Source: Comamonadaceae bacterium (lineage in GTDB: Bacteria; Pseudomonadota; Gammaproteobacteria; Burkholderiales; Burkholderiaceae_C). From it: 41,119 nucleotides of DNA. The notes beneath the pieces are model-generated. The model was given only the letters and a program-made list of their open reading frames with translations. It ran no database searches and was not told the origin of the DNA. The position numbers and the translations under genes were made by a program. The stretch lies in the NCBI GenBank assembly GCA_947453645.1, contig CANGHG010000002.1, forward strand, positions 1 to 41,119. Reading direction: 5' to 3'. Position 1 is the first letter of the stretch. Every line of letters starts with the position of its first letter. Of the stretch, positions 1 through 41,119 are shown piece by piece.

Positions 1-120
1 ATTGCTTTTGAAAATGGTTGTATTGTGCTGAGAAAGTCGGCCAAAGGTGTTCGAGTGGGTTGGGCTCAAGCTGCTGCAGTGGCCGCCCACGGTGATGACG
101 ATTTGCCAGGCTATTGTTAA
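1..120 (+). pseudogene. 3' remnant of an AbrB/MazE-like antitoxin
   Basis: Frame 1 is open from the window edge to a TAA at 118-120 and reads as the tail of a protein with an IVLRKSAKGVRVGWAQAAA stretch followed by GDDDL. This pattern (IVLR, a few basic residues, then GWA..A...AxxGDDxL) is typical of the C-terminal part of SpoVT/AbrB-fold antitoxins that partner PemK/MazF or PIN toxins. Family members normally continue with an acidic W-P-E-F-type tail; here the frame ends early with PGYC, so the gene looks truncated at its 3' end. The 5' part lies outside the window and no toxin gene follows. Identification rests on about 39 residues and is tentative. Confidence 0.45.
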
Positions 121-180
121 AACACTGTTCTGTCTCGCCAAAAACCATGAGCTTGGTTTTAGCCACACTGCAAGAAGTAT

Positions 181-2289
181 TTGCACCATAAATTTCTAAA
201 CCCCGCCCCTCAAACCACTTTTGCTTGGGGCCGCAAACCCAGTGCCACCTTGGCTCATGTGCGAGCGAGGCTGCTGGGCAAAAAAGTGGTGCACCTAGAG
301 GATGGGTTTTTACGCTCCTACCGCCCCGGCGCCGCTTACCCCGCCTTGTCTTTGGTGATGGACGAAGAGGGCGTGCATTACGACTGCACCCGTCCCAGTC
401 AACTCGAGACCCTGCTCAACAGTTCGCACGATCTGTCTGTGCCTCAGCAAGAGGAGGTTTTGCAGTTTTTGTTGCAGCACCGCTTGAGCAAGTACAACCA
501 TGCGCCTCCATTGGATACGAGATTGCTTCGTCGCTTTGCTCCTCGCAATGACGGTGGGGGATTGCTTCGTGGCTACGCCCCTCGCAATGACGGTGGGGGA
601 TTGCTTCGGGGCTACGCCCCTCGCAATGACTACGGGGGATTGCTTCGTCGCTTTGCTCCTCGCAATGACGGTCATTGCGAGCGAAGCGAAGCAATCTTGG
701 TCATCGACCAAACCTTTGGCGACTTGAGCGTCACCTGCGGCGCAGCGAGCCCCCACACCTTCCAAGCCATGTTGCAAGCGGCCTTGGACGATAACCCTGA
801 CGCCACCATTTACGTCAATACCCACCCTGAAACAACTGCAGGCACCAAGCGCGGTTACCTGACACACACACCCTCTCACCCACGCGTGGTGAAGTTGACC
901 CAAGCGGTCAACCCCATGCAACTTCTGCAGCAGATGGACAAGGTGTATGTGGTGAGTTCCACCATGGGCTTTGAAGCTTTGTTGATGGGCAAACCCGTGG
1001 TGTGTTTCGGGGTGCCGTGGTACGCAGGGTGGGGCGCAACCGTTGACCGCTGCACCCATTCACCTGCAGCGCCACGACGCACCCGCAAACGCAGCGTGGC
1101 CGAGTTGTTTGCAGCGGCCTACCTGCAGTACGCCCACTACCTCAACCCCCTCACGCACCAGCGTGGCACAGCCATGGACCTCATGCCTTGGTTGGTCTTG
1201 CAGCAACGTACCGCCACCCAACTGCACGGCGCGTCATTGAACCAACGCTTGGTGTTCATGGGGATGCGCCGTTGGAAGCGGCTGCACATGCAGCGGTTTT
1301 TTGGTTTGCACCCGGAGCTGGTGGCGTTTGATGTGACGCTGCAGCCCACAGACCAAGTGGTGGTGTGGGGCTCTGAAGCGCCACTGAATGCATGGCGTGT
1401 GGAGGATGGGTTTGTGCGCTCGGTTGGCTTGGGCTCGGACCTGATTCCGCCCATGTCCTTGGTGCTGGACAAGCGAGGCATGTACTTCGACCCCACCCGC
1501 CCCAGCGACTTAGAGCATCTGCTGCAACACCATGTCTTCAGCGATGAAGAGCTGCAAGAGGCACAGAAGGTGCGTCAGTTCATCGTGGAGAACGGGATCA
1601 CCAAATACAACCTTGAACCGCTGACCCCTGTGTCGTGGCCCAGTGCAGGGCGGCGCGTGGTGTTGGTGACGGGTCAGGTGGAGGACGATGCGTCCATTCG
1701 TTTGGGGTGCACGCAAATCAACACCAACCTTGGCCTGTTGCAAGCCGTGCGGCTGGCCCACCCTGATGCATTCATCGTCTACAAACCCCATCCCGATGTG
1801 GCGACGGGCAACAGGGCTGGGCGCTTGGACATGCAGCAAGCATTGCAATGGGCCGACCATGTGGAAGCCCACGCCTCGGTAGTGAGTTGCATCCATGCTT
1901 GCGACGAGTTGCATACCTTGACGTCCCTGAGTGGTTTTGACGCATTGCTGCGCGGCAAGCCGGTCACCACCTATGGGTTGCCGTTTTACGCGGGTTGGGG
2001 TTTGACCACCGATATGGCGCGGGCGCATCCTTGTTTTGCGCGGCGAACCCGTCGCCTGAGCTTGGACGAGTTGGTGGCGGGTGCTTTGTTGCGCTATCCG
2101 CTGTATTGGGACCACGAACTCCAGGGCGCCACCACCTGCATGGCGGTGTTGCAGCGCATCTTGGTTCGGCGCGGGGTTTTAGAAGCGCAAGGGCGTTTGC
2201 AGTACTTGAGGCATGGGTTTTGGCGCAGGTTGTGGCGAAAGTTTGTCAACCTGATGGGGATTGCAAGCTGGCAACGCTGTCTCCAATGA
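181..2289 (+). CDS. kpsC: KpsC-like capsule polysaccharide beta-Kdo transferase, two lobes, with repeat insertion
   Basis: KpsC is a cytoplasmic dual glycosyltransferase that builds the poly-Kdo linker joining group 2 capsule to its lipid anchor. The two homologous lobes are visible: LEDGFLRS (residues 39-46), VDQTFGD and FYVP-like WYAGWG (about 280) in lobe one, and VEDGFVRS (407-414), GQVEDDAS, YKPHPDV and FYAGWGLT (about 602) in lobe two. The only start giving the full frame is a TTG at 181; in-frame stops at 148 and 160 exclude anything further upstream. Compared with my memory of E. coli KpsC, roughly 30 N-terminal residues are missing. Residues 114-172 are translated repeat DNA (APRND motifs) inserted between the LSKYN and VDQTF motifs. 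It may be functional with a loop insertion, or decaying. Confidence 0.85.
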   Translation: MHHKFLNPAPQTTFAWGRKPSATLAHVRARLLGKKVVHLEDGFLRSYRPGAAYPALSLVMDEEGVHYDCTRPSQLETLLNSSHDLSVPQQEEVLQFLLQHRLSKYNHAPPLDTRLLRRFAPRNDGGGLLRGYAPRNDGGGLLRGYAPRNDYGGLLRRFAPRNDGHCERSEAILVIDQTFGDLSVTCGAASPHTFQAMLQAALDDNPDATIYVNTHPETTAGTKRGYLTHTPSHPRVVKLTQAVNPMQLLQQMDKVYVVSSTMGFEALLMGKPVVCFGVPWYAGWGATVDRCTHSPAAPRRTRKRSVAELFAAAYLQYAHYLNPLTHQRGTAMDLMPWLVLQQRTATQLHGASLNQRLVFMGMRRWKRLHMQRFFGLHPELVAFDVTLQPTDQVVVWGSEAPLNAWRVEDGFVRSVGLGSDLIPPMSLVLDKRGMYFDPTRPSDLEHLLQHHVFSDEELQEAQKVRQFIVENGITKYNLEPLTPVSWPSAGRRVVLVTGQVEDDASIRLGCTQINTNLGLLQAVRLAHPDAFIVYKPHPDVATGNRAGRLDMQQALQWADHVEAHASVVSCIHACDELHTLTSLSGFDALLRGKPVTTYGLPFYAGWGLTTDMARAHPCFARRTRRLSLDELVAGALLRYPLYWDHELQGATTCMAVLQRILVRRGVLEAQGRLQYLRHGFWRRLWRKFVNLMGIASWQRCLQ
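521..696. repeat. 39-bp tandem repeat, four copies plus one inverted copy, inside kpsC
   Basis: Units begin GATTGCTTCG at 521, 560, 599 and 638, exactly 39 bp apart, and each contains CCTCGCAATGAC near its end. An inverted relative starting GTCATTGCGAGCGAAGCGAA follows at 671-696. Because 39 is a multiple of three, the array stays in frame and encodes a 13-residue unit containing LLRGYAPRND or LLRRFAPRND. The sequence is of the palindromic REP-like type (core GATTGCTTCG...GCAATGAC) seen dispersed in many proteobacterial genomes. Related copies lie at 32692-32719 and 37309-37394. No transposase or spacers are present. Confidence 0.9.
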
Positions 2290-2421
2290 TGGGCGGCAGC
2301 CATGACAGCAGGGAAGCTGGAACTGATTGCCTATAAATACTCATTTTCATCATTCTTTCACTAAAAATTACTCATTATTTTGGTATGGTGTAGCCCTAGA
2401 AGCTGACATTGAGTTTGTGCC

Positions 2422-3180
2422 ATGACTTACACCATCCAAGACTTTCAAACTTCTTTGTTTGAGCCCACCCTGTTTCGCTCGGACCTCGAAGGGGTGCTGC
2501 TGGAAACGCACTTTCCCATTGACATGCTCTTGAGAGCGGCTGCCTTCAGGCGCAGCCTCATCATGACCGGGCTCACCCGTTTCAACACGGTTGGCGGTGC
2601 TTGGCGCAGGCCCGTCAATGTCCAGCGGGTCATCTTGGTCATGGGGCAGGTGGAAACCGACGCCTCGCTGCGTCTGGGCGAGCACAGTATTCGCAGCAAT
2701 TTGGCCTTGCTCAAAGCGGTGTGCCAATCCCATGCTGACGCCTACATCGTCTACAAACCCCACCCCGAGGTCTGGGCTCGAATGCAAGCCCAAGGCCAAA
2801 GTCCCAAAGACCTTCAGTTGTGGTGTGACGAATGTGTGCCAGATGTGCCTCTGGCGCAGTTGCTCCCCAAGGTCAACGAGGTGCATGTCATGACGTCTTT
2901 GGCAGGTTTTGAAGCGCTCATGCGCGGCAAAAAAGTGTGTTGCTACGGCCAAGCTTTCTACGCAGGCTGGGGACTCACCAGCGACATGGTGCCCATGCCC
3001 AGCCGCCCCCGCCAACTCAGCGTGGACGAATTGGTGGCTGGTGCGCTGTTTTGCTACCCAGGCTACATGAGCCGTTTTGCGCGTCATATCAAGGTGGCCG
3101 AGCCCGCCATGACCACCTTGCCACCGGTCACCAACTGGCGAACAGCCCCCCGCAGCCTGTCAGCCAGAACCCGAGCCTGA
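2422..3180 (+). CDS. single-lobe KpsC-like protein, C-terminal glycosyltransferase half only
   Basis: This 252-residue protein matches only the second lobe of KpsC. It carries VMGQVETDAS (about 74-83), VYKPHPEV (about 110), VMTSLAGFEAL and FYAGWGLTSD (about 178-187). Its N terminus begins within the region after the D-P-T-R-P-S motif of full KpsC, so the first lobe and the start of the second are absent. It is clearly paralogous to lobe two of the gene upstream but well diverged at the DNA level, so it is not a recent tandem copy. No convincing Shine-Dalgarno precedes the ATG, and an AT-rich 90-bp stretch lies upstream. It may be a relic of a second kpsC or a stand-alone transferase lobe; I favour a truncated relic. 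Confidence 0.75.
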   Translation: MTYTIQDFQTSLFEPTLFRSDLEGVLLETHFPIDMLLRAAAFRRSLIMTGLTRFNTVGGAWRRPVNVQRVILVMGQVETDASLRLGEHSIRSNLALLKAVCQSHADAYIVYKPHPEVWARMQAQGQSPKDLQLWCDECVPDVPLAQLLPKVNEVHVMTSLAGFEALMRGKKVCCYGQAFYAGWGLTSDMVPMPSRPRQLSVDELVAGALFCYPGYMSRFARHIKVAEPAMTTLPPVTNWRTAPRSLSARTRA

Positions 3181-3212
3181 TGGACCGTGAAAACCCTGAT
3201 CTGGTCCATCAG
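3177..3212. repeat. perfect 10-bp inverted repeat at the end of the KpsC-like fragment
   Basis: CTGATGGACC (3177-3186) pairs exactly with GGTCCATCAG (3203-3212) across a 16-nt loop and overlaps the TGA stop codon of the preceding gene. No T-run follows, so it is not a classical intrinsic terminator. It could stabilise the 3' end of the transcript or bind a protein; the function is unknown. Confidence 0.5.
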
Positions 3213-3256
3213 AAAATGGCTTAATACTTCACCCAAACTCAGGAAGGATCACACCC

Positions 3257-3460
3257 ATGTTTTTCCCTGCACCTCACGACACCAAAGACGCCATCTCCAA
3301 ATTCGCAGGTTTTGCGGGCATGGTGGTCAGCATCACGCTGGCCCTCAACCTCATCCTGCCCCATAGCGGGGCTCTCTCAAGCGGCGCCAAGCTGTTTGCT
3401 TGCCTTGTCATGGCGCTCATGGTGAGTCTGCTGTCCTTCACCATCAAACTGAAGAAATAA
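3257..3460 (+). CDS. small two-helix membrane protein, hypothetical
   Basis: A 67-residue protein with a good ribosome site (AGGAAGGA about 9 nt before the ATG). Residues about 18-37 and 42-62 are hydrophobic and separated by a short polar turn (HSGALSSG), so two transmembrane helices are likely; the C terminus is basic (KLKK). I do not recognise a family. It stands alone between the capsule-locus remnant and efp, and is followed immediately by a strong terminator, which supports it being a real expressed unit. Confidence 0.6.
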   Translation: MFFPAPHDTKDAISKFAGFAGMVVSITLALNLILPHSGALSSGAKLFACLVMALMVSLLSFTIKLKK

Positions 3461-3500
3461 AAAAAACCGCCTCACCCTTTGCAGGGCTGGCGGTTTTTTT
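3461..3500. terminator. bidirectional intrinsic terminator between the small membrane protein and efp
   Basis: A-run, then CCGCC...CCCT, a short loop, AGGG...GGCGG and a T-run (3461-3500). The stem is flanked by A's on the left and T's on the right, so it reads as a terminator on both strands. It serves the plus-strand small gene ending at 3460 and the minus-strand efp ending at 3516. Confidence 0.85.
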
Positions 3501-3515
3501 GTGGGCGCTTGAAGC

Positions 3516-4070
3516 TTAAACGCGCTTGCGGTACTCGGCTGTGCGGGTGTCAATCTCCACCTTGTCGCCTTGAGCAACGAAAATGGGCACGTTGATGTCA
3601 AATCCAGTAGAGATTTTGGCGGGTTTGAGCACTTTGCCAGATGTATCGCCTTTGACAGCAGGCTCGGTCCAGGTGATTTCACGCACCACGCTGGTGGGCA
3701 ATTCCACGGAAATGGCCTTGCCGTCATAAAACACCACCTCGGCGGCCATGCCGTCTTCCAGGTAGTTGAGCGAATCGCCCATGTTCTCGTTTTCCACCTC
3801 GTATTGGTTGAACTCGGTGTCCATCCACACATACATGGGATCGGCAAAGTAGGAGTAGGTGCACTCTTTCTTGTCCAACACGATTTGGTCCATCTTGTCG
3901 TCAGCCTTGAACACCACCTCGGTGTTGAAGTTGGCAATCAGGCTTTTGAGCTTCATGCGCACGGTGGCAGAGTTGCGTCCGCCACGGCTGTATTCGGTTT
4001 TGAGAACGACCATGGGGTCTTTGCCGTGCATGATGACGTTGCCGGCGCGAATTTCTTGAGCTATTTTCAT
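3516..4070 (-). CDS. efp: translation elongation factor P (Arg32 type)
   Basis: EF-P binds ribosomes stalled on consecutive prolines and promotes peptide bond formation. The 184-residue length and three-domain sequence (starting [13 protein letters not shown]) are canonical. The loop that reaches the peptidyl-transferase centre reads SRGGRNS with arginine at position 32, where E. coli has the lysine that is beta-lysylated. Arg32 EF-Ps are activated by rhamnosylation, and the gene for the matching enzyme EarP lies immediately upstream with a 29-bp gap. The ATG at 4070 gives the exact family N terminus. Confidence 0.97.
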
Positions 4071-4090
4071 AAAGGTAGGGGCTTGGAAAA

Positions 4091-4107
4091 GCGGCTATTT
4101 TAGCCGT
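4091..4107 (-). promoter_or_regulatory. small hairpin between earP and efp
   Basis: On the minus strand CGGCT-AAAAT-AGCCG is followed by CTTTTCC, spanning the earP stop codon (4100-4102). It resembles a weak intrinsic terminator or attenuator. It could uncouple abundant efp expression from low earP expression, or be a chance 5-bp stem. Confidence 0.3.
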
Positions 4108-5152
4108 GCGTCGCCACGAAGCTTTCCAAGCGGCTGACAAGGTCGGTTTGGGCTTGCAAACGCAGCTTCAAAGCTTGCGCCCAAGCAGACCATTGCGCCA
4201 GATGTTCAGGGGTGAACAAGGGCAGGGCGGTGGGTTCATCGGCGTTCCAAGCCCAGTGTGCTTGCACCACCACATCTGGGGCTTGGGTGGTTTGCAAAAA
4301 GGCTTGCAACTTTGGCACATGGGCCCCATCGTCTTGCGGGTAGATTTGCCACAAAAACGCTTGGCCTGCCCAGATGGCCCGTACCAGCGAGTCCTCGCCG
4401 CGCACCAGGTTCAGGTCTTGCGAGGCCAGCATCTCGTCAAAAGCAGGGTGGCTGAGGTAGGGCAGTTCTGTCACTTCAAATTGAGGCGGGGCTTGCCATG
4501 AACCCAAGGCCAGCCGCACTGCTTGGGTGGCCCGACCCGCGGTCACACTCAGCTGAACCTTGGTCGGCCATTGGTTCAGTTGTTCAAGCCACAGACCCAG
4601 GCTGGCGGGTTCGTAGCAAAACAGGCTGATCTTGAGCGGCTGCGTTTCCTGGGCCGACGCCTTCAGGGCCTTCAGGGTATTAGGGCCACCCATCACCCCG
4701 CCACTCTCCTGCGTCAAACCCGGGTAGTAAAACCATTTGGTCAGGCCCTTGGCTGGGCCGCTCATCACAGGCGAGGGCAGGCCGTGATTGCGCAGCGCGG
4801 AAGTTTCAGCGCTGAAATACTCCAAGTTGATCCACACGGGCGCTTGCGGCCATGTGGCCATGGCGGCTTGAAAAGCAAGGGGCAGTTCGCAGCCAAAGGC
4901 TTCCATCACCACATGGGCTGGATCTTCCTGGGCAACTGAAGTGTGTTCTTCTGGCCAAGGGTGCAGCGCCACGCCCTCCATGCCTTCGGGGGCCATCCAA
5001 GCCAAGGCAGAGGCGTCGTCCACGTAGAGCCGCACCGAGTGTCCCCGTGCTGCCAACTGACTGGCCAAGCGCCAACAAACGCCCAAATCGCCGTGGTTGT
5101 CCACCACGCGACAGAAAACCACCCAGCGCTGATGGGTGTTTACCCGAGACAT
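4100..5152 (-). CDS. earP: EF-P arginine-32 rhamnosyltransferase EarP
   Basis: EarP (formerly DUF2331) is a cytosolic GT-B enzyme that transfers rhamnose from dTDP-rhamnose to Arg32 of EF-P by inverting chemistry. At 350 residues it has the family's usual size. The N-terminal motif VVDNHGDLGVCWRLA places the two catalytic aspartates at Asp18 and Asp22, and the RGEDS motif (251-255) supplies the conserved Glu/Asp that contact the nucleotide sugar. It is directly upstream of efp on the same strand, the classic arrangement in betaproteobacteria and pseudomonads. The neighbouring Arg32 in EF-P confirms the function independently. Confidence 0.95.
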   Translation of the reverse strand: MSRVNTHQRWVVFCRVVDNHGDLGVCWRLASQLAARGHSVRLYVDDASALAWMAPEGMEGVALHPWPEEHTSVAQEDPAHVVMEAFGCELPLAFQAAMATWPQAPVWINLEYFSAETSALRNHGLPSPVMSGPAKGLTKWFYYPGLTQESGGVMGGPNTLKALKASAQETQPLKISLFCYEPASLGLWLEQLNQWPTKVQLSVTAGRATQAVRLALGSWQAPPQFEVTELPYLSHPAFDEMLASQDLNLVRGEDSLVRAIWAGQAFLWQIYPQDDGAHVPKLQAFLQTTQAPDVVVQAHWAWNADEPTALPLFTPEHLAQWSAWAQALKLRLQAQTDLVSRLESFVATHG

Positions 5153-5212
5153 GGGTTCAGAGGGTGTTCAAGCTCAAGCAAAATGCTTGTTTTTCTCAAA
5201 AGGACAGCGGTC

Positions 5213-5506
5213 ATGCCCAAAGCTTATTTCATTTCCACCTACCAAGCCGTTCACGATGCCGATGCTTTGGCGGCCTACGCCAAGCTGGCGCTGCCCGCCA
5301 TCCAAGCCGCTGGCGGCACTTTCATCGCGCGTGGCATGCCCGCCGTGGTGAAAGAGCACGGCCAGATGCAACGCACCGTGCTGATTGAATTCCCCAATCT
5401 CGGTGCGGCCAAGGCCGCCTACGACAGCGAGGGTTACAAAGAAGCGCTGCGTGCCTTGGGTGAGAACTCGGTGGTGCGCGACATCCGCATCATTGAAGGC
5501 GTCTAA
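5213..5506 (+). CDS. DUF1330 domain protein
   Basis: A 97-residue cytosolic protein starting MPKAYFISTYQAVHD and containing RTVLIEFPN and the A-x-x-A-Y-x-S-x-x-Y-K-E-A pattern. These are hallmarks of the DUF1330 dimeric alpha/beta-barrel (ferredoxin-like) family, whose biochemical role is undefined. The start at 5213 is supported by AGGA at 5201-5204 and by the family N terminus; longer readings upstream overlap earP and have unlike composition. It ends 3 nt before the aminotransferase ATG, so the two are probably co-transcribed. Confidence 0.85.
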   Translation: MPKAYFISTYQAVHDADALAAYAKLALPAIQAAGGTFIARGMPAVVKEHGQMQRTVLIEFPNLGAAKAAYDSEGYKEALRALGENSVVRDIRIIEGV

Positions 5507-5509
5507 GCC

Positions 5510-6712
5510 ATGACACAGCTGAGTTTGCGCGCCCAAAGCCTGGGCACAGAAAACGCGTTTGTGGTGCTGGCCGAGGTGAACAAGTTGATCCGTGAGGGAC
5601 ACGACATCATCTCGTTTTGCATCGGGCAGCCCGACTTTCACACTCCGAAAAATATCCAAGACGCTGGCATCAAGGCCATTCAAACTGGCAAGCACGGCTA
5701 CACGCCCTCAGCAGGCATTCCCGAGTTGCGCCAAGCGGCAGCCGACTATTTCAGCCGCACCCGTGGGGTGAAAGTCGACGCCGATGATGTGGTGGTGGGC
5801 GCGGGTGCCAAGCCCTTCATTGGTTACACCATCCAGTCGGTGACCGACCATGGCGCGGGTGACGAGGTGATTTACCCCGTGCCAGGTTTTCCCATTTATG
5901 AGTCGCAAATCAAGGCCAATGGTGCGGTGGGTGTGCCCATTTATTTGCGCGAAGAACGCAATTTCAGCTTCGACCCGCAAGAACTTGCCGACAAAATCAC
6001 GCCACGCACCAAACTGTTGATATTGAACTCCCCGCAAAACCCCACGGGCGGCATTTTGACCAACCAAGACTTGGAGGCCATCGCCGAAATTTTGCGTCGG
6101 CACCCTCAGGTGTGGGTGTTTGCCGATGAAATTTATGGTCAGCTGGTGTATGACGGCGAGTTCAAGTCCATTGCCGCACTGCCTGGCATGCAAGAGCGCA
6201 CCATCTTGTCCGACGGTTGCTCCAAAACCTGGGCCATGACCGGCTGGCGTTTGGGCTTCACGGCCAACAAAAAACTCGCGCCTTACTTCACCAACTGGAT
6301 CACCAACACCGAATCTTGTGCCTCGCACATCACCCAATGGGCGGGAGTGGAAGCTTTGAATGGCCCGCAGGACGATGCCCGCCACATGCGCGAGGTGTTT
6401 TTGAGTCGCCGCAATTTGATCGTGGGCTTGCTGAACCAAGTGCCTGGCGTGACTTGCAAAAGCCCAGGCGGTGCGTTTTACGCTTGGCCCAATGTCACCG
6501 AGGCCTGCCGAATGACTGGTTGCGCCGACTCCGAGGTGCTGCGCAAGCGCTTGTTGCTGGAAGCTGGGGTGGCGGTGCTGGCCGATATTCACTTTGGCCC
6601 CCGTGTGCCTGGTGACGGACAGCACATCCGCTTCAGCTATGCGGCGTCTGACGAGGCCATCAAGGCAGGCATAGCCCGCATGGCCGAGTTCATCAAGGCC
6701 AATACGCTTTAG
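5510..6712 (+). CDS. PLP-dependent class I/II aminotransferase
   Basis: A 400-residue fold-type I aminotransferase of the aspartate aminotransferase superfamily. Visible landmarks are the N-terminal GQPDFHTP and GYTPSAGIPELR segments, NSPQNPTGG (residues about 176-184), the ADEIYGQLVYDG PLP-binding Asp/Tyr region, the lysine in SDGCSKTWAMTGWRLGF that forms the internal aldimine, and the C-terminal R in IRFSYA that binds the substrate carboxylate. The amino acid preference cannot be read from sequence; aspartate, alanine/valine or aromatic are all possible. Its 3' end overlaps the convergent DUF1501 gene by 4 bp. Confidence 0.93.
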   Translation: MTQLSLRAQSLGTENAFVVLAEVNKLIREGHDIISFCIGQPDFHTPKNIQDAGIKAIQTGKHGYTPSAGIPELRQAAADYFSRTRGVKVDADDVVVGAGAKPFIGYTIQSVTDHGAGDEVIYPVPGFPIYESQIKANGAVGVPIYLREERNFSFDPQELADKITPRTKLLILNSPQNPTGGILTNQDLEAIAEILRRHPQVWVFADEIYGQLVYDGEFKSIAALPGMQERTILSDGCSKTWAMTGWRLGFTANKKLAPYFTNWITNTESCASHITQWAGVEALNGPQDDARHMREVFLSRRNLIVGLLNQVPGVTCKSPGGAFYAWPNVTEACRMTGCADSEVLRKRLLLEAGVAVLADIHFGPRVPGDGQHIRFSYAASDEAIKAGIARMAEFIKANTL

Positions 6713-7905
6713 GCAAACACAGGCAGGGTGTCGAACTTGCCATTCAGCAAAGTCTGGCTGTTCGCCCCCATCCATTTCTCCATGACCGTGGCGTAGACAC
6801 GGCGAAAGTCGGTGGTGTGCAGCACATTGCCATCTGCATTCAGGTTGGTGAGGCTGGGCGCTTGGCCGTAGTGACCGCCTTTCACAGGCTGTCCAATCAG
6901 GTACACATGGTTGGCCGTGCCGTGGTCGGTACCAAGGCTGGTGTTTTCAGCGGCGCGGCGGCCAAATTCGGAATACACCATCACGGTCACGTCCTTGTCG
7001 CGGCCGATGCGCTTCATGTCTTGCATGAAACCACTCACGCCATCGGAGACATAGGTCAGCAAGCGTTGGTGCTGTTCGGCCTGATGCACATGGGTGTCAA
7101 AGGCGTTGTGTCTGTAGGCCGTGTGGTAGATGCGGGTGGGCAATTTGGCGTTGATCATGGCCGCCACCTTGGGCAGGTCCATGGACAAAATGCCATAGTC
7201 CACGGGCGTTTTGTAGTTGTGCCAAGCAGCGCGCACTTGTTCGGAAGCTTGTCTGGCGCTTTGGGCCACGTCTTCCAAAAATTGTTGCGACACATTGCCC
7301 TTGGCCTCAAAACCACCCAGGTCCTTGTCAATCAGGGGGCGGCTTTGGAACAGGCCCTTGCGGCCAAAACGCTCGGGATCGTCAAACACCACGGGGACAT
7401 GTTTGGCCGCACGCACCGCCAGCGACTGACGCTCGTCGATGTTCATCAAAAAATTGGGCGTGAGTTCTGGGTCGATGGCGTCGGCCAAGCGGCCTAGCCA
7501 GCCATAGGGCTCGCCGCCATTGGGCGTGCCGGTGTGCCAGTAAGCCGCCGAGGTGAAGTGCGAATACGAGGGGTTGTCATAGCCGCAGCCATGCACCACC
7601 GCCATTTGTCCGTCCTTGAACAAGCGTTCAAATCCGGCCATGCCTGGGTTGAAACCATGGCTGTCGTCAATCTTGCGTAGCTTGCCCGCGCGAATGCCCA
7701 GCTTGGGTCGCAAGCGGTAATAGGCGTCATCGGCATAAGGCACCAAGGTGTTGAAGCCGTCATTGGCCCCCGTGAGTTCCACCACCACCAAGATGCGTTG
7801 GCTGTCGGCAGCCAAGGCTTGTTGCCCCAAGGGCAGCGTGGCACCCAGGCACATGCTGGCCAGGGCTTGCAAAAATTGACGGCGGTGCAGTGTGTCGTGG
7901 TTCAT
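6709..7905 (-). CDS. DUF1501 exported protein with Tat signal
   Basis: A 398-residue protein beginning MNHDTLHRRQFLQALA, a twin-arginine leader ending near ALAADS (about 33), so it should be exported folded. The following ILVVVELTGANDGFNTLVPY segment and the GxDNPSYSHF, MVYSEFGRRAAENTSLGTDHG motifs are those of DUF1501, a family with an alkaline-phosphatase/sulfatase-like core. It follows the DUF1800 gene after 3 nt; the two families are a conserved gene pair in many bacteria, yet their joint function is not established. Confidence 0.9.
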   Translation of the reverse strand: MNHDTLHRRQFLQALASMCLGATLPLGQQALAADSQRILVVVELTGANDGFNTLVPYADDAYYRLRPKLGIRAGKLRKIDDSHGFNPGMAGFERLFKDGQMAVVHGCGYDNPSYSHFTSAAYWHTGTPNGGEPYGWLGRLADAIDPELTPNFLMNIDERQSLAVRAAKHVPVVFDDPERFGRKGLFQSRPLIDKDLGGFEAKGNVSQQFLEDVAQSARQASEQVRAAWHNYKTPVDYGILSMDLPKVAAMINAKLPTRIYHTAYRHNAFDTHVHQAEQHQRLLTYVSDGVSGFMQDMKRIGRDKDVTVMVYSEFGRRAAENTSLGTDHGTANHVYLIGQPVKGGHYGQAPSLTNLNADGNVLHTTDFRRVYATVMEKWMGANSQTLLNGKFDTLPVFA

Positions 7906-7908
7906 GGC

Positions 7909-9732
7909 TCAACCCAATTGGTAAACAGGCAGCGAGAGCAAGACATGCAAGGCGTTGCGTAAAGCGTCTTCCATGTAGCTGTCGGCTTCTTTGATGCGGC
8001 GGGTGCCCAGGTCTTGGCTGAGCATGTTGGCGATCGTGGTTTGCACCTCGGCGGGCAACTTCACCGACAAAAAGCGCTGTGCCAAGTGCGCCACCACCTC
8101 GTCGGTGGTGTTGCAGTGCGCTTGGCGCACCAGCTTGGACACATTCAGCTGCGCCGTGGCACGTTCTATGGGTTTGACCTTTTCGATGGCTTTGCGCCAA
8201 GCGTTGTAACTGGCCAAACGGGTGTTGAAGTCCTCGTCACGGTCGCCTTGGTTGGACATGGACATCTCGCCCATGGTCTTGCCCTCGGGCTTGGTGGCCG
8301 TGGTCACGTCCAAGCCTTGCGAGAGTTTGTCAGCCACGGGGTCGATTTGGTAGAGACCATTGGCCACCCGGTCGGGGGCCACAAAGTTGATGGGCGGGTA
8401 CACCGTGTCGTAAATCACATTGCCACGGGCCAGCAACAGCCCTGGCGTGATCCAACTGCGGCCGTTGGCCCAACCCGCCACGTTGGGCGGGTAGAACAAT
8501 TTTTGCCCCAGCAACTCGGATTGCTCATTGAAGTCGGGGATGCCTGGCACGGCTTGGAGTTCCATTTTTTTGTAGGTGGAGATCAGCAACTCCACTGGTG
8601 GTTTGATGCGCGTGGCCACCGATGCCGGGCTGTAAAAGTCTTTGGACAACAGCAGAGTTTGCATGAAAGCCGCGATGTCGTAACGACTGTCTCTGAGCAC
8701 TTGCCCAAGTTGCTTTTGCAGCTCGGGCGACAGCTCCTCGCGCACAAAGTAGCGGTACATCTTGCCAGCCAAAAACTCGGCGGTGACAGGTTGGGCCATC
8801 AAGATGTCAATGACCTGCTCGCCTGTGAAGCGGCCTGTTTGGTTGAGCACGGTTTTCACTTCATCATCATGCTGAGCTGGGTTGATGACGTAGGTCAGCC
8901 CTGTGTAGTTCCAACCCGTGAAGGCGCGCGCCGCCTCTTTGATGTCTTGCTCGGTGTAGTTGCCCACACCCATGGTGAACAACTCCATGATTTCACGGGC
9001 GAAGTTTTCGTTGGGTGCGCCCTTGAGGTTCACGCCTGCGTCCAAGAAGGCCAGCATGGCGGGGTCTTTGGCGACCGCCACCATCAAGTCTCGGAAATGA
9101 CCCGTGGCGTGCTGGCGGAGCAATTCGTTTTGAATTTGCAACTTGCGGTAGTCACGCACTTTTTCTTCAGTGGTTGCGAAGTGACAGTGCCAAAACAGCG
9201 TCATCTTTTCTTGAAATGGGCGTGGCGTGGTCAGCATGCGGTTGGCCCACCAATAACCCAAGCGGTGTGTTTCCAAGCGCGAGGCACGCAGCCAGTAGAG
9301 GTAGCGGTCGGCCACTTGCTGGGCTCGGCGGTTGCCATCGGGCTTGACTTTCACCCCCAGCGATTCACCCGTGGCTTTGGCCAAATCGGTGGCCGCAGGA
9401 CGCGACACAGCAAAAGGTTCCAGCCCAGCGTCGTGCGAACCTGAATCTTGAAACGGCGTGAATTTGTCGGGGGTGTGTTGATAGCGCACCAAGCTTTTCA
9501 CGGCCTGCGTGGGTGTCATCTTGGCCAAGCGCTGCACCTCTTGTGGCGTGCCACCAAAACCAGCGCGTTCCAGCAAATGCGCCGCTCGCTCGACATTCCA
9601 AGCCGAGGCCGGCAGGGGATTCAAATCGTTGACCCAGTTGGCATCCTCGGCGGAGGCGGCGTGGGTGACGCCAGTCAGTAACATCAGGCTCAAGGCCCAA
9701 GGGGCGAATGTCAATGGATACAAGGTCTTCAT
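7909..9732 (-). CDS. DUF1800 exported protein
   Basis: About 607 residues with a Sec-type signal peptide (MKTLYPLTFAPWALSL... cleaved near THAASA) and the DUF1800 body starting at AAHLLERAGFGGTP, with GYWWANRMLTT, FARELMELF-like NFAREIMELFTMGVGNY, AARAFTGW and FYPPNVAGWANGRSWI motifs. The start at 9732 is chosen because it begins the signal peptide; an in-frame ATG at 9744 and longer readings up to 9771 are possible and no ribosome site is decisive. DUF1800 and DUF1501 are encoded together and likely act together in the cell envelope. The start lies 37 bp from the divergent DUF423 gene. Confidence 0.88.
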   Translation of the reverse strand: MKTLYPLTFAPWALSLMLLTGVTHAASAEDANWVNDLNPLPASAWNVERAAHLLERAGFGGTPQEVQRLAKMTPTQAVKSLVRYQHTPDKFTPFQDSGSHDAGLEPFAVSRPAATDLAKATGESLGVKVKPDGNRRAQQVADRYLYWLRASRLETHRLGYWWANRMLTTPRPFQEKMTLFWHCHFATTEEKVRDYRKLQIQNELLRQHATGHFRDLMVAVAKDPAMLAFLDAGVNLKGAPNENFAREIMELFTMGVGNYTEQDIKEAARAFTGWNYTGLTYVINPAQHDDEVKTVLNQTGRFTGEQVIDILMAQPVTAEFLAGKMYRYFVREELSPELQKQLGQVLRDSRYDIAAFMQTLLLSKDFYSPASVATRIKPPVELLISTYKKMELQAVPGIPDFNEQSELLGQKLFYPPNVAGWANGRSWITPGLLLARGNVIYDTVYPPINFVAPDRVANGLYQIDPVADKLSQGLDVTTATKPEGKTMGEMSMSNQGDRDEDFNTRLASYNAWRKAIEKVKPIERATAQLNVSKLVRQAHCNTTDEVVAHLAQRFLSVKLPAEVQTTIANMLSQDLGTRRIKEADSYMEDALRNALHVLLSLPVYQLG

Positions 9733-9769
9733 GGAAAAAATCATAACCCTCGACCACCCCCCAGGTTTC

Positions 9770-10150
9770 ATGAAAATCGCTAGTCAAAGCCTGTTCGCTG
9801 TGGCCTGTGTGATGGGTGCAGGCTCGGTGTTGGTGGCGGCCTTGGCCGCCCACATGGGGGCTGAGTTGTCACCCGTGGCTTTGCGCTCGGTGCAGTCGGC
9901 GCTTCAGTTTCACCAAATTCACGCCCTGGCGCTCTTGGTGGTGGCCTGGATGGCCATGGGCCCCAGAGGCTGCAAAGTGCATGTGTTGAGCGGCGTGTTG
10001 TTCTTGGCGGGCTTGCTGATGTTCAGTGTGAACATCGAGTTGAACCACTTGGCAGGCCTGGACCAATTCAGGGCCGCCACGCCTTATGGCGGCATGGCGT
10101 TGGTGGCGGGTTGGCTCAGTTTGTTGCTGGCCTTGAGGTCCAAGCCCTGA
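9770..10150 (+). CDS. DUF423 small integral membrane protein (YgdD-like)
   Basis: A 126-residue protein with four hydrophobic segments and the family motifs GAGSVLVAALAAHM (about 16-29), VQSALQFHQIHALAL and a late TPYGGMALVAGW. DUF423/YgdD proteins are inner-membrane proteins without a settled function. The ATG at 9770 lies in the short divergent region shared with the DUF1800 gene and gives the usual family N terminus. Confidence 0.88.
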   Translation: MKIASQSLFAVACVMGAGSVLVAALAAHMGAELSPVALRSVQSALQFHQIHALALLVVAWMAMGPRGCKVHVLSGVLFLAGLLMFSVNIELNHLAGLDQFRAATPYGGMALVAGWLSLLLALRSKP

Positions 10151-10151
10151 G

Positions 10152-11378
10152 CTACAACCACATGGTCACACAGCCTGCGCCAATCATGGCCAGCAAACCT
10201 GCTGTGACCAGTCGACCATAAGCACGGCCACCTGAAGCAAAAGCGATGCTGGACTTGGCCACGGCACTGCTGGCCAATATGCCCATCACGCCCCAGCGCA
10301 CCGTGTCGGGTTGGTTGGTCCCTGTGACCGCCAATTGCGCCACGCTCACCGCTGCTGCATGGATCTCGGCCAAACCCACCACCCAAGATGCCACCAAGGT
10401 GCCGCTGTCACCAAACAACTGGCGCAGCCAAGCCGACAGCAGCGTCACCAAACCGATGGTGGCGGCAATGATCAAGGCATGTGAAATCTTGAAGGCGCTG
10501 GTGGCCGTGTCCACTTCGGGGGGCACATGCACATCGATTTGACGCAAACAAAACCCCGCGACCAAGATCACGGCCAGGGCGGCGCTGCTCAAGGGCAGCA
10601 GCATGGACAGCATCAGAGCTTCGGAGGTGGCACCCAACACCATCACAAACAAGAGCAATGAGGACAACACCGACAAGAGTGCAGCGGCACTGGCGGCATA
10701 CAGCAAATGCGGCTTTTCTTTCACATTGCGCCCCAAACTGACCACGCTGGCCGTGGACGACACAAAGCCCGAGAAAAAACCTGCAATGGGAAAGCCCCAG
10801 CGTGTGCCGGTGGCCCTGAACGCAATATGCCCAAACATGCCCACAGCCATCACCAACACCACGATGCGCCACAAGGCATAGGGCTTGAGCGCACCCCAAG
10901 GATCGATGGCGTGGTTGGGCAACATGGGCAAGATGACCATGGCCGCTGCCGCCAGCAGCAACACGTCCTTGAGTTCATCTTCTCGTATCAATTCACGGCC
11001 AAAGCGTCGCAAGGGCTCTTTGGCAAACAAAATGCCAGCCACCACCACCGCGATGCTGGAAGCCAAGACGGGGTTTTGCATGGCCAAACCGGCCAGCATC
11101 AAGGTCACCAAAATGGACACTTCACCTGTCATGCCCAAGCTGGTTTTGGCTGATTGCTGATAACCCACCACGGCCAAGGCACCCACCATCACCACAGCGG
11201 CCACAAAAGCTGCCATGCCTAAGTTGAAACTCACCGAACCCAGAATCGCGACCAGTGTGTGGGTGCGAATGCCCGCCATGGTTTCAACAGGTTTGTGCAG
11301 ACGTTCACGGACCGTGCCAATCATCAAGCCCAGGCCCAGTGCAGTCAGCAAACCTGTGAGGGCGTTTTCCCATTCCAT
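10152..11378 (-). CDS. MgtC/SapB family membrane protein with DUF4010 domain
   Basis: A 408-residue polytopic inner-membrane protein. The N-terminal part carries the MgtC/SapB signature (GLGLMIGTVRERLHKP then AGIRTHTLVAILG, about residues 15-50). The rest (ELKDVLLLAAAAMVILP..., GFFSGFVSSTASV, SSAVAKSSIAFASGG) matches the DUF4010 domain fused to MgtC in many proteobacteria. Function is unknown, although stand-alone MgtC modulates F-ATPase or Mg2+-limited growth. The start at 11378 is supported by AGAGG about 8 nt upstream; a longer reading to 11444 lacks support. It lies 17 nt downstream of the MFS gene on the same strand. Confidence 0.88.
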   Translation of the reverse strand: MEWENALTGLLTALGLGLMIGTVRERLHKPVETMAGIRTHTLVAILGSVSFNLGMAAFVAAVVMVGALAVVGYQQSAKTSLGMTGEVSILVTLMLAGLAMQNPVLASSIAVVVAGILFAKEPLRRFGRELIREDELKDVLLLAAAAMVILPMLPNHAIDPWGALKPYALWRIVVLVMAVGMFGHIAFRATGTRWGFPIAGFFSGFVSSTASVVSLGRNVKEKPHLLYAASAAALLSVLSSLLLFVMVLGATSEALMLSMLLPLSSAALAVILVAGFCLRQIDVHVPPEVDTATSAFKISHALIIAATIGLVTLLSAWLRQLFGDSGTLVASWVVGLAEIHAAAVSVAQLAVTGTNQPDTVRWGVMGILASSAVAKSSIAFASGGRAYGRLVTAGLLAMIGAGCVTMWL

Positions 11379-11395
11379 CGCAAACCTCTTTTCTT

Positions 11396-12688
11396 CTAAT
11401 CGTTCAAATCTTGACCGCGTGTCTCGGGCAACCAGAAATAACACACCAACAAGGCCAACAGCAGCAAGCCACTGGGGTAGACCAGGCCGATCAAAGGCAC
11501 GCCTGTTTGACTGGCAATCAAGCCCACCACATAGGGCGACAGACCGCCCATCCAGCCAGCGGCCAAGTTGTGTGGCAAACCCACGGCGGTGTAACGGGTG
11601 CGGGCATTGAACAACTCCGAGAGCAAGGCCGTTTGAGGGCCAGTCACCAGAGACACGGCCAACACCAAGATCGACATCAAACCGAACACAGCCCAGAGTT
11701 GGTCGGCCACCAGGGGCAGCAAGCTGTAAATGGGCAGCACCGCCATCAGGCCCAACAACAAACCCGACAACACAACAGGTCTGCGCCCCATGCGGTCAGA
11801 CCAAGCGCCTGCCAGGTAGGTGAGTGGAAACAGGCACAAGGTGCTGGCCATACTCAACCAACCCACGGTGACAGGGTCCATGTGCACCACGGTTTTCAAA
11901 TACACCGCGATATACACCTGGGAGCTGAAAAACAAGACGCTGCCACCTGCGGACACGCCAAAGAACAACAGCAGCATGCGAGCCCTGGTGGTGGGGTCAC
12001 GCCAGCAGTCTTTCAACGGCGATCGGCTGAGCTTGTGCTGGGTTTGCAGGTGATTGAAAACAGGCGACTCCAACAGGGCAAGACGCGCTTTGAAGCTCAG
12101 CAAAAGCAAAACGGCAGAGAGCAAAAAGGGCACACGCCATCCCCAGCTTGAAAATGCCTCGGGGCTGAGCCATGTTTGCAACAGCACGATTTGCGCGGTG
12201 GAGGCCAAGATGCCCAGACCACCCATCCACTGCAACACACTGGTAGCCGCACCTCGTTGCGCCACTGGCGCGTGCTCTGCCAAATACACATTGGCGCCGC
12301 CAATTTCACCGCCCATGGCCAAACCTTGAATCAAACGCAGGGCGAGTAACAGGCCAGTGGCCCACCAACCCCATTGGGCATGGGTGGGCAACAAGCCCAC
12401 TGCGAAGGTGGCCAGGCCCATGATCCCAATGGTGGCGATGAACACCTGCTTGCGCCCGAAACGGTCGCCATATGAGCCGAAGATTGCCGCACCAAGTGGA
12501 CGCACCACCATGCCCATGCCGAATGTGGCCAAGCTGTAGAGCATTGCTGCAACAGGGTCATCGCTGGGAAAGAAGAGCGTGGCAAAGTGAACCGCCAATG
12601 TGGCGAAGGTGAGAAAGTCGTACCACTCGATGAAAGTGCCAAAGCAGGCAGCCAAGGCAATGCGCTTGTAGTAATGAACTTCAGACAT
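11396..12688 (-). CDS. MFS transporter, metabolite:H+ symporter (MHS/ProP/ShiA-like) family
   Basis: A 430-residue 12-helix secondary transporter. Diagnostic features are FGTFIEWYDFLTFA at the first helix, SYGDRFGRKQVF between helices 2 and 3, RLIQGLAMGGEIGGANVYLAEHA, and the repeat WSDRMGRRPV after helix 8. These identify the MHS branch, whose members import small organic acids, betaine or shikimate; the substrate here is not predictable. The ATG at 12688 is preferred to an upstream TTG at 12706. The neighbouring MgtC-like gene gives no hint about its cargo. Confidence 0.9.
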   Translation of the reverse strand: MSEVHYYKRIALAACFGTFIEWYDFLTFATLAVHFATLFFPSDDPVAAMLYSLATFGMGMVVRPLGAAIFGSYGDRFGRKQVFIATIGIMGLATFAVGLLPTHAQWGWWATGLLLALRLIQGLAMGGEIGGANVYLAEHAPVAQRGAATSVLQWMGGLGILASTAQIVLLQTWLSPEAFSSWGWRVPFLLSAVLLLLSFKARLALLESPVFNHLQTQHKLSRSPLKDCWRDPTTRARMLLLFFGVSAGGSVLFFSSQVYIAVYLKTVVHMDPVTVGWLSMASTLCLFPLTYLAGAWSDRMGRRPVVLSGLLLGLMAVLPIYSLLPLVADQLWAVFGLMSILVLAVSLVTGPQTALLSELFNARTRYTAVGLPHNLAAGWMGGLSPYVVGLIASQTGVPLIGLVYPSGLLLLALLVCYFWLPETRGQDLND

Positions 12689-12782
12689 GCTTTCATTTTG
12701 ACTCAATCCGATTGCCTTGCTTTAGATCAAATGGTGTCGAGGTACTGAGCTCTACCATGCTTCGTTGTTGATCAGGTTTCTC

Positions 12783-13817
12783 ATGGCGCTCAAATTCCCA
12801 CCCTTTGAATACAAATACCTGCTGGTGCTGCTGCTCATGGGCTTGCTGGCATGGGCCACGCCTCGGTTGGTCTATGGGCCTGAAGTGCCAGTGGTCTTGG
12901 TGCGTCAAGCTGATCTGGTGCGCTCCTTGGTCGCCAGTGGTCGGGTGGTGAGTCCGCACCGGGTTGAGATTGGGGTTCAGATGACCGCGCAAGTGGCCGC
13001 AGTACCCGTGGCCGAAGGTGATCAGGTCAAGGCTGGTCAAGTCTTGATGGTCTTGGTTTCTAATGAAACCCGAGCCGCATTGAACCAGGCTTTGCACGCG
13101 CAGGCACAAGCCCAAATCCGTTGGCAGCAAATGTCGCAGTTGCAAACCCCTGTGGCCCAAGAAGTCCAACTTCAAGCTGAGTTGAATTTGGCCAATGCCA
13201 AGCGCAATGTGGAGCGCAACAGCTTGTTGTTTGGCCAGGGTTTCATCAGCGAGGCCGCCAAGGAAGATGCTGAACGCGCTTTGCAATTATCGCAATCGCA
13301 ACAACAAACAGCCCAACACCAATTGAACAGTGTTCAAGACGGCGGCTCTGAAAGGGCCGCTGCTCACGCCGCTTGGATGACCGCCCAGGCTGCCGCTCAA
13401 AGCGCACAAGCGCGTTTGGCCTACACCCAAGTGACCGCGCCCATGGCGGGCACCTTGATTGCACGTAGCGTCGACCCGCTGCGTGGCTCGGTTGAAGTCA
13501 AACTCAACGTCAGCACCCCCCCAGATTACTTGCGCCAAGACATGACCGTGTCGGTGGACATGGAAGTTGAGCGTCGCAACAACGTCTTGCTGATCCCCAT
13601 GACTGCCGTCCATGAATTGCCGTCTTTGCATCCTTGGGTGCATCTGGTGCGTGATGGTCGTGTGGTGCGCCAATCACTGGTGCTGGGCATGTCCAGTGCA
13701 GGTGTTGTTCAAGTCGTTTCAGGCTTGCGGCAAGGTGAGCAAGTGGTGTCGCCTGCCAATCCAGAACTATCCGAGCAAGCACTTGTGCGGCCAAGTGCTG
13801 TGGGCGACAAGCTGTGA
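12783..13817 (+). CDS. HlyD/MacA-like periplasmic adaptor with shortened barrel region
   Basis: A 344-residue membrane-anchored adaptor of a tripartite ABC exporter. It has one N-terminal helix (residues about 10-30), a biotinyl-lipoyl half (VVSPHRVEIGVQMTAQV, AEGDQVKAGQVL), a long alanine/glutamine-rich coiled coil (about 95-200), and the second lipoyl half YTQVTAPMAGTLIARS. It then runs directly into VDPLRGSVEVKLNV and DMTVSVDMEV. Relatives carry roughly 55-60 residues of beta-barrel between those segments, so an in-frame deletion near nt 13470 is likely. The ATG at 12783 has an AGG 8 nt upstream. The stop overlaps the permease GTG start (13814-13817), so the genes are coupled. Confidence 0.82.
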   Translation: MALKFPPFEYKYLLVLLLMGLLAWATPRLVYGPEVPVVLVRQADLVRSLVASGRVVSPHRVEIGVQMTAQVAAVPVAEGDQVKAGQVLMVLVSNETRAALNQALHAQAQAQIRWQQMSQLQTPVAQEVQLQAELNLANAKRNVERNSLLFGQGFISEAAKEDAERALQLSQSQQQTAQHQLNSVQDGGSERAAAHAAWMTAQAAAQSAQARLAYTQVTAPMAGTLIARSVDPLRGSVEVKLNVSTPPDYLRQDMTVSVDMEVERRNNVLLIPMTAVHELPSLHPWVHLVRDGRVVRQSLVLGMSSAGVVQVVSGLRQGEQVVSPANPELSEQALVRPSAVGDKL

Positions 13818-14928
13818 ACTTTGCCAGCTGGTGGCCTTTTGAAGCCATCGTGGCATTGCGATTTTTGCGCGAGGGCAAAGTTCAAACAATGTTCATCGTG
13901 GTGGGCATTGCCATTGGTGTGGCGGTCATCGTGTTCATGTCTGCCTTGCTCACAGGCTTGCAATTCAATTTCATCAAGCGCGTATTGACAGGGCAAGCCC
14001 ATATCCAGCTCATGCCCCACAAAGAAACGGTGCGATCCCTCAGGCTTGGTGCACCGAGCTCGGTGCAAGACGTCATCACCCAAGCTCCATTGCAGCGTCT
14101 GAAAAGTTTTGACCAATGGCAACAAGTTCAAACCATGGTCAGGCAGATGCCCGAGGTGCAAGTGGTCTCGCCTGCTGCGACAGGCTCGGCACTGGCGGTG
14201 CGCGGGGACGCCAGTCGTGCGGTCTCGTTGGTCGGTGTCAAGCCTGAGTTGTATTTTCAAATCGTGCCACAGGCGCTTCCAACACCCTCACAGTGGCAGG
14301 CATTTTTGACTTGGGCAACAAAGGCGCCAATGCGCGCAGTGTGTTCGTGTCCTTGCGCACCGCGCAAAGTTTGTTGGGGCTGATTGGCGGGGTGACCCTG
14401 CTGGACATCACGGTGAAAGATGTCTACGCGGCACAGGGGATCGCCCAGCAATTGAACACCTTGACGGGCTTGCAAGCAGACAGTTGGATCAAAACCAATG
14501 AGCAATTTTTCACGGCCGTGCGGGCACAAACCACGGCCAACACAGCCATTCGTTTTTTTGTGGCAATGTCGGTGGGCTTTGGCATCGCCAGTGTCTTGGT
14601 GGTCTCGGTGGTGCAGCGTTCACGAGAAATCGGCATCCTGAGAGCCATGGGCATCAGCCGTGGGCAAATACTGCGGGTGTTTTTGTTGCAAGGCGGTTTG
14701 TTGGGTTTGGGCGGTGCATTGGTGGGCACTGCCATGGGTGGCATGGCCTTGGCACTATGGCAACACTGGCAGCGCAACCCAGATGGCAGTGTCATGTTCC
14801 CCTTGAGCATGGACAGCCAATTGCTGATGCAGGCTGTGTTGTTGGCCACGCTCACGGGTTTGTTGGCGGCTTTGGCGCCTGCGCTTCGGGCCGCACGTCT
14901 AGACCCTGTTGTCGCCATTCGAGGTTGA
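13814..14928 (+). pseudogene. MacB/FtsX-type ABC permease, frameshifted with internal deletion
   Basis: The gene begins at a GTG overlapping the adaptor stop. Its 5' part is a normal first transmembrane segment and periplasmic domain (ALRFLREGKVQTMFIVVGIAIG, SLVGVKPELYFQIV). Near nt 14270-14290 the reading frame changes: the continuation in another frame resumes at NTLTVAGIFDLGNKG and runs through [26 protein letters not shown] and [19 protein letters not shown] to 14928. Besides the shift, about 40 residues expected between the two parts are absent. The 5' frame alone would end at 14383 with unrelated residues. Either a real disruption or an assembly error; as written the protein cannot be made intact. 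Confidence 0.82.
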
Positions 14929-15677
14929 TGCTGATGCATGTTGCCGCCACACCCATCGTGAATTTGCAAGCCATCCACAAGTCGTTCAATCGGGGTGAGT
15001 TCAATGAGACCGAGGTTTTGCACGGCATTGATTTGCAACTCCAAGCGGGTGAATTTTGTGCCGTGGTCGGTCCCTCGGGTTCTGGCAAAAGCACCTTGCT
15101 CAATTTGGTTGGCTTGCTTGACAGGCCCACACAAGGTCAATTGCAAATTGCAGGGCAAGAAACCACCTTGCTCGTCGACAGTCACCTCACGCATCTGAGA
15201 GGTCACAGCATTGGTTTTGTGTTCCAACACCACCACCTGATCAGCGCATTCACTGCGGTTGAAAACGTCATGCTGCCCATGATGGCCGATCGTGGTTTCA
15301 CCACCAAGGCCATGTATGACCGGGCGGTGGGTTTGCTCGACAGCGTGGGTTTGCTGCCTTGGCTGAATTCGCCTGCCGCACGCCTGTCGGGAGGGCAGCA
15401 GCAACGGGTGGCGGTGGCCAGGGCCTTGGCCATGTCGCCTGTGTTGATCTTGGCGGATGAGCCCACAGGCAACTTGGACACCAAAAGTGCTGATGCTGTG
15501 TTTGAGTTGCTGCGCGGCGTGTCGCAACACCAAGGCACCAGTGTTTTGTTTGTCACCCACAACCCCTTGCTGTCGGCGCGTTGCGACCGAACCATTGAGG
15601 TGGTGGACGGGCGTATCAGTCAGGTTGAAGTCACACTGGCCATGTCCAATCAAGATGTCCCTTTCAGGAGAAGTTGA
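14928..15677 (+). CDS. ABC transporter ATPase, LolD/MacB type
   Basis: A 249-residue nucleotide-binding subunit with Walker [10 protein letters not shown] (48-56), Q-loop VFQHHHL (from 99), signature [15 protein letters not shown] (153-167), Walker [14 protein letters not shown] (172-184) and the switch histidine in FVTHN. The E-P-T-G-N-L-D string is typical of the LolD/MacB/FtsE group, matching the adaptor and permease upstream. The ATG at 14928 overlaps the permease stop; an ATG at 14934 sits 9 nt after GAGG and may be the true start. Its stop overlaps the next gene's ATG. It appears intact although its permease is broken. Confidence 0.93.
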
Positions 15678-16066
15678 TGATAAAAAGACGCTTATGGATC
15701 TTGAGCGCTTGTTGCTTGACCAGCCTGGCCCTGGCGGCCACCCCCGAGGAGATGCTCGCCGAGTTCAGCAAGGCTTCAGGGCAAAAAGCACAAGCTGATA
15801 AGGGCCAGGTGTTCTTCACCACCACCCACGGCAAAGAGTGGTCGTGCAGCACCTGCCACACCAAACAGCCCACGGTGGAGGGGCAACACGCTTCCACCCA
15901 CAAAGTCATTTCGCCCTTGGCCCCTGCAGCCAACCCCAAGCGCTTCACCGATGCCGCCAAAACCGAAAAATGGTTCAGGCGCAACTGCAACGATGTGCTG
16001 GGCCGCGAATGCAATGCGAATGAAAAAGCCGATGTCTTGGCTTGGCTCATCACCCTCAAACCCTGA
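15677..16066 (+). CDS. SHP-type oxygen-binding monoheme cytochrome c (DUF1924)
   Basis: A 129-residue exported cytochrome. A signal peptide ([20 protein letters not shown]) is followed by one heme site CSTCH (57-61). The later FRRNCNDVLGRECNANEKAD segment matches sphaeroides heme protein (SHP), in which an asparagine is the displaceable sixth heme ligand next to a disulphide; Asn103 with Cys104 and Cys112 are the likely counterparts. SHP binds O2 and NO in its reduced form. The ATG overlaps the ATPase stop (TGATG, 15675-15679) with AGGAG 6 nt upstream. The diheme cytochrome and cytochrome b genes that normally accompany SHP follow. Confidence 0.88.
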   Translation: MIKRRLWILSACCLTSLALAATPEEMLAEFSKASGQKAQADKGQVFFTTTHGKEWSCSTCHTKQPTVEGQHASTHKVISPLAPAANPKRFTDAAKTEKWFRRNCNDVLGRECNANEKADVLAWLITLKP

Positions 16067-16082
16067 ACTCTGAAAGCAGATC

Positions 16083-16550
16083 ATGAAGATTTTCAAAACC
16101 AGTGTGCTCATGTTGTGTGGCTTGGCAGCGCTGCAATCCGCATTAGCAGACGGTGTCAAGCGAGCCCCCGTGTTGGACACCTACACCCAAGAGTGCGCCA
16201 GTTGCCACATGGCTTATGCACCGGCCTTGCTGCCTGCTGCTTCTTGGCAACGCATCATGGCTTCCCTGAGCAAGCACTACGGTGTGGATGCTTCATTGGA
16301 CGCCACCACGCAAAAGAAGATTGGCACTTGGCTGAGCGACAACGCCGCCACTGGCAAACGCACCAGCCTGGAACCGCCCAAAGACCGCATCACCCAAAGC
16401 GACTGGTTTTTGCGCAAGCACAACAGCCATGAAGTAGCCCCATCAGTATGGAAGCGAGCCTCGGTGGGCAGCCCATCCAATTGCAACGCCTGCCATCCCA
16501 AAGCAGCGCAGGGGGACTTTGAGGAAGACCAAGTGAGGATTCCAAAATGA
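16083..16550 (+). CDS. DHC-type diheme cytochrome c
   Basis: A 155-residue exported protein with a signal peptide ending near ALA-DGV (about 22) and two heme-attachment motifs, CASCH (38-42) and CNACH (134-138). The spacing and the intervening WLSDNAAT, WFLRKHNSHEV sequence fit DHC, the diheme cytochrome that reduces SHP in Rhodobacter sphaeroides. It should shuttle electrons in the periplasm between the membrane cytochrome b and SHP. It starts 16 nt after the SHP gene and its stop overlaps the next ATG by 4 bp. Confidence 0.9.
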   Translation: MKIFKTSVLMLCGLAALQSALADGVKRAPVLDTYTQECASCHMAYAPALLPAASWQRIMASLSKHYGVDASLDATTQKKIGTWLSDNAATGKRTSLEPPKDRITQSDWFLRKHNSHEVAPSVWKRASVGSPSNCNACHPKAAQGDFEEDQVRIPK

Positions 16551-17176
16551 ACGACAGCACTTTAGAAACCACAGCCATTCGCGTATGGGATTGGCCTGTT
16601 CGGGTGTTCCACTGGTCACTGGCGTTGTGCGTGTTCATCGCCTTTTTCACAGGCGAAAGCGAGCAATACAGTTTGCTGCACCAAACCTTGGGCTATGCCG
16701 CTGCAGGCTTGATCGCCTTTCGATTGGTTTGGGGTGTGGTCGGCACACGTTACGCCCGTTTTCAAGCGTTTGTGCGCGGGCCAAAAGCGGTGTGGACTTA
16801 TGTGAACAGCATTCGACAAGGCCATGCAGAGCACCATGTGGGCCACAACCCTGTGGGTGGTGTGGCGGTCTTGCTGCTCATGGGCTTGGTGGCTTTGACT
16901 GCCTTGTCAGGTTGGATGGTTGCGGCAGGTGACGCCCCTGGCTGGCAAGAAGAGTTGCATGAACTGGCGGCCAACACCTTGATGATGGTGGTCGCTATCC
17001 ATGTGCTGGGCGTGGTGCTCAGCAGCCGTTTGCACCGTGAAAACCTGGTGGCAGCCATACTCAGCGGCTACAAGCAAGGCCATGCGCGTGATGGGATTGC
17101 CAGGTCTTGGTGGGTCTTGGGCTTGTTGTTGTTGGCAGCCTTGATGGTCTTTATCTGGCGTCAGCTGCTACTTTGA
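16547..17176 (+). CDS. membrane cytochrome b (cytochrome b561 / hydrogenase b-type family)
   Basis: A 209-residue four- to five-helix membrane protein. WDWPVRVFHWSLA (15-27), LLHQTLGY (43-50), GHNPVGG (99-105) and the helices with LHEL (137-140) and AIHVLG (150-155) provide the paired heme-b histidines (His22, His45, His138, His152 as candidates). Such proteins pass electrons from the quinone pool to periplasmic cytochromes. Translational overlap with the DHC gene indicates it is the membrane electron donor for the DHC-SHP pair. No terminator was recognised after it. Confidence 0.9.
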   Translation: MNDSTLETTAIRVWDWPVRVFHWSLALCVFIAFFTGESEQYSLLHQTLGYAAAGLIAFRLVWGVVGTRYARFQAFVRGPKAVWTYVNSIRQGHAEHHVGHNPVGGVAVLLLMGLVALTALSGWMVAAGDAPGWQEELHELAANTLMMVVAIHVLGVVLSSRLHRENLVAAILSGYKQGHARDGIARSWWVLGLLLLAALMVFIWRQLLL

Positions 17177-17274
17177 AGCATGGTTGAGGATTCCAAATGA
17201 ACTCGAAAGCATGAGTTTCAGACTCTGGTTTCCTCTAGCCAAACCAAGGGCTTGACCGTTGTAACCTTGGGTGC

Positions 17275-18123
17275 ATGAACAGACCACCCGACCAATACAC
17301 CCAAGTCAAGGGCCACCGCATCCGCTATTGGACGCAAGGTGAGGGCGCATCCACCGTAGTGCTGCTGCACGGCATCAGTTGTTCGGTGCTGGAGTGGGAG
17401 CACAACATCGCGGCCCTGGCGCAAACGCACCAAGTCGTGGCCCTCGATTTGTTGGGTTGCGGTTTGAGCGACAAACCCGTGGACGCCGATTACGACATGC
17501 AAGCCCAAGCCCGGTTTGTGTTTGATTTCATGGACACCATGGGATTGACCTCGGTTCACCTCGTGGGCAACTCCATGGGTGGCCGCATCGCCATGGAATG
17601 CGCGGCCATGCAACCAGAGCGTGTCAAGTCCTTGGTGTTGTCGGCACCTGCGGGCATTGGTCGCGACACGCTGTTCAATTTCCGATTGGCCAGCATCCCG
17701 GTGCTGGGCGACATCCTCACCAAGCCCAGCCTGTTTGGCCTGGGCATGATTTGGAAACTCGCTTTTCACGACAAGCGCTTCGTCACCCCTGACATGGTGG
17801 CCGAGAAAGTGGCTCTGGCCCTGTTGCCCAATGCCCAAACTGTGTTCCTCAAAACGCTGCGAGGCTTTCTGAGCTTTGGTGGCTTTCTAGAGTCGCCGCG
17901 TCGGGCTTTTCTGCAGCGTATTCCCAGCATCAAGTGCCCCAGCTTGGTCATTTGGGGGCAACAAGACCAGTTTTTGCCGGTCACCCATGTGCAGGTGCTC
18001 AAGCCCTTGTTGGCGCATGCCCAATATGAGTTGATCGACCACTGCGGCCATGTGCCCATGACCGAAATCACCGATCGCTTCAATCAACTGACCAACACCT
18101 TCTTGAACCAACAAGCCGCATGA
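17275..18123 (+). CDS. alpha/beta-fold hydrolase
   Basis: A 282-residue alpha/beta hydrolase with oxyanion motif LLHGISCS (30-37), nucleophile elbow GNSMGG (Ser100), a likely acid Asp231 (WGQQDQFLP) and His259 (DHCGHVPM). These form a complete catalytic triad for an esterase, hydrolase or C-C bond hydrolase; the substrate is unknown. No signal peptide. Its stop overlaps the ATG of the BchC-like gene (ATGA, 18120-18123), so the two products are probably made together. BchO of photosynthesis clusters is also an alpha/beta hydrolase, but I see no specific resemblance that would justify that name. Confidence 0.88.
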   Translation: MNRPPDQYTQVKGHRIRYWTQGEGASTVVLLHGISCSVLEWEHNIAALAQTHQVVALDLLGCGLSDKPVDADYDMQAQARFVFDFMDTMGLTSVHLVGNSMGGRIAMECAAMQPERVKSLVLSAPAGIGRDTLFNFRLASIPVLGDILTKPSLFGLGMIWKLAFHDKRFVTPDMVAEKVALALLPNAQTVFLKTLRGFLSFGGFLESPRRAFLQRIPSIKCPSLVIWGQQDQFLPVTHVQVLKPLLAHAQYELIDHCGHVPMTEITDRFNQLTNTFLNQQAA

Positions 18124-19070
18124 CCCACGCCCAAGCCATCGTCTTTGAAGCCCCGCAAGTGCTTTCAGTGCAAACACTGGAGGTCAAGGCTTTTGAACCC
18201 CATGACATCGAGGTGCAGGTGAGTTTCAGCGGCATCAGCACCGGCACCGAGCGTTTGTTGTGGGACGGCAGCATGCCGCCGTTTCCAGGTTTGGGTTACC
18301 CCTTGGTGCCAGGCTACGAAACCGTGGGCCAGGTGGTGCGGGTGGGCGAGGGCGCTTCGGTGCAAGTGGGTGACCATGTGTTTGTGCCAGGTTCCTACAC
18401 CTTCCAAGGCGTGCGCAATATTTTTGGTGGTGCGGGCTCCAAGCTGATCGTGCCGCACGACCGTGTGGTGAAAGTGCATCCCGACCTGGGGCCCAAAGCG
18501 GTGTTGTTGGCCTTGGCTGCCACTTGCTATCACGCCATTGCATTGGGCGGCAAGCGCTCGCCCATGGTGTTTCCCGATTTGATCGTGGGCCACGGCGTCA
18601 TGGGCCGTCTGCTGGCTCGCATTTGCGTAGCCATGGGTCAAGCCGCACCCACCGTGTGGGAAACCCAAGCCTTGCGTCAATCGGGTGCGGTGGGTTACAG
18701 CGTGGTTCATCCTGATGACGACCCTCGCAAAGACTACAAAGCCATTTATGACGTGAGTGGGGACGCCTCCATTTTGAACAGCCTCATCATGCGCTTGAGC
18801 CCTGGGGGCGAAGTGGTGTTGGCCGGGTTTTACAAGCAAGACATTGGCTTTGCGTTTGCACCCGCTTTCATGCGTGAAGCCGAAATACGTGTGGCGGCGC
18901 AATGGAAAAAACAAGACCTGTTGGACGTCACGGCCTTGGTTGAGAGCGGTGCTTTGTCACTTGAGGGACTCATCACCCACACTTTTTCCGTCTCCAGAGC
19001 CCAAGAGGCTTACAAGATCGCTTTCTCCGACCCACAGTGCCTCAAAATGATGATGGACTGGCAAAACTGA
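18120..19070 (+). CDS. bchC: BchC-like medium-chain dehydrogenase (bacteriochlorophyllide dehydrogenase family)
   Basis: A 316-residue MDR-fold protein. BchC oxidises the 3-hydroxyethyl group of bacteriochlorophyllide a precursors to acetyl. The sequence shows BchC-typical SGISTGTERLLW (37-48), MPPFPGLGYPLVPGYE (52-67), LIVGHGVMGRLLAR with the Rossmann glycines (154-167), GGEVVLAGFY and CLKMMMDW at the end. The usual catalytic zinc ligands of alcohol dehydrogenases are replaced (Ser-Thr for the Cys region, Tyr in VPGYE for GHE), as in BchC. No other bacteriochlorophyll, carotenoid or reaction-centre gene is in the window, so it is either a displaced bchC or a homologue with another substrate. 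Confidence 0.7.
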   Translation: MTHAQAIVFEAPQVLSVQTLEVKAFEPHDIEVQVSFSGISTGTERLLWDGSMPPFPGLGYPLVPGYETVGQVVRVGEGASVQVGDHVFVPGSYTFQGVRNIFGGAGSKLIVPHDRVVKVHPDLGPKAVLLALAATCYHAIALGGKRSPMVFPDLIVGHGVMGRLLARICVAMGQAAPTVWETQALRQSGAVGYSVVHPDDDPRKDYKAIYDVSGDASILNSLIMRLSPGGEVVLAGFYKQDIGFAFAPAFMREAEIRVAAQWKKQDLLDVTALVESGALSLEGLITHTFSVSRAQEAYKIAFSDPQCLKMMMDWQN

Positions 19071-19086
19071 TAATCAAGACTTCACC

Positions 19087-19374
19087 ATGAAACAACAACC
19101 TCAAACATTTGAAGATTTCACGGCCATTGCCATCGACGAGGGCTTCGACGAAGTCTTGGTGCGTGAATGGACCCCTGCTTTGGTGATCGACACCCACACC
19201 CATCCTTTTGACGTGAGCGCTTGGGTGGTGCGTGGTGAATTCAAACTCACTGTCGGTGACAAAGAAATCAAGCTCAAAGCAGGTGACCCTTTCCGATTGG
19301 CACGAGACATTCCCCATGCAGAGCACTACGGCCCAGAAGGCGCCACCGTGTGGGTGGCCAGGGCCAACCCATGA
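19087..19374 (+). CDS. small cupin-domain protein
   Basis: A 95-residue single-domain cupin. The two cupin motifs are visible as DTHTHPFDVSAWVVRGEF (about 35-52, supplying His and the later Glu) and DPFRLARDIPHAEHYGPEG (about 67-85, supplying the C-terminal His). Conserved histidines imply a bound metal. Function is not predictable; small cupins are often sensors or isomerases. It lies 16 nt after the BchC-like gene and its stop overlaps the next small gene. Confidence 0.85.
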   Translation: MKQQPQTFEDFTAIAIDEGFDEVLVREWTPALVIDTHTHPFDVSAWVVRGEFKLTVGDKEIKLKAGDPFRLARDIPHAEHYGPEGATVWVARANP

Positions 19375-19502
19375 GCGACACCGACAAACCTTCTTTGGAA
19401 GACCGTGCGCTCAAATACATCGAGAGTCACAACAAGCAAATCTGGATCGCCATTGCCATCCTTGCGGTGGTCGTGGTCCTCATCAAACGCAGCAACGCTT
19501 GA
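19371..19502 (+). CDS. 43-residue single-pass membrane peptide
   Basis: The ATG at 19371 overlaps the cupin stop (ATGA). The peptide has a charged N-terminal half (SDTDKPSLEDRALKYIESHNK) and a hydrophobic helix of about 18 residues (IWIAIAILAVVVVLI) ending in KRSNA, so it should sit with its N terminus on one side and a positively charged tail. It is too short for family assignment. Translational coupling with the three genes upstream and the clean stop before the convergent PPK2 gene suggest it is real. Confidence 0.6.
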   Translation: MSDTDKPSLEDRALKYIESHNKQIWIAIAILAVVVVLIKRSNA

Positions 19503-19508
19503 GGGCGC

Positions 19509-20321
19509 TTAGTCCAGTTTCACTTTGCTCAAATCAAACGTGGGTTTGGGCATGCTGAGCTTCATGCCCTCCAAAGTGTGCACCAACAACTCGGCTAAAA
19601 AATAATCACGGTAAGGCTTGCTGTCGGCAGGTACGATGTACCAAGGCGCGTTGTCGGTGCTGGTGGCCGCTAAGGCGTCTTGATAGGCCTGCATGTAGTC
19701 CGACCAAAGGACGCGGTCTTCAAAATCCGAGGCCTGCAGTTTCCAGTGCTTGTGCGGGTCGTCCAAGCGCGCCTGCAGGCGTTTTTTTTGTTCTTTTTTC
19801 GAGATGTGCAAATAGCATTTCAACACCGTGATGCCTTCATCGTGCAGCATGGCTTCGAAGTTCAAAATATCTTTGTAGCGACTTTCAACGGTTTTGGCTT
19901 TGATCCAACCCCGCACCCTCGTCACCAGCACGTCTTCATAGTGACTGCGGTTGAAGATCACCATGTCGCCGCGTCCTGGTACTTTGCGATGGACACGCCA
20001 TAAAAAATCGTGACGCTTCTCTTCATCATTGGGGGCACTGAAGGCGTGTGCTTGCACGCCCAAGGGACTGATGTGCGAGAACACACGGCGAATGACACCG
20101 TCTTTGCCTGAAGTGTCCATGCCTTGCAGCACCAGCAACAAACCGCGTGACTTGCCTGCATACAAAGTGGTTTGCAACTTGTTGAGCTTGTCAAACAAGG
20201 GCTTCATGTCCTGAGTATCAGCATCAAAGTCTTTGGCCTCAGCGGGCAGGGTCTTCACCTCTTCCAAGTTGAAACCACTGTCTTTTTTCACCAGCCAAGG
20301 CTGAAAAAAATCTTTGCTCAT
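19509..20321 (-). CDS. ppk2: polyphosphate kinase 2 family protein
   Basis: A 270-residue cytosolic PPK2. These enzymes transfer phosphate between polyphosphate and nucleoside mono- or diphosphates. The Walker A-like GMDTSGKDG (67-75), the following SHISPLGV, and the Walker B/lid region VIFNRSHYEDVLVTRV (111-126) are diagnostic. Length and motif order fit the one-domain group that phosphorylates AMP or ADP; the class cannot be fixed by eye. It overlaps the NCS2 permease gene by 1 bp, so nucleotide uptake and polyphosphate-driven nucleotide phosphorylation may be co-expressed. Confidence 0.92.
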   Translation of the reverse strand: MSKDFFQPWLVKKDSGFNLEEVKTLPAEAKDFDADTQDMKPLFDKLNKLQTTLYAGKSRGLLLVLQGMDTSGKDGVIRRVFSHISPLGVQAHAFSAPNDEEKRHDFLWRVHRKVPGRGDMVIFNRSHYEDVLVTRVRGWIKAKTVESRYKDILNFEAMLHDEGITVLKCYLHISKKEQKKRLQARLDDPHKHWKLQASDFEDRVLWSDYMQAYQDALAATSTDNAPWYIVPADSKPYRDYFLAELLVHTLEGMKLSMPKPTFDLSKVKLD

Positions 20322-21811
20322 CAGTGGCTCGAATGCATGTGTGCAGCTTGGGTGCTGCCATGAGTGTCTTTGGATGCCCCGTTGAACAACAGGTTCAACA
20401 GCACCGCACTCAAAGAGGCCAGCAAAATACCCGATTCAATCAGGGGGTGCCAAGTGTGGCTCATCCATTGTTTGAAATTGGGCGCAACCAAGGGAATCAT
20501 GCCCATGCCCAAAGACACGGCCACGATGAACAAGTTGTTGCGGTTGTGGGTGAAGTCCACACTGCCCAAGATGCGCATGCCAGTGGCGGCCACCATCCCA
20601 AACATGACCAAACCAGCGCCGCCCAACACAAAAGTGGGCAAAGACTCCACCAGGGCGGCCATCTTGGGAATCAGGCCCAGGGCAATCAGGATCAAACCAG
20701 CAGCCACGCACACAAAGCGGCTGCGCACGCCTGTGACACCCACCAAGCCCACGTTTTGTGAAAAGCTGGTGTAGGGGAAGGTGTTGAAGATGCCGCCAAT
20801 CAAGGTGCCCAAACCATCGGTGCGCAATCCGCGAGACAAGTCGGCTTGCTCAACTGGCTTGTGGGTCATTTCACCCAGCGCCAAAAACATGCCGGTGGAC
20901 TCGATCATCACCACCACCATGACCAAGCTCATGGTGAAAATCAAGACAGGGTCAAACACGGGCGTGCCAAATTGAAACGGTGTGACCAAGGCAAACCAAC
21001 TGGCTTTGGCCACTTTGTCAAAGTTCATCATGCCCAGGGCGACTGCCACCACGGCCCCCACCACGATGCCCACCAAGACCGACACATTGGCCAAAAAGCC
21101 TTTGGCAAACTTGGCCACCATGAGGATGGACAACAGCACCAAGGCCGACATGCCGATGTTGGGCAAGCTGGCATACAGCGGATTGGGTTGCGAGGGCGCG
21201 ATGTTCATGCCTGCTGGTGGCGCAGTGATGGTGGCGCCAGTGGCTTGTGCGGCTTCGGTGATGCTGGCCATCCATTGCACATGTTCAGGGTTGACGATTT
21301 GCGGCGCTGTGGGTCCCACAGGGTTGCCAAACACCCAGTTGATACCAATGCGCATGAGAGAAATACCAATGACGGTGATGACCGTGCCTGTGACCACGGG
21401 CGGGAAAAAGGCGAGTAAACGGCTCATGAGCGGCGCCAACAGCATGGCGATAACGCCTGCACCCATGATGGCGCCAAAAATCATTTGCGCACCCAGTTCA
21501 CCCGGATGCCCATTGGCGATGGCCAACATGGGGCCAACAGCGGCAAAGGTGACGCCCATCATGACCGGCAGTTGAATGCCAAACCAGCGGGTGACTCCCC
21601 AAGATTGAATCAGGGTGACCAAACCACAGCAAAACAAGTCAGCGGAGATCAGCATGGCGACTTGTTCGGGGGACAGCTTCAGGGCGCGGCCAATGATGAG
21701 TGGTACCGCAATGGCACCTGCGTACATGACCAACACATGTTGCAAACCCAAGGTGCCTAAGCGAAGCAAGGGAAGTTGTTCATCAACTGAATGGGTGTTG
21801 GAAGTTGACAT
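20321..21811 (-). CDS. NCS2 (NAT) family nucleobase permease
   Basis: A 496-residue inner-membrane symporter of the uracil/xanthine permease family, with the expected 14 hydrophobic segments. It has LGLQHVLVMYAGAIAVPLIIG near the N terminus, the substrate-site Glu in VVVMIESTGMFLALGE, and the NAT signature SQNVGLVGVTGVRSR followed by a long hydrophobic tail. Q-N-x-G with R-S-R leans towards xanthine or uric acid carriers rather than uracil, but this is inference. It is upstream of, and overlaps, the PPK2 gene. A histidine-rich C terminus (HGSTQAAHMHSSH) is unusual but short. Confidence 0.92.
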   Translation of the reverse strand: MSTSNTHSVDEQLPLLRLGTLGLQHVLVMYAGAIAVPLIIGRALKLSPEQVAMLISADLFCCGLVTLIQSWGVTRWFGIQLPVMMGVTFAAVGPMLAIANGHPGELGAQMIFGAIMGAGVIAMLLAPLMSRLLAFFPPVVTGTVITVIGISLMRIGINWVFGNPVGPTAPQIVNPEHVQWMASITEAAQATGATITAPPAGMNIAPSQPNPLYASLPNIGMSALVLLSILMVAKFAKGFLANVSVLVGIVVGAVVAVALGMMNFDKVAKASWFALVTPFQFGTPVFDPVLIFTMSLVMVVVMIESTGMFLALGEMTHKPVEQADLSRGLRTDGLGTLIGGIFNTFPYTSFSQNVGLVGVTGVRSRFVCVAAGLILIALGLIPKMAALVESLPTFVLGGAGLVMFGMVAATGMRILGSVDFTHNRNNLFIVAVSLGMGMIPLVAPNFKQWMSHTWHPLIESGILLASLSAVLLNLLFNGASKDTHGSTQAAHMHSSH

Positions 21812-21849
21812 CTTGGGCCCTTAGGAAAAATAGTTGATTCAGTGTAATG

Positions 21850-21881
21850 AAAAAAGCCCCTTCAAATTGAAGGGGCCTTTG
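21850..21881 (-). terminator. intrinsic terminator after the K+ channel gene
   Basis: On the minus strand an 8-bp perfect stem GCCCCTTC (21869-21876 reversed) / GAAGGGGC (21856-21863 reversed) with a 5-nt loop is followed by TTTTTT. It lies between the channel stop (21897) and the NCS2 start (21811), so it separates those two transcription units. Confidence 0.88.
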
Positions 21882-21896
21882 GGGAATCGCAAGAGA

Positions 21897-22928
21897 TCAC
21901 AGCGTGTGGGTTCTGCTCTTGATGTCTTCCTCTGACAACAAAACCAATTCGTCTGCGCGCTTCGCGCTGATCCAATGGCGAGCGACCATCAATTTCAGGA
22001 TGGTTTCTCGTGTCGCTGAGGGTTGATCTTCATCGGTCATTTGTTCACCAAACAGCAAGACCATGATGGTTTTGCCCACGATGTTCAACAAAATACCAAA
22101 CAGTACCAAGCCCAGCAACATGGTCACGCCTGCAATCACCCGACCTCCAAAAGTGAGCGGGAACATGTCGCCGTAACCGGTGGTGGTCAAGGTCACGATA
22201 CACCACCACATGGCAGCAGGAATGGACGTGTAGAAGCGCTTGTCTTCAGGGATGGGGTTGCCACTGATGGGGTCCAGCGGCATGAACTTGGAGGCCTCAG
22301 GGGGTGCGTCAGCAGGCAGGGGGTTGGCCGCGATTTGCGCGTCCAGCGCAGCTTGCCCAGTCGCCAGGGCTTCAGCCGAGTACAAGTTACCTTCAACGTA
22401 GTACATCAGGGTGCTGGAGATCATGACCACCGAGAACAAGGCGATGAAGTAAATCTTGAGGTTGGTCAGAATGGGGTTGGAAGTCTCCAGGCTTTCGCTG
22501 ATTCTTTGTAAAGCAATCCGTGCCATTTTGAGCACTCGAAGCACCCGCACCACACGCAAGACCCGCAATACCTTGGAGCCTTGCAAGGCGGTCAGGTTCA
22601 TGATCATGAGGTAGGTGGGCAAAATCGAAATCAAATCCACCAAGCCCCAGAAGCTGAAGAAGTACTTCACCCGGTCTTTGGCGAAGTAGAGGTTGCCCAG
22701 GTAGTCGATGGTGAAGAAGAACACCGCGAAATATTCAATCAATTTGAATAAATTTGCATGTTCAGTGGCATAGGGCTCGACGGTTTCACCCGCCAAGGAC
22801 AAGCAAGAAATCAAAATGGCCAGGTTGATGACACCAACCCAACGTTGGAAAATGTTGGAGGTCGGTTCGGTGAACATCAGCTCCAGCAGCCCTTTGTCCG
22901 CTGGGCTGGAATGAACGGCTTGATTCAT
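21897..22928 (-). CDS. voltage-gated potassium channel with long pore turret
   Basis: A 343-residue six-helix cation channel. S4 carries the regularly spaced arginines in VLRVLRVVRVLRVLKMAR (about 120-137), S5 is about 156-176, the selectivity filter is TLTTTGYGD (246-254) and S6 is about 261-290. This is a Kv-type K+ channel. The extracellular segment between S5 and the pore helix, about 177-230, is long and rich in Ala, Pro and acidic residues, more than most bacterial Kv channels have. The start at 22928 is preferred because AAGGAA lies 8 nt upstream. It stands as a single-gene unit with its own terminator. Confidence 0.92.
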   Translation of the reverse strand: MNQAVHSSPADKGLLELMFTEPTSNIFQRWVGVINLAILISCLSLAGETVEPYATEHANLFKLIEYFAVFFFTIDYLGNLYFAKDRVKYFFSFWGLVDLISILPTYLMIMNLTALQGSKVLRVLRVVRVLRVLKMARIALQRISESLETSNPILTNLKIYFIALFSVVMISSTLMYYVEGNLYSAEALATGQAALDAQIAANPLPADAPPEASKFMPLDPISGNPIPEDKRFYTSIPAAMWWCIVTLTTTGYGDMFPLTFGGRVIAGVTMLLGLVLFGILLNIVGKTIMVLLFGEQMTDEDQPSATRETILKLMVARHWISAKRADELVLLSEEDIKSRTHTL

Positions 22929-23090
22929 GGGAAATTCCTTGTCAATAATTGATAAATAAGGGCAACTTGTGCATTTTGCCAAATTTGAAGGAGATTTTTG
23001 AAATTATGGTCAATTGATATCAAATTTGAAAATTTTTCAGACTTCTCTATCCCATACTTGCCAGCTCATTGCCAATGAAAGCCCCATGCC
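22929..23090. promoter_or_regulatory. AT-rich divergent promoter region
   Basis: A 162-bp gap between the divergent channel and hydratase genes, markedly AT-rich. It contains a direct repeat CAAATTTGAA at 22980-22989 and 23021-23030 (41 bp apart) and a palindrome TTGATATCAA at 23014-23023. The region must hold both promoters. I cannot fix -35/-10 boxes with confidence; the repeats are candidate operator sites. Confidence 0.4.
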
Positions 23091-23873
23091 ATGACCACCT
23101 TTGATACAGCCGCCCAACAACTTTTACCCGCATGGCTCAACAGCCAACAGTTGCCTGGACTCGACCCTGGCCACAAGCCACAAAACCGCGCACAGGGCTA
23201 TCAGGTTCAGCAAGCCTTATTTATCGCAAGCCAAGACAGCACTTGGGGCTGGAAGATCGCAGCCACCAGTCTGGCGGGGCAACAGCACATTGGGGTGACG
23301 GGTCCATTGGCGGGGCGTTTGCTGCATTCCAGACGCTTGGCACCAGGGGCGGATGTGTCGCTCAAGGGCAATGTGATGCGGGTCATGGAAGCGGAGTTTG
23401 CCTTTCACATCGGCCAAGATATTCTTGGCGCATCCCATGCGCTGACACAAGATGAGGTGATGGCCTGCGTGGACGCACTTCACTTGGCGATTGAAATTCC
23501 CAACTCCAGGTACAGCGACTTTGAGCACGTGGGCGAGGCCTCCTTGATTGCCGACTTTGCTTGTGCAGGCCATGTGGTGATGGGCCCCGAGGTGACCACG
23601 CCTTGGCGCGACAAAGCCCTCAATCTGCATGCGGTGCAAGTGCTGCGTCAAGGCGAGGTAGTGGGGAAGGGCACGGGCGCGAATGTCTTGGGTGACCCTC
23701 GTTTGGCGCTGACTTGGTTGGCCAATGAGTTGATTGGCCATGGCCTGCATTTAAGGACGGGCGACACCGTCATCACAGGCACTTGCGTGGTGCCTGTGCC
23801 TGTGGCCGAGGGCGATCACATGGTGGCTGACTTTGGCGATCTGGGGCAGATCACGGTTGCGTTCACGGTTTAG
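23091..23873 (+). CDS. 2-keto-4-pentenoate hydratase / FAH-family protein
   Basis: A 260-residue cytosolic enzyme of the fumarylacetoacetase-like hydratase/decarboxylase family (MhpD, DmpE, DmpH). Visible are GYQVQQALF, GWKIAATS, the metal-binding MEAEFAFHIG (about 99-108, E-x-E), EIPNSRY, NFACAG-like ADFACAGHVVMG and the final TGTCVVPVPVAEGD. These enzymes hydrate or decarboxylate 2-oxo acids from aromatic ring cleavage. Which reaction is catalysed cannot be decided. The 3' end overlaps the convergent adhesin-E-like gene by 11 bp. Confidence 0.88.
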   Translation: MTTFDTAAQQLLPAWLNSQQLPGLDPGHKPQNRAQGYQVQQALFIASQDSTWGWKIAATSLAGQQHIGVTGPLAGRLLHSRRLAPGADVSLKGNVMRVMEAEFAFHIGQDILGASHALTQDEVMACVDALHLAIEIPNSRYSDFEHVGEASLIADFACAGHVVMGPEVTTPWRDKALNLHAVQVLRQGEVVGKGTGANVLGDPRLALTWLANELIGHGLHLRTGDTVITGTCVVPVPVAEGDHMVADFGDLGQITVAFTV

Positions 23874-24249
23874 CGCAAGCCTTTTTCCACATCATCTCCA
23901 GCGCGCTGCCCGCAGTGAGTGCGGCCCAAGGCTTGGCTTCGGTGTCGGTGTTCAAAGCCCCACCGTTGGCCATGTTTTCGGGGTAAATGCTCAAGCTCAG
24001 TTGACGTGTTTGCTTTTTCTCACAGTCAAATTCGTTCACAAACTTGGCGGACAAGTAGTCCACGCCACCCCAGTGTTGTTGCTGATGAAAGTCTTGCGAA
24101 CCTTCAGCTTTGATGAGGGCGCCATTTTTCTCTGCGCCGTCGAGGTTGATGTAAATGATGGACTCTTTGGTTTCACCCACCAAGGCCAAGCCCGCGTGGG
24201 CTTGAAAGGCCGTCAGGCCAGTGGCTAAAACAACAAGTAATTGGCGCAT
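23863..24249 (-). CDS. surface-adhesin E-like exported protein
   Basis: A 128-residue protein with a signal peptide (MRQLLVVLATGLTAFQAHA) and a body of alternating polar strands: LALVGETKESIIYINLDG, a Q-rich middle, then FVNEFDCEKKQTRQLSLSIY and a last cysteine near the end. This pattern with two conserved cysteines fits the adhesin-E (PF16747-type) domain common in betaproteobacteria, of unknown function outside Haemophilus. The start at 24249 is chosen because AAGGA sits 7 nt before it. It is the last gene of a chrA-VOC-adhesin cluster. Confidence 0.75.
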   Translation of the reverse strand: MRQLLVVLATGLTAFQAHAGLALVGETKESIIYINLDGAEKNGALIKAEGSQDFHQQQHWGGVDYLSAKFVNEFDCEKKQTRQLSLSIYPENMANGGALNTDTEAKPWAALTAGSALEMMWKKACAKP

Positions 24250-24267
24250 CAACAGTCCTTTGCTCAT

Positions 24268-24651
24268 TCAGTGGCCAGCGGCAGGCGAGTGCAAGCCAAT
24301 CATATTGCCCTCGGTGTCCACCACGTGCGCGATGAAACCGTAGTCGCCAATGGGCATTTTGCTGTGCTCAACTTTGCCACCAGCGGCCTCCACGCGAGCT
24401 TCTTCGACAGCGCAGTCTTGGCAGTAAAAATAAATCAAGGTGCTGTTGCCCACGGGCTTGAAGCCTTGCATGCGCACCAAGGCCCCATTGACGCCATAAC
24501 TGTTTTGGTCGCCGTCAAAAGCCAACATGCTCAGGTGTGGAAGTGGCGAGGGCAGGGGTGTGAGTTTGAGATTGAAAACCGTTTCGTAAAAGGTCTGCGC
24601 CCGATGCAGTTCGTAGACATAAATTTCAAACCAAGACGCAGGGTTTTTCAT
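24268..24651 (-). CDS. VOC superfamily (glyoxalase/bleomycin-resistance-like) protein
   Basis: A 127-residue protein with the paired beta-alpha-beta-beta-beta units of the VOC fold: WFEIYVYELHRAQTFYETVF at the start, a middle STLIYFYCQDCAVEEARVEAAGGKV, and DTEGNMIGLHSP at the end, which supplies the usual metal-site positions. Most such stand-alone proteins have no known substrate. The ATG at 24651 follows GGAG closely, and the gene begins 2 nt after the chrA stop, so it is co-transcribed with chrA. Confidence 0.88.
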   Translation of the reverse strand: MKNPASWFEIYVYELHRAQTFYETVFNLKLTPLPSPLPHLSMLAFDGDQNSYGVNGALVRMQGFKPVGNSTLIYFYCQDCAVEEARVEAAGGKVEHSKMPIGDYGFIAHVVDTEGNMIGLHSPAAGH

Positions 24652-24653
24652 GT

Positions 24654-26018
24654 TCACTCCAATCCAATCAACGGCATCAAGCTTTGCAAGGCCAAGCCGG
24701 CCAATGCGCTCAAAGCGATGACCAGCATCACATTCAGCTTCAAGCGCATCAGTGCCAGTGCTGCCAACACCATCATCACCGCAGAGGGCAGTTGGAAAGG
24801 GCCAGCCAAGCCTTGTGGCCAAAGCAAATGATAGATAAAAAACACCGCCAAATTCAAGATGACACCAACCACCGCTGCCGTGATGGCGCTCAGGGGTGCT
24901 GTGAACTTCAATTGGCGGTGGGTACTTTCCACAAACGGCCCGCCGCCCAAGATGAAGATGAACGACGGTAAAAAAGTAAACCAAGTCACCAGGCACGCGG
25001 CCAGCGCACCTGCCATGAACAATTGATTTGGTCCCAGCACCGCATGGGCATACGCACCCACAAAGCCGACAAAAGCCACGACCATGATCAAGGGGCCGGG
25101 GGTGGTTTCACCCAGTGCCAAGCCGTCCATCATTTGCAAGGGCGTGAGCCAGGCAAACTGTTCCACCGCGCCTTGGTAGACATAGGGCAGCACCGCATAG
25201 GCCCCGCCAAATGTGAGGAAGGCGGCCTTGGTGAAAAACCAAGACATTTGCGTGAACACATGGTCCCAACCCACACTTCGCCACAGGAACCACATGGGCA
25301 ATACCCACAAAACCAAACCAGACAGCAGCACCAGCATCAGCCGCCGGGTACTGAACAAGGCATGGGTCGGCGTGGGGCTGTGGTCGTCAATCCAAGCTGG
25401 CCCATCAGCGGCCTTAGAGGCCGCGTGCCCTGCCTTCATGGCAAAGGCTTCGGGGTGCCAGCGCCCCAGCAACCAACCGGTCAATGCAGCCAAACCGACG
25501 ATCAATGGAAAGGGCAGATGCAAGGCAAAAATGGCCACGAAACTGGCAGCCGACACGCCCCACATCCAGCGGTTTTTCAATGCACGTGAACCCAATCGAT
25601 AGCAGGCTTGCAAGACCAAGGCCGCCACTGCAGGTTTGATGCCAAAGAACAAACCTGCCAGCACGGGCAAATGACCCCAAGCCATGTAGACCCAAGACAA
25701 GCCAATCAGCAACAAAAGAGATGGCAACACAAACAAAACGCCTGCAAAGATGCCGCCCCAGGTCTTGTGCATCAGCCAGCCGATGTAGGTGGCGAGTTGT
25801 TGGGCCTCAGGACCTGGTAGCAACATGCAGTAATTGAGGGCATGCAAGAAACGCTGGTCGGAAATCCAGCGTCGCTGATGCACCAAGGCTTCGTGCATCA
25901 TGGCAATTTGCCCCGCAGGTCCACCGAAGCTGGTCAAGCCCAATTTCAGCCAAAACCACAGGGCTTGTTGCAAGGAAACAGGGGCTGGTGTCCCAGGTGT
26001 TGTGGCGTCTGAATTCAT
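24654..26018 (-). CDS. chrA: chromate transporter ChrA, two-domain
   Basis: A 454-residue CHR-family inner-membrane transporter made of two homologous halves. The N-terminal half shows FWLKLGLTSFGGPAGQIAMM and LNYCMLLPGPEAQQLATYIGW; the C-terminal half shows FFTKAAFLTFGGAYAVLPYV and MMDGLALGETTPGPLIMVVAFVGF. These repeated FGGP/FGGAY and PGP motifs are the family signature for chromate efflux. The start at 26018 gives the usual N terminus; the longer reading to 26060 crosses into the divergent region shared with the liv operon. A regulator (ChrB/ChrF) is not present. Confidence 0.93.
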   Translation of the reverse strand: MNSDATTPGTPAPVSLQQALWFWLKLGLTSFGGPAGQIAMMHEALVHQRRWISDQRFLHALNYCMLLPGPEAQQLATYIGWLMHKTWGGIFAGVLFVLPSLLLLIGLSWVYMAWGHLPVLAGLFFGIKPAVAALVLQACYRLGSRALKNRWMWGVSAASFVAIFALHLPFPLIVGLAALTGWLLGRWHPEAFAMKAGHAASKAADGPAWIDDHSPTPTHALFSTRRLMLVLLSGLVLWVLPMWFLWRSVGWDHVFTQMSWFFTKAAFLTFGGAYAVLPYVYQGAVEQFAWLTPLQMMDGLALGETTPGPLIMVVAFVGFVGAYAHAVLGPNQLFMAGALAACLVTWFTFLPSFIFILGGGPFVESTHRQLKFTAPLSAITAAVVGVILNLAVFFIYHLLWPQGLAGPFQLPSAVMMVLAALALMRLKLNVMLVIALSALAGLALQSLMPLIGLE

Positions 26019-26080
26019 GCGTGAATCATAAGAGCCTAGGGTTTCCCCTCGATAGAACAAGCGGTGATAGAGTGAATCGC

Positions 26081-26956
26081 ATGCAAGAACTTCAGGTCAT
26101 TTTGAGTGGCATCGCACAAGGCTGCATCTACGGTCTGATTGCGCTTGGGTTCGTGCTGATCTACAAGGCCACCGAAACCGTGAGCTTCGCCCAAGGCGAA
26201 CTCATGATGCTGGGCGCGTTCTGTGGCCTGGCCTTCGTGACTTATTTCAAATGGCCCTTTGCCCTGGCCGTGCTCGCTTCCATGGTGGTCATGGCGGCTT
26301 TGGGTTGGTTGATTGAGCGGGTGGTCATCAACCCGGTGCTGGGTGAGCCTGCATTCGCCATCGTCATGTTGACCATTGGCATTGGTTATGTCATTCGCGG
26401 CCTGATCACCATGATCCCCGACATTGGCACTGAAACCCACACCTTTGAAGTGCCCTACAAAGACCTGTCTTTCGAGTTGGGTGGTTTGGTCTTGGGGGCC
26501 ACGCAGTTGGTGGTGATTGGCAGCACGGCTGTGCTGTGCGCCGTGCTCTATGCCGTGTTCAAGTATTCCCGGGTGGGCATTGCCATGCAAGCCACTTCGC
26601 AAAACCAATTGGCCGCTTACTACATGGGCATCCCAGTCAAAGGCTTGAACAGCATGGTCTGGGCGCTGGCGGCGGCGGTGGCGGCGGTCGCGGGTTTGTT
26701 GTTGGCCCCCATCACGTTTGTGCATGCCAACATGGGCTTCATCGGGCTCAAGGCCTTTCCTGCAGCGGTGGTCGGTGGCTTTGGCAGTTTGCCAGGGGCC
26801 ATCGTGGGCGGCATCGTCATTGGTGTGGTGGAGGCCACCTCCGGGTTCTGGTTGCCCGAGGGCTTCAAAGACGTGGCGGCTTATGTGGTGGTCCTTTTGA
26901 TGCTGGTCTTCAAACCCAATGGTTTGTTCGGCGAAAAGCTGCGCAAAAAGGTCTGA
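26081..26956 (+). CDS. livH: branched-chain amino acid type ABC permease, LivH
   Basis: A 291-residue inner-membrane permease of the HAAT family. It begins QELQVILSGIAQGCIYGLIALGFVLIYKATETVSFAQGELMMLG, the standard LivH start, and contains the permease loop FKYSRVGIAMQATSQNQLAAYYMGI that contacts the ATPase, ending at VLLMLVFKPNGLFGEK. It opens an operon with livM, livG, livF, an acyl-CoA ligase and a binding protein, all on the same strand with gaps of a few nucleotides. Transported substrate is probably an organic acid or amino acid. Confidence 0.93.
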   Translation: MQELQVILSGIAQGCIYGLIALGFVLIYKATETVSFAQGELMMLGAFCGLAFVTYFKWPFALAVLASMVVMAALGWLIERVVINPVLGEPAFAIVMLTIGIGYVIRGLITMIPDIGTETHTFEVPYKDLSFELGGLVLGATQLVVIGSTAVLCAVLYAVFKYSRVGIAMQATSQNQLAAYYMGIPVKGLNSMVWALAAAVAAVAGLLLAPITFVHANMGFIGLKAFPAAVVGGFGSLPGAIVGGIVIGVVEATSGFWLPEGFKDVAAYVVVLLMLVFKPNGLFGEKLRKKV

Positions 26957-26959
26957 GCC

Positions 26960-28036
26960 ATGCGATTCATCTTCAAAACCGCTTACGACCAAGACATCAA
27001 TTTAGCCAAACACGGCGGACATGTCGTGGCATATGGCTTGCTGGCCTTGTGCCTGTGTACAGCGCCTTGGTTGCTGGAAGAGTATTGGTTGGCGCAACTC
27101 ACCTTTGTGCTCATTTACGGCATTGTGGGTTTGGGCCTCATGCTGCTCGCAGGTTTCACGGGCTTGTTCTCCATCGGTCATGCCGCCTTCATGGGGGTGG
27201 GCGCCTATGTGGCGGCAGTCATGTCGGCGCATGGTGTGTCTTTCCCAGTCAGCGTCTTGGCCTCTGCGGGTTTGTCGGCGATGGTGGGCGCGGTGGTGGG
27301 GTTGCCTGCACTGCGTGTCAAAGGCATTTACCTCGGCATTGCCACCTTGTCTTTTGGCTTCATCGTGGAAGAGGGCTTGGCCCGCTGGGAAAGCGTGACA
27401 GGGGGCAACGCCGGCATGCATGTGAAAACCATCCAGGTGCTGGGTTGGCAAGCCGACAACGGCAACAAGTTTTACGCGGTGTGCCTGGTGTTGGCCGTGC
27501 TGTGTACTTTGGCCGTGTTGAACCTGTTGCGAAGTTCGACAGGGCGTGCGTTTGTGGCCATTCGAGACTCTGAAATTTCAGCGCAAAGCATGGGCATTCA
27601 CTTGGCCCGATACAAAACCTTGTCTTTCATGTTGTCTGCTGCATTGGCGGGTGTGGGTGGGTCCCTCTATGCCCACAAAATGCAGTTCATCAGCCCCGAT
27701 CAATTCGGCATCTTGCAATCGGTGGACCTGCTGTTGATGGTGGTCATAGGCGGTTTGGGGTCGGTGCATGGTGCATTTTTGGGGGCCATCTTCCTCATCA
27801 CCATGCCGCAACTCATCACCTTGGGCAAAGATTTTTTACCAACCTTCATTGGTCAAGCGCCTGGCTTGCAAGCCTTGGTGTATGGCGTGGTCTTGATTGG
27901 GTTTGTCATGTTCGAGCCCATGGGTTTGTATGGCCGATGGCTCAAGGTGCGCACTTGGTTTGAGTTGTTCCCCTTCTACCGCCAAGGCATGTTCAAGCGG
28001 CAAAAGAGTTTCCAAAAATCGGACCGACTCAAATGA
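26960..28036 (+). CDS. livM: branched-chain amino acid type ABC permease, LivM
   Basis: A 358-residue partner permease. LivM motifs include GLGLMLLAGFTGLFSIGHAAFMGVGAYVAA (about 52-82), PALRVKGIYLGIATLSFGFI and the ATPase-contact loop FVAIRDSEISAQSMGI, then GGLGSVHGAFLGA. It starts 3 nt after livH and its stop overlaps the livG ATG by 4 bp. The C terminus extends with a basic tail (RQGMFKRQKSFQKSDRLK), somewhat longer than in E. coli LivM. Confidence 0.93.
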   Translation: MRFIFKTAYDQDINLAKHGGHVVAYGLLALCLCTAPWLLEEYWLAQLTFVLIYGIVGLGLMLLAGFTGLFSIGHAAFMGVGAYVAAVMSAHGVSFPVSVLASAGLSAMVGAVVGLPALRVKGIYLGIATLSFGFIVEEGLARWESVTGGNAGMHVKTIQVLGWQADNGNKFYAVCLVLAVLCTLAVLNLLRSSTGRAFVAIRDSEISAQSMGIHLARYKTLSFMLSAALAGVGGSLYAHKMQFISPDQFGILQSVDLLLMVVIGGLGSVHGAFLGAIFLITMPQLITLGKDFLPTFIGQAPGLQALVYGVVLIGFVMFEPMGLYGRWLKVRTWFELFPFYRQGMFKRQKSFQKSDRLK

Positions 28037-28830
28037 GCGACATCCTCCTCAGCGCCCACGATTTGACCGTCCGCTTTGGTGGCGTGTTGGCGGTCAATGG
28101 CGTGAGCTTTGATGTTCGTCAAGGCGAGGTGTTCACCCTCATCGGCCCCAATGGTGCGGGCAAAACCACGGTGTTCAACCTGATCAGCCGCATTTACACA
28201 CCCACCTCGGGCCACATCAACTACCAAGGTCAACGCCTCACCGACATGGCACCACATGCGGTAGCGGGAATGGGCATTGCGCGTACCTTTCAAAACATCG
28301 AACTCTTTGAACACGCCACGGTGTTGCAAAACCTGTTGATTGGCCGCCATGTCCACAACCACACCGGTTTTTGGAGCCAGCTGTTGTTCACCTCCAGTGT
28401 TCGTGCCGCCGAACGTGCCACCCGCCACAAGGTGGAGGAGGTGATCGACTTCCTGGATTTGCAGCATTACCGCGACACCCTGGTGGCAGGTTTGCCCTAT
28501 GGTGTTCGCAAGGTGGTTGAGTTGGCGCGGGCCTTGTGCACCGAACCTCAATTGCTGTTGCTGGATGAACCGTCTTCGGGTTTGAACGTGGAAGAAACCG
28601 CCGACATGGCGTTTTGGATTCAAGATATTCAGCACGACTTGGGCATCACGGTGTTGATGGTCGAACACGACATGAGCTTGGTGTCCAAGGTCAGCAACCG
28701 CGTTTTGGCCATGAACCAAGGCGAGGTCTTGGCCATGGGCGAGCCAGCGCAGGTGCAAGCCAACGAGGCGGTGATTGAAGCCTATTTGGGCGGCGGTTTT
28801 GACGCCGCCAATTTGCGGCGAAAGGTCTGA
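28033..28830 (+). CDS. livG: ABC transporter ATPase, LivG
   Basis: A 265-residue ATPase with Walker A GPNGAGKTT (38-46), the LivG-type modified signature LPYGVRKVVELARAL in place of LSGGQ, Walker B LLLLDEPSSGLN, and the switch histidine in MVEHDMSLV. ARTFQNIELFEHATVLQNLLIGRH is the family's long insert. It pairs with LivF to drive the LivHM permease. ATGA overlap with livM indicates coupled translation. Confidence 0.95.
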   Translation: MSDILLSAHDLTVRFGGVLAVNGVSFDVRQGEVFTLIGPNGAGKTTVFNLISRIYTPTSGHINYQGQRLTDMAPHAVAGMGIARTFQNIELFEHATVLQNLLIGRHVHNHTGFWSQLLFTSSVRAAERATRHKVEEVIDFLDLQHYRDTLVAGLPYGVRKVVELARALCTEPQLLLLDEPSSGLNVEETADMAFWIQDIQHDLGITVLMVEHDMSLVSKVSNRVLAMNQGEVLAMGEPAQVQANEAVIEAYLGGGFDAANLRRKV

Positions 28831-28834
28831 CGCG

Positions 28835-29605
28835 ATGGACAACTTGCTGCAACTCAACAATGTGGAGAGCGCCTATGGCCCAGTGCGAGCCATCCGAGGC
28901 GTGAGCTTGAATGTGCAGCGCGGGCAAATTGCAGCGGTCTTGGGCTCCAACGGTGCAGGTAAAACCACCATCCTCAAAACCATCTCGGGCATCATCGATC
29001 CGCGCAAGGGCAGCATTCATTTCAAGGGCGAGAACATCGCGGCCATGGACCCTGCACACATCGTGCAGCGTGGCCTGGTGCATGTGCCAGAGGGGCGCGA
29101 GGTGTTTCCTTTGCTGTCGGTGAAGGACAACTTGCTCATGGGTGCCTACACCCGACAAGACCGCGATGCCATTGCCAAAGACATGGAATTGGTCTACAGC
29201 TACTTTCCTATTTTGAAAGAGCGAGCCCACCAAGATGCGGGCCTGCTCTCGGGTGGGCAGCAGCAAATGTTGGCCATTTCACGCGCCTTGATGAGCCAGC
29301 CTGACATGATGTTGTTGGACGAACCAAGCCTTGGTCTGTCGCCCAAACTCACGCAAGACATTTTTGAAATCGTGGTTCGCATCAACCGCGAGCGCGGCAC
29401 CACCATTTTGCTGGTCGAGCAAAACGCCAACATGGCGCTGAACGTGGCCGACCAGGGCTTTGTGCTGGAGTCGGGGCGCATCGTCATGGAGGACACTTGC
29501 GAGCGCTTGCGTGAGAAAGACGACATCAAAGAGTTTTACCTGGGCCTGAAAGAGGCGGGTGCCCGCGACGAACGTCGTTGGAAAAAGAAAAAGACCTGGA
29601 GATGA
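28835..29605 (+). CDS. livF: ABC transporter ATPase, LivF
   Basis: A 256-residue ATPase with Walker A GSNGAGKTT (37-45), GLVHVPEGREVFPLLSVKDNLLMGAY, signature LLSGGQQQMLAISRAL, Walker B MMLLDEPSLGLSP and the switch glutamine region LVEQNANMAL, all characteristic of LivF. The start at 28835 matches the family N terminus and follows livG by 4 nt. The C-terminal tail is unusually basic (ARDERRWKKKKTWR), not typical of LivF. Confidence 0.95.
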   Translation: MDNLLQLNNVESAYGPVRAIRGVSLNVQRGQIAAVLGSNGAGKTTILKTISGIIDPRKGSIHFKGENIAAMDPAHIVQRGLVHVPEGREVFPLLSVKDNLLMGAYTRQDRDAIAKDMELVYSYFPILKERAHQDAGLLSGGQQQMLAISRALMSQPDMMLLDEPSLGLSPKLTQDIFEIVVRINRERGTTILLVEQNANMALNVADQGFVLESGRIVMEDTCERLREKDDIKEFYLGLKEAGARDERRWKKKKTWR

Positions 29606-29606
29606 C

Positions 29607-31469
29607 ATGAGTCAACTTTGGAACACCGCCCATGCACAAGGCACGACCCAAGTGGTGATGCCGGGCGAGACCATGGTCGAGATATTTTGGAATGCCGTTG
29701 CCCAGCGCGGGGCTCGCTTGATGATGCGCGAGAAAAAACTCGGCATCTGGCGTGGCTGGACCTGGAACGAGACCGGCGACGCGGTTCGACAAATCGCGAT
29801 GGGCTTGGTCGCCCACGGATTCCAGCCAGGCGACTGCGCTTCTATTTTGGCCAACACCCGTTTGGAATGGGTCTTGGCAGACATGGCAGTGTTGAGCGCT
29901 GGCGGTGTGTCCAATGGCATCTATCCCACCGACGCGGCCTCGCAGGTCCAGTACCTTTGCGCAGACTCGTCCACCACGGTGTTGTTTGTGGAAGATGAAG
30001 AGCAACTCGACAAAGCCTTGGTAGCCCGCGAACATCTGCCCAAGTTGAAATTGATTGTGGTGATGGACATGGAAGGCCTGACCCGCTACACCGACCCCAT
30101 GGTGATCAGCCTAGACCGCTTGCGGGAGATGGGTGAAGCCCACGACGCCGAGCAACCCGGCGTGTTTGAACAAAGAGTGACCAGCCGCCGTCCTGAAGAC
30201 CTGGCCATCTTGATTTACACCTCGGGGACCACCGGCAAACCCAAAGGCGCCATGCACAGCCACGCAGCACTGGCTTACATCGTGCGGGGCTACAACCAGG
30301 TGCTGCGTCAAGATGAACACGACGAACGCATGTTGTTCTTGCCACTGTGTCATGTGGCCGAGCGTTTGGGCGGGCAGTACTTTTCCATTTACACCGGCAC
30401 CATTTGCAATTTCGTGGAGAACCCCGACACCGTGCCTGAAAACGTGCGGGAAATCGCGCCCACCACATTCACCGCGGTGCCCCGTGTTTGGGAGAAGTTT
30501 TACTCGGCCGTCACCATGGCCGTTGCCGAAGCGGGTGTATTTCAGCAATGGGTTTACAAGCGGTGCATCGGCATTGGTTATGCAGTCAGCGATCGGGTGC
30601 TCAAGCAACAAGCTGTGCCACTTTGGTTGAAAGCCGCGTTCCATCTGGCCAATCTGGTGGCGCTCAACAATGTGCGGCGCATGATGGGCATTCAGCGTGC
30701 CCGGATCTTGGTGACAGGGGCGGCACCCATTTCGCCCGAACTGGTTCGCTGGTACTTGGCCTTGGGCTTGCCCATGTTGGAGGTGTGGGGGCAAACAGAG
30801 TCCTGTGGCGGGTCCACTGCCATGCCTGCCGGTCGCATCCAACTCGGCAGCATTGGCACGGCTTGTCCTTACAACGAGGTGAAGGTCGACCCCCTGACTC
30901 AGGAGCTGTTGATACGCGGCCCGAATGTGTTCATGGGCTATCTGAACCAAGCCGAGAAAACCGCCGAAACCGTGGACGCCCAAGGGTGGCTGCACACAGG
31001 GGATGTGGGCAGTGTGGATGCTGATGGCTATTTCCGCATCACCGACCGCATGAAAGACATCATCATCACGGCGGGTGGCAAAAACATCACGCCCAGTGAA
31101 TGGGAAAACGAGTTGAAGTTCTCGCCCTATGTCACCGACGCCGTGGTCATTGGCGACCGCCGCGCGTATCTGACGGTGATCATCATGATCGACCTGGACA
31201 ATGTGGAGAAATTTGCACAGGACCGTGATGTGCCGTTTTCCAACTACGCCAGCCTGACCCGCGCCGCTGAGGTGCAAGCGCTGATTCAAGCCGAGATTGA
31301 CAAGGTGAACCGCAAGTTTGCAAGGGTCGAGCAAATCAAACAATTCCACTTGCTCGACACCCAACTCACCGCCGAAGACGATGAACTCACGCCCACCATG
31401 AAACTCAAGCGCAAGTTTGTCGAACAAAAGTACAGCGGCGTGATTGAAGCCATGTACCGCCCATCCTGA
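29607..31469 (+). CDS. AMP-dependent long-chain-type acyl-CoA synthetase
   Basis: A 620-residue adenylate-forming ligase that activates a carboxylic acid via acyl-AMP to acyl-CoA. The P-loop YTSGTTGKPKG (204-214), VWGQTESCGGS, GWLHTGDVGSVDADGYFRITDR and the catalytic lysine region of the C-terminal domain (TAGGKNITPSEWENELK, PTMKLKRKFV) are present. Size and motifs suit the FAA1/long-chain group (COG1022) rather than benzoate or acetate ligases. It follows livF by 1 nt and precedes the binding protein, so it is embedded in the uptake operon, suggesting that the imported acid is activated on entry. GGAG lies 5 nt before the ATG. Confidence 0.92.
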   Translation: MSQLWNTAHAQGTTQVVMPGETMVEIFWNAVAQRGARLMMREKKLGIWRGWTWNETGDAVRQIAMGLVAHGFQPGDCASILANTRLEWVLADMAVLSAGGVSNGIYPTDAASQVQYLCADSSTTVLFVEDEEQLDKALVAREHLPKLKLIVVMDMEGLTRYTDPMVISLDRLREMGEAHDAEQPGVFEQRVTSRRPEDLAILIYTSGTTGKPKGAMHSHAALAYIVRGYNQVLRQDEHDERMLFLPLCHVAERLGGQYFSIYTGTICNFVENPDTVPENVREIAPTTFTAVPRVWEKFYSAVTMAVAEAGVFQQWVYKRCIGIGYAVSDRVLKQQAVPLWLKAAFHLANLVALNNVRRMMGIQRARILVTGAAPISPELVRWYLALGLPMLEVWGQTESCGGSTAMPAGRIQLGSIGTACPYNEVKVDPLTQELLIRGPNVFMGYLNQAEKTAETVDAQGWLHTGDVGSVDADGYFRITDRMKDIIITAGGKNITPSEWENELKFSPYVTDAVVIGDRRAYLTVIIMIDLDNVEKFAQDRDVPFSNYASLTRAAEVQALIQAEIDKVNRKFARVEQIKQFHLLDTQLTAEDDELTPTMKLKRKFVEQKYSGVIEAMYRPS

Positions 31470-31496
31470 ACCCCACCCACTTTGAGGAGAACTTTG

Positions 31497-32657
31497 ATGA
31501 AACTGAAAACCACTTTGCTGCTATTGGCCCTGGCCGCTGGCGGCGTTCATGCAGAGCAACAAGGTGTGAGCAAAACCGAGATCACCATCGGCACCATTCA
31601 AGATCTGTCAGGTCCTTTGGCGGGATACGGCAAAGCCGTGCGCAACGGCATGCAATTGCGGATTGATGAGTTGAACGAGCAGGGCAGTTTGCATGGCCGC
31701 AAGCTCAAGTTGCTCACCGAAGACTCAGGCTACGACCCCAAACGGGCGGTGCTGGCTGCACAAAAGTTGGTGAACCAAGACAAAATTTTCATCATGGCAG
31801 GACACATCGGCACGGCTCAGAACAACGCCGCCATGCCGGTGCAGTTTGAGAAAAACATCATCAACTTCTTCCCTGTGACGGCCGCACGTGAAATGTATGA
31901 GCCGTTCAATCGCCTCAAATACGCCATCTTCGCCACCTATTTCGACCAAATGCGCGCCGCTGTGCCGGCCATGGTCAAAGAGAAAAAAATCACCAAGGTG
32001 TGTGCCATTTACCAAGACGACGAGTTTGGCCTGGAGGTGTTTCGAGGTGCGGAGGCAGGTTTGAAAGCCATCAACATGGAGTTCGCAGAAAAGACCACCT
32101 TCAAGCGCGGTGCCACAGACTTTTCCTCGCAAGTGGCGCGCATGAAGTCGGCGGCTTGCGAGTTGGTGGTCTTGGGTACCATCATCCGCGAGACGGTGGG
32201 CACGATTGCCGAGTCACGCAAAACAGGGTTCAACCCCCAATTCATTGGGACCAGTGCGGCCTACACCGACTTGATTCACAAACTCGGCGGCAAGGCCATG
32301 GACGGCATGTACGCCACCATGACCGTGCCTCATCCTTATTTGGACGAAGCCTCCAAGCCCATCAGCTTTTGGGCCAACAAGTACAAAACCAAGTACAGCG
32401 AAGACCCGACCGTGTTCTCGGTCTATGGCTACTTGATCATGGACAACTTCATCAAAGCCGCCCAAAAAGCAGGCCCCAACTTGACCACCGACAGCTTTGT
32501 GGCGGCCATGGACACCATGACCTTCTCCACCGACTTCTTCGGCGGCCCAGAGGCCAAGTTCTCGCCAACCAAGCACCTGGGCTCGAACCGCAGCCGTTTG
32601 GCGCAAATTCAGGATGGCAAGTGGAAGGTGATTTCGGACTATTACAAGCTGGATTGA
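31497..32657 (+). CDS. ABC transporter periplasmic substrate-binding protein (LivK-like family)
   Basis: A 386-residue exported binding protein with a signal peptide (MKLKTTLLLLALAAGGVHA) and the Peripla_BP_6 pattern: ITIGTIQDLSGPLAGYGKAVRNG, KLLTEDSGYDPKRAVLAAQKLV, FIMAGHIGTAQNNAAMPV, and a second lobe with FIGTSAAYTDL. Similar proteins of this operon type bind aromatic acids, amides or branched-chain amino acids. AGGAGA sits 7 nt before the ATG. It closes the liv operon; a repeat-rich gap follows. Confidence 0.93.
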   Translation: MKLKTTLLLLALAAGGVHAEQQGVSKTEITIGTIQDLSGPLAGYGKAVRNGMQLRIDELNEQGSLHGRKLKLLTEDSGYDPKRAVLAAQKLVNQDKIFIMAGHIGTAQNNAAMPVQFEKNIINFFPVTAAREMYEPFNRLKYAIFATYFDQMRAAVPAMVKEKKITKVCAIYQDDEFGLEVFRGAEAGLKAINMEFAEKTTFKRGATDFSSQVARMKSAACELVVLGTIIRETVGTIAESRKTGFNPQFIGTSAAYTDLIHKLGGKAMDGMYATMTVPHPYLDEASKPISFWANKYKTKYSEDPTVFSVYGYLIMDNFIKAAQKAGPNLTTDSFVAAMDTMTFSTDFFGGPEAKFSPTKHLGSNRSRLAQIQDGKWKVISDYYKLD

Positions 32658-32982
32658 GCACTTCTTGCATCGTCATTGCGAACTGCTTTGTGATTGCGAG
32701 GCCGAAGGCCGACGCAATCTCAGCTAGCCCGCCAAGGCGAGCTCATCTACCGCTCACCGCAGCAAAGCTGCGATGTTCGCTACGCAGATGAGCCCACCCT
32801 GTCGGTCTAGCAGGGGGGGCATCTCATTCGCCATCGTTATGAGCCCTCATTGGCCGCCGCTCAACCGCACACTGGCGAGGGAGCGTGGATTGCGCAATGA
32901 CGTATAAAAACCAAGGCCTTCTATGAGGATTTGTGGGTTGTTTCTAGCAGACCCATATATAAAGACGTGTCCACCACCCTGA
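32658..32982. repeat. repeat-rich intergenic region after the liv operon
   Basis: This 325-bp gap has no convincing gene. It holds two hairpins. At 32692-32719 GATTGCG...GGCC-gaa-GGCC...CGCAATC is a compact palindrome of the same flavour as the kpsC repeat. At 32741-32793 the arms GCTCATCT/CGCAGC and GCTGCG/AGATGAGC form a longer imperfect stem. Fragments CGTCATTGCG (32671-32680) and ATTGCGCAATGACG (around 32889-32902) resemble repeat ends, so it looks like a composite of dispersed repeat elements. One of the hairpins may end the liv transcript. Confidence 0.65.
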
Positions 32983-33249
32983 ATGCCCCATGTGTCCAAA
33001 TTCATTTACACCGCATTGATGCTCTTTTGTTCCTCTGTGTTCGGTGAAGACCTGAGTTCTTGCACCTTGAAAAAAGAGGAAGACCAGAGGAACTATTGCA
33101 AAGCTTCCTTTGCCGGCAGCGGCACTTTTTGTGACATGATCAAAAACGGCGAATTGAAACGGGATTGCACCTTCATGGTCATCCGTATTCAGAGGGAGAA
33201 CGCCTACAAAGTGCGCAATCCCAAGAAGGATGTGGTGGCAGCTGAATAG
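32983..33249 (+). CDS. small cysteine-containing exported protein, hypothetical
   Basis: An 88-residue protein with a plausible signal peptide (FIYTALMLFCSSVFG) and a mature part with four cysteines (DLSSCTLKKEE, NYCKAS, TFCDMI, RDCTFM), consistent with two disulphides in the periplasm. The tail is basic. I recognise no family. The ATG at 32983 lacks a clear Shine-Dalgarno; a TATATAAA stretch at 32956-32963 could be part of a promoter. Its isolation after a repeat region makes it less certain than its neighbours. Confidence 0.5.
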   Translation: MPHVSKFIYTALMLFCSSVFGEDLSSCTLKKEEDQRNYCKASFAGSGTFCDMIKNGELKRDCTFMVIRIQRENAYKVRNPKKDVVAAE

Positions 33250-33290
33250 CAAACTCAGCGCGGCTTTTCACCCTTACCAAGAGCCGTCTT

Positions 33291-34097
33291 TCAGCACCCA
33301 TTAAACACCGCAGCTCTTTTCTCAATGAAGGACCGCACGCCCTCGGCCGCATCGGCGCTGTTGGCGAGTTTCTTCTGAATGTTTTCAAACTCGGCACGGG
33401 CTGACAAGGGCCCTTGCTCGATGCCCTGAACCACAGACTGTCGTGTGGCCACCACAGCCAATGGCGCTTGTGCGGCAATGCTGTGGGCAATGCGCAAGGC
33501 CTGCGCCAATTCGGTGCCTGCTGCCACCACCTGCTGCACAAAGTGCAAACGCAGCGCCTCGGCGGCGTCAAATTCATCCCCGGTTAACAGGTGCAACAAG
33601 GCGTTGCCCGCTCCTGCACGCTCGGCCATGCGCAAGGTGGCGCCGCCCGTGGCCATGATGCCGCGCTTGACTTCGAGTTGCGAGAAACGGCAGTTGTCGG
33701 CGGCCACCACGATGTCGGCGGCCAGCATCAGCTCAATGCCCAGGGTGTAGGTGATGCCTTTGACCGCCACCACCAGGGGTTTGCTGCGCCGTCGCAGGCC
33801 TGGGGTGCTGAGGTCCAAGGGGTCCACTTCACCATCGGCAATGGCTTGCTCGCCACGCTGCATCAGGCCCGCGAAGGTGGGCAGCTCCAAGCCGGCGGTG
33901 AAATGCTCGCCAGCCGCGCACAAGACACCCACGCGCAACTGCGGGTCGTCTTCCAAGCGGCTGTAGGCCTGAGCCAACTGGGCCAACATGGCGGGTGTGA
34001 AACCGTTGCGCTTGGCCGGGCGATTGATGGTGATGAGCAGCACATGGTTTTGCACCTCATGGTCGATGCGCCCAGCATGGTCGCTGTCGGTGTTCAT
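33291..34097 (-). CDS. enoyl-CoA hydratase/isomerase family protein
   Basis: A 268-residue crotonase. The oxyanion-hole segments are HFTAGLEL (65-72) and the helix start TLGIELMLAADIV (118-130). Both catalytic glutamates of hydratases are kept: Glu122 in GIEL and Glu142 in FSQLEVKRGIMATGGAT. It should act on acyl-CoA esters as a hydratase. Its ATG overlaps the stop of the pirin gene (34094-34097), so the two are co-translated. Confidence 0.9.
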   Translation of the reverse strand: MNTDSDHAGRIDHEVQNHVLLITINRPAKRNGFTPAMLAQLAQAYSRLEDDPQLRVGVLCAAGEHFTAGLELPTFAGLMQRGEQAIADGEVDPLDLSTPGLRRRSKPLVVAVKGITYTLGIELMLAADIVVAADNCRFSQLEVKRGIMATGGATLRMAERAGAGNALLHLLTGDEFDAAEALRLHFVQQVVAAGTELAQALRIAHSIAAQAPLAVVATRQSVVQGIEQGPLSARAEFENIQKKLANSADAAEGVRSFIEKRAAVFNGC

Positions 34098-35128
34098 GCC
34101 TTGACCTCGTGCGCCTCGCGGTGCTCCAAGCGGCCATCGGCGTGGCGGGCAAAGCGGCCAGCCTCACGCGGATGCACCGGGTCTGAGGCCCCCCAAGGCC
34201 AGCCACCAAATTCGGTGCGGCGGTAGTCCTCGAAAGCCTGGTGAATTTCCGCCTGGGTGTTCATCACGAACGGGCCGTATTGGGCCACGGGTTCGGCAAT
34301 CGGGCGGCCTTGCAGCATCAGCAACTCGGTCACCTCGGGGCCGTTGTTGAACACGGCCAAATCCGTGTCGGCCTTGACTTCCACCACCGAGCGTTGGGGG
34401 ATGGTTTGGCCATCGAGTTGCAAGCCTTGGCCTTGGAAGAAATAGAGCTGTCGGCGGGTGCCTGTGTGGGCCTTGGGCAAAGTCCAGCGAGCGCCTGGGG
34501 CCATGCGGATGGTGAAGATGGCCAGGTCGGAGCCGTCTTGGCTGGCCCAAGAATGGGGCGGGGGTGGCAGACCTTGGGCACCGTCCAAATGGCCTGCGAC
34601 CACCAACACTTCGGTGCTCAGGCCCTGGGCGTCATGGTGGGTGACGGTTTGGATGTCCTCGCGCCAAAACATGGTGAAGTGCGGCTCGCACATCTTGTGT
34701 TTGGCAGGCAGGTTGAGCCAAATTTGAAACAACTCGCAGGGGTTGTTTTGGTCTTGATGCCGCAGCGGGAACATCTCGCAATGCACGATGCCCTTGCCCG
34801 CTGTCAGCCACTGCACATCGCCGTCGCCAAAACGGGCTGTGGCCCCCAGCGAATCCGAGTGGTCAATGCGTCCCTGGCGCACGACGGTGACAGTTTCAAA
34901 GCCACGGTGCGGGTGTGAGGGAAAGCCGGGAATGGTTTGCCCGTGGTACATGCTCCAGCCGTCTTTGTTGCCAAAGTCACTGCCCATTTGCCGACCCGCC
35001 AGCGAGGCGGCGGGCCCCATCTGCGCGTTGCCCTGGGGGTAGTGGTCCAGGTGGTGGACACAGAACAAAAACGGATCGATGGTCTGCCAAGGAAAGGACA
35101 GCGAGGCCACGCTCAGGATGTTGCTCAT
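34094..35128 (-). CDS. pirin family protein
   Basis: A 344-residue bicupin. The N-terminal cupin has the metal ligands His72 and His74 in HPHRGFETV and His116 and Glu118 in GIVHCEM, matching the iron site of pirin. Bacterial pirins include quercetin dioxygenases and proteins that bind pyruvate dehydrogenase; which applies is unknown. It sits between the serine hydrolase (3-nt gap) and the enoyl-CoA hydratase (4-bp overlap), forming a three-gene operon. The protein is longer than typical pirins (about 230-300) owing to a C-terminal extension ending REAHEVKA. Confidence 0.92.
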   Translation of the reverse strand: MSNILSVASLSFPWQTIDPFLFCVHHLDHYPQGNAQMGPAASLAGRQMGSDFGNKDGWSMYHGQTIPGFPSHPHRGFETVTVVRQGRIDHSDSLGATARFGDGDVQWLTAGKGIVHCEMFPLRHQDQNNPCELFQIWLNLPAKHKMCEPHFTMFWREDIQTVTHHDAQGLSTEVLVVAGHLDGAQGLPPPPHSWASQDGSDLAIFTIRMAPGARWTLPKAHTGTRRQLYFFQGQGLQLDGQTIPQRSVVEVKADTDLAVFNNGPEVTELLMLQGRPIAEPVAQYGPFVMNTQAEIHQAFEDYRRTEFGGWPWGASDPVHPREAGRFARHADGRLEHREAHEVKA

Positions 35129-35131
35129 GCC

Positions 35132-36421
35132 TTACTCCAGCGCTTGGTAAACCAGTTGCTTGACCATGCGGCGGTAATACTGGCGCATGGGGCCAGGGGT
35201 TTGCGCCATCAAGAGGCCAATGACTTGCTCTTTGGGGTCGATCCAAAAGAAAGTGCCGCCAGCACCGGCCCAGGCGTAGTCGCCTTCAGAGCCAGGCACG
35301 CTGGCCATGCCTTGGCCTTGGCGCACCATGAAGCCCAGGCCAAAGGTGTAGCCCTGCACGCCCATGAGCAGCTCACCGGGTTGCAGCGGCGTGGCCACTT
35401 TGGGGCCGAGGTGGTCCGAGGTCATCAGCGCCACGGTGGTGCGGCTCAGGTAGCGGCGGCCGTCCAGTTTGCCGTTGTTGAGCAGCATTTGGCAAAACCG
35501 CAAATAGTCGCTGGCCGTGGTCACCAAGCCAGCGCCGCCCGAGTCATTGCCTTGCACCTTGGTCACATCCAACATGGGCGCCATGGGTTGTTGGGTCAGA
35601 GGGTCGATGGCCAAGGGTTCGGCGATGCGGCTTTGTTTGTTCGTTGGCACCACGAAGGCGGTGTCTTTCATGCCCAGGGGTTTGATGAGGCGCTCGTCGA
35701 GCATCACGCTCAAGGGCTTTTTGCCCACGGCTTCAAGCACACGGCCCAGCAAATCGGTGGACAAGCTGTACTCCCAGGTGCTGCCGGGCTGCCAGATCAG
35801 AGGGGCCTTGGCAAAGGCAGCCACTTGCTGTTCGGGCGTGAGGGTGATCCAAACAGAGGGGACCTCGTTGGAAAACAAACCTGCGCTGATGTAGGCGTTG
35901 CGCATGGCCACAGAGCGGGTGAACTCGGCGTAGGTCAGGCCCGAGGTGTGACGCAGCAAGTCGTGCACCAGAATTTGACGCGCGGCAGGCACAGTGGCAC
36001 TGGCGGGGTCGGCGGGGTTGGAGAGCACCTGCATTTGCGCCAAGGCAGGCAGGAACTTGGACACGGGGTCGGCCAGTTGCAACTTGCCTTCTTCCACCAT
36101 CATCATGGCCAACACCGAGGTCATGGGCTTGGTCATGGAATAGGCGCGGAAGATGGCGTCGTGCTTGACGCCAATGGCGTCCGAATACACCACAGCGCCT
36201 TTGCGCGCAATCATCACCACGGCGCCAGGCATTTGTTTAGCGTCGATTTCAGCTTGGATGACCGGGCGGATGCGGGCCAAACGCTCGGCAGAAAATCCTT
36301 TGGAGGCTGGCGAAGCCGTGGGGATGTCAGCTGCCCAAGTGGCTGCAGTGCTCAGCAGCAAGGCGCTGGCGAAAGCGCCAAGACAGGCACGGCGGCCCAA
36401 GGTGGGTTTGAACAAGCGCAT
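35132..36421 (-). CDS. exported serine hydrolase, beta-lactamase/class C-like family
   Basis: A 429-residue protein with a signal peptide (after RRACLGAFASALLLSTAATWA) and a penicillin-recognising-enzyme fold. The S-x-x-K motif is SMTK at 95-98 (nucleophile Ser95), the Y-x-N-equivalent is YSLST in WEYSLSTDLLG, and a late GAGGTFFWIDP carries the third motif. Y-S-L instead of Y-x-N and the COG1680 layout point to an esterase or peptidase rather than a true beta-lactamase. The two flanking genes (pirin, crotonase) suggest a role in hydrolysing an ester or lactone, but this is inference. Confidence 0.88.
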   Translation of the reverse strand: MRLFKPTLGRRACLGAFASALLLSTAATWAADIPTASPASKGFSAERLARIRPVIQAEIDAKQMPGAVVMIARKGAVVYSDAIGVKHDAIFRAYSMTKPMTSVLAMMMVEEGKLQLADPVSKFLPALAQMQVLSNPADPASATVPAARQILVHDLLRHTSGLTYAEFTRSVAMRNAYISAGLFSNEVPSVWITLTPEQQVAAFAKAPLIWQPGSTWEYSLSTDLLGRVLEAVGKKPLSVMLDERLIKPLGMKDTAFVVPTNKQSRIAEPLAIDPLTQQPMAPMLDVTKVQGNDSGGAGLVTTASDYLRFCQMLLNNGKLDGRRYLSRTTVALMTSDHLGPKVATPLQPGELLMGVQGYTFGLGFMVRQGQGMASVPGSEGDYAWAGAGGTFFWIDPKEQVIGLLMAQTPGPMRQYYRRMVKQLVYQALE

Positions 36422-36528
36422 GAGTCACTCCAAGGACAGATTGAAAGGTGCGGCAGAGGTTAGCAGATGACGCATCGCTTAAGCTCCAAGCTTCAGGCCA
36501 GACAAACCCGAACCAACAGGAGACCGCC

Positions 36529-37308
36529 ATGAAACTGAATGCACAGACAGTCGCCATCGTCACCGGGGGCGCCTCGGGCTTGGGGGCCGCGACCGCGCGG
36601 CGGCTGGCCAGTCATGGTGTGAAAGTGGCCTTGTTCGATTTGAACGCCGCCATGGGCGAGGCCTTGGCCGCTGAGATTGGCGGCGTGTTTTGCCAGGTGG
36701 ACGTCACCTCAGAGGATCAGGTGGACGCGGCATTTGCCAAAGCCCGCGCCGCACAAGGGCAAGAGCGCATCTTGGTGAATTGCGCAGGTACTGGCAACGC
36801 CATCAAAACCGCCAGCCGTGACAAGGCCACAGGCGAGATACGCTCATTCCCCACCGCCAATTTCGACCGCATCATTCAGATCAACCTGGTGGGGACCTTC
36901 AGGTGCATCGCCAAGTCGGCGGCCGGCATGATGAGCCTGGACCTGCTGGACGGCGAACGTGGCGCCATCGTCAACACCGCGTCGGTGGCGGCAGAGGATG
37001 GGCAAATAGGTCAGGCGAGTTACTCGGCCAGCAAGGCGGCCATCGTGGGTATGACCTTGCCGATTGCGCGGGACTTGATGGGTGAGGGCATTCGGGTCAA
37101 CACCATCTTGCCGGGCATCTTCAACACGCCCTTGTTGCAAGCCGCCCCAGACAACGTGAAAGAGGCGCTGGCGGCATCTGTGCCGTTTCCCAAACGCCTG
37201 GGCCTGCCCGATGAATACGCGCACTTGGCTGAAATGCTCTTGACCAACCAGTACATGAACGGCGAGTGCATCCGCATTGACGGGGCGATTCGCATGGCGC
37301 CGCGTTGA
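36529..37308 (+). CDS. short-chain dehydrogenase, 3-hydroxyacyl-CoA dehydrogenase type II-like
   Basis: A 259-residue classical SDR. Cofactor motif TGGASGLG (12-19) with an acidic DLN after the second strand favours NAD(H). NCAG is at 84-87 and the catalytic Ser152, Tyr165, Lys169 (YSASK) are intact. Sequence style (VTGGASGLGAATARRL, ITLNCAG-like LVNCAGTGNAIKT, PFPKRLGLPDEYAHL) resembles HSD10-type 3-hydroxyacyl-CoA dehydrogenases. ACAGGAGA precedes the ATG. The thiolase 121 bp downstream, with an almost identical ribosome site, fits the next step of beta-oxidation. Confidence 0.9.
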   Translation: MKLNAQTVAIVTGGASGLGAATARRLASHGVKVALFDLNAAMGEALAAEIGGVFCQVDVTSEDQVDAAFAKARAAQGQERILVNCAGTGNAIKTASRDKATGEIRSFPTANFDRIIQINLVGTFRCIAKSAAGMMSLDLLDGERGAIVNTASVAAEDGQIGQASYSASKAAIVGMTLPIARDLMGEGIRVNTILPGIFNTPLLQAAPDNVKEALAASVPFPKRLGLPDEYAHLAEMLLTNQYMNGECIRIDGAIRMAPR

Positions 37309-37394
37309 GGGGATTGCTTCGGGGCTGCGCCCCTCGCAATGACGAGGCGCTGGCGATGCCCTAGCCGTCATGGCGAGCGCAGCGAAGCCATCCC
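37309..37394. repeat. dispersed repeat copy between the dehydrogenase and the thiolase
   Basis: Directly after the dehydrogenase stop, GGATTGCTTCGGGGCTGCGCC and CCTCGCAATGACG (37311-37344) repeat the kpsC-type unit, with an internal GGGGCTGCGCCCC palindrome. An inverted relative CGTCATGGCGAGCGCAGCG (37366-37384) continues to GAAGCCATCCC at 37394. The pair forms a long interrupted hairpin in the spacer. Such elements often act as mRNA stabilisers or partial terminators, which could set the ratio of the two enzymes. Confidence 0.8.
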
Positions 37395-37429
37395 AAAGCT
37401 ATACACTTTTCAAAAAACAGGAGACCAAC

Positions 37430-38608
37430 ATGTCAGACGCATACATCGTGGCAGCCACCCGCACCGCCGGCGGCAAAAGAGGCGGCCGTTTATCGGGCTG
37501 GCACCCCGTGGATTTGGCGGCTCAGGTCTTGAACGACTTGATCGACCGCACAGGTGCAGACCCCGCGCTGGTGGAAGACGTGTTCATGGGTTGCGTGAGC
37601 CAAATCGGTGAGCAGTCCTCCAATGTGGCGCGCAACGCGGTGTTGGCGTCCAAGCTGCCCGAGTCGGTGCCAGGCACCTCCATCGACCGCCAGTGCGGTT
37701 CCTCCCAGCAAGCCATCCACTTTGCCGCGCAAGCTGTGATGTCTGGCACCATGGACGTGGTGATCGCCGCGGGCGTGGAGTCCATGACCCGTGTGCCCAT
37801 GTTCAGTACCACGGTGTTGGCGCAAAAAGCCAATATGGGTTTTTACCAAAGCCCCAACATCAACAAGCGCTTCAACGACCTGGTCTTCAGTCAGTTTTTA
37901 GGCGCAGAAATGATGGCCCAAAAATACGGCCTGAGCAAAGATGAACTCGACCGCTACGCCTTGCTGAGTCACCAACGTGCGGCAGCAGCCACCCAGGCGG
38001 GCGCGTTCAAGCATGAAATTTTGCCGGTGGCCATTCTCAACCCTGAAGGCCAAGCCACGGGCGACATGCACACCACGGATGAAGGCATACGTGCCGACGC
38101 CACCTTGGAAGGCATTCAAAGCGTGAAATTGTTGCAAGAAGGCGGGGTGGTCACTGCAGCCAATGCCAGCCAAATTTGTGATGGGGCAACAGGCGTCATG
38201 GTGGTCAGCGAGCGTGGTTTGAAAGCCCTGGGCGTCAAACCCCTGGCTCGCATCCACCACATGACCATGATCGGCCACGACCCGGTCATCATGCTCGAAG
38301 CCCCCATCCCCGCCACCGAGCGGGCCTTGAAAAAAGCGGGCATGCAGATTGGCGACATCGACTTGTACGAGGTCAACGAGGCCTTTGCTTCAGTGCCACT
38401 GGCCTGGCTCAAAGCCTTGGGGGCCGACCCCGAGCGCTTGAATGTGAATGGCGGGGCCATTGCTTTGGGCCACCCGCTGGGCGCCTCTGGCACCAAGCTG
38501 ATGACCACGCTCATCAACGCCTTGGGCCAACGCGGCAAACGCTATGGTTTGCAAACCATGTGCGAAGGCGGCGGCATGGCCAACGTCACCATCATCGAGC
38601 GGCTTTAA
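37430..38608 (+). CDS. thiolase family acetyl-CoA acyltransferase
   Basis: A 392-residue thiolase. The acylated cysteine is Cys89 in SIDRQCGSSQQA; the second half has EVNEAFASV, the GGAIALGHPLGASGT histidine loop and the second active-site cysteine in MCEGGGMANV. Complete motifs indicate an active enzyme that either cleaves 3-oxoacyl-CoA or condenses acetyl-CoA. It follows the dehydrogenase gene after a repeat-bearing gap and is preceded by ACAGGAGA. The 3' end overlaps the convergent small membrane gene by 4 bp. Confidence 0.95.
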   Translation: MSDAYIVAATRTAGGKRGGRLSGWHPVDLAAQVLNDLIDRTGADPALVEDVFMGCVSQIGEQSSNVARNAVLASKLPESVPGTSIDRQCGSSQQAIHFAAQAVMSGTMDVVIAAGVESMTRVPMFSTTVLAQKANMGFYQSPNINKRFNDLVFSQFLGAEMMAQKYGLSKDELDRYALLSHQRAAAATQAGAFKHEILPVAILNPEGQATGDMHTTDEGIRADATLEGIQSVKLLQEGGVVTAANASQICDGATGVMVVSERGLKALGVKPLARIHHMTMIGHDPVIMLEAPIPATERALKKAGMQIGDIDLYEVNEAFASVPLAWLKALGADPERLNVNGGAIALGHPLGASGTKLMTTLINALGQRGKRYGLQTMCEGGGMANVTIIERL

Positions 38609-38868
38609 GGTTTGTGCGTGTCCGAGGGCGGCAATTCGCGCACCTCGGCCTCGATCACATCCTCTTGGCGGTGGCCGGGGGGCATTTGCTTGGCGGCTTG
38701 TCGTTGCCAATGCCTGTAGGTTTGAAACACCATGGCGATTTGCGGTTGTTGGCCGGTGATCAGCCAGCGCAACAAGCTCAGGGCCAAACCCAGCAAGGAC
38801 ACCAACAACACCAACAGCAGGACTGCGCCCGCCACCAGCAGAAAAAGGAAACGGACAAGCCAGTTCAA
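38605..38868 (-). CDS. 87-residue single-pass membrane protein, hypothetical
   Basis: The N-terminal 38 residues are strongly hydrophobic (FLFLLVAGAVLLLVLLVSLLGLALSLL in two stretches), followed by a cytosolic-looking polar part (WQRQAAKQMPPGHRQEDVIEAEVRELPP). The ending resembles small membrane proteins with a C-terminal acidic-proline tail seen next to metabolic genes in Comamonadaceae, but I cannot name a family. Its ATG overlaps the stop of the gene upstream (38865-38868), supporting translation. Confidence 0.65.
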   Translation of the reverse strand: MNWLVRFLFLLVAGAVLLLVLLVSLLGLALSLLRWLITGQQPQIAMVFQTYRHWQRQAAKQMPPGHRQEDVIEAEVRELPPSDTHKP

Positions 38869-39032
38869 GCGCGCAGATCAACCCGGTGTGGCTTGGCAGC
38901 TTGTGGTGCTGGCTTGGCTTCGGCCTTGACGGCTTGTGTCTTGGCTGCGACCATCTTGGCCCTGGCCACCTGGGGTTTGGGGGCTTTGGCCGCTTGCACC
39001 TGGGCACGGGCTGAAGATGAGTCGACTCGCAT
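38865..39032 (-). CDS. 55-residue Ala/Lys-rich basic protein, hypothetical
   Basis: A low-complexity protein made of A-K-P and A-K-A steps (for example KAPKPQVARAK and KAEAKPAPQAAKP), with no acidic stretch and no hydrophobic helix. This resembles the tails of histone H1-like or ribosome-associated basic proteins, but it is too short to classify. The ATG at 39032 is chosen because AAAGGA lies 9 nt upstream; another ATG at 39041 would add three residues. It overlaps the next gene by 4 bp and may simply be a leader for it. Confidence 0.45.
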   Translation of the reverse strand: MRVDSSSARAQVQAAKAPKPQVARAKMVAAKTQAVKAEAKPAPQAAKPHRVDLRA

Positions 39033-39113
39033 GGGTGACATTCCTTTGAGGGTGGTGCTGCAATGCACCAGCCGATAATAAGGCAATCGACTTTTTCTTC
39101 TTTGGCCCATCTC

Positions 39114-39983
39114 ATGACCTCAGCATCCTCCATCCTCACCCTGTCTTGCCAGGACCAGCGCGGCATCGTGCAGCGGGTTTCAGGTTTTTTGGCTGATCAC
39201 GGCTGCAACATCCTGGATTCGGCCCAGTTTGGCGACACCCAGTCCAAGCTGTTTTTCATGCGGGTGCATTTCGTGCACGAGGACACCAAGCTGGTTTTTG
39301 ATGAATTGCGCAGCGCTTTTGGCAAATTGGCCGACACCATGCAAATGAACTGGGACATGCACGACGCGGCGGTCAAACCCCGTGTGCTGATCATGGTCTC
39401 CAAAATTGGCCATTGCCTGAACGACTTGCTGTTTCGCTTTCGCAGCGGTTTGTTGCCCGTGGAAATCGTGGGCATTGTCTCCAACCACACCGACTTCTAC
39501 CAACTCGCCGCCAGCTACAACATCCCGTTTCACCATTTCCCTTTGGCCACGGGCGCACCACCCGAGGCCAAGCTGGCGCAAGAGCACAAGATTTTGGAGT
39601 TGGTGAAAACCCACCAAGTGGACCTGGTGGTGCTGGCGCGTTACATGCAAATTTTGTCCAGCCAGATGTGCGAGGCCTTGCGGGGCCGTGCCATCAATAT
39701 TCATCATTCTTTTTTACCCAGCTTCAAAGGTGCCAAGCCCTATTACCAAGCGCATGACCGAGGCGTGAAGCTGATTGGGGCCACGGCCCACTTTGTAACC
39801 GGGGACTTGGACGAGGGCCCGATCATCGAGCAGGGTGTCGAGCGGGTCACCCATGCCATGGGGCCAGAAACCCTGACCGCCATTGGCCGTGACGTGGAAT
39901 GCGTGGTGCTGGCGCGGGCGGTGAAGTGGTTTGTCGAGCACCGCATTTTGCTCAACGGTCACAAGACCGTGGTGTTTTCATGA
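39114..39983 (+). CDS. purU: formyltetrahydrofolate deformylase
   Basis: A 289-residue PurU, which hydrolyses 10-formyl-tetrahydrofolate to formate and tetrahydrofolate and so balances one-carbon units. An N-terminal ACT domain (ILTLSCQDQRGIVQRVSGFL, about 7-80) senses methionine/glycine in E. coli. The formyl-transferase-like catalytic domain has KIGHCLNDLLFR, VSNHTD, and the catalytic Asn-His-Asp set in AINIHHSFLPSFKGA and GATAHFVTGDLDEGPII. The start at 39114 yields the standard N terminus. Confidence 0.96.
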   Translation: MTSASSILTLSCQDQRGIVQRVSGFLADHGCNILDSAQFGDTQSKLFFMRVHFVHEDTKLVFDELRSAFGKLADTMQMNWDMHDAAVKPRVLIMVSKIGHCLNDLLFRFRSGLLPVEIVGIVSNHTDFYQLAASYNIPFHHFPLATGAPPEAKLAQEHKILELVKTHQVDLVVLARYMQILSSQMCEALRGRAINIHHSFLPSFKGAKPYYQAHDRGVKLIGATAHFVTGDLDEGPIIEQGVERVTHAMGPETLTAIGRDVECVVLARAVKWFVEHRILLNGHKTVVFS

Positions 39984-39992
39984 CGCCTTGGA

Positions 39993-40634
39993 TCAAAGGC
40001 GGTCAATGGTGTCGCTGGCATGCGGCGCTTCGCCAGGGCCGTCCTCGATGGCAAAACGGTCTCGGGTGGTGTTGTAAAAACTCGCACCAAAACGGGCGAT
40101 GGGGTGATAGTCCCGCAGGTTGACCCGCCAGGCTTGGGTGTCGATCAAACCGTCACGTGCGGCCATCCATTTCACCCGCCCGATGAACACATAGCGGCTC
40201 TCGGTTTCCATCTTTTCGTGCAGCACGCACTCGAAAGCCACGGGGGCTTGCAGGATGCGTGGCGGGGCAATGCTGTGTGAGGGCGCAGAGGTGAAGCCCA
40301 CATGGCTGAGTTCGCTCACATCCGAGGGCAGGGCCTCGCCGCAGGCGTGCATTTGTTGGGCCATGGCCTCGTCAGTCATGTGAACCACGAACTCGCCGCT
40401 GGCCAAGATGTTGGCCGCGGTGTCTTTGAGTCGCCCATCGCTCAGGCGGTTGATGCTGAGCATGAGGATGGGCGGGTCTTCACCCACCATGTTGAACATG
40501 GAAAACGGGGCCGCGTTGGCCACGCCGTTGACTCCGAGTGTGGTGACCAGGGCGATGGGTCTGGGCACAATCAAACTCGCCATGAGTTTGTAGCGCTCAT
40601 AGGCGCTGATTTGCTCGAAATCGACCTCTGTCAA
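39993..40634 (-). CDS. flavin reductase-like FMN-binding protein
   Basis: A 213-residue split-barrel flavoprotein of the flavin reductase/DIM6-NTAB family. IVPRPIALVTTLGVNGVANAAPFSMFNMV (about 22-50) is the family's signature FMN-binding segment, followed by PPILMLSINR, DTAANILASGEFVVHM and YVFIGRVKWM. Proteins of this type provide reduced FMN to monooxygenases or act as stand-alone reductases. It faces purU convergently with a 9-bp gap and no partner oxygenase is visible. Confidence 0.9.
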   Translation of the reverse strand: MTEVDFEQISAYERYKLMASLIVPRPIALVTTLGVNGVANAAPFSMFNMVGEDPPILMLSINRLSDGRLKDTAANILASGEFVVHMTDEAMAQQMHACGEALPSDVSELSHVGFTSAPSHSIAPPRILQAPVAFECVLHEKMETESRYVFIGRVKWMAARDGLIDTQAWRVNLRDYHPIARFGASFYNTTRDRFAIEDGPGEAPHASDTIDRL

Positions 40635-40643
40635 AGTGGAGCC

Positions 40644-41119
40644 TTATCCATAAAATACCGCCGATATTTGCTCTTCACACCGCTGTGACAATGCTTTGCG
40701 GTTGTTAGATGTGGGGATGACTGGCAAAAATGTGATCTCGGCAGTCAAAGGAGCGGCGCGCCAAATGTTTTGCATGCACTCCAACAGCGTCATGTCGCCA
40801 TGAAAGCCGGCTGCGGTCGATAAGTGGCCTTTCGCATCTTTGTATTGAATGCACAAAGGATAGACAGGGGTTTGAGAGGTCACGGCTGCTTGAAACAAAT
40901 TCGCTTTGAAGGGCAGCAGTGTATGACCTTCAGATGATGTGGCCTCAGGAAAAAAACCAAGCACTTCTTTCGCTTTCAGCATGGCGATCATCTGTTTGGT
41001 GATGTCTCGTGTGCTTGTTCTCACCGCGTTCAAGTCGATGAACAAGGCCCCAGATGCCTGCACCATTTTGCCAATGACCGGCCAATGTCGAACTGCGGTG
41101 GTGGTGATGAATTTACAAG
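40644..41119 (-). CDS. PlsC-type 1-acyl-sn-glycerol-3-phosphate acyltransferase, 5' end outside the window
   Basis: The frame is open from the right window edge and reads KFITTTAVRHWPVIGKMVQ, ASGALFIDLNAVR, then LGFFPEATSSEGHTLLPFKANLF, corresponding to blocks II-III of membrane acyltransferases (FPEGTxS becomes FPEATSS here, a Gly-to-Ala change). The H-x(4)-D catalytic motif would lie beyond the edge. The product likely acylates lysophospholipids or related acceptors at the inner membrane. It lies 9 bp upstream of the flavin reductase gene on the same strand. Confidence 0.85.
   Translation of the reverse strand, partial: CKFITTTAVRHWPVIGKMVQASGALFIDLNAVRTSTRDITKQMIAMLKAKEVLGFFPEATSSEGHTLLPFKANLFQAAVTSQTPVYPLCIQYKDAKGHLSTAAGFHGDMTLLECMQNIWRAAPLTAEITFLPVIPTSNNRKALSQRCEEQISAVFYG

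Follow-up and report, generated by a model that had tools for sequence, protein, structure and literature searches.

A bchC gene outside the photosynthesis gene cluster, probably the successor of a deleted cluster copy, in a group of Comamonadaceae

Introduction

In the synthesis of bacteriochlorophyll a, the 1-hydroxyethyl group that serves as the substrate of BchC is made by BchF. The reaction of BchC itself, as described in PMC10101016, converts the C3 hydroxyethyl group into acetyl. According to Zheng et al. 2011, the block crtF-bchCXYZ is conserved in all clusters analysed there (PMC3176799), and a 2025 review likewise treats it as a conserved block (PMC12654162). A bchC-like gene outside such a block is present in the window, i.e. 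the whole 41,119 nucleotide stretch of contig CANGHG010000002.1 analysed here. An earlier note on this stretch had offered two explanations: a phototrophic genome with a displaced bchC, or a BchC-like enzyme recruited for another oxidation. The locus thus raises the question of whether the gene is a true bchC, and of how it came to stand apart from the photosynthesis genes.

Results

Identity of the window gene

The gene and its immediate surroundings comprise the following features:

17275..18123, + strand, alpha/beta hydrolase immediately upstream of bchC (Pfam Abhydrolase_1)
18120..18123, + strand, ATGA in which the stop of the hydrolase gene and the start of bchC overlap (ORF coordinates and sequence)
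18120..19070, + strand, bchC, displaced, of the bchC2 lineage (TIGR01202 422.4 bits; single match in the bin; clade 98/90)
19087..19374, + strand, small cupin, 16 bp 3' of bchC (Pfam Cupin_2)
19509..20321, − strand, PPK2-type polyphosphate kinase, convergent (TIGR03709 340 bits, cut-off 247.2)

The bchC ORF starts with ATG and remains open throughout its 316 codons for amino acids. The encoded protein matches TIGR01202, the equivalog model for bchC, well above the curated cut-off of 291.25 bits and over the full length of the profile (positions 2–308 of 308). The second-best family in the profile scan reaches 40.8 bits only, which rules out a general MDR dehydrogenase misnamed BchC. Judged by family membership, the window protein is an authentic BchC, in keeping with the BchC homologue named in the earlier note, and its position inside BchC in the trees presented below agrees with this assignment.

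All four motifs listed in that note are found in the protein, GISTGTE at residue 38, PGLGYPLVPGYE at 56, LIVGHGVMGRLLAR at 154 and CLKMMMDW at 307. Their residues are mostly invariant or near-invariant across 44 cluster and 18 displaced BchC sequences, with variable positions such as 58, 59, 311 and 312. The absence of zinc ligands, also pointed out previously, is evident from alignments to solved structures, in which the GxC cysteine of alcohol dehydrogenases corresponds to Ser40 and the GHE histidine to Tyr66. Since Ser40 occupies its column in 44/44 and Tyr66 in 39/44 cluster BchC sequences, loss of the zinc ligands is a trait of BchC as such. A search by sequence for a solved BchC structure yielded none, the nearest being threonine and alcohol dehydrogenase chains (best E 1.5e-10).

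Among the columns conserved in cluster BchC, 94 of 98 are retained in at least 90% of the sequences of the lineage to which the window gene belongs, termed here bchC2. The four departing columns are V/L, I/V, L/M and L/M. Values of dN/dS between window-type bchC genes are 0.05–0.12, at dS of 0.66–1.44, which is near saturation.

Neighbourhood of bchC in the window

Family profiles run on 41 window ORFs, six of which matched no family, detected bchC as the only photosynthesis gene, so that the statement of no other bch, crt, puf or puh gene in 41 kb holds for these ORFs. The contig also encodes EF-P/EarP, DUF1501/DUF1800, xanthine permease, an ion channel, a branched-chain amino acid transporter and enzymes of thiolase/enoyl-CoA-hydratase type. 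Genes for DUF1924, dihaem cytochrome c and cytochrome b561 are consecutive at 15674–17176 (+), upstream of the hydrolase–bchC pair, and are also located near bchC2 in locus L034.

The ATGA overlap suggests possible translational coupling of the hydrolase and bchC. Assignment of the hydrolase as BchO was rejected (TIGR03056 54.6 bits, cut-off 172.55). A hydrolase is found near bchC2 in only 3/9 informative genomes that share this locus (G000, which is the genome of the window, G480, and G015 with 1.6 kb in between), and a functional tie between the two genes is therefore not supported; G007, whose contig begins inside bchC, is uninformative for this count and for the upstream region. In G015 (L034, L146), the hydrolase and bchC2 are separated by a 518-aa DUF5666 ORF. 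The cupin adjoins bchC2 in 10/10 genomes of this type. PPK2 is near the gene in 9/10, being in pieces in G023, and marks the conserved bchC2 locus, with no functional tie to bchC claimed. Both PPK2 and the ion channel beside bchC2 in G023 (L038, L147) match as two pieces each, as broken genes or assembly errors would.

Photosynthesis genes of the same genome

G000 is a bin of 1.59 Mb in 116 contigs, 69% complete, in which the window corresponds to contig C2. It contains exactly one bchC match, the window gene. The genes bchXYZ, bchF and pufLM, through which the earlier note proposed to look for phototrophy, are present on contigs C58, C89 and C9, away from the window contig. C58 carries an end piece of bchX together with bchY, bchZ, pufA, pufL, pufM, pufC and crtD; its crtA-like and crtC-like genes score below their cut-offs, and an ORF of the size of pufB has no match. 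C9 encodes BchF, BchN, BchB, BchL, PuhA, AcsF and a CrtI-family desaturase, together with a B12-binding-domain protein adjoining bchF, for which we infer an AerR/PpaA-like role.

C89 ends with an O-methyltransferase gene followed directly by the first part of bchX, without bchC in between. The former is named crtF from its place and from Pfam Methyltransf_2, with no NCBIfam match at E 1e-20. The ends of C89 and C58 have exactly 44 nt in common, inside bchX. Aligned with the canonical cluster of G013, C89 follows it until 9 bp before the G013 bchC and resumes at the bchX start, with no bchC at the canonical crtF–bchX position of G000. By its gene content, G000 is a phototrophic genome with a cluster lacking bchC at the normal place.

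The cluster of G000 (L079 on C89, L004 on C58) looks mosaic, its crtF side being nearer to G015 and the part from bchX onward nearer to G013. C58 is 84.9% identical to G013 over 7.0 kb and 80.8% to G015 over 7.8 kb, and the bchX part of C89 (641 bp) is 91.9% identical to G013. On the crtF side of C89, identity is 79.7% to G015 over 3.0 kb including bchX, and 72.6% to G013 over 2.3 kb. Given this closer match to G013 from bchX onward, the cluster may have undergone recombination, or C58 may have been mis-binned.

Distribution of bchC in relatives

To describe where bchC sits, 84 genomes of the genus were surveyed with a match threshold of E 1e-30, and loci were viewed in all matching genomes. 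A bchC match was found in 54 of them. The gene lies beside bchX in 40 genomes, at the window's locus together with the cupin in ten (G000, G006, G007, G015, G023, G035, G440, G444, G458 and G480), elsewhere in one (G028), and beside crtF at a contig end in the remaining three (G012, G025 and G474). Two bchC pieces in G021 look like one gene on two contigs. In an order-wide sample, 45/399 genomes had bchC at E 1e-70, with one match apiece, and 36/36 loci viewed, out of 44 besides G000, place the gene beside bchX.

A gap in the cluster, i.e. crtF followed by bchX without bchC, was detected in nine genomes: G000, G006, G007, G015, G023, G458, G480, G476 and G481. The last two are bins of 64% and 70% completeness, respectively, with no bchC match anywhere in the bin. 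In G006 (97% complete), G015 (98%), G023 (94%) and G458 (99%), the single bchC is that at the window's locus; in G006, the bchC2 locus and the cluster gap are on contigs of 553 and 396 kb. Concerning the other genomes of window type, bchX of G035 is split over contig ends, with its upstream side outside the view, and bchX has no match in G440 and G444. The G007 bin (L195, L213) contains two different rpoB genes; it is for this reason probably mixed, and counts that include it need care.

Six genomes, G010, G017, G445, G456, G474 and G478, have a second bchC beside their cluster bchC; these copies are listed together with bchC2 of G028:

L084 (G010) 12209–13156, + strand, second bchC (bchC2), genome keeps cluster bchC
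L176 (G456) 11360–12301, + strand, second bchC (bchC2), genome keeps cluster bchC
L175 (G478) 5034–5975, − strand, second bchC (bchC2), genome keeps cluster bchC
L177 (G445), L174 (G474) and L086 (G017), second bchC (bchC2), genomes keep cluster bchC
L085 (G028) 3898–4851, − strand, intact bchC2, at the locus that also holds the second copy of G017

In G010, G456 and G478, the second copy lies at a distance of 2–4 kb from crtF, with another hydrolase gene running divergently to it. Five of the six second copies adjoin a hydrolase distantly like that of the window (28–30% identity), the exception being G017, whose copy is at a different locus, common to G028. Families of the genes neighbouring bchC2 in G028 (a vitamin-uptake-like transporter, TctC, DUF2878 and a FAD/thioredoxin-type reductase) gave no functional hint, nor did the neighbour families of bchC2 in ULC146.

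G028 (96% complete) and G440 (89%) have bchC2 and no match to bchX, bchL or pufM. The latter genome was sampled over 1,034,713 bases (76 loci) of roughly 1.8 Mb, searched with proteins around the cluster of its sister G458. Seven proteins of the left flank of the G458 cluster region match the sampled sequence at 82–96%. Proteins of the cluster region itself (about 17–66 kb of the contig) gave nothing above 51% identity, and 35 kb to the right of the cluster are likewise without an ortholog-level match in the sampled part. This pattern would fit loss of photosynthesis genes and incompleteness of the G440 bin alike.

Phylogeny and sequence identity

The main BchC tree was built from 62 rows, without partial rows and several of the other cluster rows; its outgroup is off by one row from forming one side of a branch. 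The bchC2 clade (98/90) has 18 rows, comprising the ten window-type genes, the six second copies, G028 and ULC146bin1 (L039). It is nested in BchC of the genus, with the cluster BchC of G013, G014, G036, G446 and G465 as its sister (96/91). Inside this clade, a separate deep branch (stem 0.55) unites the second copies with G028 and is not nested in window-type genes. A quick tree of 80 rows gives the same bchC2 split (SH-aLRT 94). In both trees, the window protein falls inside authentic BchC, which is the placement that the name given to it in the earlier note implied.

Identity of the window BchC is 78–86% to the nine other window-type rows and 79% to ULC146. It amounts to 65–67% to second copies and G028, 64–66% to the G013 group, 67–68% to four Rhodoferax-type rows, and 57–66% to 26 other cluster copies of the genus.

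The window BchC pairs with that of G015 (98/94), and crtF of C89 pairs with crtF of G015 (87/78). In the crtF tree (31 rows, the partial G023 and G022 rows dropped), a branch of modest support (86/76) separates the eight gap genomes from the rest. A match to rpoB was obtained in 18/30 genomes searched, with none in G000, and the tree was built from 18 sequences of 17 genomes, leaving out the G023 fragment and a second G022 piece. G006, G007, G458 and G440 group together in it (100/100), and a wider clade (100/100) adds G015 and the G013 group; within this clade, the position of G015 has no resolution. The end branch of G440 is longer than that of its sister G458 in BchC (0.079 vs 0.035); as its rpoB end branch is also about twice as long (0.094 vs 0.048), there is no extra acceleration of BchC in G440.

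PpsR/CrtJ-type palindromes

PMC5362033 presents bchC as carrier of a model PpsR/CrtJ promoter, with two CrtJ-bound TGT-N12-ACA palindromes of Rhodobacter capsulatus that span −47 to −30 and −21 to −4 relative to the start of transcription, and are therefore 8 bp apart. In relatives, we accepted pairs with an 8-bp spacer and at most one mismatch per site. In 5/6 cluster loci, the two sites of such a pair start about 48 and 22 bp ahead of the start codon of bchC; the sixth locus examined (Rhodoferax) has only the upper palindrome at one mismatch or less. In the gap genomes, the pair starts about 91 and 65 bp before the start codon of bchX, without exception (9/9).

Upstream of bchC2, 17 loci were scanned, 16 of which are informative, the contig of G474 ending at the gene. 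No palindrome pair was detected within 400 bp in any of the 16, window included. Lone palindromes with at most one mismatch precede some bchC2 genes, e.g. at −332 in G015. Throughout the window, six pairs with spacers of 7–10 bp were found, all with a 9-bp spacer and none less than 2.5 kb from bchC; the window is slightly richer in pairs than its 20 mononucleotide shuffles (average 2.4, maximum 5). Because the pair is absent upstream, the displaced bchC is probably outside direct PpsR/CrtJ control.

More PpsR-type pairs with 8-bp spacers were noticed elsewhere in the clusters of G000 and G006 (L079 at 3217, L080 at 16996 and L082 at 17065). PpsR is encoded in G006 beside the B12-domain gene and bchF (379 bits, cut-off 275), and contig C9 of G000 ends next to the place matching this site. 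FNR-type sites upstream of bchC occur only in a scattered manner and gave no lead.

Discussion

Taken together, the results make it highly probable that the window gene is an authentic bchC, that bchC2 took over from a native bchC that was then deleted with its palindromes left behind, and that PpsR/CrtJ control was probably lost in the process. Family membership, single copy, cluster gap, clade and kept palindromes were read in the sequences. For the enzyme activity, the order of events and the change in regulation, we infer the following course. The bchC2 lineage would have its origin close to the lineage that comprises the G013 group and the gap genomes, and other relatives would carry it alongside their own cluster bchC. 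In the ancestor of the gap subclade, bchC2 would have taken over, and the native gene would have been cut from crtF-bchC-bchX by a deletion that took the coding region and left the two tandem palindromes of the bchC promoter, now preceding bchX. From a gene unlinked to the cluster, BchC2 would oxidise the C3 1-hydroxyethyl group to acetyl for bacteriochlorophyll a. Takeover by a separate lineage, with deletion of the native gene, is suggested by the composition of the bchC2 clade, which includes second copies in six genomes retaining a normal bchC. Because 94 of the 98 BchC-conserved columns are kept, BchC2 most likely still forms the 3-acetyl group, outside the PpsR-controlled operon. The first explanation in the earlier note thus stands insofar as the genome is phototrophic and its bchC lies off the cluster, while "displaced" is too simple a word for a separate lineage with second copies in six relatives.

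An enzyme that had been recruited to oxidise some other alcohol or hydroxyethyl compound, and that took no part in bacteriochlorophyll synthesis, would fit a gene located off the cluster, with a cupin and sometimes also a hydrolase as neighbours, and would explain the presence of the gene in G028 and G440, where bchX, bchL and pufM have no match. This alternative is nevertheless very unlikely, given that bchC2 is the sole bchC found in phototrophic bins, four of them 94–99% complete, and that it combines an equivalog-level score with the kept columns; in G000, the single bchC and these columns leave recruitment unsupported. The case of G440 loses weight with the 35 kb beside the cluster of G458, which are also absent from its sampled part. 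Origin of the window contig or of the cluster contigs from another organism could be suspected from the fragmentation and 69% completeness of G000 and from C58 being nearer to G013 than to G015, but it is highly unlikely: the bchC2–cupin locus recurs in ten bins and the cluster gap in nine, which rejects an assembly artefact for the whole pattern, the G006 loci are on long contigs, and both the window BchC and crtF of C89 pair with G015.

A realistic, if minor, possibility is that there was no separate lineage, the native bchC having moved within the subclade and the second copies of other genomes having been acquired later by transfer. In the tree, bchC2 is nested in the genus, and its sister is the cluster BchC of the nearest relatives, the G013 group; had bchC2 started out as the native gene, this is the position it should take. 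Against such a move, the second copies and G028 form a deep branch of their own instead of falling inside window-type genes; this branch leaves the origin of the lineage undecided, and the move differs from the takeover described above in the order of events only. Rather unlikely, in our estimate, is a functionally distinct second BchC, free of PpsR/CrtJ repression, which would have first existed beside the cluster copy and then made it dispensable. If this were true, BchC2 might remove photoreactive 3-hydroxyethyl intermediates while the cluster is silenced by oxygen, or might act on another hydroxyethyl substrate; the persistence of bchC2 in G028, a 96% complete genome in which bchX, bchL and pufM were not found, would suit such an enzyme.

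Returning to the takeover by bchC2, the window protein shares with BchC of crtF-bchCXYZ blocks (TIGR01202) the full-length family match, the conserved columns and the lost zinc ligands. It differs from them in that its gene is not between crtF and bchX, belongs to a separate clade and is without the palindrome pair. The two TGT-N12-ACA type palindromes 8 bp apart that precede bchC in clusters of relatives correspond to the R. capsulatus bchC promoter as described above (PMC5362033), whereas the pair of the gap genomes precedes bchX. Photosynthesis genes outside a cluster are also described for Vulcanimicrobium alpinum, and scattering as such is therefore not new; in that organism, according to the review, the genes are spread throughout the genome, whereas here one gene left an otherwise ordinary cluster (PMC12654162). 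Among the literature matches listed, which cover the literature in part, none describes a bchC outside the cluster combined with deletion of the copy inside it.

The subclade studied here lost bchC from the block and kept its palindromes for bchX, and a bchC of an unlinked lineage is the only bchC found. It offers a natural experiment that asks whether formation of the acetyl group has to be regulated together with the other steps of the pathway. It is also a warning for annotation, since a reading restricted to the cluster would label the gap genomes as lacking bchC.
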